64,000 nt of DNA from Bacteroides sp. GTDB taxonomy: Bacteria > Bacteroidota > Bacteroidia > Bacteroidales > Muribaculaceae. The DNA lies in assembly GCA_014802425.1 (NCBI GenBank), contig JAAVCH010000013.1, positions 33,814 through 97,813 of the forward strand. Reading direction: 5' to 3'. Positions within the stretch are counted from its first letter, which is position 1. Every line of letters begins with the position of its first letter. A model generated the notes under the pieces. That model had not been told where the DNA came from and made no database searches. It worked only from the letters and a program-made list of their open reading frames with translations. The translations under genes were made by a program, and so were the position numbers. Below, one piece after another: positions 1-64,000 of this stretch.

Positions 1-1
1 C

Positions 2-2005
2 ATAAGGGATGTGAGGATATCGGGCGTACACACCGGAGCCGGAGCCCTGGCCGGCCGGGCCAGAGGGCGCGTAGTGGTAAGCGACGTCAGCGCCGCAGGA
101 TCCGTCAGCGGCGACCTGAATACCGGCGGCCTCATCGGAGAAGCCGAAGGTGAGCTGCATGTTTCCGGAGTGAGCGTCGACATGACAGTCCGTGGAGGCG
201 ACAGGACCGGAGGCCTGATCGGCGCCTTCGCCCATCAGAGCTCCGACGCCTCGGAATTCATGGATACCGAGGTCAAGGGGGAAGTCGAGGGCTCCAATTA
301 CACGGGCGGCCTCATCGGCCTCCTCAAGGCCACGAAAGCCCCCAAGGCCGGAGGGATTGAAGTGACGGCGTCTGTACGGGGCGCCGAGGATGTGGGAGGA
401 TTTGTCGGAAGGATGGACAAATGTATCCTTGACCTGACGGCCGACTGCACCTACGCCGGCGCACGCCGTGGCTCCTATTCCATCGAAGGCACCTCCGACG
501 TCGGAGGATTCGCCGGATATATCGACCTCAACGGAGCCTGCTACCTTCATCTGGACTCCCACGCCCTGAACCTGAACGCCGCCATCCACGCCGGCAACGG
601 GAATGCCGGCGGAGTGGCCGGATTCGCTAAGGCCGGCCATATAAAGGTGAATAAGGTCAACCTCGGCTATGACGGCGCCACGGTGGTGGCCGACGGAGAC
701 TGCGTCGGCGGACTGTTCGGGCGTCTGGAGGGGGTCTATCTCCTGGGAGACCACAGCGTGAATGTGAAGAAGGAGCTTCCCGCAGCCGGCTCCTACACCC
801 CGCATGTGGCCATACCGGTGCGTGGCCGCGATTATGTGGGAGGATGCGTGGGCTATGCGGAGCGGACAAGGTGGGGCGATCCGCTGATGCCGCGCGGAAG
901 CATTACCGGACTGGTATGCCGGGCCGACGTGACGGCTCTAGGAGAGATTGCCGGCGGAGTGGCCGGATGGTTCGAAGGGAACATGAATGACTGTGTCTTC
1001 TCCGGCACGGTGCGCGGAATGTCCGACGGCATAATCGGAGGCATCGTCGGCAAGGCGCAGGAATACATCGATATGTACAGATGCGTCAATTACTCCGACA
1101 TCGCCGGGGGTAAATACCAGGGGGGCATCTGCGGATATGCTAATCCGGCCAAGGCGGATGGGGAGGAATACTTTACCGACTTCACCGACTGCTACAACAT
1201 CGGTTCCCTCAAGGATGGCATGACCGTAGGAGGAATCGTAGGTTACGCCGGCCAGCGCAACGGTGGCTGCAGTTTCCGTATAAGGCAATGCGAGAACTAC
1301 GGCGCCATCGATGCCGCCGGCAATGCCGACCACTCCGTGGGGGGCCTTGTGGGGGACGTCGACAATGACGAGGCCATTGTGGAATGGAGCGCCAACTATG
1401 CCGATGTCCACAGCCGCAAGGTACAGTTTGTGATCGGCGGCGTGGTGGGCAAGATTGGCCGCAGCCAGATAACGCAGAACGACGTCCATGTCACCGGATG
1501 CACCAACCTCGGCACCGTCACCTGCGACGACCGGGCCACCAAGATCGGAGGCATCGTGGGCCATATGATGTACGGCGGAGCCGGCATCGTGGCCGGATGC
1601 GTCAACTGGGGCGCGATTCCCGGCGACCAGAAATCGGATACGGGAGGAATACTGGGATGCGCCACATCATTCAACTATATCCACCGCAACTGGAACCGAG
1701 GCACCGTAAGCCACGGCAACGCGATCGTGGGCACCCATCCGGGAGGCACGACCTTCGACCATTACGGCAACTATTACCTGCAGGGGAGCGGCAAAAACTG
1801 GCCCGACGCCATAGAGATCACCGCCGACCAGATGACCCACGCCTCTTTCTTCCCATTGCTGACCTGGGGACCGAATCAGGATTATATCGGCTACACGGGG
1901 GAATGGTTCCAGATGTCGACGGAGGGGCCCGTCACCATGTCGTTCGATTTCATACACTGGGATGTGGCGAAGCTGCGTCCTGCCGGATGGCACGTGGAGC
2001 GCTGA
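2..2005 (+). CDS. GLUG-motif repeat surface/adhesin-like protein, 5' end truncated by window edge
   Basis: Repeated GGLIG/GGIVG/GGFVG motifs roughly every 30-50 aa; frame open to the window edge with no stop upstream of position 11. Confidence 0.75.
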   Translation: MRDVRISGVHTGAGALAGRARGRVVVSDVSAAGSVSGDLNTGGLIGEAEGELHVSGVSVDMTVRGGDRTGGLIGAFAHQSSDASEFMDTEVKGEVEGSNYTGGLIGLLKATKAPKAGGIEVTASVRGAEDVGGFVGRMDKCILDLTADCTYAGARRGSYSIEGTSDVGGFAGYIDLNGACYLHLDSHALNLNAAIHAGNGNAGGVAGFAKAGHIKVNKVNLGYDGATVVADGDCVGGLFGRLEGVYLLGDHSVNVKKELPAAGSYTPHVAIPVRGRDYVGGCVGYAERTRWGDPLMPRGSITGLVCRADVTALGEIAGGVAGWFEGNMNDCVFSGTVRGMSDGIIGGIVGKAQEYIDMYRCVNYSDIAGGKYQGGICGYANPAKADGEEYFTDFTDCYNIGSLKDGMTVGGIVGYAGQRNGGCSFRIRQCENYGAIDAAGNADHSVGGLVGDVDNDEAIVEWSANYADVHSRKVQFVIGGVVGKIGRSQITQNDVHVTGCTNLGTVTCDDRATKIGGIVGHMMYGGAGIVAGCVNWGAIPGDQKSDTGGILGCATSFNYIHRNWNRGTVSHGNAIVGTHPGGTTFDHYGNYYLQGSGKNWPDAIEITADQMTHASFFPLLTWGPNQDYIGYTGEWFQMSTEGPVTMSFDFIHWDVAKLRPAGWHVER

Positions 2006-2032
2006 TACGCCGCCGGCCTGCCTACATACACG

Positions 2033-2082
2033 ATAAGCGTGGACTGACCGCCCGGTCAATCCACGCTTATTTCTTTATTTTC
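2033..2082 (+). terminator. Intrinsic terminator after GLUG protein
   Basis: ATAAGCGTGGA-N-TGACC...GGTCA-N-TCCACGCTTAT hairpin followed by TTCTTTATTTT. Confidence 0.8.
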
Positions 2083-2142
2083 ATAATCCATATGCGGCAG
2101 TCCCTCCGGATTCCCGGGGAAGCGTCGTTGCCGGGCGCCTTA

Positions 2143-2514
2143 TCAGCGGATGATGGCGCGGCCGGCCCATACGCAGAGCACGCCGAACACAACGCTCAGG
2201 CCGAGATATATGCCGAATGTGACCCAGTCACCTTTCTGACCGAGCACCCACATATCGTCGGCAAATGAGGAGAAGGTGGTGAAACCGCCACAGAATCCCG
2301 TGATGAGGAGCACATTCTCCTGAGGCGTCATGACCTTGGCGTTCTCAAGCAGACCGAAGAATATACCGATGATGAAGCATCCGATTATATTGACCAGAAA
2401 CGTTCCCATCGGGAATGCTCCGTGCCATATTCCGTCTGACCATTTTCCCACAAGATAACGTCCCGCAGTACCGACAAAACCGCCGCAGCCTGCGATAAAG
2501 ATTTCTTTAAACAT
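2143..2514 (-). CDS. crcB: CrcB/Fluc-family fluoride exporter
   Basis: 123 aa, GGFVGTAGRYL...GTFLVNIIGCFIIG...TGFCGGFTTFSSF typical of CrcB. Confidence 0.93.
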   Translation of the reverse strand: MFKEIFIAGCGGFVGTAGRYLVGKWSDGIWHGAFPMGTFLVNIIGCFIIGIFFGLLENAKVMTPQENVLLITGFCGGFTTFSSFADDMWVLGQKGDWVTFGIYLGLSVVFGVLCVWAGRAIIR

Positions 2515-2642
2515 AATGAATGATTTTTATAGTTTTATATCTGTTTTTTATAACATCCGTCCATCATCCATGGTTTATTCCATCTTTTCATCTTTCATCA
2601 CCCGAGGCCGGGTCCGGCAGCGGATGCGCCGGGTCCGGGACA

Positions 2643-2825
2643 TCACATATGCAGCTCTTTCTTATGCCCTATCGTGCGGGTATAGCTGAGTATTCCGGCG
2701 CAAAGCGCGAATCCCATGCTCAGGTAGAGACAGGTCTTCACGGCGTCCATCTCCCCCGCGCTCACCCAGTCGAATTTCGGTTTATCCCCGGTTTCAGGGT
2801 TCTTCGGCAATAGCCTCCAGCCCAT
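2643..2825 (-). CDS. Small putative membrane protein
   Basis: 60 aa ORF with one hydrophobic segment (CLYLSMGFALCAGILSY). Confidence 0.4.
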   Translation of the reverse strand: MGWRLLPKNPETGDKPKFDWVSAGEMDAVKTCLYLSMGFALCAGILSYTRTIGHKKELHM

Positions 2826-2895
2826 TATGAATGCTATGACGCCCGAATAATCTTATCTGTGTCGTTTGTCTATCGCCCTCACCGGACTAATACCA

Positions 2896-2944
2896 GGATA
2901 CCCGCTTCCGGAGGATGACAGCCATCCTTCGGAAGCGGGTATCC
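2896..2944. terminator. Strong hairpin, terminator-like
   Basis: GGATACCCGCTTCCG...CGGAAGCGGGTATCC 15-bp perfect stem with inner GAGGAT/ATCCTT extension; weak T-tract. Confidence 0.5.
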
Positions 2945-2965
2945 GTCATATCGTATGTCCTACTC

Positions 2966-3277
2966 TCAGAAGTTCCCGGGGAAAAGCCTATGGAGCACCA
3001 CATGCTTCGGTAAGCCTATCACTTCCCTGTCCTTGCGGAGCACTTCCCCGTCCGGCAGGGAGTAGGTGCGCTCAATCACCGTACGGCTGTCATCGTTAGT
3101 GACAGCGGTCACTTCGGTGGTCACGATCACCTCGACTCCTCCGTCAGTGCTGCCCTTGCAAGGGTTATGCTTCTGCGAAAGGTCGATTTCAGAACCATAG
3201 TAATGTGCGGTGATGGTCTCCGCAGACACGGGGAGGAATCCACACAACGCGAGTACAGGGATGAGAATCTTTTTCAT
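2966..3277 (-). CDS. Hypothetical secreted protein
   Basis: N-terminal signal peptide MKKILIPVLALCGFLPVSA, 103 aa. Confidence 0.6.
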   Translation of the reverse strand: MKKILIPVLALCGFLPVSAETITAHYYGSEIDLSQKHNPCKGSTDGGVEVIVTTEVTAVTNDDSRTVIERTYSLPDGEVLRKDREVIGLPKHVVLHRLFPGNF

Positions 3278-3423
3278 ATGGCTGTGGGTTAAAGTTTACC
3301 TTTACAAGGTAAACAATCAAATTGCCGTATCGGTTCACCCGTCAACTTGATTCGCTCCGGATATTTCGTTATATTTGCTGAAGCAACTGACTTCATACCG
3401 CCACCGATACTGCAAACACGGAA

Positions 3424-3618
3424 ATGGATATCCTGCGTAAGGAACTCGATGAAATCTATCTCTCCCAATCCCTTGACAGGACTACGGCACGGCAGAGGAA
3501 TTCCGCAAGCTCGTCGACATCATGGGTGGAAGAGTTCGGAATCGACGGCGTAAGATGCGACGTAGTGGAGAAAGATCCTCTGGAAGCATACCTGTTTATG
3601 GAGCGGGGCATGCGGTAA
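3424..3618 (+). pseudogene. Degenerate protein remnant with apparent frameshifts
   Basis: Protein-like segments alternate between frames: MDILRKELDEIYLSQSLD (frame 1), QDYGTAEEFRKLVDIMGG (frame 3), VEEFGIDGVRCDVVEKDPLEAYLFMERGM (frame 1). Confidence 0.45.
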
Positions 3619-3640
3619 TGGAGAACCGGCATGGACGCCA

Positions 3641-5098
3641 CTAATCAAGCACCATGGATGAAGCGGAGAGGCCACGCTTCCAGTAGAGGAAGAGCGCGGT
3701 GCATACCGCCGTGGCAAGGACTCCGATGCATTCCGCCACCGGCAGCGGAAGTCCGATGCCCTCCGCATATGCGCCCAGAGGGGCGTAGCAGATGAAGGTG
3801 ACGCAAAGGGCCGTCATGAACACAGCCGGAATCATGGTGATGAGATATGCCTTCCGGCACTTGGCGAGGTAGACGCTGCAGGCCCAGAGCGTGAAGATGG
3901 AAAGCGTCTGATTGCACCAGGCGAAGTAACGCCACAGCACATCGAAATTCACTTTGAGAAGCAGGTAGCTCACCACGATGATGGGCAACGTGACCAACAG
4001 GCGTTTCACGAACTGACGCTGGCTGATTCCGAGGGCGTCGGCCACAATGAGCCGCAGGCTGCGCATGGCGGTGTCTCCTGTCGTGACGGGGGCTGCGATG
4101 ACTCCCAGTATCGCCAGCACTCCGCCGAAGGCGCCGAGCCATTTGACGCAGACCCGATGCACGAGGATACCGGCGTCCTGACCGTTGTCGGCCATATATG
4201 ACGCGAGCCTGTCATATCCTCCCGTAAAGGCAATCGCGGCGGCCGCCCAGATAAGGGCCACAATCCCCTCCGACACCATGGCGCCATAGAACACCTTGCG
4301 TCCGTGCCTCTCATTGTTCAGGCACCGGGCCATCATCGGGCTTTGCGTGGCATGGAAGCCGGAAATGGCCCCGCACGCGATCGAGATGCACATCATCGGG
4401 AATATGGGAGCCGCCTCACCTGCCGGATGCCGGTTGAAAAGGCCCTCCGAGAATCCGTCGGGAATCGCCACGCCGTTGACCACCATGTAGCCCATTATAC
4501 CCACGGCCATGAAAAGAAGCGCAAAGCCGAAAAGGGGATACAGGTTGCCTATCAGTTTGTCGACCGGCAGCAGCGTGGCAAGCACGTAGTAGAGGAATAT
4601 GCATATGGCCCAGAAAGTGGCGTCAAGATGCTCCGGGGTCAGAGTGGCGAGAAGGTTGGCCGGTGTCCTTACAAAGACGGCTATCACCATCACGAGGAGC
4701 ACGCATGTGAAGACACTCATGACGAGCTTGATTTTCTTGCCGAGTTCGGATCCCACGATTTCCGGCAGCGATTTTCCGCCCAGACGGAGGGAGATCATAC
4801 CTGAAATGAAATCGTGGACGGCACCGGCGAAAATAGTGCCGAAAACAATCCACAGGAATGCGGCCGGACCGTACATCACGCCCATTATGGCTCCGAAGAT
4901 CGGTCCCACACCCGCGATGTTGAGAAACTGGATGAGATATACCTTCCATGTCGGCATGGCCACATAGTCTATGCCGTCGGCCATAGTTGTGGCCGGGGTG
5001 GGTCGCGACGGGTCGGTACGGAAGATTCGCTCCACGAATCCTCCGTATATGAAATAGCCCGCTATCAGCGCCACGAGCGCTATTAAGAATGATACCAT
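3641..5098 (-). CDS. cstA: Carbon starvation protein CstA family transporter
   Basis: 485 aa polytopic; GVGPIFGAIMGVMYGPAAFLWIVFGTIFAGAVHDF... and SGFHATQSPMMARCL. Confidence 0.92.
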   Translation of the reverse strand: MVSFLIALVALIAGYFIYGGFVERIFRTDPSRPTPATTMADGIDYVAMPTWKVYLIQFLNIAGVGPIFGAIMGVMYGPAAFLWIVFGTIFAGAVHDFISGMISLRLGGKSLPEIVGSELGKKIKLVMSVFTCVLLVMVIAVFVRTPANLLATLTPEHLDATFWAICIFLYYVLATLLPVDKLIGNLYPLFGFALLFMAVGIMGYMVVNGVAIPDGFSEGLFNRHPAGEAAPIFPMMCISIACGAISGFHATQSPMMARCLNNERHGRKVFYGAMVSEGIVALIWAAAAIAFTGGYDRLASYMADNGQDAGILVHRVCVKWLGAFGGVLAILGVIAAPVTTGDTAMRSLRLIVADALGISQRQFVKRLLVTLPIIVVSYLLLKVNFDVLWRYFAWCNQTLSIFTLWACSVYLAKCRKAYLITMIPAVFMTALCVTFICYAPLGAYAEGIGLPLPVAECIGVLATAVCTALFLYWKRGLSASSMVLD

Positions 5099-5105
5099 AG
5101 AGTGT

Positions 5106-5140
5106 TAAGGTTAGGTTAGGTTAGATTAGGTTAGATTAGG
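5106..5140. repeat. Short TTAGG-type tandem repeat just upstream of cstA
   Basis: TTAAGG TTAGG TTAGG TTAGATTAGG TTAGATTAGG. Confidence 0.85.
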
Positions 5141-5207
5141 TAAGCAAGGCGTTTCCTGAAGCATCTGTCGGGCCTCGGTCACACATCGGCAGCGCATAGG
5201 CCCGGCC

Positions 5208-6545
5208 TCAGTCACGCCGGAAGAGATCGCGCGTATAGACTTTTTCCTCCACATCCTGGAGGTCGGGGCCGAAGCGGTTGGCTATGATGGCATCCGACAT
5301 GCGCTTGAATTCCGTCAGGTCATTGACCACCCTGGAGCCGAAGAAGGTCGTGCCGTCGGGAAGGGCAGGCTCGTAAATGACTACCGTCGCACCCTTGGCC
5401 TTGACGCGCTTCATGACTCCCTGTATCGACGACTGCCGGAAATTGTCGGAGTTCGACTTCATCGTGAGGCGGTAGACCCCTATCACGCACTCCCCTTCCT
5501 TGCCGTGGTCATAGGCATTGTCGGACGCATAGCCGTAATAACCCGCTTTCTTAAGCACACGGTCGGCTATGAAATCCTTTCGCGTGCGGTTGCTCTCCAC
5601 GATGGCCGACATCATGTTCTGCGGCACATCGGCATAGTTGGCCAGAAGCTGTTTGGAATCCTTCGGAAGGCAATATCCTCCGTAGCCGAACGACGGATTG
5701 TTGTAATGTGTGCCGATTCGGGGGTCAAGTCCGATACCCTCGATTATGGCCCGCGAATCGAGGCCCTTCACCTCGGCGTAGGTGTCAAGTTCATTGAAGT
5801 AGCTCACCCGGAGGGCCAGATAGGTGTTGGCGAAGAGCTTCACCGCCTCGGCCTCCTTCAGGCCCATGAACAGGGTCGGGATATCCTGCATGATGGCGCC
5901 CTCCTTCAGGAGCGACGCGAAGACCTCGGCCTGACGGCGGAGGTAATCCAGGTCGGCAAGCGCGGAAATAGCCTCGTTTTCGGCCGAGAACTCTTCCGCA
6001 TGTATGAGCTTCGGTATGCCCACTATGATGCGGCTCGGATAGAGGTTGTCGTAAAGGGCCTTGCTCTCGCGCAGGAATTCAGGGGCGAACAGGAGGTTGA
6101 GGCGTTTCACCCCGCGGCGCGCGTAGCGCAGATACAGCGAGCGGCAGTAGCCTACCGGAATCGTGGATTTGATGACTATCGTCACGTCAGGATTCGCACT
6201 CAGGGCAAGGTCGACCACCTCCTCCACTTTCGAGGTGTCGAAGTAGTTCTTCTCGGAGTCGTAGTTGGTGGGGGCGGCCACTATCACGAAATCGGCCCCG
6301 GCATAGGCGGCCGCTCCGTCGAGGGTGGCCTTAAGCGAGAGTTCCTTTTCGGCAAGGTATTTCTCTATGTAGTCGTCCTGAATGGGCGCCTCGCGCCGGT
6401 TCACCTGTTCCACTCTCTCCGGCACCACGTCTACGGCCGTGACATCGTTGTGCTGGGCCAGCAATGTGGCGAGGCTCATGCCGACGTAGCCTGTGCCGGC
6501 CACCGCTATGTTGTATCGTTTCATCTGTGTCTTGTCTGTTTTCAT
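5208..6545 (-). CDS. ugd: Nucleotide sugar (UDP-glucose) 6-dehydrogenase
   Basis: [57 protein letters not shown]. Confidence 0.9.
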
Positions 6546-6575
6546 TTTTTACATTCAGCCGGATCCGGGATGGGG

Positions 6576-8471
6576 TCAGTCCACACGCATGCGGATCAGC
6601 TTTTCCCTTTTACCGTCGTGTCCGACCCTTATCATGATTCCCGTGTGGCTCCACGGATCGGCTATCCGCATTCCGGTCATGTCGTAGTATTCCGGTGTGT
6701 CGAGGCGCACCCTCAGTGCCGTGCCGGAAGTACCGGGTTCCGCCCCGGCAAAAAGGGGTATGGACATCGCTTCGTTCTCCTCCGGATTGAAGTAGGATGC
6801 CTCTCCCGTGGGAGCCACAATGAAGTGGGGATAGGTCTCAAGGTCGTCGAGCAGATGCCAGCGGTCCATCCCGATCCTGACCCCGCCGTTGTAGTATCCC
6901 TCGGCCACGCGGTTCCCCATAAGCTCGAACCCTTCGGTGCTGCCTACGTTGAGCATCCCTTTTTCCAAAGCGTACGCAAGCAATGCGCGAAGCATGTCAA
7001 GGCGCGTACCCGGACATGGATGCCATTCGCTCCATGAGGAGATACCGAGGTTCGCGGGAGGTGTCAGCGGATCTTCGAGAAAGTCCATTCCGGCCAGCGG
7101 ATCGACCCATTCATCGGGATAATCACCCCCTTCCGACACAAGCGCGCCGGGAAGCGCATTGCGCCAGCATCGTCTGTAGGCATGAAGCCCCATCACAAGC
7201 CAGCCGCGCTCTGCGACGCATCGGTCGATCCAGTCGACATACCATTCGTACTGCTCCGCGTCCCAGGAATTGTCGTCGGAAGCCTCCCCTTTGTAGCCGG
7301 GAGCCGACTGCCCTTCCATCATTATCCGCGTGGCCGTGGAGCGCAGCGGTGGGAGGTTGTACTGGTACGGAGGCACCATGTCGCTGAATCCATAAGGTGA
7401 ATAGGAGTTTATGGCCCGGGCGTAGGCATGCGAGGTGATGGCGTTGTGCTGCACCCATGCCTTGCTCCGGAATCCGAACTCCCCGGCCAGACGGAACCAT
7501 TCCCCCCAGTGATAGTCCACATCGTGGGCCGGGTTATAGAGCACCACCCTATTCGTAGCCGGGTCGGCGGCATACGGCTTTATCTCACGGGATTCGGCTT
7601 CGATCCAGCCTTCGTGGTCGGCTGAGGGGAAGTATTGCCGCCCGGTCCGTAGGTCGTAGACACTCGCGCATTTCTGCGGGTCGCCCGCATATCCCGACTC
7701 CGCCAGCACTTTCAGCGCCTCGGGGGATCCGAGGCTGTCCACGACCCAGTTGTTGAGCGTCTGCCCCAGCACTTCCATGGAATGGGCCTGGATTTCCCAG
7801 CCTGCCTCGTTCTGGAGCCTCAGCATCACCCGTGCGTTGTCGTTGGGTGCCGGAGGGGTGCCGGTCATTCCGCAGCGCCACCCCTCGGCCGATACGCAGC
7901 CCCGCAATCCAAGGCTCGTAAGCAGCGGATAGAGTATAGTGAAGTATCCGTTGCGGTCGGGAAGGTGCGTCGCCCCGCACGAAGGGATTTTTCCGTCGAC
8001 GCCGTCGTCGTCGTGGATGGTAAGCATCGGGAGCCCGGTCCACTCCCCTCCGGCCTTATGCCAGGCCCCTGGGATGACGAGGGCGCGCAGCTCCTCCTCC
8101 GTGTACGGCATCTCGGCCACCTCCACCGTCAGCGGAGAGTAGGTCAGGAAGCCTGCGGGAACCTCAAGCCGCCATTCCGCTCCGGGCACGCTTTCCAGCG
8201 CTTCGGCGGGCAGGAACCTCACCTCCCTGTCGGTGATCTTCTCCACCCTTACGCCGACGGCCGACCCGTCGTCGCAGTACAGCATGGGCCGCAGGTACTC
8301 CCCCGATTCCGACATGGCGCGGATGTCGAGCCTGCCCTCATAATCCCGGGGCAGGCTCACGAGCACCTCTTCACCGGATGAACGTGTCACGACGGCCTCG
8401 GCACCGGCCGAAGCGCCCCCTGCGGCCATTAACGCCGACAGCAGCATTGACCTGTATCCGGTAAGTATCAT
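6576..8471 (-). CDS. Secreted polysaccharide-deacetylase-like protein
   Basis: Signal-like N-terminus; LTIHDDDGVDGKIP and WEIQAHSMEVLGQTLNN resemble NodB-type metal-site regions. Confidence 0.5.
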   Translation of the reverse strand: MILTGYRSMLLSALMAAGGASAGAEAVVTRSSGEEVLVSLPRDYEGRLDIRAMSESGEYLRPMLYCDDGSAVGVRVEKITDREVRFLPAEALESVPGAEWRLEVPAGFLTYSPLTVEVAEMPYTEEELRALVIPGAWHKAGGEWTGLPMLTIHDDDGVDGKIPSCGATHLPDRNGYFTILYPLLTSLGLRGCVSAEGWRCGMTGTPPAPNDNARVMLRLQNEAGWEIQAHSMEVLGQTLNNWVVDSLGSPEALKVLAESGYAGDPQKCASVYDLRTGRQYFPSADHEGWIEAESREIKPYAADPATNRVVLYNPAHDVDYHWGEWFRLAGEFGFRSKAWVQHNAITSHAYARAINSYSPYGFSDMVPPYQYNLPPLRSTATRIMMEGQSAPGYKGEASDDNSWDAEQYEWYVDWIDRCVAERGWLVMGLHAYRRCWRNALPGALVSEGGDYPDEWVDPLAGMDFLEDPLTPPANLGISSWSEWHPCPGTRLDMLRALLAYALEKGMLNVGSTEGFELMGNRVAEGYYNGGVRIGMDRWHLLDDLETYPHFIVAPTGEASYFNPEENEAMSIPLFAGAEPGTSGTALRVRLDTPEYYDMTGMRIADPWSHTGIMIRVGHDGKREKLIRMRVD

Positions 8472-8539
8472 ATCGTAAGATTGGGTAATGTGGGTAATGG
8501 TTTAAGGAACGGTTCTAAGGCTTCCGGACGCACGTGGAT

Positions 8540-9826
8540 TCAGTTGCCGTCGGGGAATCCCTGAGGGAGCGGGGAGCTTTCGGGCGCAGGCAGCTCCTCG
8601 GGGTCAGCCTCCTCCTCTTCTCCGGCTCCCTCGTCATAGTTCCAGCGCATCACGCCGAGGCCGAGCACGTACGGCAGCAGCCATGAATACCATGTCGGGT
8701 AGGCGCGTTGCAGGAATATCATGACTATGAGCAGGAAGAAGGAGGTGCCGTAACGCAGGTTGCACCCCGGGGGAATAAGCATGAGATAGAGCATCATAAC
8801 GAACGCCAGGCCGATGAAGCCGTTGCGGAGGATGAAGATCTTGTAGCCGGCGCCGGCTATCTTGAGCTTGTCGGCCTTCAGCGAGCGCACGCCCAGCACG
8901 GCCGTGCCGTCGGACACACATTCCCTGAAGAAGTAGTCGGTGTGACGCAGCGTACGGTTGTTGCCCTTGATGCCCTTGTCCTTGTCGAATTCAAGTCGCT
9001 CGAAGATAAGTTTGTTGACGGGGTTCTGACCGCCGTTCCACACCACGGTGCAGAAAAGCCATGTACCGCCCACGATGAAGACTATGCCCGCCATCGTGTA
9101 GATGTTTTTGATCTTCGCCATCGCCCATCCCACGAACAGGATCAGGTATCCGGCCAGAGAGAAGGAAAGGACCACACTCACCACCAGTATCCACATCAGG
9201 GGCTGGCGCTTCATCCTGAACCGGTTGGCGAAAAGCAGCAGGGCGCATATCAGCGACTGGTGGCCCGGCTCAAGGAATGGGCCTCCGAAGCGGAATATTC
9301 CCGCATTCTCCGACAGGTACATGTTGGTCTTCATGAAGAAGTAGTAGTTGTCGAAGGTCAGATAGGAATCGGAAAGCTCGTATGGCAGGAATAGCGAGCT
9401 CGGGAGCGGCACCAGGAACGAGAGGCCGAAAAAGACTATGCTGACGCCCATCATTATGGAGAACCATTTGGTGACATATCCCAGGAGGTCCTTCTGCAGC
9501 TGCTCTTCGAGCGTGAAGAGCAGCACTGCCGGAAGATATGAGAAGAATATGGTCAGCGCGTAGTTGAAATCGAGGATATAGAGGGAGTAGACCGAGTAGA
9601 GCACCAGTACCCCCAGGATGCCGTAGGCACGCGGCGTCACCCTGAGCCGGAAATGGCCGAAAGCGAAGCACATCAGGAACAGACCGCTGACTATGAGCGG
9701 GATATAGTTGCGCGGGAGAAGGAAAGCGAACCAGATGTAGCTCGAAACGAGCAGATATATCAGGTTCGTGAATTTAAAGATCGTCCACATGGAGGTTTCT
9801 TCGTTAGGGAGTTGTTTGTATCTCAT
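8540..9826 (-). CDS. O-antigen/EPS polymerase-like membrane protein (Wzy-like)
   Basis: Polytopic 428 aa; FRFGGPFLEPGHQSLICALLLF motif and context in a polysaccharide locus. Confidence 0.65.
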   Translation of the reverse strand: MRYKQLPNEETSMWTIFKFTNLIYLLVSSYIWFAFLLPRNYIPLIVSGLFLMCFAFGHFRLRVTPRAYGILGVLVLYSVYSLYILDFNYALTIFFSYLPAVLLFTLEEQLQKDLLGYVTKWFSIMMGVSIVFFGLSFLVPLPSSLFLPYELSDSYLTFDNYYFFMKTNMYLSENAGIFRFGGPFLEPGHQSLICALLLFANRFRMKRQPLMWILVVSVVLSFSLAGYLILFVGWAMAKIKNIYTMAGIVFIVGGTWLFCTVVWNGGQNPVNKLIFERLEFDKDKGIKGNNRTLRHTDYFFRECVSDGTAVLGVRSLKADKLKIAGAGYKIFILRNGFIGLAFVMMLYLMLIPPGCNLRYGTSFFLLIVMIFLQRAYPTWYSWLLPYVLGLGVMRWNYDEGAGEEEEADPEELPAPESSPLPQGFPDGN

Positions 9827-9915
9827 TAAGAAACGTGCGCGTAACGCCTTAACGTGTATCAGGGCCGAAATTTATTTCACATTTGCGGTCAATCCCCTTT
9901 TTCAATCTTCCATTC

Positions 9916-9946
9916 TTTGCCGACTCATAAAATTTTAGTAATTTTG
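9916..9946 (+). promoter_or_regulatory. Bacteroidetes -33/-7 promoter with CCGACTC extension
   Basis: TTTG-19 nt-TAATTTTG; spacer begins CCGACTC. Confidence 0.75.
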
Positions 9947-10023
9947 TAGATGCCTCACCTCTGACTCTTCGCCTTCACTCCTCGTTACTTCAAGTACCCC
10001 CCTCGGGCTTTCCCGGTCTATAC

Positions 10024-11184
10024 ATGAAAATCCTGTTCGTTTTCCACATATCCTCCATGATGGGAGGAGCCAATATCTCCGGACTGAATCTGGTGCGCGG
10101 GCTGAGGTCGTACGGTCACGATGTGACTGTGCTTTGCCCGGGGCCAGGCCACCTCCACGATACCCTCATGACTGAAGGTTTCGAGGTGATTGTGGAGCGC
10201 TTTTTCATGGCATGGCCTCATCTCGACAACAACCTTTCCTCCTACATGAAGTTTTTCCCGAAGGCCCTGCGCAACAGCATCCACAACCGTAAAGCCCTTA
10301 AGGAAGTGCTGCCGAGGCTACGCGCCATCAATCCCGACATCGTACACTCCAACACCGGCGTGATGGATTTCGGACTGAAGATAGCCAAAGCGCTCGGGAA
10401 GCCCCATATCACGCATTTCCGCGAATTCGGCTACCGCGACACCGGATCGATGATGTGGCATTCCTCGGCGTTCCGCAAATATCCGCGCCAGTGGAACATT
10501 GCAATCACACGCGAGACCGCCGACTTCCACCGCCTCCCCGCATCGCGCACCGACATAATCTACAATCCGGTCTACAGCCTGCATGAGCGACGCGAGCTCT
10601 CCGCCGCTCCGGGCGAATATATCCTTTATGTCGGCGGCCTGTACCCCTCGAAGGGGCTCGAGGACCTTATCGAGGCCTACGCCGCGCTGCCGCCCGACCT
10701 CCGGACCTCACATTCCCTCAAGATAGCCGGCACGACTTTCGACCATGTCTATGAGGCGTCGCTCCGGCAGAAATGCGAGTCGCTGCGCATAGCCGGCTCA
10801 GTGGAATGGCTCGGACACCGAGACGATGTCTCCCTACTGATGTCGGGCGCGATGGTCACCGTCATCCCAAGCCATAACGAGGCTTTCGGGCGCACCATGG
10901 CGGAAGCTATGTTCAACAACTGCCTCGTGATCGCACGCGACGCCCACGGACTCCACGAGCAGTTCGAAATCGGCATACAGCGCACGGGGCATGAGATAGG
11001 CCTCAGGTTTACCGATGTCCCATCCCTCACCCTACGCCTTACGGAAGCCCTCACCAATCCACGCGGACATTACCGGCAGATGGTCGATGACGCCCGCGCC
11101 ACGGTGGAGCAGGAATACTCCACCGAGGGCAACATCGCCTCCGTCGACCGGCTCTACAAGACCATCGCCTCATCAGAAAAGTGA
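10024..11184 (+). CDS. Glycosyltransferase family 4
   Basis: GGANISGLNLVRGL..., GGLYPSKGLEDLI, PSHNEAFGRTMAEAM. Confidence 0.88.
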   Translation: MKILFVFHISSMMGGANISGLNLVRGLRSYGHDVTVLCPGPGHLHDTLMTEGFEVIVERFFMAWPHLDNNLSSYMKFFPKALRNSIHNRKALKEVLPRLRAINPDIVHSNTGVMDFGLKIAKALGKPHITHFREFGYRDTGSMMWHSSAFRKYPRQWNIAITRETADFHRLPASRTDIIYNPVYSLHERRELSAAPGEYILYVGGLYPSKGLEDLIEAYAALPPDLRTSHSLKIAGTTFDHVYEASLRQKCESLRIAGSVEWLGHRDDVSLLMSGAMVTVIPSHNEAFGRTMAEAMFNNCLVIARDAHGLHEQFEIGIQRTGHEIGLRFTDVPSLTLRLTEALTNPRGHYRQMVDDARATVEQEYSTEGNIASVDRLYKTIASSEK

Positions 11185-11234
11185 TGCCTATTCCCTGCTC
11201 CACCCAATCCGACACAAGCCTTAAGCACGTCATG

Positions 11235-12191
11235 AACACTGATCCACTGGTGGCCATAGTAATCCCTGCCTATAAACCGGATTTCCTCAGGTCTACGCTT
11301 GAATCCATAGCCGCCCAGACCGACCGGCGCTTCCACGTGTTTATAGGCGACGACGCAAGTCCGCACGACATCGCCTCCATAGCCGCCGAATTCGAAGGGA
11401 GGCTCCCGCTGACCTACCACCGCTTTGCCGACAACCTCGGAAGCACCGACCTTGTCGGCCAGTGGCACCGCTGCATCGGCCTCACGGGCGACATCCCTTA
11501 CATCTGGCTTTTCAGCGACGATGACGTAATGGGATCCGAATGCATACGCGATTTCCTCAGCCTTCCGAAAAGGGTGCGCGACGAGTCGGTGCTGCGCTTC
11601 TCCCTCCGCATCATCGATGCCGAAGGGCGTCACATCGAGGATGCCCCCTCCTACCCCTTGCGCGTCACCCCCGCCGAGTATCTCAAGGGTAAGCTTGAAG
11701 GAGGCCTGACAAGCTATGTCGTGGAGTTTATCTTCCCCCGCAGGGTCTACGACGCTGTCGGAGGATTCGAGAATTTCGACCTGGCGTGGGGCTCCGATTT
11801 CATGACCTGGATCAAGATGGCCAATGCCACGGCAAACGGAATAATCACCATCGGAGGCCCGGAGACATTCGTGGCATGGCGCCGGAGCGACCTCAACATA
11901 TCACCCGATGTAAGCCACCCGGTCGTGGTGCGCAAGTGCCGCGCCCTAATCGAGAACGCCGTGTTCCTGCAGCGCTTCATGAAGAATCACCCCGAGGAGT
12001 TCCGCTCCATAGGCGGGGCGCGGTTCCGCTGGGTCCGGTTCCCGCTCGGCGAACTGGTGCGCCGCCGCCGGATTCTCGGATATAAGGATATCTTACGTCT
12101 CTCAAAGGAATATTCACAAAAAGTAGGTTACCCGTTTATATCATTTCCCATAGGTTTTAGCGTTACTATCTTAAAGCGCCTTGGAAAATGA
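11235..12191 (+). CDS. Glycosyltransferase family 2
   Basis: VAIVIPAYKPDFLRSTLESIAAQT...FIGDDASP, FSDDDV; alternative GTG start at 11181. Confidence 0.88.
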   Translation, partial: NTDPLVAIVIPAYKPDFLRSTLESIAAQTDRRFHVFIGDDASPHDIASIAAEFEGRLPLTYHRFADNLGSTDLVGQWHRCIGLTGDIPYIWLFSDDDVMGSECIRDFLSLPKRVRDESVLRFSLRIIDAEGRHIEDAPSYPLRVTPAEYLKGKLEGGLTSYVVEFIFPRRVYDAVGGFENFDLAWGSDFMTWIKMANATANGIITIGGPETFVAWRRSDLNISPDVSHPVVVRKCRALIENAVFLQRFMKNHPEEFRSIGGARFRWVRFPLGELVRRRRILGYKDILRLSKEYSQKVGYPFISFPIGFSVTILKRLGK

Positions 12192-13300
12192 AAGAAAAGA
12201 CACGCATCTGCTGGATCACGGCTTCTTATTTTCTTGACGTGGATCTGCCTGTTGTCCCTTCGCTTATGGATGATTTCATAATCGACTGGACTGTCATCAC
12301 CACTCCCGGCCAGCTGCGGTCGGACTCTGACTATATACGCTCGCAGACCGGCCGGAACGTGAATGTGGTCACCGCCCCGGCACGCTTCTACTCCCCCGCG
12401 CTTTTCACCTTCTTCAGGAGCCTCGTGCGCCGCATCGCCGAGGCGCGCTACGACCTTTATTACCTCGACATCAGCGACCTGCTGTTTCTCTTTCCGCTGG
12501 TGAAGAAATACCTTCCCGCCGACAGAGTCATCGTGGCCACCCATAACGTAAGCGTCCCCAAAGGGGCCCGCCTCGCTCCGCTTGCCAAGATGACGATGCG
12601 ATACATCCTCTCCCGGTTCCGGCATTTCCAGGTATTCTCCAAGTCGCAGCTGGAGGTGCTGAAATCACGCCGGCCGGATGCCGATGTGTTCTATTGCCCG
12701 CTGATGCTTAAGGACTACGGCCCGCTCCCCGCAGACGTGAAAAAGGAGCCGGGCATACGCACATTTCTTTTCTTCGGCAAGATCATACGCTACAAGCGTC
12801 TCGACATACTGCTCCGCGCCGTCAACCTGCTGGCCGACCGTGGCGTGGGCGGCTTCCGCGTGGAAATCTGCGGCTACTGCGGCGCCCACACCTGGCAAAA
12901 GGAATATCAGCCGCTCATCGAGCACCCTGACCTCGTGAGCACCGACATCCGCCGCATCCCCAACGAGGAGGTGGCCCGCTGCTTCGCGAAAAGCGATTTT
13001 TTCGTGATGCCCTATCAGGACATAGCCCAGAGCGGCGCACTGACCGTGGCGCTCAATTACAATCTCCCCGTCATAGCGAGCGATCTTCCGGCATTCAAGG
13101 AATTCCTTACTCCCGGCGTCGACTCCATGTTCTTCGCCTCGGGCGACGCCGCAGCCCTCGCCGACGCGATGCAGAAAGCCATCGAGATGCCTGCCGGCGA
13201 ATACATGGCCATGGAGCGTTCCCTGGCCGATATGGTCAGCGACCGCCTCTCCCACGTGGCCATCATATCCTCCTACCGCAATTATCTCAATTCGCTCTGA
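12188..13300 (+). CDS. Glycosyltransferase family 4/1
   Basis: FFGKIIRYKRLDILLRAV, MPYQDIAQSGALTVALNYNLPVIASDL; 4-nt overlap with upstream gene. Confidence 0.85.
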   Translation: MKEKTRICWITASYFLDVDLPVVPSLMDDFIIDWTVITTPGQLRSDSDYIRSQTGRNVNVVTAPARFYSPALFTFFRSLVRRIAEARYDLYYLDISDLLFLFPLVKKYLPADRVIVATHNVSVPKGARLAPLAKMTMRYILSRFRHFQVFSKSQLEVLKSRRPDADVFYCPLMLKDYGPLPADVKKEPGIRTFLFFGKIIRYKRLDILLRAVNLLADRGVGGFRVEICGYCGAHTWQKEYQPLIEHPDLVSTDIRRIPNEEVARCFAKSDFFVMPYQDIAQSGALTVALNYNLPVIASDLPAFKEFLTPGVDSMFFASGDAAALADAMQKAIEMPAGEYMAMERSLADMVSDRLSHVAIISSYRNYLNSL

Positions 13301-13301
13301 C

Positions 13302-14567
13302 ATGCCGTTGCCCGTACTTGCCTCCGATAAGACCTGCACCGGATGTCTGGCATGCTCCAACGTATGCCCGGCGGCGGCCATTGTCGCCGCTCCGCGCGCC
13401 GACGGACACACGGGCATCTCCGTCGATGCCGACAGATGCATCCGCTGCGGGCGCTGCGAGAGGGCGTGCCCGGTCGTGAACGGCAGGCCCTACGGCCGTC
13501 AGGAGGCTCCTGGCGCCGCCCTTGCCGCCTGGGCCAATGATGACGCCGTGCGGCGCCGGGGCGCCACCGCCGGAATATTCGGCGCGCTCGCCTCGCAATT
13601 CCTCCGCGAAGCCGGCGGCTTCGTGGCAGGCGCCGTAATGGATGGGCTGCGATGCCGCTACATACTGACTTCCGACCTCAACGACCTCCCGCGGCTGCAG
13701 GGCTCCAAATACATGGCCTCCGATCCGGGCGACATCTACCGCCGGGTGCTTTCCGCGCTCAAGGAGGGAGGCCGGGTACTGTTCTGCGGGGTGCCCTGCC
13801 ATGTGGCGGGGCTTCTCAACGTAATCCCTCCGCGCCTGCAGGAGCGTCTTTTCACCGTCGACCTCATATGCGGCGGGGTGTCGTCGCCGCTGCTTGTCGA
13901 CCGGTTCGCCGAGGCACATCCCGACATGACGGGGATAAGGAGTTTCCGCGACAAGGAGGAGGGCTGGAATCCGCGAGGCTACCGCTACAGGCTTCAGTAC
14001 ATCGGTGCGGACGGAAGCGTCATCCGTATGAATCCCGCAGTGAAGAATCTCGTCACCGACGGATTCGCCTGCGAGCTTACCGACCGGCATAGCTGCTACC
14101 GCTGCCGGATGGCCTTCCCGTCGCGGAATTCCGACCTCACCATAGGTGACCTTTGGGGCGACCGGAGGTTTACCGCCCAGCACCGTAAGGGGGTCAGCCT
14201 GGTCCTTGTCCACTCCCCGAAAGGGGAAGTCCTTCTGACAGAGGCGGCCATCGAGACCGCCCCCGTCGACCCCCGCGAGGCCCTGGCCGGCAATTCCCGC
14301 ATCTTCAACGGCGACTCCGCCAAACGCTTTTTCCCGGAGCGGATCTTCTTCCCGCGCCTTGTGCGCAGGCTCTCTTTCTCCGCGCTCGAACGCGTCTATG
14401 CCGGCCGGCGCGACGGCGCCTCGCCGCTGTGGCTCCCGTTCTGGGCATGGAGGCTCATATCGTTCCGGCTCGCCGGGATGCTCCGCAAGGCAACGGACCG
14501 TCGACTGATTTCCCGGATTTTCACGGAAAGGCACACTTCATCTTTAAATGACACATCGGAAAAATGA
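13302..14567 (+). CDS. Coenzyme F420 hydrogenase/dehydrogenase beta-subunit-like protein with 2x[4Fe-4S] ferredoxin motif
   Basis: CTGCLACSNVCP / CIRCGRCERACPV; FCGVPCHVAGL; CYRCRMAFPSRNSDLTIGDLWG. Confidence 0.85.
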   Translation: MPLPVLASDKTCTGCLACSNVCPAAAIVAAPRADGHTGISVDADRCIRCGRCERACPVVNGRPYGRQEAPGAALAAWANDDAVRRRGATAGIFGALASQFLREAGGFVAGAVMDGLRCRYILTSDLNDLPRLQGSKYMASDPGDIYRRVLSALKEGGRVLFCGVPCHVAGLLNVIPPRLQERLFTVDLICGGVSSPLLVDRFAEAHPDMTGIRSFRDKEEGWNPRGYRYRLQYIGADGSVIRMNPAVKNLVTDGFACELTDRHSCYRCRMAFPSRNSDLTIGDLWGDRRFTAQHRKGVSLVLVHSPKGEVLLTEAAIETAPVDPREALAGNSRIFNGDSAKRFFPERIFFPRLVRRLSFSALERVYAGRRDGASPLWLPFWAWRLISFRLAGMLRKATDRRLISRIFTERHTSSLNDTSEK

Positions 14568-15610
14568 ACGTCGGAATACTCACATATCACTGGGAAGACA
14601 ATTACGGAGCCACCCTTCAGGCCTACGCCACGTATAAGGCCGTCGCCTCGCTCGGACATAATCCGGTCTTCATCGACCTTCGGCTCCCCTACAGCCCGGG
14701 ACTCATCGGCCGCATCGTTTTCGGCCTGAAGCACAAGCGGTTCGATGATTTCCGGAAGCGGTTCTTCCGCCACCTCACCCCCGTCACCTACCGCGACGTA
14801 GACTCCCTGCGCAGGAATCCCCCTGCGCTCGACGTCTATCTCACCGGGAGCGACCAGACCTGGAATCCCCTCATAGCCAAAGACCTTCTTCCGGCGTTTT
14901 TCCTGACCTTCGGCGACACGGACGTACGCCGCGTGACCTACGCCACGAGCATCGGCCTCAACGAATGGTCGGGTTCGCCGGCCATTTCCGACGATGAAAT
15001 CCGCACCGCCCTCGACTCTTTCAGCCATATCAACCTGCGCGAGGACTCGGCCATCGAGATATGCCGCGCCAGATTCGGCCATGAGGCGCGCCAGGTGGTA
15101 GACCCCGTGCTTCTTTTCAGCGACTATCCCGAGCTGGTGCCCGACCGCGCGGAGTCAGGCGAAGTAGTGGTCTATAAGCTTATCGACGACAGTGAGTTCT
15201 ACCGCCTCGCGCTTGCGACGGCACACCATATCGGAGCTCCCATACGCTCCATCGGCAGCGTGCGCCGCCCGAAAGGGTTCCGCGCCGGCTATCCGGAGCG
15301 CGTGGAGAAATGGGTGGAGCGCATCGCCACCGCCCGGCTCGTGCTTACGGATTCCTTCCACGGCACGGTGTTCAGCCTGCTCTACCACCGCCCGTTTGTG
15401 GTGTATGTCGGCGATCCGGCGCGTGTGACCCGCATACGGTCGCTTCTTGAGCAACTTGGCCTCACCGACCGCATCCTCTCCCATCACTCCTCGGTGGCCG
15501 ACATGAAGCGCCTCGCCATGACCCCCATAGACTGGGACCACGTCGATTCGACACTCGCCTCCCTGAGAAAGGATTCCTTCGACTCCCTCTCCCGCTCCCT
15601 CACCCCCTGA
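14564..15610 (+). CDS. Polysaccharide pyruvyl transferase family protein
   Basis: YHWEDNYGATLQAYATYKAV, GSDQTWNP, TDSFHGTVFSLLYHRPFV; 4-nt overlap with upstream gene. Confidence 0.88.
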   Translation: MNVGILTYHWEDNYGATLQAYATYKAVASLGHNPVFIDLRLPYSPGLIGRIVFGLKHKRFDDFRKRFFRHLTPVTYRDVDSLRRNPPALDVYLTGSDQTWNPLIAKDLLPAFFLTFGDTDVRRVTYATSIGLNEWSGSPAISDDEIRTALDSFSHINLREDSAIEICRARFGHEARQVVDPVLLFSDYPELVPDRAESGEVVVYKLIDDSEFYRLALATAHHIGAPIRSIGSVRRPKGFRAGYPERVEKWVERIATARLVLTDSFHGTVFSLLYHRPFVVYVGDPARVTRIRSLLEQLGLTDRILSHHSSVADMKRLAMTPIDWDHVDSTLASLRKDSFDSLSRSLTP

Positions 15611-15632
15611 ACCTGAAAAACCTTATCCCACG

Positions 15633-16376
15633 ATGGATATCCGCGCATTCGTTGACAACATCACCACCACATCAGCCGGCTTCCCCGACCGCACTTTCTC
15701 AGAAAAAGGGAAGGCATACACCTGCGTCAATCCCTATTCCTATCATATCGTGAGACGGAATCCGGAGGTGTTCGCACGTATGGACGGCCTGTTTGTCGAC
15801 GGGATGCTGATGTGCCGGTTCATCAACCTTCTCTGGAAACGCCGCATCCCGCGCCTGAGCTTCGACATGGCCGGCATGGCGGTGGATCTCTTCAACCGCC
15901 TCAACTCCCCCGGCTGCGCCGAATCCCTATATCTGATAGGCGCACGCAGCGGGCAGCTCGAACTCACCGTCGGCCAGATCCGCGGCACTTACCCCGGCAT
16001 CGACATCGCCGGGTACCGTAACGGCTATTTTTCCGACGCCGAAGAGCGCCGGGAGGCGATACGCTCCATCGTCAGCCTTAATCCGGATTTCGTACTGGTG
16101 GGCATGGGGTCTCCTCTGCAGGAGCGTTTCGCGGCCGACCTGCGCGACGCAGGTTTCAAGGGGATTGTCTTCACCTGCGGAGGATTCCTGCATCAGACTT
16201 CAAGACGCATCAATTACTATCCCGAATGGGTCAACCGCTTCAATCTACGGGCCTTCTACCGACTGTACAGGGAGAAGGGTCTTTTCAAGCGCCTTTACAA
16301 CGTGCTTCTGGAATTTCCGGTGCTATTTACGCTTGATACGTTCAAGGCCCGGAAGGCGGCTCGCCACGGCTCGTAG
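15633..16376 (+). CDS. WecG/TagA/CpsF family glycosyltransferase
   Basis: FVDGMLMCRF, VLVGMGSPLQERFAADLRDAGF, GGFLHQTSRR. Confidence 0.87.
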   Translation: MDIRAFVDNITTTSAGFPDRTFSEKGKAYTCVNPYSYHIVRRNPEVFARMDGLFVDGMLMCRFINLLWKRRIPRLSFDMAGMAVDLFNRLNSPGCAESLYLIGARSGQLELTVGQIRGTYPGIDIAGYRNGYFSDAEERREAIRSIVSLNPDFVLVGMGSPLQERFAADLRDAGFKGIVFTCGGFLHQTSRRINYYPEWVNRFNLRAFYRLYREKGLFKRLYNVLLEFPVLFTLDTFKARKAARHGS

Positions 16377-17873
16377 CACAAAGCCACGGTCGTCGCCGTC
16401 AAGTCCGATCCACCATATCACCGCCAATGCCGTCACGAATCCCGTGCCGACCCTGAGCATCCCCCCTACGGAGCCTTCCGGGAAAATCCCCGTGCCGAAT
16501 ATTTCGTAGACCGCAGCCAGCACCCCCGATACCCTCAGGGCCGGAAAGGCCACCTGACTCCAGTATGCCCCGAGACTGAGGCCGATCTCCTTACGGGCTA
16601 TGAGCACACGCAGGCCAAGCACGAGGATAAAGAGCACTATGAGCGTCACGAGAGTGCTTGTGGGTCCTCCCCCGAGCCAAAGCACCAGGGCGGCTATCGG
16701 GATATACATGAGGGTGCATACACCCACTTTCACCTGATAGTCGCGTATCCGGCCCGTGGCGCGTATCATCTGCGTGATGGGGGGCTCAAGGCTCACGATC
16801 AGGGCGTAGACGAGAAGCAATTGGGAGAATACGGTCATCGTGGGATTGACCTGGTCGGCTCCGAGCCACACCGACAGCACCTCTTTCATGCCGCATATCA
16901 GCGGAAAGCCGAGCGCCACGAGAAGGAAGAACGAGAATTTCGAGCTTTTGAGTCCGAGCTGCATCATGCGCTCCACATCGCCCGCGGCATACGACTTCAC
17001 TATCTGGGGCGAGACGGCCATGAAGAAGTTGATGGAGAAGTTTATGACGGTGGAATAGACCTTGTCGGCTATGGCCTTGGCTGTGTTGACGAGGGGGCCG
17101 AAAAACATGTTGAGCAGGATGCCCTGACCCTGCACCACGAGCATCCCCGATATGGAGCCGAAGAGGTTCCAGCCGGCATACGAGCCTATTTCGCGGGCCA
17201 GAGCGCGGTCGGTGACGAAGCTTACCTTGCAGAATGGGAATCTGCGCCTGCAGTAGATCACGTAGATGCTCCACATTATCCATCCCTGTACGGCCAGCAG
17301 CGCGCCGTACCACACCAGGCGTCCGTGGGGCAGCGCCAGCAGGATGAACACCACCCCGAGACGCATCACCCCTTCGGCGATGCTGAAGTAGGCGTAGACG
17401 CCCATCTTTTCGTTGGCCACTATCTGGGCGTTGTAGGGCACCGTCATGACCGACGCCACGAATGTGAGTATAGTGAACTGGTACACTTCTTTTGCGGCCT
17501 CAAGCCGGGACGGGGGGATGACGAGAATGTCGTTGAGGAACCAGGGCCCCACGGCCTCGGCTATGATTATGACGGCCACCGAGATGAGCACGAAGCCCCA
17601 CAGCAGCAGGCTGAACGCCCGGCTGTAGGCCCTGTAGTCGTTGCGCCCCAGATGATAGGCGAGAAACCTCTGCACGGCCGACGACATGGTGGCCATCAGG
17701 AAGTTGAGCGACGCCACGATGTTGGCCACGACATTGTAGATGCCGTAGTCCATCGCGCCGAGCGCCTCCAGGGTGACCCTGACCGTGTAGAGGCTGATCA
17801 GGATCAGCAGGATCATGCGCACATAGAGCATCGCCGTGTTCCGGGCGATACGGGCGTTAGCGGAGGAGGCCAT
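16323..17873 (-). CDS. Oligosaccharide flippase (Wzx/MATE-like)
   Basis: Start set at MASSANARIARNTAMLYVRM; multiple TM; LGAMDYGIYNVVANIVASLNFLMATMSSAVQRFL. Confidence 0.83.
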   Translation of the reverse strand: MASSANARIARNTAMLYVRMILLILISLYTVRVTLEALGAMDYGIYNVVANIVASLNFLMATMSSAVQRFLAYHLGRNDYRAYSRAFSLLLWGFVLISVAVIIIAEAVGPWFLNDILVIPPSRLEAAKEVYQFTILTFVASVMTVPYNAQIVANEKMGVYAYFSIAEGVMRLGVVFILLALPHGRLVWYGALLAVQGWIMWSIYVIYCRRRFPFCKVSFVTDRALAREIGSYAGWNLFGSISGMLVVQGQGILLNMFFGPLVNTAKAIADKVYSTVINFSINFFMAVSPQIVKSYAAGDVERMMQLGLKSSKFSFFLLVALGFPLICGMKEVLSVWLGADQVNPTMTVFSQLLLVYALIVSLEPPITQMIRATGRIRDYQVKVGVCTLMYIPIAALVLWLGGGPTSTLVTLIVLFILVLGLRVLIARKEIGLSLGAYWSQVAFPALRVSGVLAAVYEIFGTGIFPEGSVGGMLRVGTGFVTALAVIWWIGLDGDDRGFVLRAVASRLPGLERIKRK

Positions 17874-18918
17874 GGAGCGTGCGCGCCATCGTGTGGCGGG
17901 AGTCGTCGTTGTCGTAATGCCAGTAGAACGCTCCGGCCAGTCCGTGGTCACGTATGTAGCCGGCCTTGTACCCAAGGGAGCGTTCGTTGTCGAAGGATGC
18001 GGTCATGTTGCCGTCCGCGTCGGTGAAGTAAGGAGCTTTCGCCTCGTCGTCCCAGACTTCGGTGCGCCCGGGAAGATAACGGTCGAATCGGTCGCGGTCC
18101 ACTTCCATGCCGTCGGCCTTGCGGGCGTAGAACGGTATGCCCAGCAGTATCTTCCCGGCGGGCACTCCCGCCGAGATGTGCTTGCGCACGCTTTTGTCGA
18201 CCGACCAGTCGCCGCAGGCCTCGCTCGAATAGAGGTTGCTCTGGTGCTTGGGCGGCAGCCCGAGGTTGTAGCCCGACACCATCACGTAGTCCACATAGGG
18301 CAGCATGCCGGCTATGTCGACGTAGGCCGCGCCGTTGTTGGAGTAAAACGACAGCTCGGCATTCTTGCCGAGCGTCTTGCGCAGCTGTTCCATCACCTTT
18401 ACGTAGTTTTCGGCATCGTCAGGCGCGGCGGTATGCCCTCCGCGGGTAGTGGTGGGAAATTCCCAGTCGAGGGTGATTCCCGCAAGGCCGTACCGCTTCA
18501 TGAGCGCCTTGCATTCGCTGGCGAAGGTCTTGCGCTTTTTTGATGAGGCGGCCATTTCGCTGAATCCCTCCTCCGGGCCTTCGCCGATGCAGAGCACTAT
18601 TTTGAGCGCGGGGTTCTTGGCGCGCAGGGCGAGTATCTTTTCGAAGCGCTCGGGGTTGCGCACGGTTATGTGGCCGTCGGTGTCGGTGAATATCCCGAAG
18701 GCGTAATAGAGATGGGTCATGAGCGAGGGATCGGGGATGGTGTCGCGCGTATAGCGCACGAATGCGCCCACGATTTTGTCGTTGCCTGCGGCCCGGGTGC
18801 CGTCGGAGGTCCGCACCACGTCGCCCGACGCGCTCAGGGCGAATCCGGCTATTACGGCAAGTCCCAGGATGCACGCCGCAAGATGGCCGGCGTTCAGGAA
18901 TCGTTTCAGGTATCTCAT
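17857..18918 (-). CDS. Glycoside hydrolase family 18 protein (secreted)
   Basis: N-terminal TM/signal; YGLAGITLDWEFP, YVDYVMVSGYNLG, GIPFYAR, GLAGAFYWHYDND. Confidence 0.82.
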   Translation of the reverse strand: MRYLKRFLNAGHLAACILGLAVIAGFALSASGDVVRTSDGTRAAGNDKIVGAFVRYTRDTIPDPSLMTHLYYAFGIFTDTDGHITVRNPERFEKILALRAKNPALKIVLCIGEGPEEGFSEMAASSKKRKTFASECKALMKRYGLAGITLDWEFPTTTRGGHTAAPDDAENYVKVMEQLRKTLGKNAELSFYSNNGAAYVDIAGMLPYVDYVMVSGYNLGLPPKHQSNLYSSEACGDWSVDKSVRKHISAGVPAGKILLGIPFYARKADGMEVDRDRFDRYLPGRTEVWDDEAKAPYFTDADGNMTASFDNERSLGYKAGYIRDHGLAGAFYWHYDNDDSRHTMARTLHGLLR

Positions 18919-19119
18919 AAGGCAGTCAGTCTTATTTTCTCAGGTATCTCGTCAGTGAGTCAGTCATTTTAGGGAGGCAGGGTCCTTGACAGAGCCGCAC
19001 GCCGGCTCTCCTCTCCTATTCACTATAACGCCGGGGGAACCTTACATATTGCCGGCCGGCATCCCCGATACAATTACTTTCCCGGTCTTCACGTTTAGAT
19101 AGTAAAAACGATAACCTAC

Positions 19120-20256
19120 ATGTCCTCCACCCCGTCAGTACCCGCTTCCGCTCCTTTGAGAGTCATTATGGTATGCACCGTCCCCACCGACCGCAGCGGC
19201 ATCCCCATGGTGATGTACAACCTTCTGCGCAATATGGACCTCAACGGAATGGACGTGACCTATGTGGCCATCAATGAGCCACCGGCTGAAATGCAGGCCA
19301 TGCTCGCCGGCCTCGGCGTGCGCCTGGCCGTAATCCCCCGCAAGCTTTCGAATCCGGGAGCCTACCTGCACGCGCTCTCGCAGATGGCCAAGGGGGCGGA
19401 TGTGGTCCATGTCCACGGCAACAGCGCCACCATGGCGCTCGACCTTTCGGCCGCGGCACTCGCGGGAGTCCGGGTGCGTCTGCCGCACTCCCACACCACT
19501 TCATGCCGGATGAAACTCATCCACGCCTTTTTCAAGCCTTTGTTCCACCGCCTTTCCACCGGACGCCTCGCATGCTCGCGCCCCGCAGGGGAATGGCTTT
19601 ACGGCGACCGCCCGTTCATCGTGGTGCGCAATGCGGTGGAGACATCCCGGTTCCGTTTCTCGCCCGATGCCCGAAAGGAAGTGCGCCGCCGCCTCGGCAT
19701 CGGGGAGCAATGCGTCATCGGCCATGTGGGGAGCCTTATCCCGGTGAAAAACCACGATTTTCTTCTCGATGTCTTCGAAGTGTTTCAGAAATCCAATCCG
19801 GATTCGCGCCTTCTCCTTGTAGGCGACGGAGAGCTTCTGCCCTCACTCCGCCGGAAGGCACATGACCTGAATATAGCCGACAAGGTGATATTCTGCGGAA
19901 GCGTGCCCGACCCCCAGGATTATCTCAGCGCCATGGACCTCGTCATAATGCCTTCGCTCTATGAAGGGCTGCCGCTGGCACTCGTGGAACAGCAGGCAAA
20001 TGCCCTTCCGATCCTGGCCTCCGACGTCATCACCCGCGAAGCCGACCTTACAGGCTCCATCCGCTATCTTCCCCTCTCCCTTCCCCCCTCCGGCTGGGCC
20101 GAGGCCGCCGCCGAGGCCCTCGCCGCCTCCCGGCACACGCCGGAAGGCTCCGAACGCAATATACGCGCCATCACCGAGGCCGGCTTCGACATCCGCCGCG
20201 TAGCCGCCGACCTCCGCGACTACTACTTCTCTCTGGCCGCCGCCGTCCGGCAGTAG
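19120..20256 (+). CDS. Glycosyltransferase family 4/1 (EpsF-like)
   Basis: GSLIPVKNHDFLLDVF, MPSLYEGLPLALVEQQANALPILASD. Confidence 0.88.
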   Translation: MSSTPSVPASAPLRVIMVCTVPTDRSGIPMVMYNLLRNMDLNGMDVTYVAINEPPAEMQAMLAGLGVRLAVIPRKLSNPGAYLHALSQMAKGADVVHVHGNSATMALDLSAAALAGVRVRLPHSHTTSCRMKLIHAFFKPLFHRLSTGRLACSRPAGEWLYGDRPFIVVRNAVETSRFRFSPDARKEVRRRLGIGEQCVIGHVGSLIPVKNHDFLLDVFEVFQKSNPDSRLLLVGDGELLPSLRRKAHDLNIADKVIFCGSVPDPQDYLSAMDLVIMPSLYEGLPLALVEQQANALPILASDVITREADLTGSIRYLPLSLPPSGWAEAAAEALAASRHTPEGSERNIRAITEAGFDIRRVAADLRDYYFSLAAAVRQ

Positions 20257-20308
20257 GCGCCCGCACGGTGACTCTCCCCCTACCGTAAATTCAGAACCGA
20301 CATATAAA

Positions 20309-21397
20309 ATGACAAAAGAAATATCCGGGTCCCGGCTTTCCGCCCCCTCCGTGACTTCCGGACGCTCCCTGGCCATAGATGTCATCAAGGCCCTGTGCAT
20401 CATCCTCATGGTAGTGGGCCACTCCGGCGCCCCGGCCGATCTGGAGAAGATGATCTCCTCGTTCCATATCCCCGCTTTCTTCATCGTCTCGGGCTTCCTT
20501 CTGAAACCCGACTACACGGCCGACCTGCGCGGATTCGCCCGCAAGCGCATGAAGAGCATCTGGTGGCCATTCGTCTTCTGGACCATCGTCTTCATCCTGC
20601 TCCACAATGCGTTCGCCTATCTACAGCTGTATCCGGAGCCATACGCGCCAAAGGAGTTCGCCCATCATCTCATCAAAGGGATACTGATGCTTTCCACCGA
20701 GCAGCTGCTTGGAGGCTTCTGGTTTCTCGTATCGCTTCTGTTCGCTTCGGTGTTCTCCATCCTATGGCTGAGGATAACCCGCTTCACCCGGGCCGGAATA
20801 CTCGGGGGAATCGGCCTGTGCCTGTTGCTCACCGTAGTCCTGTCCGGGGGGCTGCTGCCGGAATTCCTCTATTTCAACTCGCATAATTTCTTTTCCACCG
20901 CATTTTTCCTGACCGGCACCTTCATGGCCCGCGAGAAGCTGCAGCTCACTGCACGCCGCAAGGCCGTCGTGGCCGGGGCCATCGTTTCGCTGGTGATCGG
21001 CACTTTCTGGATACGCCGCGCCATCACCAACATCACCCCCGAAATGACCCTGCCCTATTACCTCACGGCCACCTTTATCACGTGGGGGCTCATCATAGTC
21101 TTCTGGCGTCTCCCGTCCGAGGGGTTCTGGCGCTATCTGGCCATGATCGGGAGCCGCACCCTCGACATCCTGATATTTCATTTCCTGACATTCAAGGTCA
21201 TCACCTGGCTGCGCGTGACGCCCGGCTCGCTGCCGGCCTCAGCCCTGTCGGAGTTTCCTGTCCCCGGTTTTCCGGAGGTGATGCAGGATTCCGGATGGTT
21301 CTGGCTCGTTTATTCCCTGGCCGGGATATCCATCCCCCTGCTGCTCTCCGTAGGTAAGGACCGCCTCAACCGTCTCCTCGGCATCAGTATACCCTGA
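20309..21397 (+). CDS. Acyltransferase family membrane protein
   Basis: SLAIDVIKALCIILMVVGHSG...FHIPAFFIVSGFLLK. Confidence 0.85.
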   Translation: MTKEISGSRLSAPSVTSGRSLAIDVIKALCIILMVVGHSGAPADLEKMISSFHIPAFFIVSGFLLKPDYTADLRGFARKRMKSIWWPFVFWTIVFILLHNAFAYLQLYPEPYAPKEFAHHLIKGILMLSTEQLLGGFWFLVSLLFASVFSILWLRITRFTRAGILGGIGLCLLLTVVLSGGLLPEFLYFNSHNFFSTAFFLTGTFMAREKLQLTARRKAVVAGAIVSLVIGTFWIRRAITNITPEMTLPYYLTATFITWGLIIVFWRLPSEGFWRYLAMIGSRTLDILIFHFLTFKVITWLRVTPGSLPASALSEFPVPGFPEVMQDSGWFWLVYSLAGISIPLLLSVGKDRLNRLLGISIP

Positions 21398-21435
21398 TCC
21401 GGGGCGCGGCCCACACGCCACGGCGCTCCCCTCTT

Positions 21436-21466
21436 TTTGCCGACTCACGAAAATTCACTAAATTTG
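21436..21466 (+). promoter_or_regulatory. Bacteroidetes -33/-7 promoter with CCGACTC extension
   Basis: TTTG-19 nt-TAAATTTG, ending 5 nt before gmd ATG. Confidence 0.75.
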
Positions 21467-21470
21467 CAAC

Positions 21471-22559
21471 ATGAAGAAAGCACTGATTACCGGCATCACC
21501 GGACAGGACGGCAGCTATCTGGCCGAGTTCCTGTTGGAAAAAGGTTACGAAGTACACGGCACTATCCGCCGCTCGTCGGTGGATTTCCGTGAGCGCATAG
21601 CCCACCTCGAAGGGCGCCCCGGGTTTCACCTCCATTACGCCGACCTGGGCGACTCCATGTCGATGATGCAGGTGATCTCGAAAGTGCGTCCGGACGAAAT
21701 CTACAACCTCGCCGCCCAGAGCCACGTGCAGGTATCGTTCGACTGCCCGGAGTTCACGGCCAATGTCGACGCCGTAGGCGTGCTGAGGATTCTTGAGGCA
21801 GTCCGGCTTTGCGGCCTCAGCTGCTCATGCCGCATATATCAGGCCTCCACTTCGGAGCTTTACGGCAAGGTGGAGGAAGTGCCCCAGAATGAGAAGACAC
21901 CTTTCCATCCCTACAGCCCCTACGCCGTGGCGAAGCTTTACGGCTTCTGGATCGTGAAGGAGTACCGTGAGGCCTACGGCATGTACTGCTGCTCGGGCAT
22001 ACTATTCAACCATGAGTCGGAGCGGCGAGGCGAGACTTTCGTCACACGTAAGATCACCCTTGCCGCCGCACGCATAGCCCAGGGGAAGCAGGAGAAGCTC
22101 TATCTCGGCAATCTGAGTTCGCTGCGCGACTGGGGATACGCACGTGACTATGTGGAGTGCATGTGGCTAATTCTCCAGCAGCCCGAGCCCGACGACTACG
22201 TCATAGCCACCGGCGAACAGCACAGCGTGCGCGAGTTCTGCATACTCGCTTTCCGCCGGGCCGGAATCGATCTCCGGTTCGAGGGGGAAGGCGCCGACGA
22301 GAAAGGGATCGACGCCGCCACCGGCAGGGTGCTCATCGAGGTGTCGCCCGATTTCTACCGCCCCACCGATGTGGTGAATCTGCTCGGCGACCCCACCAAG
22401 GCACGCGAGAAACTCGGATGGGACCCGAAAAAGACCAGTTTCGAACAGCTCGTCAACCTGATGGTGGACGCCGATATGGAGAAGGTGGCCGTAGAGCGCG
22501 CGGGCGATGAAGTGCGCACCAACCTTGCCGAATATCTCGAAAAAGGAATAGTAAAGTAA
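21471..22559 (+). CDS. gmd: GDP-mannose 4,6-dehydratase
   Basis: [50 protein letters not shown]. Confidence 0.96.
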
Positions 22560-23501
22560 ATGGAAAAGGAAGCTAAGATATATGTGGCCGGCCACAAAGG
22601 AATGGTCGGCTCAGCGATAGTACGCGAACTTAAGCGTCAGGGATACACGAATATCGTGACACGCACGCATGCCGAGCTTGACCTGACCGACCAGAAGGCC
22701 GTAGAGGAGTTCTTCGCCGCCGAGCGGCCGGAATACGTCTTCCTCGCCGCAGCCAAGGTAGGCGGAATAGCCGCCAACGATGCCGCTCCGGCCGATTTCA
22801 TGTACCAGAACATGATGCTGGAGATGAATGTCATCCATTCGGCCTGGCGCAACGGCTGCCGGAAGCTGGAGTTCCTCGGTTCGTCATGCATATATCCGCG
22901 TCTCGCTCCTCAGCCCATGCCGGAGAGCTGTCTTCTGACTTCTTCGCTTGAGAAGACCAACGAAGCGTATGCCCTCGCCAAGATTTCGGGCCTGAAATAC
23001 TGCGAGTACCTCAACCGCCAGTACGGCACGGACTTCATCTCCGTAATGCCCACCAACCTTTACGGCCCCAACGACAACTACCATCCCACGCATTCCCATG
23101 TGCTTCCGGCCCTTATACGCCGTTTCCACGAGGCCAAGGAGCGGAATGCTCCGGAGGTGGTGTGCTGGGGCGATGGTTCCCCGCTGCGTGAATTCCTGTA
23201 CGTCGATGATCTGGCCGACCTCTGCGTCTTCCTGATGAACAACTATTCCGGCAACGAGACCGTCAACGCCGGCACCGGAAAGGAGCTCTCCATCCGTGAG
23301 CTCGCGGAGACAGTGGCGGAAACGGTAGGATATGAGGGGCGCATCGTGTGGGATGCCACCAAGCCCAACGGCACCCCCCGCAAGCTCCTCGATGTAAGCA
23401 AGGCCACCGCTCTCGGCTGGACCTACCGCACCGAGCTCCGCGACGGCATACACCTCTCATACGCCGACTTCCTCGCGAATCCCGTCCGGGCCGAACGCTG
23501 A
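22560..23501 (+). CDS. fcl: GDP-L-fucose synthase
   Basis: [47 protein letters not shown]. Confidence 0.96.
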
Positions 23502-23565
23502 CGGCTGACATCCGACCCCCAACCGCCTGTAATCGACATCCCGCGCCCGACCGCCGATAATAAAC

Positions 23566-23600
23566 AGCGGGGCTCCGGCTCAGATGCCGGATGCCCCGCT
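23566..23600. terminator. Hairpin between convergent fcl and TonB-receptor gene
   Basis: AGCGGGGC-CCGGC...GCCGG-GCCCCGCT nested stems. Confidence 0.55.
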
Positions 23601-23615
23601 TCCTGCCTAAAAACA

Positions 23616-25756
23616 CTAATAAGTACGTTGGGATTCACGTTCCTTGCTGTCGCGGTAGACGTTGTTGACCTTTCTTCCACCGAAGGAATAGGCGATGTGC
23701 AGCGCCGTGGAATGCTGGTGGACGTTGACTCTGGTCTTCAGGGTGTATTCGTCGAATACGGTCGTGGAGCGAGTGATGCTCCAGCCGAAGGGATCGGTTA
23801 CGGATGCCGACAGCGTCAGCCGGTTGTCGAGCAGCATGTACCTTATTTCAGCCGAAAGGAAGGTGTGGGCGCCGTAGCTCACCATCCTCTCCTGATAGGG
23901 GAAATACTGCGTGCATCTAAGGGTCATGACGAGGTTCTTCTTTCGGGTGAGCATCCAGGAGGTATTCAGTTCGGCTTTTCCGCTCCAGCTGTGGGCGGAG
24001 GGCTGACGGTAGTACAGGCTCTTCGAACGGGTATGCGAGTAGAAGGCCTCACCTCCGACGGTCATGGACCAGAAGTCGAACAGCGAGCGGCTGTATGAGG
24101 CGTACAGACCCGTTTTGGTTGTGTTGAGGCAGTTCTCCGGGGTGGTCCACTGCATTCCGTCGGCATCGAAACGTGTGATGTAGCCCACGGCATTACGGCT
24201 CCAGTTGCCGTAAATCACCGCGTAAAGGCCCCTGTAGCTGTAATTGACGCCTGCGTTGTGTGGCTGAGCACCGCCCGAAGGTCGGGATTGCCTGTGAAGT
24301 AGTCCTTGACCGTGTTGTAGTAACGGAACGGATTCATGTCGCCGAAGCTCGGGCGCGCGATGCCCGCCGAATAGTCGGCCGAGAGGCGTCCGCCTGACGG
24401 AATCGACCAGCTTACTATCGCTGACGGAAACAGGTTGCCGTAGTCCGTGGCGTGATGTCCGGTATCTTCTTTCTGGCTCCCCCTGCCGTAGGTATGCTCA
24501 TACCTCAGTCCTATCTTTCCGTATATTCCTGATGCGAAGTTCCTTTCGGCCGTCAGATACGCGGACGCCGTCCGCTCGTGGTACACGAAATCATTGCTCT
24601 GCAAGGGATTGTCCACCATCTCTCCGTCAATTTCATCGGCTATGCCGAGTCTTGTGCGGTTCCCTATCGAAGTGTATGCCAGCCCGGCCTCCATCTTGAA
24701 TCCGGAAAACGGCAGCGCCGCGTCGAGCTTGACGGAGTGGATCCTGTACCTGTTGGACGCATCCCTTGTCAGCCGGGATGTCTCATCCGTGTTCCATGCC
24801 GTAATGACGTCCGAAAGCGCGTCGCTGCGTTTGTCAAACAGATTGTAGGTCAGGCTCAGTGTCTTCCCCGCCGGGTCGATGTTCCAGTCCACGAACCCTG
24901 TAAGGGTGAGCGCGTCCTCGGGATACATCGGGGTTACGGACTCCGACAGCATTACGGTGCTTCCGACGGATGTCCGGTCGTAACGGTCGGACTTCGAGAG
25001 GTTACGGCTGAAATTGACCATCACTCCCGCGCTAAGCCCGGGGTTGAACCTGTACCTGAACATGCCGTTGGCGCCGAGTGTCCGCCACGTGAAACGGTGG
25101 TTGCGGTCCGAGACCTGAAGATGGTCGGCGAAACGGTATTCGCTGTATGTGTCGTTCTTACCCCGCCTGTCGTTCCAGCCAGCATCGACCGAGAGCTCGG
25201 TCTTCCGCGAGGTATGGCATACATTCCCGCCGAAAGAATACCCGAATGAATCGGAGTATCTGCCGCGGCCCCATACATTGCCGCGTGCGCCGAGGGTTTC
25301 GTTGCGTGTCGTGATGCTGATGAAGGCGGTATTGTTGCCGGCGGCATATCTGGCAGGGGGCGTGGTGAGAAGCTCAATCTTCTCAATCCCGTCAGCCTGG
25401 AGATTCCTCAGCCTCATCGACAGCGCCTCGCCGGTCATCTCAAGCAATTGTCCGTCCACTATATACCTCACTTCGTTTTTTCCGGCCACGCTCACCTGAT
25501 CGTTGACTACCGACACCCTCGGGATCCTGTCAAGCAGTTCCATGCCGTTCAGTCCGACGGCGTAGGGATCGTTCTTTATCAGGTACACGATGCGCCCCGG
25601 ATCCTGCTTGACCGACTGGCGCCGGGCCACCACCACCAGTTCGTCGAGGTCCATTTCCTTTCCTCCGCCGAGGGAAGCGCTGTCACTGGGTTCCGCCGCA
25701 AAAACGGGTGTGGCGATTGCTGCCGCTCCTAAGAGCAGCATGATGGATTTCTTCAT
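23616..25756 (-). pseudogene. TonB-dependent receptor/outer-membrane beta-barrel protein, interrupted by a frameshift
   Basis: ORF 24215-25756 (plug: ELLDRIPRVSVVNDQVSVAGKNEVRYIVDGQLLE) continues in another frame as ORF 23616-24218; junction at a CACACA/TGTGTG run near 24256-24263. Confidence 0.8.
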
Positions 25757-25887
25757 ATGTAGAGTGGAATTATGGGTTGTGTGTCAGATCGCCGTTACGG
25801 AGCCGATTCCGCAGTGCGTCCCGACCATGCCGCAACCCGGTCAGCAAGTTCAGTCAGATATGATGTCAGGCATCCATTACAGGCTAT

Positions 25888-26274
25888 TCATTCGAATGCC
25901 CTCTCGGTGCCGGTTATGAACAGGTAGCAGGAATTGGGGGAGGGAAACGACAGGCCTACGGTGATTTTCTCACCGTTGTTGATAAACGTGCTGTTGATGA
26001 AGGTAAGCGTCCCCGAGGTGATGAATTCCTGCGAGCTCTCGGCCACCGCCTCATCCTTGCGGAACATGGCGGTCACCTTATCCACCAGCGCGGCATCGTT
26101 CTGCACTGTAAAGCCACGGTAATATTTCGACTTGGACTTGGAGATGTGGATCGACACATTCTTGTTCGTATTATACGACCCGTCGAAAAATTTCTCCACA
26201 TTCAGCTTAAGGGGTTTGGCGAGGGCCGTAAGGCCTATCAGCAGGCAACACAGGGCTATCATGTATCTTTTCAT
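25888..26274 (-). CDS. Hypothetical secreted protein
   Basis: Signal peptide MKRYMIALCCLLIGLTALA; downstream of sigma/anti-sigma-like genes with ATGA overlap. Confidence 0.6.
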   Translation of the reverse strand: MKRYMIALCCLLIGLTALAKPLKLNVEKFFDGSYNTNKNVSIHISKSKSKYYRGFTVQNDAALVDKVTAMFRKDEAVAESSQEFITSGTLTFINSTFINNGEKITVGLSFPSPNSCYLFITGTERAFE

Positions 26275-26807
26275 AGCTTTTTATCAGTCATTTGCATTAA
26301 ACGCTCTATTTTCTCCATCTCTTCGCGGTCTCTGGCCTCAGCCAGCGCCAGAAGTTCATCGGCCATCTTCATCGACTCCCGTATGGCCTTGTCGGCATCC
26401 TCCGGACTCAGACGCCGGCCCCCTTCGTAGGCTATGCTGACGGTTTCCTGTGCCGTGGCGGCCATAATCAAGCCATCGTCACCCCCGGATTTCGGAACAT
26501 TGTCCCTTACCGCGACCGACAGCACTACAGCCACAGCCGCCGAGGCGGCTATTCCCGCCACAAGTCCCGGCCACCTGAACCACCGTTTCGGCCGTGTCGT
26601 AACGGCTCCTGACTTCCGGATATCCAACAATCCCTCGGCCACCATCGACTCGCGGGCCTCATCGATTACGGGACTGCCGTAAGCCTCCATCCGGCCGAGC
26701 ACATACTGGAGTTCCTTTTCCTCCAGCGCCGACAGACGGCACTCCAGGTACAGCCGGCAGAGTTCCTCCGTCTCCTGCAATGACAGTATAAGATTGTTGT
26801 CTTTCAT
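26271..26807 (-). CDS. Putative anti-sigma-factor-like membrane protein
   Basis: Single TM segment (WPGLVAGIAASAAVAVVLSV) and overlap with ECF sigma gene. Confidence 0.55.
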   Translation of the reverse strand: MKDNNLILSLQETEELCRLYLECRLSALEEKELQYVLGRMEAYGSPVIDEARESMVAEGLLDIRKSGAVTTRPKRWFRWPGLVAGIAASAAVAVVLSVAVRDNVPKSGGDDGLIMAATAQETVSIAYEGGRRLSPEDADKAIRESMKMADELLALAEARDREEMEKIERLMQMTDKKL

Positions 26808-27283
26808 CGATTCAGTTTTTTATAATTCTCTCGTATCTTCCTTCTTGCCCGGCTCATCTGCATCCTGACGGCCTCTACCGTCATGCCGAGCATGCGGGCG
26901 GCATCCTCATATTCCATTCCCTCGTTCACCACACAGGCGTAGACCTTGCGCTGGGTGTCGGACAAATCCGCCGAAAGCAGCCTTTCGAGACGCTCCATAT
27001 CCTCCGGCGGCTCCGTCTCTACGGCCATGGATTCCTCCATCCCTTCGGGCAGCCTCATGCTGCGCGGCCGCCGCAACCGGTCAATACACAGATTGCGCAA
27101 AACGGCGAACAGCTTATTCCGGGCCTCCGCGTCCGACTCCACATTTCCGACCCGCCACAGCCTGAGAAACGTATCCTGCAGTGCGTCCCGGGCATCCTCG
27201 TCATCACGAAGGAACCCCATAGCACTCCGGTGAAGCTTCTCCCGGAGGGCCAGAAACGAGTATGTCAGTATGTCCTTTTTCAT
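26804..27283 (-). CDS. ECF-type RNA polymerase sigma factor
   Basis: DARDALQDTFLRLWR, region 4 EYEDAARMLGMTVEAVRMQMSRARRKIRE. Confidence 0.9.
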   Translation of the reverse strand: MKKDILTYSFLALREKLHRSAMGFLRDDEDARDALQDTFLRLWRVGNVESDAEARNKLFAVLRNLCIDRLRRPRSMRLPEGMEESMAVETEPPEDMERLERLLSADLSDTQRKVYACVVNEGMEYEDAARMLGMTVEAVRMQMSRARRKIRENYKKLNR

Positions 27284-27334
27284 ATCCTTTCACCATAGAT
27301 ACGCAAGACCACACCAAACGTAACACCCGAAATA

Positions 27335-27365
27335 CAAATTTAAGATAAATTCGCGAGTCGGCAAA
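27335..27365 (-). promoter_or_regulatory. Bacteroidetes -33/-7 promoter for sigma operon, CCGACTC extension
   Basis: On minus strand TTTG-19 nt-TAAATTTG. Confidence 0.75.
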
Positions 27366-27401
27366 GAGCGCAAATCGGCAGCCTCTTTGCCGACTCGCGA
27401 A
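27350..27401. repeat. 19-bp perfect inverted repeat spanning divergent promoters
   Basis: TTCGCGAGTCGGCAAAGAG (27350-27368) / CTCTTTGCCGACTCGCGAA (27383-27401). Confidence 0.9.
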
Positions 27402-27416
27402 AATTTAGTAATTTTG
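27386..27416 (+). promoter_or_regulatory. Bacteroidetes -33/-7 promoter for purC, CCGACTC extension
   Basis: TTTG-19 nt-TAATTTTG. Confidence 0.78.
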
Positions 27417-27442
27417 CCACCTGAAAGCAATTCTCAACAACA

Positions 27443-28390
27443 ATGGCTACAACTCTTACGCACACCGACTTCGACTTCGCAGGTCAGGAGTCAGTCTATC
27501 ACGGCAAGGTCCGCGACGTCTACAATATTCTCGACAAATACATGGTGATGGTCGCCACCGACCGTATATCCGCATTCGACGTCATCCTCCCCGAAGGCAT
27601 ACCTTACAAGGGCCAGGTGCTCAACCAGATCGCCGAATTCTTCCTTGACGCCACCTCCGACATCGTGCCCAACTGGAAAATCGCCGTACCTGACCCGATG
27701 GTCACTGTCGGCATCAAATGCGAACCCCTCAAGATCGAAATGATCGTACGCGGCTACCTCACCGGCTCAGCCTGGCGTGAATACAAAGCCGGAGCCCGTG
27801 AAATCTGCGGCGTACCCCTCCCCGACGGCATGCGCGAGAACGAGCGCTTCCCTCACCCCATACTCACTCCCACCACAAAGGCCGACGAAGGCCATGACGA
27901 AAACATTTCCCGCGAGGAAATCATAGCCCGCGGCATCGTAGCCGAAGACATCTACAAGCAGGTGGAGCGCTATGCCCTCGCCCTCTTCGAGCGCGGACAG
28001 CAGATGGCGGCCGACCGCGGCCTCATCCTGGTCGACACAAAATACGAATTCGGACTCCACGACGGCAAAGTAATCCTCATCGATGAGATCCACACACCCG
28101 ACTCCTCCCGCTACTTCTACGCCGACGGCTACGAAGAGCGCTTCGAGAAAGGCGAAGAACAGCGTCAGCTCTCCAAGGAATTTGTACGCCAATGGCTCAT
28201 CGCCCACGACTTCATGGGTAAACCCGGCCAGACAGTACCCGAAATGACGCCCGAATACTGCGAAGAAGTCAGCCGCCGCTACATCGAGCTCTACGAGCAC
28301 ATCACCGGCCGCAAGTTCATCCCCGCCGAAGAGTACGACCTCCCCCTCCGCATCTTCCGCAACGTATCCGACTGCCTCGCCAACCTCTGA
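27443..28390 (+). CDS. purC: Phosphoribosylaminoimidazole-succinocarboxamide synthase
   Basis: [57 protein letters not shown]. Confidence 0.96.
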
Positions 28391-28406
28391 TCCTCCTCCC
28401 GCGCGA

Positions 28407-28426
28407 AGCCGTCCCAACCGACGGCT
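28407..28426. terminator. Hairpin between convergent purC and RAYT-like gene
   Basis: AGCCGTC-ccaacc-GACGGCT. Confidence 0.45.
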
Positions 28427-28434
28427 CTGCCGCC

Positions 28435-29436
28435 TTACTTGAGCCTAAGACGCCCGGCGGCAACCATAGCCGCGATATCATTCATCCTGACACAGTCCGC
28501 CCGCGAAGCATAAGCCTTCCCGGGCGGATATTCATTCGCCCCTATCACAAGCAGCCGCCCCTCGTCAAGCAACGGCAAAAAAGAATCGCCCACAGTAAAA
28601 TTCGGTCCTATCCCCTCATGGAGCACCACCACGAGCCTCCCCCCGTTAGCGGCCCCCCAATCCCGCACCCTCCGCTCGGCCGCCGAGACAAATGGCGATA
28701 CAAGCACACCCCCGTTCTCCACCGTATGCATCCATCCCCTTTTCCGCCGTTTCAGCTCCTCCTCCGAATAACTCCGGCTCACCCTTACCGCCTCTATCTC
28801 GGGCTCCTCCAGCAAATCAGGATTTCCGTAAAATTCAAACTCCTCCCCTGATCCGGCAACCACCCATCCCCTCTGTCGGAAACTCCCGGCCCTGTCCCTC
28901 CGCAACCTCCGCCCGGGATTAGACCTGACAAACTCAAACATCCGCCTAAGATGCTCCTCGTCATGCGGCCTTAGAATCCTATGATGCATCCCCGGAGCAA
29001 ATACAGACTCCCTGCAATCCGTCCCCGCAATCCGCCGCGACACCTCCCTCTTCAGCGTCATGACGAACTCCGACAGCATATTCACGCCATCTCCACCTCC
29101 GCCGCATACCACACAATGCAGATGATCCGGCATCACCATATACTCCAATACCTTCATACCCCTCATCTCCCTTCTCAACACCTGCACTCCGGCCTCCACC
29201 TCCGACCCTTCATACGTCAGCTCGCACCGCACATCCTCGCCCTTCCCCACCGTCACTCCGTCCCCTTCCGCATTCCCCCTCTCATCCGCCCCATATCCTG
29301 CCTCCTCCACAATCTCACTCCATTCCCCAGCTCCCTCCGCCTTATCCAGCGTCAGCAGATACACCCTCCTCGCGGCCCCATAGTCGTTCCATGCCTTTAT
29401 CCGGCTCCCATTCACATTCTTCGGTCGCAACGCCAT
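28435..29436 (-). CDS. REP-associated (Y1/IS200-type) transposase-like N-terminus fused to an additional Rossmann-like C-terminal region
   Basis: HUH-type motif MPDHLHCVV; FVRSNP region; C-terminal GGVLVSPFVSAAERRVRDW...GRLVVVLHEG...GRLLVIG. Confidence 0.6.
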   Translation of the reverse strand: MALRPKNVNGSRIKAWNDYGAARRVYLLTLDKAEGAGEWSEIVEEAGYGADERGNAEGDGVTVGKGEDVRCELTYEGSEVEAGVQVLRREMRGMKVLEYMVMPDHLHCVVCGGGGDGVNMLSEFVMTLKREVSRRIAGTDCRESVFAPGMHHRILRPHDEEHLRRMFEFVRSNPGRRLRRDRAGSFRQRGWVVAGSGEEFEFYGNPDLLEEPEIEAVRVSRSYSEEELKRRKRGWMHTVENGGVLVSPFVSAAERRVRDWGAANGGRLVVVLHEGIGPNFTVGDSFLPLLDEGRLLVIGANEYPPGKAYASRADCVRMNDIAAMVAAGRLRLK

Positions 29437-29516
29437 AATTCCTCCTTTTAAATTAAATCCACAATCGTGATTCCGTAAAAACAAACGCCTTAAAACTCAT
29501 GACACTTCCATTTACA

Positions 29517-31808
29517 CTACCCATCGACACCCTCCTGCCTGTCCGGTAAATCCTCAACCAGATCGCGGAGCTCCGCATACTGAGGGTCATACCGTTCAGA
29601 TTTCGGACCATACCCTTTAAGACAGGAATCCAGTGCCGATGAATCAAGCTCTCCCGAGGCAGTGAATTTCATCAGGGCATAAAGGAACACCACCGGCTCA
29701 TCAGAGTCAGGCCGGGAAGGATTCTTATTGGTCATATAGTAGTCAGACGGTACCTTGTCGCGCGGAATAAACCTTACAGGCTCCGTCAGCCCGAAAAGAT
29801 GCTGACCGTCCTTCTTGCGTGTATGGAAAAGCACAGCGCCGATTTTTGCGGCATTTTCCAGCAATTCCATTCCAGACTCAGTATATTTTATAGGCACAGC
29901 TATCTTTCCGGCTGAGCTGAATCTGGGGAATTTCTTATCATAGTTTTCCATCATCACCATAAAGATTCCCTCCTTTTCGATTTCAGGAAGCTTGACGGCG
30001 CTTATGCGCGGAGGCGGCAGCAAGGACCTCGGGTCTTCTTTCAGACTTTTCAGCTCCACACAGTCAAACGCTGTCTTAAGCAGAGCCAACACATCCGCGT
30101 TCTCCGCCTCTACCTTCTTACGCTCCTCCGGATCCGGCACACTCTCAGGTTTTACCAAAGCCAATGCGATTATTCCTTTGTCATTCTCATACGGAGCGAA
30201 CACTTTCCCTATTATGTCGGCGAAATGCTCTTTAATCCATTTTCGGGAATTTATCCCCGGAAATGCCCGCATGGCGTGAAACCGGTACCTATGGCTCAAC
30301 TCCTCTCGTATCTTGTCGCGAAAGATGTCGCGCACCTTATCACGCCAGCTTTTCTTCTGCATGGCGTTATCCCGCGCATAAAGCGAAAGCACAAACAAAA
30401 AGTTCACATCATAATGAGTCACCAGAAGCGTATCCCGGTCAAACAGCCTGTTGACATACTGCCGAGACACAAATGTCCGGGCAGTCCGCCGTGTAGCTTC
30501 GATGTTATCCTTATAGTTAAGGTCTTCCGGCACCGTACCCGAGATAAAGAAATTCGGAATCACATTATACCCCTCCGTGACCTTATCGCGCAGGCAGAAA
30601 TCCGTTTCATGCCTTTCATCGCGCTGCCCATCCTCTCCGAAGAAAAGATTGAGGTTCCACTGGATCACATTACGGGCATACGTGAACTGCTTGGCCACTG
30701 ACTTGGGGCCGATACTGTTTTTCTGCTTGTAGTATTTTGAGTCGCCTATATAGTATGTCATGCGGTCACCTTTCCGCTCCTCGTCATCGCGGCGTACGCG
30801 GGTAAGTGAGTCCCAAAGAAAAAGATGGTCGACCTCCTTACCGTCCTCCTGCACCTTGTTAAGGCGGTCGGGAAATGTATGGTCTCCTATCAGCTCGTCG
30901 ATAATTGCCTCAAAGACCATATTGAAGTTCTTGGCTAAAAGGAACTCGTTCATCTGTGAGGCCATGCGTATCTGCTTCGACTGCTCGAAGAACGCGAAGC
31001 AAAGGTCCCACAATTCCAGTGCCCGGTCTGAAAAATACTTATACTTGATCTGACGCAGACGCCGTATGCCCAGTCCGTCCATATACTGCCGGAACTTCCT
31101 TCCGGTGATCAGATCGTAGTTGACATTGATCTCCACCGGAAAGCCGAATTCCTGATGGATATGATTGAGGATGGAATAGAATATCACCAGCAGTTCCTCA
31201 TCGAAATTCACCATCCTCTTTTTATTGACCGGATTGAGGTAGACAGGAGTGTCATGCTGCACCACCATCTGACTCCTCGTGAGGGTCCGCGTCCAGTTTA
31301 TCCTGTCATATCCGCTGTGGATATTCTTTAACAGGAACATGAACCAGTCACGGTGCTCCCTGGAAAAATCAAGCAGGGAGAGAATGATGTCCAGGTAGGT
31401 ATTTGCAGTCCGATTCCGGCCTTTTCCCTGCCTCACGATGTTCTGCTGACGGATGATGGTATGGTCGCGGCCCGATGTCCTGCAGTCCTCGCGGTATACG
31501 GCTATGGCGCGATATATCCATACCGCCAATCCGTAGATAAACTCCTTATCCGTTTTGGACAACGGCGAATCATCAGCCTCCGGATTGATTATATCCTCCG
31601 GTTCATATCGACCGAACACCTTACCGCTATCCTTGTCGATTACCACTTTCGGGAGGATGAACACACTCTCACCTGCAGCGACATGATAGTAATAACCGAC
31701 GTATTTGACCCTCGCCACATCACTGGCCGGATCCCGTTCATCGACATAGGGAAACAGGCTGTTCAGCGTCGCTACCGGATAATCGTGTTCCTCTACCAGA
31801 AGTTTCAT
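29517..31808 (-). CDS. LlaJI/McrC-like restriction nuclease subunit
   Basis: Adjacent to McrB-like AAA+ gene (4-nt overlap); YIGDSKYYKQ resembles the D-x-K part of a PD-(D/E)XK nuclease; KYVGYYYH...VFILPKVV N-terminus. Confidence 0.7.
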   Translation of the reverse strand: MKLLVEEHDYPVATLNSLFPYVDERDPASDVARVKYVGYYYHVAAGESVFILPKVVIDKDSGKVFGRYEPEDIINPEADDSPLSKTDKEFIYGLAVWIYRAIAVYREDCRTSGRDHTIIRQQNIVRQGKGRNRTANTYLDIILSLLDFSREHRDWFMFLLKNIHSGYDRINWTRTLTRSQMVVQHDTPVYLNPVNKKRMVNFDEELLVIFYSILNHIHQEFGFPVEINVNYDLITGRKFRQYMDGLGIRRLRQIKYKYFSDRALELWDLCFAFFEQSKQIRMASQMNEFLLAKNFNMVFEAIIDELIGDHTFPDRLNKVQEDGKEVDHLFLWDSLTRVRRDDEERKGDRMTYYIGDSKYYKQKNSIGPKSVAKQFTYARNVIQWNLNLFFGEDGQRDERHETDFCLRDKVTEGYNVIPNFFISGTVPEDLNYKDNIEATRRTARTFVSRQYVNRLFDRDTLLVTHYDVNFLFVLSLYARDNAMQKKSWRDKVRDIFRDKIREELSHRYRFHAMRAFPGINSRKWIKEHFADIIGKVFAPYENDKGIIALALVKPESVPDPEERKKVEAENADVLALLKTAFDCVELKSLKEDPRSLLPPPRISAVKLPEIEKEGIFMVMMENYDKKFPRFSSAGKIAVPIKYTESGMELLENAAKIGAVLFHTRKKDGQHLFGLTEPVRFIPRDKVPSDYYMTNKNPSRPDSDEPVVFLYALMKFTASGELDSSALDSCLKGYGPKSERYDPQYAELRDLVEDLPDRQEGVDG

Positions 31809-33634
31809 TGCGGCAGATCCTCAAACTCCACATCAAGGGATTCAGCAAGCGCCTTGATCTGCGGAATGAATTCCTTTTTCCACTGGTTGGTGATTACAAA
31901 GGTCTTTCCATCCTTCGATGCAAGAGGTTTATAATTATACCATCCGTTCTCTTTCTGATATCCTTCTGCAGAAGGAATGGTCTTGATTATTTCCCTGTCG
32001 CGATGAATATGCGTCTTAAGGGCCTCCACTATCTGACTATAACTCATCGATTCGGCCACAGCCTGAAGAATATTATACAATGCGGAAGTGATGGTCCCTA
32101 CCTTTATACCGTTAACACGGGCGCTGATTCCGGCCTTTACGACTTCCCCTCCGTCCATATCCTCCGCCCCCGCAGTTTCTCCAAGCGGACGCAGTTTAAG
32201 ATTAGTGATGAAGCACTCCACCTTGGATTCGACGCACTTGCCGGATTCATCGAAGTAATCTGAGAATTCCATCGGCATCCCGTTTCCATCCTGGAAAATG
32301 GCATCGGTCGTGCCGTAATCCTTATACACATCTCCATAAAGGTAGAACAGCACTTTACTCAGGAAGCGGTCAGCCGTGATTACCTTCTTTCCATCTTCTT
32401 CCATTGCCTTCACAAAGAAATATCCGAGTTTCTTATCCTCCTGTGAAGTATTCGTGCCGATATGGCTGTTGATGGCCTGCACAAATTCCCACCAATCATA
32501 CTCGTTGCCATTGACTTTTATCCGATAGTCCTTGCCGCCGTCGGCAATCTTGATGTACTTCCAGTCCCAACGACGCTTGAATGCCGAATCAATCGGGAAA
32601 AGCGACTGGTCACTGGTGTTCATCGTAGCCCAGATATAGAGATTGTTGGGCAGCACAAGGGAAGAGCCGGCCATTATCTGGCTCACCACACCCCTCCCGG
32701 CATACATTTTATCTATATTAGCGGCATCGGCGACCTCCAGCCCCTTGAATTCCTTGGCAAGGACCTTACTTATGTCGGAATCCGGATGTACCGGATATTC
32801 AGAGAAACCATCCTCATTTCGGTCAAGCAACTGGAAGAGGTCGCCGAAAATCTGGGCGCAGTTTCCACGGTTTATCTCTTCGATCACAAGAAATACGGGG
32901 GCAGGATTCTCATTCTTCCGTTGACGCCAAGCCGCTACGTAAGCCTTAAGGAAAGCCTGCTGCACGAACTCATAGGAGATCCTCTCTTCCCTCACCTCCT
33001 CACCATCCTCCTTAATAGGATGTCCCGACATATCACGAAGCGTCACCTCCTTCATAGTAGGCTTATACGCTCCGACAAACGATGCATAGTCGGTATCCGG
33101 ATGAAAAGTCACCCGATAATGCTCATGTACCTGACACTCCTCCTTTATCTCATGCGACTTACCGGTGCCGGGAGCTCCGAAGAAAATCTGCTGGAGAGGA
33201 CGATTCCTATTCAATGCTGTGTGACCATTACTAAAATCCATATAGAAGTTTTTTTCATCTATTTTAGTAATAGTCATATAGTCCCTTCCATAATTAATGA
33301 TGTCCTGTGAAGTAATTTGGCTTCCAAAGGGTAATCCAAGACGTTTACGGATGTAACGGCCCAATATAGTGTTGTCATCCGGAGACTGAATACACGTACC
33401 CTCATCCGATTTTTGCGCACGATTCATAATGAGGGTTTCTCCATCATCAGTACGTATGACGAAATAATTTCCTTTTGTGGGGAAGTAATCACTTTTATAT
33501 ACCTCGGGAGACAGCTGTAGGTATGATTCATCTGGTTTTCTATTATCTCTATGGCCCCAGTTAAGACCATACTGAGCATTTCCTTTCGAATCAAGAAGGT
33601 TAATTCTAATTGTTTGAGTATTATTTGCCATCAT
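31805..33634 (-). CDS. McrB-like AAA+ GTPase with N-terminal NgoFVII-C/B3-like DNA-recognition region
   Basis: Walker A FFGAPGTGKS; VIEEINRGNCAQIFGDLFQLLDR; ATMNTSDQSLFPIDSAFKRRW; N-terminus LLDSKGNAQYGLNWGHR...RIRTDDGETLIMNRAQ-type. Confidence 0.85.
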   Translation of the reverse strand: MMANNTQTIRINLLDSKGNAQYGLNWGHRDNRKPDESYLQLSPEVYKSDYFPTKGNYFVIRTDDGETLIMNRAQKSDEGTCIQSPDDNTILGRYIRKRLGLPFGSQITSQDIINYGRDYMTITKIDEKNFYMDFSNGHTALNRNRPLQQIFFGAPGTGKSHEIKEECQVHEHYRVTFHPDTDYASFVGAYKPTMKEVTLRDMSGHPIKEDGEEVREERISYEFVQQAFLKAYVAAWRQRKNENPAPVFLVIEEINRGNCAQIFGDLFQLLDRNEDGFSEYPVHPDSDISKVLAKEFKGLEVADAANIDKMYAGRGVVSQIMAGSSLVLPNNLYIWATMNTSDQSLFPIDSAFKRRWDWKYIKIADGGKDYRIKVNGNEYDWWEFVQAINSHIGTNTSQEDKKLGYFFVKAMEEDGKKVITADRFLSKVLFYLYGDVYKDYGTTDAIFQDGNGMPMEFSDYFDESGKCVESKVECFITNLKLRPLGETAGAEDMDGGEVVKAGISARVNGIKVGTITSALYNILQAVAESMSYSQIVEALKTHIHRDREIIKTIPSAEGYQKENGWYNYKPLASKDGKTFVITNQWKKEFIPQIKALAESLDVEFEDLPQ

Positions 33635-34677
33635 TTGATATTAGGTTCTATTGAATCGTACGGTATACCGGCAAAGCTATTTAAAATAGCTGTGACGACA
33701 ATATTTGCAAGTTTACAAGGTACAGCCATACCGATTTGCTTACGCACGCTGGAATATTTTCCAACAAAATCATACCAATCTGGAAAAGTCTGGATTCTGG
33801 CTCTCTCACGATTTGTCAGTTCTCTGTTTTCCCAGTGGTATCCAAACGTTCCTCCCCCGCCGGAAGCAGTTATGGTATAGCTGGGTTTTTCAGGATCCAG
33901 TTTCCGATATATCTGAGAAATACGTGTTTGTGTCTTAATTCTCAAATGCTCTGGTATATTTTCTTCGGCCTGCCATATATTTTGCCCTGGCTTTATATAG
34001 GAGAGTCTTTCAGTTACAGTGGATGACAATTCCCGTATCTCATTATGGGTCACATCCCTGGGAATATTTGAGAGTGCAACTCTGGATGATATTTCAAGGG
34101 ATGACTTTGTTGTAGGAGCAGGAACCTTGAATTCAATATCTAAATCATTGCGAATTCCAACAATAATAACTCGATGTCTGGTCTGTGGAACACCATACTC
34201 CTCTGCTTTATACAGATGGACAGTAAGGTTATATCCTACTGCATTCATGTCGTTTAAGATAATGTTAAAATCATTGGAGCCCGCTGAGCGAATACCACTT
34301 ACATTTTCCGCTATAAACCATTTTGGTCTGAATCTCTGCATCACTCGTATACCATACCAATAAAGCTGACCAAATTTTTCATTGGCCAATCCTTTATGTT
34401 TTGATACCTGAGAAAAACTATTGCAGGGAAATCCATATGCAAATGCATCAATATCCTTCAAGGCGTCAATATCAAGATTTCTTACATCTTCACATATAAC
34501 CGTTTCCGGAGATTCAGGACATAGATTATTAGCGTAAGTCTCGCATGAATCCCTGTCGTAATCAGATGACCATACATGAACAACTCCATACTGACTATTG
34601 GCACTTCGGGAAGTCAAAGCACCATACGCCAGCCCGCCAGGTCCACAAAATAATTCTCCTAATCTGAATTTTTCCAT
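33631..34677 (-). CDS. DNA (cytosine-5-)-methyltransferase
   Basis: GELFCGPGGLAYGA, AYGFPCNSFSQVSKHKGL (PC motif), AENVSGI (ENV motif), TITASGGGG. Confidence 0.93.
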   Translation of the reverse strand: MEKFRLGELFCGPGGLAYGALTSRSANSQYGVVHVWSSDYDRDSCETYANNLCPESPETVICEDVRNLDIDALKDIDAFAYGFPCNSFSQVSKHKGLANEKFGQLYWYGIRVMQRFRPKWFIAENVSGIRSAGSNDFNIILNDMNAVGYNLTVHLYKAEEYGVPQTRHRVIIVGIRNDLDIEFKVPAPTTKSSLEISSRVALSNIPRDVTHNEIRELSSTVTERLSYIKPGQNIWQAEENIPEHLRIKTQTRISQIYRKLDPEKPSYTITASGGGGTFGYHWENRELTNRERARIQTFPDWYDFVGKYSSVRKQIGMAVPCKLANIVVTAILNSFAGIPYDSIEPNIK

Positions 34678-34894
34678 CAGTATGAAATTTCCAAGTAGAC
34701 AGACGGGCGACTAACCATTTTGCGGCTACAAGGAGCTGTCATTTATATAACCGTATATTTTGATTTCATCCGAAGTCTTGAGTCTGCTTAACCGCAAAGC
34801 TGATTACAAAGATACAAAAAAAACAACATACTTTTATAACCAATTGCAAAATTAGCATATAACTATTTGGCATACAACAATTCATAAGCATCGT

Positions 34895-35422
34895 TTAGAC
34901 CTTTCTATACATATCCGTTTCATCCGGATCGGCTGCAATCAGTGGAGTCTCTGGGGAATTTGTGTCGGGGTTGACGATGCGGTCGTAAAGGGAGTTTAGG
35001 TAGGCCTGACGGCCGGTGACGGCACGGATATCGCATTCCCAGACACGGAGTACGCGCCAGCCTTGTGCGACAAGGTCTTTTTCATTGCGTAGGTCACGTG
35101 ACACATTGCGCTCGATTTTGGCACGCCAGAAATCGACATTGGATTTGGGCAGACGAAAATAGCGGCAGCCCTCGTGGCCGTGCCAGAAGCATCCGTCAAC
35201 GAATACTACCGTACGGTATTTCGGCAACACGATATCAGGACGTCCCGGAAGTTTTCCGACCTGTACACGGTAGCGCAGACCACGGGAGAAAAGATATTTC
35301 CGCACTATCATCTCGGGCTTCGTATCCTTTCCCTTTATCGCCGCCATACACCGGCTTCGCTCCTCCCTTGTCATGGTATCCATATCACTATAACAATCCG
35401 GACAAAGGCATTTCCCAATCAA
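34895..35422 (-). CDS. vsr: Very short patch repair (Vsr) endonuclease
   Basis: RSRCMAAIKGKDTKPEMIVRKYLFSRGLRYRV...LPGRPDIVLPKYRTVVFVDGCFWHGH. Confidence 0.93.
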   Translation of the reverse strand: MIGKCLCPDCYSDMDTMTREERSRCMAAIKGKDTKPEMIVRKYLFSRGLRYRVQVGKLPGRPDIVLPKYRTVVFVDGCFWHGHEGCRYFRLPKSNVDFWRAKIERNVSRDLRNEKDLVAQGWRVLRVWECDIRAVTGRQAYLNSLYDRIVNPDTNSPETPLIAADPDETDMYRKV

Positions 35423-35586
35423 CGGTCCATAATCCCGCTATATAAAATACATCAGTCAGCAGAACCGCATAAATCAGTGAAGCGGCTCCATGTCGGAGAG
35501 ACGAATAACGCAATGTGGCCGCATAAACCCAGAGAACAACCACAATCAGAAGTGGCACTCAAATCCGGGGGCAGCATAAATCAGAA

Positions 35587-35630
35587 GACCCGCACCGGGA
35601 AGCCTTCATAAGGCTGTCCCGATACGGGTC
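35587..35630 (-). terminator. Long imperfect hairpin downstream of guaA
   Basis: GACCCG/CGGGTC, CGGGA/TCCCG and AGCCTT/AAGGCT nested stems. Confidence 0.55.
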
Positions 35631-35716
35631 CGATGTGTTTCACCACTGTTCGGGGACTGGCTCAACGATGTGGAGTCAGTCACTTATGTGCGGGGGTTAT
35701 GAGGGGATATGGGGGG

Positions 35717-37243
35717 TTACTCCCACTCGATTGTTGCCGGCGGCTTGGAGGAGATGTCGTAGACTACTCTGTTGATGCCGCGGACTTTGTTGATGATCTC
35801 GTTGCTGACTTTGGCCAGGAATTCGTAGGGAAGGTGTACCCAGTCGGCGGTCATGCCGTCGGTCGACACTACGGCACGCAGGGCGCAGCAGCGCTCGTAC
35901 GTGCGTTCGTCGCCCATCACTCCCACACTCTGCACGGGGAGCAGCATGACTCCGGCCTGCCATACCTGGTCATAGAGTCCGGCCTCGCGGAGATTGTCGA
36001 TGAATATCTTGTCGGCCTGCTGGAGGATATGCACTTTTTCCGCAGTGACTTCGCCAAGGATTCGGATGCCAAGGCCGGGTCCCGGGAAAGGATGGCGGCC
36101 AAGAAGCGCCTGGTCGATGCCGAGGGCACGGCCCACACGGCGCACTTCGTCCTTGAACAGCAGACGAAGCGGCTCGACGATGCTCAGGTGCATCTTCTCC
36201 GGAAGTCCACCCACGTTGTGATGGCTCTTGATGGTGGCGGAGGGACCCTTTACCGATACACTTTCGATTACGTCAGGGTAAATCGTGCCTTGAGCGAGCC
36301 ATTTGGCACCCTCGAACTTCCGGGCCTCTTCGTTGAAGACCTCGATGAAGTCGCGGCCGATCACCTTGCGTTTCTGTTCGGGGTCGGTCACTCCCTTGAG
36401 GTCGGCGTAGAAACGCTCGGATGCATCGACTCCGACTACGTTGAGCCCCATTCCCTTATACTGTGCCAGCACGTCCTCAAACTCATTGGCGCGGAGCAGC
36501 CCGTTGTTGACGAAGATGCACTGCAGGTTATGGCCGATGGCCTTGTTGAGAAGCACGGCCGCCACGGTTGAGTCGACACCGCCGGAGAGGCCGAGTATCA
36601 CCTTGTCGTCGCCGAGTTTTTCCTTAAGTTCGGCCACGGTCGAGTCTATGAACGAAGCCGGGCTCCAGCTGCCCGAACATCCGCAGATGTCCATGACGAA
36701 GTTGGAGAGCAGGCGCGGTCCGTCGGTGCTGTGGAACACTTCGGGATGGAACTGTATGCCCCATGTCATCTCTCCGGCGATGTGGTATGCCGCTACACGC
36801 ACATTGTCGGTCGAGCCGATGATCTCGTATTCAGCAGGGATACCGGTGATGGTGTCGCCGTGCGACATCCATACCTGTGTCGGCGAGGGAAGGCCGTGCA
36901 TCAGCGGGTCTTCAGGAGCCACTACGGTGAGCATGGCGCGGCCGTACTCACGGCTCGGAGCCCCCTCTACCTCACCGCCGCCGAGCAACGCGAGGAGCTG
37001 GGCGCCGTAGCATACGCCGAGCAACGGCAGTTTGCCGCGGATCTGCGAGAGGTCGGGACGCGGAGAGTCGGCGTCGCGCACACTCGACGGGCTGCCAGAA
37101 AGGATCACTCCCTTGACGTCGGCATCGATGGCGGGCACCTTGTTGTAAGGATGGATCTCGCAGTAGACGTTGAGCTCGCGCACACGGCGTGCGATGAGCT
37201 GCGTGTACTGGCTGCCGAAATCCAGAATCAGTATCTTTTCCAC
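35717..37243 (-). CDS. guaA: GMP synthase (glutamine-hydrolysing)
   Basis: [50 protein letters not shown]. Confidence 0.97.
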
Positions 37244-37313
37244 TTTATAGGGTATGAAATATTAGAATTAAAAAAAGTATCAGACAGAGCGGATGCCCTG
37301 GCTGCCGCCCGGT

Positions 37314-38780
37314 TCAGCGCGAGTAGTTGGGAGCCTCCTTCGTGATGGTCACGTCGTGGGGATGGTTCTCGATTACGCCGGCCGATGTGATGCGGGTGAA
37401 CTTGGCGTTGTGCAGGTGGTCGATGTCGGGAGCGCCGCAGTATCCCATGCCCGAGCGCAGGCCGCCGATGAGCTGGTAGACTGTCTCGCTCAGAGTCCCC
37501 TTGTAAGGCACACGGGCCACGATGCCTTCCGGCACGAACTTGCTGGAGTCGGTCTTCTCGCTCTGGAAGTAGCGGTCCTTCGATCCGGCCTGCATGGCCT
37601 CGATCGAGCCCATCCCACGGTAGGACTTGAACTTACGGCCGTTGTAGATGATCGTCTCGCCCGGAGATTCCTCCACGCCGGCGAGCATGGATCCCATCAT
37701 CACGGAGTCGCCGCCAGCCGCGAGGGCCTTGACGATGTCGCCCGAGTAGCGGAGGCCTCCGTCGGCAATGACTGGGATGCTGTACTGGTGCGCCACTTTA
37801 GCCACGTTGAATACGGCGGTAAGCTGCGGCATGCCCACTCCGGCCACGATACGGGTAGTGCAGATCGAACCGGGGCCGATACCCACCTTGATGCCGTCGG
37901 CGCCGGCCTTGATGAGGTATTCGGCTGCCTCGGCTGTGGCGATATTGCCCACCAGCACGTCGAGGTCCGGATATTTCTCCTTTACTTTCTTAAGCGTGTT
38001 GACCACGTTGGCCGAATGGCCGTGGGCGGTGTCGATGACCACTGCGTCGACTCCGGCCTCCACAAGAGCGTCGACACGGTTGATGGTGTCGGATGTCACA
38101 CCCACACCGGCCGCCACGCGCAGACGTCCCTTGTCGTCCTTGCAGGCGTTGGGATAGTCCTGGATCTTGGTTATGTCGCGGTAAGTGATGAGGCCTACCA
38201 GACGGTTGTCGGCGTCCACCACCGGAAGCTTCTCGATCTTGTGGCGGAGCAGGATTTCGGATGCCTCGGCCAGGCTCGGGTTGGTGGTGGTCACGAGGTT
38301 GTCCTTGGTCATGACATCGGCGATGCGGATGTCCATGTCGGTCTGGAAGCGGAGGTCACGGTTGGTGACGATGCCCGTGAGTTTACCTTCAGAGTCCACT
38401 ACAGGTATGCCGCCGATGTGGTTTTCGTGCATGAGGCGCAGCGCGTCCCCCACGGATTCCTCTTCAGTGATGGTGACGGGATCGTAGATCATCCCGGACT
38501 CGGCACGCTTCACCTTGCGCACCTGCGCGGCCTGCTCGGCGATCGACATGTTTTTATGGATCACACCTATACCTCCCTCGCGGGCCATGGCTATGGCCAG
38601 GTCGGACTCGGTCACAGTGTCCATGGCGGCCGACACCATCGGGATGTTGAGGTTGATGTTGCGGGAGAAGCGGCTGCCGAGTTTCACCTGGTGGGGCACC
38701 ACCTCCGAATATGCCGGAATCAGAAGCACGTCGTCAAACGTCAGGCCTTCTTCCGTAACTCTTTCATCTATGAATGACAT
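37314..38780 (-). CDS. guaB: IMP dehydrogenase
   Basis: [57 protein letters not shown]; start set at MSFID. Confidence 0.97.
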
Positions 38781-38889
38781 ATGTGTTGCTCTTGTGAGAT
38801 AAATTTTGATGTGATATGGATTTTCAGGGGAGCGGGGCAAGCACGTAGAGAGGTACGTCCACACCCCGCCGCCCCTTATGAGGCAGGGC

Positions 38890-40185
38890 TCAGAAGCGTC
38901 TGAGGCTTTCGGAGAGAGTGATGGTCTGCGTGCGGTCGGGGCCTACGGATACGATGCCTACGGGAATCTCCGTCAGTTCCTCTATCTTGCGCACATAGGC
39001 CTTGGCGGCCTCGGGGAGTTCCTCGAAATCGCGCACGCCTGTGATGTCTTCCTTCCAGCCTTCCATCTCGATGAAGACGGGCTTGCACTTCTCCAGACGG
39101 GATATGGTGGAGGGAGGAGCGGTAAGCACCTCGCCGTCGCACTCGTAGGCCGTGCAGATCTTGATTTTATCAAGGCCGGACAGCACATCGAAGAGCATGA
39201 GGGCCCAGTTGTCGATGCCGGCGAGCATGCCTGTGTAGCGGGCCACTACGGCGTCGAACCAGCCCACACGGCGTGGGCGCCCCGTCACTGTGCCGTACTC
39301 ATGGCCGCGTTCGCGGATTTCATGGGCGATTTCGTCATGAAGCTCCGTGGGGAAAGGACCGCTGCCTACACGCGTGCAGTAGGCCTTGGCCACGCCGAGC
39401 ACATTGTCGACCCACTTCGGCGCTACTCCGGCTCCCACGCACACACCTGATGAGGAGGGGCTGGAGGAAGTGACGAACGGATACGTGCCGTGGTCGCAGC
39501 AGAGCATCATGCCCTGAGCCCCCTCGAAGAGGATCTTCTTTCCCGGCTCGCGGATAGCCTCGTTGATCAGCGCCGAGGTATCGCAGATGCGGGGCCCGAG
39601 GATGGCTGCAAGCTCCATGTAGCGGTCATATACTTCCTGGAAGCCATACTTCGGCAGGCCGAGCATTTCGAGCTCCATGTTCTTCACCTCAAGGGCGGCA
39701 CGTAGGCGCTCGGCGAAGTATTCGGGCTCAAGGAGGTCGCCCATACGCAGGCCGATGCGCGCGTATTTATCGCTGTATGTGGGGCCGATCCCTTTCTTGG
39801 TGGTGCCGATGAGGGCGCCCCCCTTCTGCGACTCGTATGCTCCGTCGAGCGCGGAATGCCAGGGCATCACCATGGCGGCGCGGTCGGAGATATAGAGCTG
39901 ATAGTCGGTGATGCCGCGGTCGTGGAGCTTCTGAAGCTCGGCCACCACGGATTCGGGGTTGACCACCATACCGTTGCCCATGACGTTGACGGTCCTGGGA
40001 TTGAACACGCCGCTGGGGATGCTCTGAAGGGAGTACTTGTTGCCGTCGAATGCCACCGTGTGGCCGGCGTTGTTGCCCCCCTGATAGCGCACCACCATAT
40101 CGGCCCGGCATGCGAAATAGTCGGTGATTTTTCCTTTGCCTTCGTCTCCCCACTGGGAGCCGATGACTACGAGACGTTCTGACAT
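38890..40185 (-). CDS. purA: Adenylosuccinate synthetase
   Basis: [40 protein letters not shown]. Confidence 0.97.
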
Positions 40186-40214
40186 TGTCTTTATCTTGTG
40201 TTAGGAGGATTGTT

Positions 40215-41507
40215 TTAGATGTTGTTGCGGTCGTAGATGTAGTCCACGTTCTTCATGTAATAGTCGAGGGTGAAGCAGTTGGCCAGCTCTTCGGGGGTGA
40301 GCATCTCGCGGATTACCTCGTTCTCGGCCAGGAGGTCCTGATAGGCGGCACCGGTGGCCATGGCCTGCATGGCTATGGGCTGGACGGTGTCGTAGGCCTT
40401 CTCACGCACGAATCCCTTGTCGATGAGGGCGTTCATGACGCGCTGGGCGAAGATTACGCCGTTGGTCATGTAGATGTTCTGCTTCATGCGGTCCTCGAAC
40501 ACCACGAGGTTCTCCAGGATACCCATCATGCGGTTGAGCATATAGTCGAGCAGGATAGTGGCGTCGGGCATCACGATGCGCTCGGTGGCGGAGTGGGATA
40601 TGTCGCGCTCGTGCCAGAGGGCCACGTTCTCGTAGCATGTCACCATATAGCCGCGGAGCACCCGGGCGCAGCCGCAGATGTTCTCGCTGCTGATGGGATT
40701 GCGCTTGTGGGGCATGGCGCTGGAGCCTTTCTGTCCCTTGCCGAACGATTCCTCCACTTCATGCACCTCCGTGCGCTGGAGATTGCGCACCTCCATGGCC
40801 ATCTGTTCGAGAGTGGCGCCGATAAGCGCGATAGTGGCCATATAGTAGGCATGGCGGTCACGCTGTATCACCTGGGTGGAGATATTTGAGGAGGCTATGC
40901 CGAGATGCTCGCATACATAGTCCTGAACGAAGGGGGGGATATTGGCGAAGTTGCCTACTGCGCCGGAAATCTTACCTACCTCCACGCCGCGGGCGGCCTC
41001 GCGGAAACGCTTGATGTTGCGCTGCATCTCCTCATGCCACAGCACCCATTTGAGGCCGAAGCTGGTGATGTCGGCGTGGATGCCGTGGGTGCGTCCGATG
41101 CAGGGCGTGTATTTGAAACGCCTGGCCTGACGGCGCAGCATGTCGGCGAATTTCTCAAGGTCGGCCTCTATTATGGCGTCGGCCTGCTTGAAGAGGTAGC
41201 CGTTGGCGGTGTCCACCACGTCGGTCGAAGTGAGGCCGTAGTGCACCCACTTGCGTTCGTCGCCGAGGGATTCGCTGACGGCGCGTGTGAATGCCACGAT
41301 GTCGTGGCGCGTCTGGAGTTCGATTTCCTTGATGCGGTCGATGCTGAATGTGGCGTTGGCGTTGAGCTTCTCCACATCCTCGGCCGGCACCACTCCTAAT
41401 TCCCTCCAGGCCTCGGCGGCAAGGAGCTCCACTTTGAGGTATGCGCGGAATTTGTTTTCTTCAGTCCAGACGTCGCGCATCACGTCTCTTCCATATCTTT
41501 CTATCAT
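40215..41507 (-). CDS. purB: Adenylosuccinate lyase
   Basis: GSSAMPHKRNPISSENI signature, THGIHADITSFGLK. Confidence 0.97.
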   Translation of the reverse strand: MIERYGRDVMRDVWTEENKFRAYLKVELLAAEAWRELGVVPAEDVEKLNANATFSIDRIKEIELQTRHDIVAFTRAVSESLGDERKWVHYGLTSTDVVDTANGYLFKQADAIIEADLEKFADMLRRQARRFKYTPCIGRTHGIHADITSFGLKWVLWHEEMQRNIKRFREAARGVEVGKISGAVGNFANIPPFVQDYVCEHLGIASSNISTQVIQRDRHAYYMATIALIGATLEQMAMEVRNLQRTEVHEVEESFGKGQKGSSAMPHKRNPISSENICGCARVLRGYMVTCYENVALWHERDISHSATERIVMPDATILLDYMLNRMMGILENLVVFEDRMKQNIYMTNGVIFAQRVMNALIDKGFVREKAYDTVQPIAMQAMATGAAYQDLLAENEVIREMLTPEELANCFTLDYYMKNVDYIYDRNNI

Positions 41508-41529
41508 GACGTTGTTGAGTTTTATGTTT

Positions 41530-42384
41530 TCAGTCCCACTGCATCTTGCGTGTGTAGCAGTCGAGGGTGTTCTCCATCAGGCAGGCTATTGTCATCGGAC
41601 CCACGCCTCCGGGCACCGGAGTTATGACCGAGGCCTTCGGTTCGACTTCGGCGAAGTCGACGTCGCCGGAAAGCTTTCCGGTCTCCGGATCGTGGGAGAT
41701 TCCCACGTCGATCACGGCGGCGCCCTCCTTCACCATATCGCCCTTGATGAGCTTCGGCACCCCGATGGCCACCACCAGAATATCGGCCTGGCGCGTAATG
41801 GCCCCGAGGTCAGCCGTATGGCTGTGGGCGATGGTGACGGTGGCGTTGCGGTCGAGAAGCATCTTGGCCACAGGAAAGCCCACGATGTTGCTGCGCCCTA
41901 TCACCACGGCATGCCTGCCCGCGATCTCCACTCCGGCCTTGTCGAGGAGCTTGATGATTCCTTTCGGCGTGCAGGCGCGCACTCCGGGCAACTTATGCCA
42001 CAATGCGTCCACATTGCGTGAGTGGAAACCATCGACGTCCTTGTTGGGGTCGATGGCCTCTATCACCCTGTGCTTGCGGATATGCTTCGGCAGCGGCAGC
42101 TGCACGAGTATGCCGTCGACGCTGTCGTCGTTGTTGAGCTCATGTATCCTGTCGATGAGCTCATGCTCGGTGATGGTGTCGGGCAGAAGCAGCTCAGTGT
42201 GGGAGAATCCCACTTCCTGGGCGGCCTTTCCCTTGCCGCGCACGTAGGTGTGGCTGTTGGGGTCGTCGCCCACGAGTATGACGCAGAGATTGGGTTCACG
42301 GCCGTACTCTATACGGTAGCTCGCCACTTTCCTCGCAATGTTCTCGCGCACCTCACGCGCCAGATCTTTTCCACTTATAATCAT
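41530..42384 (-). CDS. folD: Bifunctional methylenetetrahydrofolate dehydrogenase/cyclohydrolase
   Basis: YVRGKGKAAQEVG, GILVQLPLPKHI, VVIGRSNIVGFPVAKML, PVPGGVGPMTIACLMENT. Confidence 0.96.
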   Translation of the reverse strand: MIISGKDLAREVRENIARKVASYRIEYGREPNLCVILVGDDPNSHTYVRGKGKAAQEVGFSHTELLLPDTITEHELIDRIHELNNDDSVDGILVQLPLPKHIRKHRVIEAIDPNKDVDGFHSRNVDALWHKLPGVRACTPKGIIKLLDKAGVEIAGRHAVVIGRSNIVGFPVAKMLLDRNATVTIAHSHTADLGAITRQADILVVAIGVPKLIKGDMVKEGAAVIDVGISHDPETGKLSGDVDFAEVEPKASVITPVPGGVGPMTIACLMENTLDCYTRKMQWD

Positions 42385-42479
42385 CTTTTACCTTTACCTT
42401 TCGATATTTTACCTGCAGGCATCCCGGTTTCCCCTGACGCCCGCTTCCCCATACCTGTCAATTCCCCTCCGGACGGCTG

Positions 42480-43739
42480 TCAAAGCGCCGCCTTGCCGAT
42501 GTCGGTGCGGTGGAAAAGACCATCGGCCTTGATGCGCCCGATGTCGGCGAGCACCCCGGCATTGGCCTCGGCGAGGGTCTCCCCCGCTCCCACCACCATC
42601 AGCACGCGTCCGCCGGCACTCTGAAGCGAGCCGTCGGCGCCGAGCGCGGTACCCATATGGTAGGCCTTGCCCGAAATGGAGTCGAGGCCTTCGATGCGCA
42701 CCCCCTTTACGTACTTGCCGGGGTATCCCTCGGCCGCCATCACCACCCCGAGATATGCCTTGGGGCTCCAGCGGAGCTCGCACTCGCCGCCGTCGACGGC
42801 AGCCTCGAAGAGTTCCACGATGTCGGATTCGAGACGCGGGAGCACCACTTCCGTCTCAGGGTCGCCGAAGCGGGCGTTGAACTCAATCACCTTCGGGCCC
42901 TCGGCCGTAAGAATCAGTCCGCCGTAAAGCACTCCGGTGAACGGCACGCCCTCGGCCACCATGGCCTTGGCGGCGGCCTTCAGCACTTTTTCAAGGGCCT
43001 CTTCGCGCACGTCATCGGTGATGAAAGGCACCGGGCTGTAGGCACCCATACCCCCTGTGTTGGGTCCCTTGTCGCCGTCATAGGCGCGTTTATGGTCCTG
43101 CGCTATGGCAAGGGGATACACCTTCTCGCCCGACACCACGGCCATGAACGAGAATTCCGGCCCGCTGAGGAATTCCTCCACGATGACCTTTCCCTTGCCG
43201 AATGTGGCGTCGAGAAGCATATCGCGGAGAGCGGCCTCGGCTTCCTCATAGGTCGTGGCCACAACCACTCCCTTGCCTGCCGCCAGACCGTCGTACTTGA
43301 TCACGGCCGGAAGCGGACGCCGGCTTACGTACTCCCATGCAGGCTCGAATTCGGTAAATGTCTCATAGGCTCCGGTCGGTATGCCGTACTTCATCATTAT
43401 CTGCTTGGCGAATTCCTTACTGCTCTCGATGCGGGCCGCGCTCTTCGTGGGGCCGAAGATGCGGAGTCCCTCTGCCCGGAACGCGTCGGCTATGCCGGCG
43501 GCCAGGGCCGCTTCTGGCCCTACGACGGTGAGGTCGACCCCCTCTTCCCTGGCGAGCTTAAGCAGGGCATCTATATCGGTGACGGGTATGTCGACGCATT
43601 CAGCCTGGGCGGCTATTCCGGCATTGCCCGGAGCGCAGATGATGCGGCCTGCCTGCGGCGAACGCGAGATGGCGTCGACGATGGCGTGCTCTCTGCCGCC
43701 GCTTCCTACCACGAGAATCGTTTTCTTCTGTTTCTCCAT
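42480..43739 (-). CDS. purD: Phosphoribosylamine-glycine ligase
   Basis: VVGSGGREHAIVDAI, GPEAALAAGIADAF, VIEFNARFGDPETEVVLPRL. Confidence 0.97.
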   Translation of the reverse strand: MEKQKKTILVVGSGGREHAIVDAISRSPQAGRIICAPGNAGIAAQAECVDIPVTDIDALLKLAREEGVDLTVVGPEAALAAGIADAFRAEGLRIFGPTKSAARIESSKEFAKQIMMKYGIPTGAYETFTEFEPAWEYVSRRPLPAVIKYDGLAAGKGVVVATTYEEAEAALRDMLLDATFGKGKVIVEEFLSGPEFSFMAVVSGEKVYPLAIAQDHKRAYDGDKGPNTGGMGAYSPVPFITDDVREEALEKVLKAAAKAMVAEGVPFTGVLYGGLILTAEGPKVIEFNARFGDPETEVVLPRLESDIVELFEAAVDGGECELRWSPKAYLGVVMAAEGYPGKYVKGVRIEGLDSISGKAYHMGTALGADGSLQSAGGRVLMVVGAGETLAEANAGVLADIGRIKADGLFHRTDIGKAAL

Positions 43740-43769
43740 TATATAACGGACTTATATAAATCATCCGGT

Positions 43770-43804
43770 GTCACTGCCGCCGGACTGAAGCCGGCGGCGG
43801 TGAC
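43770..43804 (-). other. Hairpin in the purH-purD intercistronic gap
   Basis: GTCACTGCCGCCGG-actgaag-CCGGCGGCGGTGAC, 14-bp stem with one non-Watson-Crick position. Confidence 0.6.
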
Positions 43805-43821
43805 AGCCGTAGGACTCTGGA

Positions 43822-45351
43822 TTAATGTTTGAAATGACGCATGCCGGTGAAGAGCATAGTGATGCCCTTCTCGTCGGCCTTGCGGATGGCGTCTTCGTCG
43901 CGGATGCTGCCGCCGGGCTGCACGATGGCCGTGACGCCGAAGCGGGAAGCGAGTTCCACGGTGTCGTCAAAGGGAAGGAATCCGTCGGAAGCCAGCACGA
44001 GGCCGTGCTTGTGGCCTGCGTCGCGGGCCTGACGGAGGGCGATTTCAGCCGAGCCGACACGGTTCATCTGGCCGGCGCCCACGCCGAGTGTCATGCCGTC
44101 CTTCACGACGCAGATGGCGTTGCTCTTGACGTGCTTCACGATCTTCCAGCCGAAATCCATGTCGGCGAGTTCATCGGCTGTCGGGCGTCGCTCGGTGACA
44201 CACATGTCGTCGGTCACGGTCTTGATGTCGACATCGGCATCCTGCACGAGCAGGCCGCCGTTGACACCCACATACTGCTTCTGGGGCTCGCGGCTGTTGT
44301 CCATCTTCACTTCGAGCAGGCGCAGGTTCTTCTTGGAGGCGAGCACTTCGAGGGCGCCCTCCTCAAATGCGGGAGCCATCACGATCTCAAGGAATATGGG
44401 TTTCATCAGGGCGGCCACTTCAGCCGTCAGCGGACGGTTCATGGCCACGATGCCGCCGTAGATGCTGACCTTATCGGCCTCGTAGGCGCGGGTCCACGCC
44501 TCCTTGAGGTCATGGCCGGTGGCGGCGCCGCAGGGATTCATGTGCTTCAGGCCCACGCAGAACGGAGCCTCGAATTCCCGCACTATGCTGAGGGCGGCGT
44601 TGGCGTCCTGGATATTGTTGTAGGAAAGCTCCTTTCCGCCGAGCTGACTGGCGAACGCCACTGAGTACGGCACCTCCTTCGACGCACGGTAGAAGGCCGC
44701 CTTCTGATGGGGGTTCTCACCGTAGCGGAGAGTCTGCACGATGTCGAAATCAAGGAACAGCTTCTCGGGCAGTCCGGCCTGCTTGCGCATGTACTCGGCT
44801 ATGTGGGAGTCGTACTCGGCGGTGTGGGTATATGCCTGGGCCGAGAGGCGCAGGCGCGTGGCGGGCAGCGTGTTGCCGTTCTCGCGGATTTCCTCGAGCA
44901 CCGTGGCGTAATCGTCGGGATCGCACACCACCGTCACGTCGCGGAAGTTCTTGGCGGCTGAACGGAGCATCGAGGGGCCGCCTATGTCGATGTTCTCCAC
45001 GGCATCCTCCATCGTGACACCCTCCTTGGCGATTGTGGCCTCGAAGGGATAGAGGTTGACGCATACCATGTCGATAGGCTCGATGCCGTTTTCGTACATC
45101 TGGCGGAGATGGTCCTCAAGGTCGCGACGGCCAAGCAGCCCGCCGTGTACCTTGGGATGGAGTGTCTTGACGCGGCCGTCGCAGATTTCGGGGAAGCCTG
45201 TGATGTCGCTGATGTTGATGATCGGGAGTCCAGCCTCGCGGAGGGTCTTCATAGTGCCCCCGGTGGCGATTATCTCCCACCCCATTTCATGGAGGGCCGT
45301 GGCGAACTCGACTATGCCACGCTTATCTGATACGCTTATAAGTGCTTTCAT
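43822..45351 (-). CDS. purH: Bifunctional AICAR transformylase/IMP cyclohydrolase
   Basis: ALISVSDKRGIVEFATAL, RYGENPHQKAAFY, KHMNPCGAA. Confidence 0.97.
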   Translation of the reverse strand: MKALISVSDKRGIVEFATALHEMGWEIIATGGTMKTLREAGLPIINISDITGFPEICDGRVKTLHPKVHGGLLGRRDLEDHLRQMYENGIEPIDMVCVNLYPFEATIAKEGVTMEDAVENIDIGGPSMLRSAAKNFRDVTVVCDPDDYATVLEEIRENGNTLPATRLRLSAQAYTHTAEYDSHIAEYMRKQAGLPEKLFLDFDIVQTLRYGENPHQKAAFYRASKEVPYSVAFASQLGGKELSYNNIQDANAALSIVREFEAPFCVGLKHMNPCGAATGHDLKEAWTRAYEADKVSIYGGIVAMNRPLTAEVAALMKPIFLEIVMAPAFEEGALEVLASKKNLRLLEVKMDNSREPQKQYVGVNGGLLVQDADVDIKTVTDDMCVTERRPTADELADMDFGWKIVKHVKSNAICVVKDGMTLGVGAGQMNRVGSAEIALRQARDAGHKHGLVLASDGFLPFDDTVELASRFGVTAIVQPGGSIRDEDAIRKADEKGITMLFTGMRHFKH

Positions 45352-45361
45352 TTTCTACAGT

Positions 45362-46387
45362 TTATTTCATTGTCACTCCGGAGCCTTCCACGACACGGCC
45401 GATGACCGATGCCTTTTCTCCGGCCTCTGTGAGGATTCCGATGGTGCGCTCCACGTCTTCGGGGGCCACAGCGAGAACCATGCCTATGCCCATGTTGAAG
45501 ATGTTGAACATCTCGCGGTGCGGAATCCTGCCGTACTTCTCAAGCATGCGGAACACGGGGAGTATTTCCCAGCTTCCCTCTTCGACCTCCACGCCCTGGC
45601 CCTCCTTGAGGATACGGGGGATGTTCTCGTCGAATCCGCCTCCGGTGATGTGGGCCAGACCATGCACATCCACCTCGGAGAGGACCTTGAGGATGGGCTT
45701 GACATAAATCCTGGTCGGAGTCAGGAGCATCTCGCCCAGAGTCTGGGGAGCTGTCTCGGGGAGTGTGTCGGAATAGCTGAGGGAGTTGTCGCTCACGATC
45801 TTGCGCACGAGGCTGAATCCGTTGCTGTGGACTCCGCTGGAGGCGATGCCGACGAGCACGTCGCCGACGCTGACCTTCGAGCAGTCGATTAGCTTGGATT
45901 TCTCTACCGCGCCCACCGTGAATCCGGCTATGTCGTACTCGTCTTCGTCGTACATGCCGGGCATCTCGGCGGTCTCGCCGCCCACCAGGGCGCATCCTGC
46001 CTGACGGCACCCTTCGGCCACTCCGGCCACGATGGCCTCCACGACTTCGGGATGGTTCTTGCCGACGGCCACATAGTCAAGGAATACGAGCGGCTCGGCG
46101 CCCTGCGCGAGAACATCGTTGACGCACATAGCCACGGCGTCGATGCCGATGGTGTCGTGGATTCCGCTGGCGAAGGCTATCTTGAGCTTGGTGCCCACGC
46201 CGTCGGTGCCGCTCACCAGGACGGGGTGCTCGTAGCCTAAGGATCCAAGGTCGAACATGCCGCCGAAGCTGCCGATGTTACCCATCGAGCCGCGACGCTC
46301 CGTAGACTTGACATGCTTCTTGATACGGCTTACTACTTCGTATCCGGCTTCCAGGTTGACCCCGGACTCTTCATAAGATTTAGCCAT
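45362..46387 (-). CDS. purM: Phosphoribosylformylglycinamidine cyclo-ligase
   Basis: [42 protein letters not shown]. Confidence 0.96.
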
Positions 46388-46408
46388 TGCTGTATATTGG
46401 TCTTTTTT

Positions 46409-49400
46409 TTAGTTTTTCTTAAAGTATTTCACGGCGTTGGCGAAGAGGTTCTGGTTCTTGTCGCCGTGGATGTTCTTCATCAGCCCTTCGGCGTAACGCT
46501 CGGAGTGGCCCATCTTTCCCAGCACGAGTCCGTCGGGGCTTATGATACCCTCGATGGCGAATGTGGAGCCATTGGGATTGGCCGGCGAGGTCATTGTGGC
46601 GTGCCCTTCGGCGTCGGCATACTGGAATGCTATCTGGCCGGCCTTCAGGAGGTTCTCGGCCATCTCTTCCGAGCATGTGAACTTACCCTCGCCGTGCGAG
46701 GCGGCGATGCTGTGGAGCTGGCCGATGCGGAAGCCGTCGAGCCAGGGGGAGGCAAGCGTGCCGACACGTGTCTCCACGATCTGGGAGATGTGGCGGTTGA
46801 TGTCGTTATGGAAGAGCGTGGGTGATTCCGAGGAGAGTTCACCGATTTTGCCGTAAGGCAGGAGTCCGCTCTTCACCAGGGCCTGGAAACCGTTGCAGAT
46901 ACCGATCACGAGTCCCTTGCGGGCAAGCAGGCGCTCGATGGCGCCTTTCACCTTGTCGTTCATAAGCACGGATGCGATGAACTTTCCGCTGCCGTCCGGC
47001 TCGTCGCCCTCGGAGAAGCCGCCGCTTATGGCGAGGATATGGCAGTTGTCGATGCCTGCCACCATCTCTTCCACGGAGGACGTGATGTCGTCGGCCGAGA
47101 GGTTGCGGAACACCCTGTACGCGCATTCGGCCCCCTCACGGGTGAAGGCCTTGATCATGTCGTAGTCGCAGTTGGTGCCCGGGAATACGGGGAGGTACAC
47201 GCGGGGATGCTCCGTCGGCTCGCCGGGCCAGTGGCCGGTGAAGGCCGGGCCGGTGGCGTCGGGCGCGTCGCCGGTCACTCCCGACCGGTCGGGATACACT
47301 TCACGGAATTTGGCCTGATTGGCTTTCTCCAGTTCGAAGATGTCCATCTTCTCGCCGTTCACTTCGAGCACGGCTTCGCCTACAGTGCGTCCGATCTCCA
47401 CAAAGCCCGGGAGATCGATCTTCTCGCGGCTTTCCACAAGAATCGAGCCATAGCTCAGGTCAAACAGGCGGTTCTCATCCACCTTCACTTCCGCGCCCAC
47501 GGCATTGCCGAAGCTCATCTTAGCCAGGGCCTCGGCCATGGAGCCCGCGCCGAGGGCGTAGGCTGCCACTATGCTGCCGTCGGCTATAAGCCGCTCGACG
47601 TTCTCGAAATTGGCGGTAAGCTGTGCGGTGTCCGGGAATCGGTCGGCACGCGGGGTGTGCTCGACGAGATAGAGATAGTCGCCCCCCTGCTTGAATTCGG
47701 GCGAGATGACGCGGCGTGCGTCGACGGCGCCCACTCCGAAGGCTATCAGAGTCGGGGGCACATTGATGTCGGCGAATGTGCCGCTCATGGAGTCCTTGCC
47801 GCCGATCGACGGAAGACCGAACTCCACCTGCATTCGAAGTGTGCCGAGCAATGCGGCCAGGGGCTTGCCCCATGCCAGTTCGGATGCCATTTTCTCGAAG
47901 TATTCCTGATAGGAGAAACGCATCGTCTTATGGCGCTGACCTGCGGCCACGGCCTTCGCTATGGCCTCCACCACGGCGTAGGCTGCGCCGTGGTACGGGC
48001 TCCAGGCCGAGATTTCGGGATTGAAGCCGAAAGCCATGAGGGAGGCCGTGTGGGTGGTGCGGTTGCCCACGGGGAGCTTCTGCACACTGACCTGAGTCTC
48101 TGTGGCCTGACGGCGTCCGCCGAAAGGCATGAGTACCGTAGAGGCGCCGATCGAGGAGTCGAACATCTCGATCAGACCCTTCTGCGAAGTGACGTTGGGC
48201 TGCGCCAGCACGGTCTTGAACTTTTCCGTCAGCGTCGAGCCGGCGGGAGTCCTTACGAACGGCGCGGCGTCGAAGTCGACGGCCCCCACTACGGCGCTTG
48301 CGTAATGCGGCGCGCCGGCCGAGTCGATGAAGTCGCGGCGGAGGTCGGCCGCGAGCTCACCCTTGTAGTACATGCGCATACGGGCCGTGTCGGTGACATC
48401 GGCCACATGGGTCACCTCAAGGTTCTCTTCGGCGCAGTATCTTTCAAATTCCTCACGGTCCTTGGGATCGATCACCACGCTCATGCGCTCCTGTGATTCG
48501 GAGATGGCGAGTTCGGTGGGATTAAGTCCGGAGTATTTAGTCGGCACACGGTCAAGGTAGATGTCGAGTCCGTCGGTAAGCTCACCGATGGCCACGCTGA
48601 CACCTCCGGCGCCGAAGTCATTGGATTTCTTGATAAGGCGTGTCACCTCGGGGCGACGGAAGAGGCGGGCGATCTTACGCTCTTCGGGAGCGTTGCCCTT
48701 CTGCACCTCCGAGCCGCATTCCTCAAGCGAAGCGGTGGTGTGCTCCTTCGACGAGCCCGTGGCTCCGCCGATGCCGTCGCGGCCGGTGCGGCCGCCGAAC
48801 ATGAGGATGATGTCTCCCGGCACGGGGCTCTCGCGGCGCACATCGGAGGCCTTAACGGCTCCTACTACGGCGCCGACTTCAAGACGCTTGGCCACGTAGT
48901 CGGGGTGGTAGACCTCACGCACGTGTGTGGTGGCCAGGCCGATCTGGTTGCCGTAAGAGGAATATCCCGAGGCCGCCCTCTGGGTGATGACGCGCTGGGC
49001 GAGCTTACCCGGCATGGTCTCCCCTACGGGCTGCCATATGTTGCCGGCGCCGGTGACGCGCATTGCCTGATAGACATAGCTACGGCCGCTCAGCGGGTCG
49101 CGGATGGCTCCGCCCAGACAGGTGGACGCACCGCCGAAGGGCTCGATTTCCGTAGGATGGTTGTGGGTCTCGTTCTTGAACTGCAGGAGCCAGCGTTCAG
49201 TCTCACCGTCGACGTCGACGTCCACATAGACAGAGCATGCGTTGTTCTCCTCGCTCTGCTCCATGTCGTCGAGCAGGCCCTGTTTCTTGAGATAGCGCGC
49301 GCCGATTGTGGCGAGGTCCATCAGGCAGAGGCTTTTCTCATCCCTGCCGAGTTCATGGCGGATTTCGTGCCACTGCTTCACGGCATCGCGTATGTCGTCG

Positions 49401-50131
49401 GCCACGGGGGCATCCTCCACACGGATATCGGTAAGGTTGGTGGTGAAGGTCGTGTGGCGGCAGTGGTCGCTCCAGTATGTGTCAAGAATCCGGAGTTCCG
49501 TCTCGTTGGGGTCGCGGCCTTCTGTACGGAAGTATTCCACTACCTCCATAAGGTCGTCGGCATTCATGGCCAGCCCCTTTCCTTTGCAGTATGCGGCCGC
49601 ATCGGCCGGGGTGATTTCCCGGAATCCGGCGAGTGTCTCCACGGGAGAGGCCTGGGCCTTTTCCACGGGAGCCAGCCGCGTGAGGTCCTTGCGGCGGGAT
49701 TCCACGGGATTGATGCAGTAGCGGGCTATCTTCTCAAGGTCCTCCCCGCTCACGGAGTCATCGAAAATCATGAGGCGGGCGGAGCGTATCTCCACATCTG
49801 CCTCCGGGTCGAGAAGCTTCACGCACTCTTCGGCAGAAGCCGCGCGCTGGTCAAACTGGCCGGGAAGATACTCCATGGCCAGGAAGGGATGCCCCTCGTA
49901 TTCCGTCTCGAAGTCGGGAGCGAAAGCCACCTTGTCCGTGGCAGGCTCTCCGAATACTCGGTAGGAGCTTTTCTCGATGAGCTCGGGAGTGAACCCGAAT
50001 AGGTCATAGACACAGACCAGACGGAGGTCCTTGATGTCGAGGCCGAGGTTGCCATTAAGTTCGCGACGCAGACTGTCGGCCTCTATACGGTAAGGCTCGG
50101 TCTTCTCGACGAAAATTCGGTTCTTGTTCAT
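46409..50131 (-). CDS. purL: Phosphoribosylformylglycinamidine synthase (large single-chain)
   Basis: 1240 aa; SDHCRHTTFTTNL, NETHNHPTEIEPFGGASTCLGGAIRD, C-terminal glutaminase PVFPGTNCDYDM, GICNGFQALVKSGLLP. Confidence 0.97.
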   Translation of the reverse strand: MNKNRIFVEKTEPYRIEADSLRRELNGNLGLDIKDLRLVCVYDLFGFTPELIEKSSYRVFGEPATDKVAFAPDFETEYEGHPFLAMEYLPGQFDQRAASAEECVKLLDPEADVEIRSARLMIFDDSVSGEDLEKIARYCINPVESRRKDLTRLAPVEKAQASPVETLAGFREITPADAAAYCKGKGLAMNADDLMEVVEYFRTEGRDPNETELRILDTYWSDHCRHTTFTTNLTDIRVEDAPVADDIRDAVKQWHEIRHELGRDEKSLCLMDLATIGARYLKKQGLLDDMEQSEENNACSVYVDVDVDGETERWLLQFKNETHNHPTEIEPFGGASTCLGGAIRDPLSGRSYVYQAMRVTGAGNIWQPVGETMPGKLAQRVITQRAASGYSSYGNQIGLATTHVREVYHPDYVAKRLEVGAVVGAVKASDVRRESPVPGDIILMFGGRTGRDGIGGATGSSKEHTTASLEECGSEVQKGNAPEERKIARLFRRPEVTRLIKKSNDFGAGGVSVAIGELTDGLDIYLDRVPTKYSGLNPTELAISESQERMSVVIDPKDREEFERYCAEENLEVTHVADVTDTARMRMYYKGELAADLRRDFIDSAGAPHYASAVVGAVDFDAAPFVRTPAGSTLTEKFKTVLAQPNVTSQKGLIEMFDSSIGASTVLMPFGGRRQATETQVSVQKLPVGNRTTHTASLMAFGFNPEISAWSPYHGAAYAVVEAIAKAVAAGQRHKTMRFSYQEYFEKMASELAWGKPLAALLGTLRMQVEFGLPSIGGKDSMSGTFADINVPPTLIAFGVGAVDARRVISPEFKQGGDYLYLVEHTPRADRFPDTAQLTANFENVERLIADGSIVAAYALGAGSMAEALAKMSFGNAVGAEVKVDENRLFDLSYGSILVESREKIDLPGFVEIGRTVGEAVLEVNGEKMDIFELEKANQAKFREVYPDRSGVTGDAPDATGPAFTGHWPGEPTEHPRVYLPVFPGTNCDYDMIKAFTREGAECAYRVFRNLSADDITSSVEEMVAGIDNCHILAISGGFSEGDEPDGSGKFIASVLMNDKVKGAIERLLARKGLVIGICNGFQALVKSGLLPYGKIGELSSESPTLFHNDINRHISQIVETRVGTLASPWLDGFRIGQLHSIAASHGEGKFTCSEEMAENLLKAGQIAFQYADAEGHATMTSPANPNGSTFAIEGIISPDGLVLGKMGHSERYAEGLMKNIHGDKNQNLFANAVKYFKKN

Positions 50132-50191
50132 TATCGGTCAGAAAGAAGTTGTATTCCTGTAAGGGTATTTCGTTTTTCCGGAGGCGCGGCA

Positions 50192-50659
50192 TCAGTCGTT
50201 GGCGGCGAGCACCTTCTCAGCCTGGCGTTTACGGAAATCGGCGAGTTTGCCGGCGAGCGAGGCGTCAGTGACGGCCATTATCTCCACGGCAAGGAGGGCG
50301 GCGTTCTTGGCGCCGTCGATGGCCACCGTGGCCACAGGTATTCCGGAGGGCATCTGCACCATCGAGAGAAGCGAATCGAGTCCCTCAAGCGAACGTGATT
50401 TCACAGGCACCCCGATGACGGGAAGCGTGGTGAACGCCGCCACGACTCCGGCGAGATGGGCCGCACCCCCTGCGGCCGCGATTACGGCTGCGAATCCGCG
50501 CTCGCGCAATTCGCTCACCCATGCCTCAAGGGCAGCCGGTGTGCGGTGAGCCGAATAAATCTTCACCTCATGCTCTACGCCAAACTCCCGAAGCACCTCG
50601 GAAGCGCCGTCCATCACGGGGCGGTCGCTGGCGGAACCCATAACTATTCCTACTTTCAT
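50192..50659 (-). CDS. purE: 5-(carboxyamino)imidazole ribonucleotide mutase
   Basis: [40 protein letters not shown]. Confidence 0.96.
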
Positions 50660-50758
50660 TTTCTTATTTAGTTATCCGTTTTTTATTTCATCTGTAGCCC
50701 GCAATGCCGGCTTGCCCTACGCTTTGCCGCCGTCGGATACCGGAGCAAGCCAGTAAAA

Positions 50759-50799
50759 GAAAAAAGCTGTGGCCGTACAGACTGTATCTGTACGACCAC
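50759..50799 (-). terminator. Intrinsic terminator in the purE leader
   Basis: Minus strand GTGGTCGTACAGA-tacag-TCTGTACGGCCAC (13 bp, one G-U) followed by AGCTTTTTTCTTTT. Confidence 0.85.
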
Positions 50800-50967
50800 A
50801 CTGATTCTTTCAAGTCGCCGCATAGGCACACCCACATCCGCACATTTCCCCGCACACCCGCTTACGCGGGCGTTCGCCCGGGCGAGCCGACGCCTGTCGG
50901 CACCCGTATATGAGATCTGCTGAATGCATACGTACTATGGCGGCTGACTGTCTCATGCTGGATTCTG

Positions 50968-50998
50968 CAAAGTTAGCAATTTTTTTCCACTTTGCCAA
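50968..50998 (-). promoter_or_regulatory. Bacteroidetes -33/-7 promoter upstream of purE
   Basis: Minus strand TTGG-19 nt-TAACTTTG. Confidence 0.7.
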
Positions 50999-51073
50999 GA
51001 ACTCCAGTCTACCTTGCGCGGACTTGCGCCCTGCCGCATGGCCGGAGGCCGGTCCGCCACGGGTCCGGAATCT

Positions 51074-52525
51074 CTATTTCGGATTTACGATCTGGTCAAG
51101 GAAGGGGTTGGCGGCAGCCTGGAGGTACAGGGCCTCCGGATCGTCTTTCTGGCGGCGGAGGCACTCCGGGCACCAGTGTCCCCCTTTGAGCACCGTACGC
51201 GGATGCAGTTCGAACTCATGGCCTTCCGAGCAGCGCCAGCGCATCGGCTGGTCGGCTCCTATGCCCACGCCCTCTGCCGGGCCGAGGCATTCCCCGCCCC
51301 TGTAGAGCGCTGCCTGTTCGTAATCGCCGAGGGTCAGCTCTTCGAAAGGGCGTTTTTCGTCATATCCGTGATTCAGGAAGCCCGGGCGGCGGGACAGACG
51401 CCACTCCCTGTCCTGCTCCCACGACGGGATACGCCTGTACTCCTCCATGCTTCCGAAAGCGGCCCGGATACGTCCCTTGTCGGCTGTACGGAGCCAATAA
51501 AGCGTGCCGAGCCCCTTGGTCAGGGCCACTCTCTTCATGACCGCCTTGATGGCCACGGCCGGGGCCAGCGGGGCCAGCCGGAAGTACCATGGCAGTTCCT
51601 TACGGATGCGGGCCATATAGGCCGGAAAGGTCTCACGGCCACGGAAGTGAAGCAGTTCTTCCAGTGCATCGGAGTCCGTGTACCACATCCCGTGGAAATT
51701 ACGAGTGGCGAACCAATTGCGTTCAAACGCCTTGTAAGCCGGCGGACATCCCACGGCCTCAAGCGTCATGTTGAGGAAGTCGTAGTTGGTGACGCGGTAG
51801 GTCTCCCCTCCTCCGATATTGTAGAATCCGCACCAGAATGATCCGGGGATATCGTCGGCAGTGCAGAGATTGGCGAGGAGGCGCCCCGACTGCTCGTCGG
51901 TGACCCACTCGAGACATCCGCGCACAGGCACATGGAACGATATCGGATCCGAAGCCTTCATCAGTATTCCGGGATACATGATTCCCGTCTGGCGCAGCGA
52001 TACCCATTCCTTGAGCCCCGACTCTGCGAGCATCCTTTCGGCCTCGCATTTCGAGAGGGCGTAGGCGTCGTAGGCCGACACACTTATCGGATCCCCGGCG
52101 CGTCCCCAGTGGGCGCGCTCGGGCCGGTTGCCGTACTGAGATACGGAGCCGATGTAGACCACCCGCACGTTCCGTCCCTGACACTGTTCCTGCAGGGCGG
52201 CGGAAATGATGCCGTGCATCGACACGGTGTTGACCTTCAACGTCAGCTTCGGTTTCCAGTCGGCCATAGGGCTTACCATCCCTCCGACATGGAGCACGAT
52301 ATCCGCACCGGCCACGCCGCGACCCACGTCGGCGCCATTCAAAAGGTCGCCCCAGATCACCTCCACCCCTTTCTCCATGAACGGGGCGAGCTTGCGGCGA
52401 TTCGTTTTGGAGTCACGCGCCAGTACGGTAAGGTGTATTTTCTCCGAGGTCCCGGGAGCGGTGAGACGGCGCATCGCCGCCATTCCCATCACTCCCGTGG
52501 CCCCGGTAAGGAATACGCGCTTCAT
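51074..52525 (-). CDS. NAD-dependent epimerase/dehydratase with C-terminal zinc-finger-like extension
   Basis: [33 protein letters not shown]-terminal [25 protein letters not shown]. Confidence 0.82.
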
Positions 52526-53610
52526 TTGGGTTTGGACTCACAGTACACGCAGCGCCATTCACCTTCCTTGTCGGCAGCGGGACGGAAGAGGGTGTCTACG
52601 TTCACTTCCATGTTGGAGATGCAGCGCGGGTTGCGGCAGGTGAACCGGTTGCGCACGGCGTTCTCCGGCACGAGCACGTTCTTCTTATCCTCGCGCCCGG
52701 CCCATTTGAGGAGGGAGAGTATAAGGGCCATACGCACGAACTTGCCGTTCTCCACCTGACGGAAATACGCAGCGCGGGGGTCGGAGTCGACGTCGACAGC
52801 TATCTCGTTGACACGCGGCAGGGGATGGAGCACGCGCATCTCGGGTTTGGCGGCGGCGAGCTTCTTGGCGTCGAGCACGAAGCAGTCCTTCACGCGGTCG
52901 TATTCGTCCTCGTCGAAGAAGCGTTCCTTCTGCACGCGGGTCATATAGAGCACGTCGAGCTCCGGCATCACTTCCTCAAGGGTCGACACCTCCTTATAGG
53001 GGAGGCCGTTGACGTCAAGCACCTCCTTCTTCATATAGCCGGGCAGACGGAGCTGCTCGGGAGCGATGAGCACTACATTGATTCCCTTATAGCGCGAGAG
53101 GGCCTTGATGAGCGAGTGTACGGTGCGGCCGAACTTAAGGTCGCCGCAGAAGCCGATGGTGAGGTCGTCGAAGCGGCCGATCTCGCGGCGGATCGTGAGC
53201 AGGTCGGTCAGCGTCTGCGTGGGATGGGCGTGCGAGCCGTCGCCGGCGTTGATGACGGGTATGCGGCTGTTGAGCGCCGACACGAGTGCGGCACCCTCCT
53301 CAAAATGGCGCATGGCGATGATGTCGGCGAAGCAGTTGATCACCTTGGTGGTGTCGGCGCAGGTCTCTCCCTTGCTGACCGATGTGTTCTGGGCGTCGGA
53401 GAAGCCGAGCACGTTGCCGCCGAGCTCCATCATTGCCGACGTGAAGCTGAGGCGCGTGCGGGTGGAGGGTTCGTAAAAGAGGGTCGCAAGTTTCTTACCC
53501 TTGCAGGCTTCGGAATATTTTTCGCGGTTGGCTATGATGTCGAGGGCCAGGTCGATGATTTCCTCGGTTTCCTCTTTGGTGAGGTCGGTAGGCTCGATGA
53601 GGTGTTTCAT
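52522..53610 (-). CDS. pyrB: Aspartate carbamoyltransferase catalytic chain with C-terminal PyrI-like zinc domain
   Basis: [28 protein letters not shown]-terminus [11 protein letters not shown]...WRCVYC matches PyrI C-x4-C / C-x2-C. Confidence 0.93.
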
Positions 53611-53670
53611 TTTTGTCCTGAGTTGATGTGTTGGGTCGTATTATAGGTTGAAGGCACCGGATGGCGTAGC

Positions 53671-54312
53671 TTATTTCTGCATCCAGGATTCATCGGAAGG
53701 ATTGGCCATGAATTTCTTCAGGCGCGCCTCGTCTTCGGGCTTCACATATCCCTTTTCCACGGCCACACCCACGAGAGTGTCGAAGTTGGAGAGGGAATGG
53801 TTCTCGACTCCGGCGGCCGCAAGGCGGTCAAGTCCTTTCTGCATTCCGTAGGTGAAGATGCTGACCACTCCGAGCACATCGGCTCCGGCCTCGCGCAGTG
53901 CCTCCACGACATCGATGCAGCTGCCGGCCGTGGAGATGAGGTCCTCCACCACCACTACCTTCTGACCCTTTTCGAGGCGACCCTCGATACGGTTGTTTCG
54001 GCCGTGGTCCTTGGCGCTGCCGCGCACATAGCCCATGGGCATGCCGAGAAGATGGCCCGCGATGGCGGCGTGGGCTATTCCGGCTGTGGATGTACCCATC
54101 AGCACTTCCGCCTCGGGATAATATTCCTTCACCGTGTCGGCTATGGCCTGCTCCACTATGTCGCGGGCCTCGGGAGAGGTAAGGATAAGACGGTTGTCGC
54201 AGTAGATGGGGCTTTTAATGCCGCTGGCCCATGTGAAGGGTTCATCGGGGCTAAGGAACACTGCCTTGATGCCGAGAAGCTGCTCGGCCACCTTCTTTGC
54301 TGTATCGCTCAT
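53671..54312 (-). CDS. pyrE: Orotate phosphoribosyltransferase
   Basis: FTWASGIKSPIYCDNR, VVVVEDLISTAGS; start set at MSDTAKK. Confidence 0.95.
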   Translation of the reverse strand: MSDTAKKVAEQLLGIKAVFLSPDEPFTWASGIKSPIYCDNRLILTSPEARDIVEQAIADTVKEYYPEAEVLMGTSTAGIAHAAIAGHLLGMPMGYVRGSAKDHGRNNRIEGRLEKGQKVVVVEDLISTAGSCIDVVEALREAGADVLGVVSIFTYGMQKGLDRLAAAGVENHSLSNFDTLVGVAVEKGYVKPEDEARLKKFMANPSDESWMQK

Positions 54313-54408
54313 TTTTCGATGTTTTTTCAGTATGAATGGTTTTCGGCCGGCGCCGGAGGGTGCGGGCCCTGCCTGCGGGCCGGACATTATGGAAATCAAC
54401 GGACCGGA

Positions 54409-55119
54409 TTATCCCACAAACTCCTTCACGCATCTGCGCCAGGCCTCTACGGGATCCCCGGCGGCAGTGATGGGGCGTCCCACCACGATGAAGTCGCTGC
54501 CTATCTCGCGGGCGCGCTCGGGTGTGGTGATGCGCACCTGGTCGTCGGCGGCGGAGTCGGCGAAGCGTATTCCGGGAGTGACGGTCATGAAGTCGGGGCC
54601 GCAGGCCTCCTTCACAAGTCCGGCCTCAAGGGGCGAACATACCACTCCGTCCAGTCCGGCCTCCTTGGCGTTGCGGGCATAGTGGGCGATGACGTCGTTG
54701 ATGTCACCCTCCACTTTGAGCTGTTCGTTCATCGCCTGCTGGGAGGTAGAGGTGAGCTGTGTCACGGCAATGAGCAGAGGGCGGGTGCCGTCCTCACGGG
54801 TAAGCCCCTCGATGGCGGCGGCCATCATTTCGCGGGTGCCCGAAGCGTGTACGTTGACCATATCCACATCAAGCGCCGAAAGCACTTTCATGGCCTTGCG
54901 CACGGTGTTGGGGATGTCATGAAGTTTGAGGTCGAGGAAGATTCTGTGGCCACGGCGCTTAAGCTCCTTCACGATTTCGTTGCCCGCGGCATAATAGAGC
55001 TCCATGCCGATCTTCACAAAAGGTTTACGTTCCTCGCCGGCGAACCTGTCGAGGAAGGCAAGGGCCTGTTCGGCGCTGCCGAAGTCACATGCTATGATGA
55101 CGTCTCTTTCTTTTTCCAT
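54409..55119 (-). CDS. pyrF: Orotidine 5'-phosphate decarboxylase
   Basis: FLDLKLHDIPNTVRKA, VTPGIRF, VVGRPITAAGDP. Confidence 0.96.
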   Translation of the reverse strand: MEKERDVIIACDFGSAEQALAFLDRFAGEERKPFVKIGMELYYAAGNEIVKELKRRGHRIFLDLKLHDIPNTVRKAMKVLSALDVDMVNVHASGTREMMAAAIEGLTREDGTRPLLIAVTQLTSTSQQAMNEQLKVEGDINDVIAHYARNAKEAGLDGVVCSPLEAGLVKEACGPDFMTVTPGIRFADSAADDQVRITTPERAREIGSDFIVVGRPITAAGDPVEAWRRCVKEFVG

Positions 55120-55190
55120 GATTTCTTTACGCGGGGGGACCGATTTCCACGTCCCCGATGGAATATATGTTTGGTTGGGTTATCTCTTCA

Positions 55191-56165
55191 TTACTTGCAG
55201 GCACCGATTATCTCGCTCAGCGAGCTGATGCCGAGGCGCTCCATCTCCGCCGGGAGGGAGGCTATGATGCGGGGACAGGCATAGGGATCGCGGAGGTTGG
55301 CCGCCCCAACCTGCACGGCCGTGGCGCCGGCCATCATCATTTCAATCACGTCGCGTGCCGTCGACACGCCGCCGCATCCCATGACGGGAACTCCGCAGGC
55401 CTTGGCCACCTGATAGACCATGCGCACGGCCACGGGGAAGATGGCGTCGCCCGAGAATCCGCCCATTACGTTGGCTATGACCGGACGCCGGGTCCTGATA
55501 TCGATGCGCATGCCGAGCATGGTGTTGATGAGGCAGATTCCGTCGGCACCTTCTTCAACGGCGGCAGAGGCGATGGAGACTATGTCGGTGACGTTGGGCG
55601 AGAGTTTCACGTACAGCGGCTTGCTGACCACCTTGCGCACCTCGCGGGTCACTTCCTCCACGCTTCCGCATTGCGTGCCGAAGCTCATGCCGCCGCCGTG
55701 TACGTTGGGACAGCTGACGTTGAGCTCGATTATCGCCACACCGTCCTCCTTGTCGATTTTTTCGCAGCACTCCACATATTCGTCGATGGAGAAGCCGCTG
55801 ATGTTGGCTATCACGGGCTGATGGAATGCGGCGCGCATCCTGGGGAGCTCGTCGGAGATCACACGGTCGATGCCCGGATTCTGAAGCCCGACGCTGTTGA
55901 TCATTCCGGCCGGACATTCAGCCACACGCGGCAGGGGGTTTCCGAAACGGGGCTCACGGGTGGTGCCCTTAAAGCTGATGGAGCCGAGGCAGTCGATGTC
56001 GTAATACTCGGCCATTCCGTAGCCGTAGCCGAAGCATCCGGATGCGGGCACAACGGGGTTGCGCAGTTCGACTCCGCTGAGGTTCACGCGGAGTTCCGGA
56101 CGGTCCGCCAGGGCGAGCCGCATGATTTCCTCGATAGGCATCAGGGAGATGGGGTTCATTTCCAT
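55191..56165 (-). CDS. pyrD: Dihydroorotate dehydrogenase B, catalytic subunit
   Basis: VELRNPVVPASGCFGYG, NVSCPNVHGGGMSFGT, GGVSTARDVIEMMMAGATAVQVG. Confidence 0.95.
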   Translation of the reverse strand: MEMNPISLMPIEEIMRLALADRPELRVNLSGVELRNPVVPASGCFGYGYGMAEYYDIDCLGSISFKGTTREPRFGNPLPRVAECPAGMINSVGLQNPGIDRVISDELPRMRAAFHQPVIANISGFSIDEYVECCEKIDKEDGVAIIELNVSCPNVHGGGMSFGTQCGSVEEVTREVRKVVSKPLYVKLSPNVTDIVSIASAAVEEGADGICLINTMLGMRIDIRTRRPVIANVMGGFSGDAIFPVAVRMVYQVAKACGVPVMGCGGVSTARDVIEMMMAGATAVQVGAANLRDPYACPRIIASLPAEMERLGISSLSEIIGACK

Positions 56166-56902
56166 ATCAGGTCCTCCTTTCTGAACACGGGTCCGTCCTT
56201 ACATATGCGGCGTGCGCCGTCACGGGTCTCAAGACTGCAGCACATGCACACTCCGAAGCCGCATGCCATCCGCGCCTCCAGGCTGAGCTCGCCGTCGACG
56301 GGGAGGGCGGCGCAGAGGGCGCGCAGCATCGGGAGCGGACCGCAGGCGTAGAAGTAGGTATGGGCCGCATCGTGTATGGCCTCCACGTCGGTCACGAATC
56401 CTTTCGTGCCCTCGCTGCCGTCGACCGTAGCCACGTGGGTATCTACTCCGAGAGCGCGGAATTCATCGGCCCACACCACATCGGCCGCAGTGTTGAAGCC
56501 GAGTATCACGCAAGGCTTCTTTCCTCCGGCCTTAAGTTCGCGGGCGAGCCTGTAGAGCGGGGCCACGCCGATGCCTCCTCCGAGCAGGAGCGGTGAGTCA
56601 CCCCCGCGCAGGGGGTCGAAGCCCGTACCGAGGGGAGCGAGGATGTCGGCCACATAGCCGGGCGCCCAGCGCGACATTTCGGAAGTGCCCTCTCCGACGG
56701 TATCGTAAAGGAGCGTCACGGTGTCCCCTTCATAGTCGCACACCGATATGGGGCGGCGGAGATACTTTCCTTCGATAGCGAGGTTGACGAACTGGCCCGG
56801 CTGTTCGATCACCCACTCCGGGCCGCGAAGGCGCATGAGGAACGTGCGTGAAGTAAGCCGGCGGTTTTCCACCACTTCGAATCTATGTTCTATATTTTTC
56901 AT
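56156..56902 (-). CDS. pyrK: Dihydroorotate dehydrogenase electron-transfer subunit
   Basis: PGQFVNLAI, RRPISVCDYEGDTVTLLYDTVGEGT, ACGFGVCMCC Fe-S motif. Confidence 0.93.
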   Translation of the reverse strand: MKNIEHRFEVVENRRLTSRTFLMRLRGPEWVIEQPGQFVNLAIEGKYLRRPISVCDYEGDTVTLLYDTVGEGTSEMSRWAPGYVADILAPLGTGFDPLRGGDSPLLLGGGIGVAPLYRLARELKAGGKKPCVILGFNTAADVVWADEFRALGVDTHVATVDGSEGTKGFVTDVEAIHDAAHTYFYACGPLPMLRALCAALPVDGELSLEARMACGFGVCMCCSLETRDGARRICKDGPVFRKEDLIWK

Positions 56903-56975
56903 GACAGGTCTTTTCTACCTTTCAGGATCATTTGGTTCTCAGTTTGAAATCAGTAGTCGGCTGTCCCGGGCCGTG

Positions 56976-58247
56976 TCAACGGTCAAGCCAGTCGGTGACC
57001 GTGCCGACCGCCCAGCCTTGGAGCACCTTACCCTCGAAGGGAGTGGAGCGGCCGGTGCCCTTGAATACGTCGGCGTTTACGGTGCGGGTCGCGTTCAGGT
57101 CAACAAGCGTGAGCATTGCGGGGTCACCTTCGGCGATGCCGCCGCTTTCGAATCCTTCGAGTCCGAGGATGCGGCGCGGCTTGAGCGACATGAGCTCCAC
57201 GAGCCGGTCAAGCGTGATGCGCCCCGACAGCACGAGCTGCGTGTATGATGCCGGGAAGGATATCTCAAGGCCCACGACGCCCATGGCGCTGTGCTCGAGG
57301 TCCTTGTCTTTCTCCCGGTCGGCATGGGGGGCATGGTCGGTGGCTATGGCGTCGATCGTGCCGTCCTTGATGCCGTGGATAAGGGCGCGCCAGTCAGGCT
57401 CGCTGCGCAGCGGCGGGTTCATTTTCCAGCGTCCCTCGTTGGAGAGGTCCTCGTCGGTAAACCAAAGGTAGTGCGGGGCTGTCTCGCAGGTCACGGGCAG
57501 ACCCTCGCGCTTGGCATTGCGTACGAGGTCCACGCTTTCGGCCGTGGATATATGGCATATGTGGAGACGCACGCCGGTCTCCCGGGCGAGGTTGATGTCG
57601 CGCTCCACTTCACGCCACTCGCTTTCGGAACATATGCCGCGATGGTTGTTGAAATGTGCGTAGTCGCCGTCGTGGATGTAGCCTCCGCGAAGCAGTTCGT
57701 TGACTTCGCAATGGGCCGCGAGGATTTTGCCGGTGCCCGCGATGCGGCGCATGGCCGCGCGCATCACGTCTTCCGACTGCACTCCTGAGCCGTCATCGGA
57801 GAACCCGGCCACGTAGGGGGCCATCTCCTTGTAGTCGGCAAGCGTGTCCTCGCCCAGACGCTGGCGCGTGATGGTGGCGTAAGGGAGGATCTGCACGTCG
57901 TTCTGCCGCGCGATGGCGTCGAGCTGAACGCGCAGATGCGCCATCGTATCAGGCGCCGGCTTCAGGTTGGGCATGGTGCAGACCGTGGTGAACCCTCCGG
58001 CCTTCGCGGCCCTTGCGCCCCCCTCGATGGTCTCCTTGTATTCGAATCCGGGTTCGCGGAAATGCACGTGGAGGTCGGTAAGACCCGGCAGCACAGTCAG
58101 TCCGCGGCCGTAGATGATGTCCATATCCTCGTCGGCCTCTATATGGGGGGCTATCCGCGCCACGTGCCCGTAGCTCACAAGGAGATCTCCCCTCACGAGT
58201 CCGGAGGCGGTAAATATATCAGCGTCCTTTACGAGTCTTCTATTCAT
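56976..58247 (-). CDS. pyrC: Dihydroorotase
   Basis: LPGLTDLHVHFREPG, HICHISTAESVDLV, ATDHAPH. Confidence 0.96.
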   Translation of the reverse strand: MNRRLVKDADIFTASGLVRGDLLVSYGHVARIAPHIEADEDMDIIYGRGLTVLPGLTDLHVHFREPGFEYKETIEGGARAAKAGGFTTVCTMPNLKPAPDTMAHLRVQLDAIARQNDVQILPYATITRQRLGEDTLADYKEMAPYVAGFSDDGSGVQSEDVMRAAMRRIAGTGKILAAHCEVNELLRGGYIHDGDYAHFNNHRGICSESEWREVERDINLARETGVRLHICHISTAESVDLVRNAKREGLPVTCETAPHYLWFTDEDLSNEGRWKMNPPLRSEPDWRALIHGIKDGTIDAIATDHAPHADREKDKDLEHSAMGVVGLEISFPASYTQLVLSGRITLDRLVELMSLKPRRILGLEGFESGGIAEGDPAMLTLVDLNATRTVNADVFKGTGRSTPFEGKVLQGWAVGTVTDWLDR

Positions 58248-58301
58248 GTCTCTGTCGTGTGGTATGCCGGCTTATGGCCAACGGTTTGTAATGCTCCGCA
58301 T

Positions 58302-58343
58302 AAAGAAAAATGAGGCCTTTCCGCCAAAGCGGTAAGAGCCTCA
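58302..58343 (-). terminator. Intrinsic terminator/attenuator in pyrC leader
   Basis: Minus strand TGAGGCTCTTACCGC-TTTG-GCGGAAAGGCCTCA followed by TTTTTCTTT. Confidence 0.82.
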
Positions 58344-58400
58344 TCAGTCGATATTTCGTTTACGGTGTCTCAAATTGTGTAATCAAGTCAGTCGTTTCCG

Positions 58401-58436
58401 GGCGGATAAGGAGTAGCGGAACCGATGTCCGCCTAC
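58401..58436 (-). promoter_or_regulatory. Candidate antiterminator and anti-antiterminator segments of the pyrC leader
   Basis: CCTTATCCGCC (58401-58411) complementary to terminator arm GGCGGAAAGG with one bulge; GTAGGCGGA/TCCGCTAC hairpin at 58413-58436. Confidence 0.5.
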
Positions 58437-58447
58437 CCCATTTCATA

Positions 58448-58479
58448 CAAAATTACGAAACATTTCCCGTACCTCCAAA
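58448..58479 (-). promoter_or_regulatory. Bacteroidetes -33/-7 promoter for pyr operon
   Basis: Minus strand TTGG/TTTG-19/20 nt-TAATTTTG. Confidence 0.7.
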
Positions 58480-58558
58480 ATTTATGCACACATTTTACCA
58501 TTCTGTGCAGCCATGCCGTCCCGGCCTCACTTCCGGCGTCGGGGGGGGAGCGGGATAA

Positions 58559-59743
58559 TCAGCGGTGCCCCAGGAGACGCCCCATAAGGGCGAGGTACAG
58601 CCCGGAGAAGCGCCGCGACACATACCAGCTACCGGTGCGGTAGACCAACGCCGAAATCACTGCCGTCACGAAATACACCCCGCACAGCGACAGCGTGGGC
58701 TCGGCGTAAGGGGAATGAAGGTCAAACAGGTATCTGCCGAACAAATGCCTCACCACAGGATGGACTATATATATGTAGGCGCTCAGTCCGCCGAAGGCCG
58801 CCATGGCCGACGACAGCAGCGGCAGCCTCTCGATCAGCAATGCCGCGGCCAGCACGACCACGACGGCGGCCAGCGAAGTGCCCTGCCATCCCAACGGGGT
58901 ATCCATAAGATAAATGAAGTAAAGCACCGCCCCGGCAAAGGCCGCGCATATGCCGTAAAGCGGAAAGTCCTTACGCCGGGCCGCCGACACTCCCGCCACA
59001 AACGGAAGCATCCAACCCGTAAAGTTATGCCGCAGGTATTCCACCCATTCATATCCCGCACGCAGGTAGCCGGGAGTGACGAGGATATATATCACCGCAT
59101 AGCAGGCCAGCGCGACACTCCACATCACCCATGCGGGCCTGCGGTGGACGGCAAGGGCATAGACCACATACAACTCAAAAGCCAGACCGAGATACCAGTA
59201 CACTCCCGGCACTACCGGAAGCCACTTCTCGAACAGCCCGTTAAGTTCCGTAAGGGGAATGAGCATGCGCATCATCATCTCCGCGTTGACGCTGCCGTCG
59301 GCCGCGGCTATGTCAAGCAGATATTCCCCGCAGAGTATCACCACGGCCGGAAGCATCAGGAAGAAGAGTTTCCGCCAGTTCTTGAAAAGGAACCGGCCGG
59401 CGTCAAACGCCGGGCCCTCCCCATACCGCCTTGCAAGTCCGAACCCGGAAAGGAATATAAACACCGGCACGCCGTACCAGCCGATGAACGACAGTAAATC
59501 GTAGACCAGAAGATGGTTGTCCCACCGCATCCGGGCAAAGAAACCGGCGTTGAGGCCGGGATTGAAGTTGAACTCGCATTCGCTGACCACTTTCGGGAAC
59601 ACATGCACGAGATTGTGCATCATTATCAGCAGAATCGACAGGCCGCGGGCTATCACGGTAGTGCGCCGCGACAGGTCGACTCTTGCCGCGCCGGCCCGGC
59701 GCAGCCCTGACAATACCCTACCGATGGCTGCTGAGGTGTTCAT
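58559..59743 (-). CDS. Acyltransferase family membrane protein
   Basis: ARGLSILLIMMHNLVHVFP, FIGWYGVPVFIFLSGFGLARRY; start set at MNTSAAIG. Confidence 0.82.
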   Translation of the reverse strand: MNTSAAIGRVLSGLRRAGAARVDLSRRTTVIARGLSILLIMMHNLVHVFPKVVSECEFNFNPGLNAGFFARMRWDNHLLVYDLLSFIGWYGVPVFIFLSGFGLARRYGEGPAFDAGRFLFKNWRKLFFLMLPAVVILCGEYLLDIAAADGSVNAEMMMRMLIPLTELNGLFEKWLPVVPGVYWYLGLAFELYVVYALAVHRRPAWVMWSVALACYAVIYILVTPGYLRAGYEWVEYLRHNFTGWMLPFVAGVSAARRKDFPLYGICAAFAGAVLYFIYLMDTPLGWQGTSLAAVVVVLAAALLIERLPLLSSAMAAFGGLSAYIYIVHPVVRHLFGRYLFDLHSPYAEPTLSLCGVYFVTAVISALVYRTGSWYVSRRFSGLYLALMGRLLGHR

Positions 59744-59884
59744 GACTTTAAGGTTACGTTCCTCCCGGACTGACGCGGAATCCCGGAAATTGCATATTCT
59801 ATGCAAATTTAGTAAATTCGCCTGATATTTCCCCTCTTCTCCCGACCTATCTTAACCGTAAGCCGTAATAATCATAATAATAAG

Positions 59885-61726
59885 GTGAAATCATTGGGCT
59901 ACATAACGGGCACGTGCGCCAAATGGGTCCGGAGCGCCGGCGGGTTGCTCCGCCGGGGGTGCGCCGGATTCATCGACATCCTCTACTCCAATCTGTGGAT
60001 GTGTCTTTTCTATATGCTGCAGCTCGGCGGGATAGCGCTTTTCCTCTGGACTCCCGACGGCTCCCTCCAACTGAGCTGCACCGGATTGCTGCGCGGGCTC
60101 CGGAGCGCGTTTCTTCCCGCAGCGGTGCTGATGACGGTGCGCGCACTGGTCCTCCTGGGGCGCCCCGGGCGCTGGCGCCGCCTTGCCGCCGGATGCATCA
60201 CGGCTCTTGTCATGCTCCCCTGTATGGCAGAGACCTGGATGTCGTTCATGCTCCATACCCGCTGGAGCGACCGCATCATCCGCCTTATCGCCGACACCAA
60301 TCCCGGAGAGTCAGGCGAGTTCTTCAGCCTTTACCTCCTCACCCCAAAAAGTCTTTGCGTCCTGGCGGGCTATCTGCTCGCTTCATGGATTGCCTACCGC
60401 GGTCTCCGATTGGCCCGACACGCATTGCGTATGCCGCAGCGCCACGCCCTCAGGGGGGCGCTGCGTGCCGGGACAGTGCTGCTGCTCGGTGCCGGAGTGT
60501 GGTGGTGGTCGCTGCCGGCCGAAAACAATTTCAACGCCGAGAATTCGCTCAACACCTTCACCCGGATGCATAAGATGATGGCTGTACACCGGCGCACGCT
60601 TAAGAACATAAAGGCCCTTGAGAAGACACCGGCCCTGGCCGACGGACATATTCCGGACAGCGTATCTCCCCCCGCCCATATAGTATGGGTCATCGGGGAG
60701 TCGGATTCCAAGGCCCACTGGAGCCTCTACGGCTATGGCCTCCCGACCACTCCGCACATGGAGCGGCGCGCCGCCGAGGGGGAAGTGCTGAAATACGAGG
60801 ATGTGGTATGCTTCGAGCCGCGCACCTACCGCATGATGGAGATTCTGTTCAGCCCGTATGTAGTGAGGGAGAAGTCGGCGCTCTATCTGAAGAATCCCCT
60901 CACTCCCATGCTGCTGCGCAAGGCCGGATATGCAGTGCGTCTCCACGACAATCAGGCCACCCTCGTGCGCGGCGACGACCAGGCCGAAGTGGGCACGAGC
61001 AATTTCATGAATTCCCGTGTGCTCAGCCACGCCAATTTCGACTGGCGCAACGACCGGATGTACCGTTACGACATGGACCTGCTCCGCGCCGCCATGCCGA
61101 TGCTCCGCGAGCCGTCGGCCCATGACTCCGTAAGCCGCCCGACAGTCGACATACTCCACATCAACGGCCAGCACTTCTCGGCCGAGAACCGCTACCCGGC
61201 CAGCTTCGGCCCCTTCACCGCCGCCGATTACCCCTCGCGCACCGATCTCAGCCTGGAGGAGAAAGGCCAGGTGGCTGCCTACGACAACGCCACCCTCTAT
61301 GTCGATGCGTTCCTCGACGCCCTTATGGACTCACTTAAAGGTCAGGACGCAGTGGTTATCTACCATCCCGACCACGGCGAGGAGATGAACGACGAACGAC
61401 ACTGCCATGTGCGCACGATGGACAGCCACAAGCTGGCCCGGTCGGCCCCCTACGTGCTGGAGATTCCGTTCCTGGTCTACACCACTCCGGAGTTCCGGCG
61501 TCTTCATCCCGGGCTTTACTCCCGCCTCCGCGCGGCGGCATCCGAAAAGCAGTCTCTCATCTATTTCAGCCATTTCCTGCTTGACGTGGCCGGGGTGGAT
61601 TCCAGATTCCGACGCCCGGAGTTTTCGCCCCTTTCGCCCGAATGGAGCCGCCCTCCACGGGTGGTGAAGGACATCGGCGCCTACGACCGCTGGCTCGAAC
61701 GGGTGCGCCCTTCGGGCAAGGATTGA
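59885..61726 (+). CDS. Sulfatase-superfamily, phosphoethanolamine-transferase-like inner-membrane protein
   Basis: N-terminal TM segments; VIGESDSKAHWSLYGYGLPTTPHM; VVIYHPDHGEEM. Confidence 0.8.
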   Translation: MKSLGYITGTCAKWVRSAGGLLRRGCAGFIDILYSNLWMCLFYMLQLGGIALFLWTPDGSLQLSCTGLLRGLRSAFLPAAVLMTVRALVLLGRPGRWRRLAAGCITALVMLPCMAETWMSFMLHTRWSDRIIRLIADTNPGESGEFFSLYLLTPKSLCVLAGYLLASWIAYRGLRLARHALRMPQRHALRGALRAGTVLLLGAGVWWWSLPAENNFNAENSLNTFTRMHKMMAVHRRTLKNIKALEKTPALADGHIPDSVSPPAHIVWVIGESDSKAHWSLYGYGLPTTPHMERRAAEGEVLKYEDVVCFEPRTYRMMEILFSPYVVREKSALYLKNPLTPMLLRKAGYAVRLHDNQATLVRGDDQAEVGTSNFMNSRVLSHANFDWRNDRMYRYDMDLLRAAMPMLREPSAHDSVSRPTVDILHINGQHFSAENRYPASFGPFTAADYPSRTDLSLEEKGQVAAYDNATLYVDAFLDALMDSLKGQDAVVIYHPDHGEEMNDERHCHVRTMDSHKLARSAPYVLEIPFLVYTTPEFRRLHPGLYSRLRAAASEKQSLIYFSHFLLDVAGVDSRFRRPEFSPLSPEWSRPPRVVKDIGAYDRWLERVRPSGKD

Positions 61727-61764
61727 GCGGCGACACCGCCGCTTCACTTGATTCTCCCCCTTGA

Positions 61765-62571
61765 TTACGGCCGGTTCTGCGTCAGGGCATAGAAGCTTAC
61801 CGCCGAAGCGGCAGCCACATTGAGAGAGTCCACGCCGTGGTGCATCGGGATGCGCACCACATAGTCGGCGTCGGCTATCACCCGGTCGGCGAGGCCGTCG
61901 CCTTCGGTGCCCATCACTATCGCCAGACGCGGCTCCGCCTCAAGGCGCGGATCGGAGAGGAGTATGCTGTCGTCGCGCAGGGCCATGGCCACGGTACGGA
62001 ATCCATATGCCTTGACGTCGGCGGGGTCGTCGATCCATGTCCACGGGATAAGGAAGACGCTCCCCATCGAGACTCGGATGGCCCGGCGGTTGAGCGGATC
62101 GCATGATGTGCGGGTCAGCACCACGGCGTCCATCCCCAGAGCGGCCGCGCTGCGGAATATGGCACCGATGTTGGTGGTGTCGCTCACCCCGTCGATCACG
62201 CAGATGCGGCCCGCGCCTTCAAGCACTTCGGCAAGATTCCGCTCGGGCTGCCTGCGCATGGCGCAGAGCACCCCCCGTGTAAGCTTATACCCCGTCAGCG
62301 ATGCAAGCAGTTCGCGGCTTCCCGTGTACACCGGCATTTCTTCCGGACACCGGGGCAGCACCCCGGAGGCATCCCCGGTGATGTGACGCTCCTCGCATAG
62401 AAGGGAAAGCGGCTCCCATCCCCGGTCCAAAGCCGTGGCTATCACCTTCGGACTCTCCACTATCACCACCCCCCGCCCGGGATCGACCCGCGACCGCAGC
62501 TGCGCCCCGGTCAGCGAGGCATAGGCCTCAACCCTCTCATCTCCCAGATGCTCTATTCTTTCTATCTTCAT
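61765..62571 (-). CDS. TrmH/SpoU-family RNA methyltransferase
   Basis: VSDTTNIGAIFRSAAALGMDAVVLT, IVMGTEGDGLADRVI, IPMHHGVDSLNVAAASAV. Confidence 0.9.
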   Translation of the reverse strand: MKIERIEHLGDERVEAYASLTGAQLRSRVDPGRGVVIVESPKVIATALDRGWEPLSLLCEERHITGDASGVLPRCPEEMPVYTGSRELLASLTGYKLTRGVLCAMRRQPERNLAEVLEGAGRICVIDGVSDTTNIGAIFRSAAALGMDAVVLTRTSCDPLNRRAIRVSMGSVFLIPWTWIDDPADVKAYGFRTVAMALRDDSILLSDPRLEAEPRLAIVMGTEGDGLADRVIADADYVVRIPMHHGVDSLNVAAASAVSFYALTQNRP

Positions 62572-62625
62572 AAGCGGCTATTTTTACATTTGTCGGCGAA
62601 AGGCTCCCGAGCGCCTTCCAAAACA

Positions 62626-62656
62626 CAAAGTTACTCTATTCCTCGATGCCTTACAA
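62626..62656 (-). promoter_or_regulatory. Bacteroidetes promoter for TrmH-family gene
   Basis: Minus strand TTGT-19 nt-TAACTTTG. Confidence 0.55.
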
Positions 62657-62742
62657 GCGGCGCAGCTTACAAATCGAGCGTCAAAGAGGCAATCTTATAT
62701 GCCGTAGAAATATGTTGTAAAACATAAAAATCATTAAAATCC

Positions 62743-62773
62743 TTGGTTTCTTTTAAACTTCTTTATACCTTTG
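62743..62773 (+). promoter_or_regulatory. Bacteroidetes promoter upstream of long structured leader and lysozyme gene
   Basis: TTGG-19 nt-TACCTTTG. Confidence 0.65.
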
Positions 62774-62779
62774 CAGTCA

Positions 62780-62985
62780 AACTATCGCACTGTATCAGCG
62801 TTTTAGTAATGGTCTGCGGGGGAAAGCGCCCCGGGTGAGCCGGATGCCGGGTGTCAGAGCCCGGCGGGACCCTCCCCTTTCCACCCCCCTCTCAGGCATT
62901 GATGCCGGAGTCCCGCCGCAGATTTCCCCGGCAAGTGACAGCCCGCCCCATCCACAGGGGCAGGAGCCGGGAAAGATTAGTAAGT
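62780..62985 (+). ncRNA. Candidate structured RNA or long 5' leader, family unknown
   Basis: TCTGCGG/CCGCAGA, GGCGGGAC/GTCCCGCC, GCCGGG/CCCGGC, GGCAT/ATGCC and GCCCC/GGGGC pairings downstream of a promoter. Confidence 0.4.
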
Positions 62986-63105
62986 ATGTAACCCTAAAAT
63001 TAAATGTCCTGACATTCCCCCGGGCGCGGAAAGAGAGGAGAGTGACCGACGGCCGCAGATCGCGATGATCAGGCCGTCCAACCATCGACGGGAATGTGTT
63101 TTGTT

Positions 63106-63603
63106 ATGAGAAAGTTTATTGTATCGTTGATTATCACGCTTGTCGGCATGATCGGCACCACGTCATTCGCCGCCACCACCCACACACAGTCCTATTCGGA
63201 GCATGATTTCGAACAGGCGGTGCAGCTGATAAAAAAGTACGAGACCCTGCACACTCCCACCAACTGGCCCCTTATCGGCTACGGCCACAAGGTGATGCCA
63301 GGGGAGAAGTATGCCAGGGGACAAAAACTGACTGAGTCGCAGGCCGACGCGCTCCTGCGCAAAGACCTTAAGAAATTTGTCGACCTTTACAAAAACTACG
63401 GCAAAGACTCCCTCCTCCTCGGCGTGCTGGCCTATAACGTAGGGCCGGGCCGCGTCAACAAATCCAATGTCGTGCGCCTGCTTAAGAACGGCAACCGCAA
63501 CATCCGCGAGGCTTTCGAGGCCATGTGCCGCTACAAAGGCAAGGTGCATAAGCAGATTCGCGCACGCAGGATCGAAGAGTTCCAGACCCTCTTCAAGCAT
63601 TGA
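63106..63603 (+). CDS. Secreted GH24 (phage-type) lysozyme-like protein
   Basis: Signal peptide MRKFIVSLIITLVGMIGTTSFA; KKYETLH...IGYGHKVMPGE; LAYNVGPG; alternative start 63094. Confidence 0.85.
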   Translation: MRKFIVSLIITLVGMIGTTSFAATTHTQSYSEHDFEQAVQLIKKYETLHTPTNWPLIGYGHKVMPGEKYARGQKLTESQADALLRKDLKKFVDLYKNYGKDSLLLGVLAYNVGPGRVNKSNVVRLLKNGNRNIREAFEAMCRYKGKVHKQIRARRIEEFQTLFKH

Positions 63604-63641
63604 TGCCGTCTATCCGCCCCCTTGCGGCGGACAGAAGACAT

Positions 63642-63677
63642 AATCGCCGGGAATCCCGATCGGGATTCCCGGCGATT
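63642..63677. terminator. 36-bp perfect palindrome, probable terminator of lysozyme gene
   Basis: AATCGCCGGGAATCCCGATCGGGATTCCCGGCGATT equals its own reverse complement. Confidence 0.7.
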
Positions 63678-63835
63678 TGCTTTGCCCTGCCCCTATGACC
63701 GGCCTGCCACATTCGGCATCTGACGACGGACCTGCCCGCGTTCGCCATTTTATGACAGGGCTCCACGCGCCGGTGTTTTCTCCGTCATTACGACCGATGT
63801 TTTACGGCTTATTGCTGTAATTGGGCGGGACGGAT

Positions 63836-63867
63836 GTTGCAAATCTGAATTTTCAGAGCTATCTTTG
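63836..63867 (+). promoter_or_regulatory. Bacteroidetes promoter of Fur-family gene
   Basis: GTTG...TATCTTTG with about 20-nt spacing. Confidence 0.5.
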
Positions 63868-63886
63868 CACTCAGACCAGACAGACC

Positions 63887-64000
63887 ATGCAGACACAACC
63901 CTCCGAAATACAGTACCTGCGTCAGCAACTAACTGAGTTTCTCCGCGTACGCCATCTGCGCAAGACCCCGGAGCGCTTCGCCATCCTGGATAAGGCCGTG
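63887..64000 (+). CDS. Fur-family transcriptional regulator, 3' truncated by window edge
   Basis: MQTQPSEIQYLRQQLTEFLRVRHLRKTPERFAILDKAV; start of Fur winged-helix domain. Confidence 0.75.
   Translation, partial: MQTQPSEIQYLRQQLTEFLRVRHLRKTPERFAILDKAV

Follow-up and report, generated by a model that had tools for sequence, protein, structure and literature searches.

The described pyrimidine-gene leaders closest to the locus analysed here include the Bacillus-type pyrG leader, which uses reiterative G addition, and the leaders subject to Bacillus-type PyrR attenuation (RF00515). The attenuator of the E. coli pyrBI operon works together with pyrL, a leader peptide (Roland, Liu and Turnbough 1988, as described in PMC5021804); when a ribosome closely follows the polymerase, terminator formation is prevented (PMC5021804). 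Leader-type control is also reported from the phylum Bacteroidetes: in the parts of the two reports considered here, leader-peptide attenuators are inferred at amino-acid operons of F. psychrophilum (PMC9723704) and sORFs are described in long 5' UTRs of B. thetaiotaomicron (PMC7366714), and pyrimidine genes are not named there. A search of open papers, with subscription literature mostly outside its coverage, turned up no description of pyrimidine-gene attenuation in Bacteroidetes.

We analysed a 64,000-nucleotide stretch of DNA from a member of the Muribaculaceae (the window), which contains a pyr operon preceded by a leader that a first-pass annotation had proposed to be a transcription attenuator. 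The first gene 3' of this leader is pyrC, followed by pyrK, pyrD, pyrF, pyrE and pyrB, all on the minus strand:

58559-59806, same strand as pyrC: acyltransferase gene, the upstream neighbour
56976-58247, minus strand: pyrC, dihydroorotase (TIGR00857)
56156-56902, minus strand: pyrK, dihydroorotate dehydrogenase electron-transfer subunit (best match, under the curated cut-off)
55191-56165, minus strand: pyrD, class 1B-type dihydroorotate dehydrogenase
54409-55119, minus strand: pyrF, OMP decarboxylase
53671-54312, minus strand: pyrE, orotate phosphoribosyltransferase (start codon chosen by eye)
52522-53610, minus strand: pyrB, aspartate carbamoyltransferase with a C-terminal PyrI_C zinc domain

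The zinc domain of PyrB occupies residues 319-360 and comes without the remainder of the regulatory chain, an unusual fusion of a catalytic and a zinc domain.

The window leader is probably a diverged pyr attenuator; we recognise its terminator by comparison with relatives and infer its regulation. On balance we lean towards a reading in which the stretch is the 5' leader of pyrCKDFEB with a genuine terminator, in a diverged, formerly pyrL-like form whose readthrough would depend on RNA folding and polymerase speed. The promoter, terminator and helix elements named by the first-pass annotation are all present where it had placed them. Together with the predicted start, they are:

58448-58480, minus strand: promoter, TTTTGG (-33 region, 58480-58475) and TAATTTTG (-7 box, 58455-58448)
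58443, minus strand: predicted transcription start, AAAUGGGG..., from the box spacing given for F. psychrophilum in PMC9723704
58410-58439, minus strand: 5'-terminal hairpin P1, GGGGUAGGCGGA / UCCGCUACUCC, -14.4 kcal/mol
58401-58411, minus strand: proposed antiterminator strand CCUUAUCCGCC, complementary to 58325-58316
58302-58343, minus strand: intrinsic terminator, UGAGGCUCUUACCGC-UUUG-GCGGAAAGGCCUCA with UUUUUCUUU, -21.5 kcal/mol, homologous in leaders L006 and L008-L012

The pyrC promoter fits the Bacteroidetes TTG/TAnnTTTG consensus, with TTGG at 58478-58475 separated by 19 nt from TAATTTTG. The TAnnTTTG sigma-A box sits at -12 to -5 in Flavobacterium psychrophilum, according to PMC9723704, and transcription would accordingly start near A58443, leaving a leader of 100 nt ahead of the terminator. 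An ORF at 58446 (MKWGRRTSVPLLLIRPETTDLITQFETP), which ends 16 nt before the terminator, was considered as a leader peptide and rejected, its AUG falling at -3 if the box-to-start distance holds. When the whole leader was used in a DNA similarity search of 297 family genomes, the promoter alone matched, and a 38-nt stretch over it is 83-95% identical to rsmI and tRNA-Leu gene promoters of other Muribaculaceae genera. Because such similar stretches precede these genes, the promoter is, as judged by comparison, of a general strong type that carries no information on pyrimidines.

The terminator lies between the operon's own promoter and its first gene. Its arms (58343-58329 and 58325-58311) are followed by TTTTTCTTT (58310-58302), and the pyrC ATG (58247) lies 54 nt past this U-tract. 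Hairpin 58343-58311 with TTTTTCTTT folds at -21.5 kcal/mol, and the leader as a whole is more stable than its shuffles (z = -3.4; 0 of 200 equally stable). The interrupted stem kept the pyrC leader hairpin off the list of a simple terminator scan. A 34-codon frame (58240-58344, minus strand) begins with an AUG at the foot of the terminator, passes through the hairpin and shares 8 nt with the start of pyrC.

We compared the leader with those of ten PyrC relatives from the same genus, whose proteins are 71-80% identical to the window PyrC. A terminator occurs at the same place in six of the ten (L006 and L008-L012), and no leader terminator was found in the other four (L003, L004, L005 and L007). 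The outer stem is homologous in the relatives: pair 1 (U-A/A-U) is altered on both sides, and pair 5, G-C in the window, is A-U in L009, again with both sides altered. In the PyrC tree, the window forms a separate branch beside the groups L009/L012, L006/L008/L010/L011 and L003/L004/L005/L007; the terminator occurs in two other branches and in outgroups and is missing from the last of these groups. The simplest reading would be an ancestral leader terminator with one loss. At least three PyrC groups occur in the genus, with 71-80%, 54-67% and about 30% identity to the window PyrC; outside the order, the good matches are from MAGs labelled as Clostridia, a result that may be due to mislabelling or gene transfer.

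These comparisons bear on whether the hairpin might merely end the transcript of the acyltransferase gene, as the first-pass annotation had allowed. That gene shares the strand of pyrC, and between its stop codon and the pyrC promoter the simple scan lists no terminator, but a strong promoter separates it from the hairpin. Moreover, the genes upstream of pyrC differ among the terminator-bearing relatives (a SpoU-type methyltransferase, an NlpE-like lipoprotein and another protein, named by eye), and many more distant relatives also have a terminator, even where the upstream gene is divergent, as in L026 and at the two divergent pyrC genes of genome G091. Because the terminator is kept behind differing upstream genes, with compensatory changes in its stem, sequence comparison indicates that it is a leader terminator and not the end of the acyltransferase transcript, a role we regard as highly improbable. 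The terminator is kept at the pyrC leader site and therefore supports premature termination as a control point.

In the more distant relatives, the leaders point to how such control may have worked. A leader ORF that opens with an ATG 3' of the start site is open up to the terminator in all 17 of the more distant terminator-bearing leaders tested, with 17-38 codons (32-38 in 15 of them); shuffled leaders give any such open frame with a chance of 0.15-0.52 per leader. The leaders share descent, such that these counts are not independent, and because of this relatedness we give no joint probability. Among the nearest relatives, the frame is likewise open up to the terminator in L006, L008, L010 and L011. 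Most related leaders also carry a U-rich tract in the 30 nt ahead of the terminator, with T runs mostly of 4-7, often preceded by a small hairpin (AACGGAAAATCCTTCCGT in L133). The leader peptides show little codon-level constraint, with only a slight third-position excess, so what is conserved is the open frame and the geometry. Freely varying peptides are the expectation if translation, rather than its product, matters, and the open frames suggest that these leaders may be translated.

A covariance model (R1), built from 14 such distant leaders and run over the family and the genus, matched at E<1e-5 only pyrC leaders (11 loci: G008, G062, G076, G091 twice, G101, G040, G016, G022, G033 and G025), carA leaders (two loci: L145 in genome G109 and L162 in genome G027) and one contig end (L142). 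The training set took in most of these pyrC loci and left out the carA loci, G101 and the second G091 leader. Those of the weaker matches (E above 1e-4) that we inspected proved to be a tRNA or unrelated terminators. Genome G091 (L120/L144/L153) has two adjacent divergent pyrC genes, each with an attenuator-like leader, and a tRNA-like sequence near the first leader. In ten other cases (L016, L023, L121-L123, L125, L128, L129, L132 and L139), pyrC comes right after a gene that resembles carB when its protein end is read by eye, without a leader terminator of its own. The carA gene of the window's genome has a promoter near the gene start and no leader terminator.

The relatives resemble E. coli pyrBI/pyrL in layout, with a promoter, a short ORF running to the terminator, a U-rich tract, an intrinsic terminator and a pyrimidine gene; they differ in that the gene is pyrC or carA and not pyrBI. 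The ancestral leader of the lineage may thus have worked like that of E. coli. A short ORF would start just past the transcription start. At low UTP, RNA polymerase would slow at the U-rich tract, allowing the ribosome to catch up and keep the terminator from forming, and with plentiful UTP the polymerase would outrun the ribosome and terminate. We regard the putative leader-ORF attenuator of the relatives as the stronger general finding; no description of it turned up in the open papers searched.

The window copy lacks the two features on which such coupling would depend. The first AUG meets a stop after one further codon (AUG-GGG-UAG), and no reading frame extends into the terminator. A U-tract is likewise missing: over the 30 nt ahead of the terminator, T runs do not exceed 2. 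R1 does not match it (best leader-strand score 2 bits), and likewise does not match clade members L006-L012. Because it has no leader ORF, the window copy, as far as its sequence allows a judgement, can no longer use translation-coupled pyrBI-type attenuation in its usual form. The other described pyrimidine leaders fit no better. A pyr operon leader terminator and possible competing helices are shared with PyrR attenuation, but no Rfam family matches the leader at the gathering threshold or to E=10, and the best hit in a search of the genome for a PyrR gene scores 21.5 bits against a cut-off of 138, in agreement with the earlier failure to recognise PyrR-binding sequences. The window leader has a G-run near its start and a leader terminator in common with pyrG leaders, but its start is predicted at an A and not at the G-run, it has no Rfam match and its gene is pyrC.

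The terminator could be a relic, a constant partial brake whose regulation is gone and which is heading to the terminator-less state of L003, L004, L005 and L007. The missing ORF and U-tract, together with a neighbouring group that is already without a terminator, fit such decay. However, the stem is intact and long with a good U-run after it, features that unconstrained drift would tend to erode, and we consider the relic reading rather doubtful.

What the window leader does have is a 5'-terminal hairpin, P1, formed by GGGGTAGGCGGA (58439-58428) and TCCGCTACTCC (58420-58410). It is more stable than expected from shuffles (p = 0.008), and 2% of real 33-nt stretches are as stable. P1 is common to the terminator-less leaders L003-L005, in which, compared with the window, both partners of three stem pairs differ; the third of these pairs fails in L004. 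One reading gives this hairpin a central place: the family would sense UTP through a leader-ORF attenuator of its own at pyrC and carA, independent of enterobacterial pyrL, and the window lineage would have turned this attenuator into a ribosome-independent one built on P1. We judge this to be unlikely.

The first-pass annotation had instead proposed competing helices, and a competing-helix switch in the window leader is possible. It would take the form of an RNA switch in which P1, the antiterminator (58411-58401 with 58325-58316) and the terminator swap partners under some ligand or protein. The pairings exist: CCTTATCCGCC lies at 58411-58401, a truncated transcript folds with the antiterminator, and a three-way form, in which AAUGGGG also pairs with CCUCAUU, is possible. 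P1 is stronger than chance and common to L003-L005. The pairing of 58411-58401 with the terminator 3' arm beats 98% of shuffled leaders (p = 0.02), but an equally good pairing with that arm is reached by 16% of real 99-nt stretches taken from the window. A constrained fold with the 5' arm blocked gave p = 0.015 against shuffles, with 9% of real stretches matching; the construct had one extra G in the terminator loop, a region held unpaired, which left the tested pairing unaffected. Comparable antiterminator pairing was found in just two of 23 related leaders, L021 (p=0.03) and L126 (p=0.002), and the remaining 21 are without it. Relative to the terminated fold, the antiterminated one is less favourable by 8.5 kcal/mol, a gap that a kinetic switch could still use. 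For the proposed third element, the 5' hairpin is favoured by about 4 kcal/mol over the alternative pairing (GGCGGA with TCCGCC). Thus, of the attenuator leader originally proposed, the terminator is upheld by comparison, whereas the proposed antiterminator helix is marginal against chance and inconsistent among relatives. We consider a switch of this kind decidedly unlikely.

Returning to the diverged, formerly pyrL-like leader that we favour, the window copy would be a derived form in which the terminator is kept, the ORF and U-tract are lost and a 5'-terminal hairpin is present. A fraction of transcripts would stop before pyrC, and readthrough would set how much enzyme is supplied for five of the six steps leading to UMP. 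Because the ORF and U-tract are lost, this readthrough is probably set by RNA folding, with the 5' hairpin and a weak antiterminator opposing the terminator, and by polymerase speed. Its link to pyrimidine supply is probably weaker than in the relatives, or different.

If confirmed, the pyrC and carA leaders would reveal how pyrimidine supply is sensed by members of a dominant gut family. They would also be a case of the pyrBI strategy in a phylum where Shine-Dalgarno sequences are little used. Because the leader is present, changed or lost among close relatives, the decay of such a switch could be followed.
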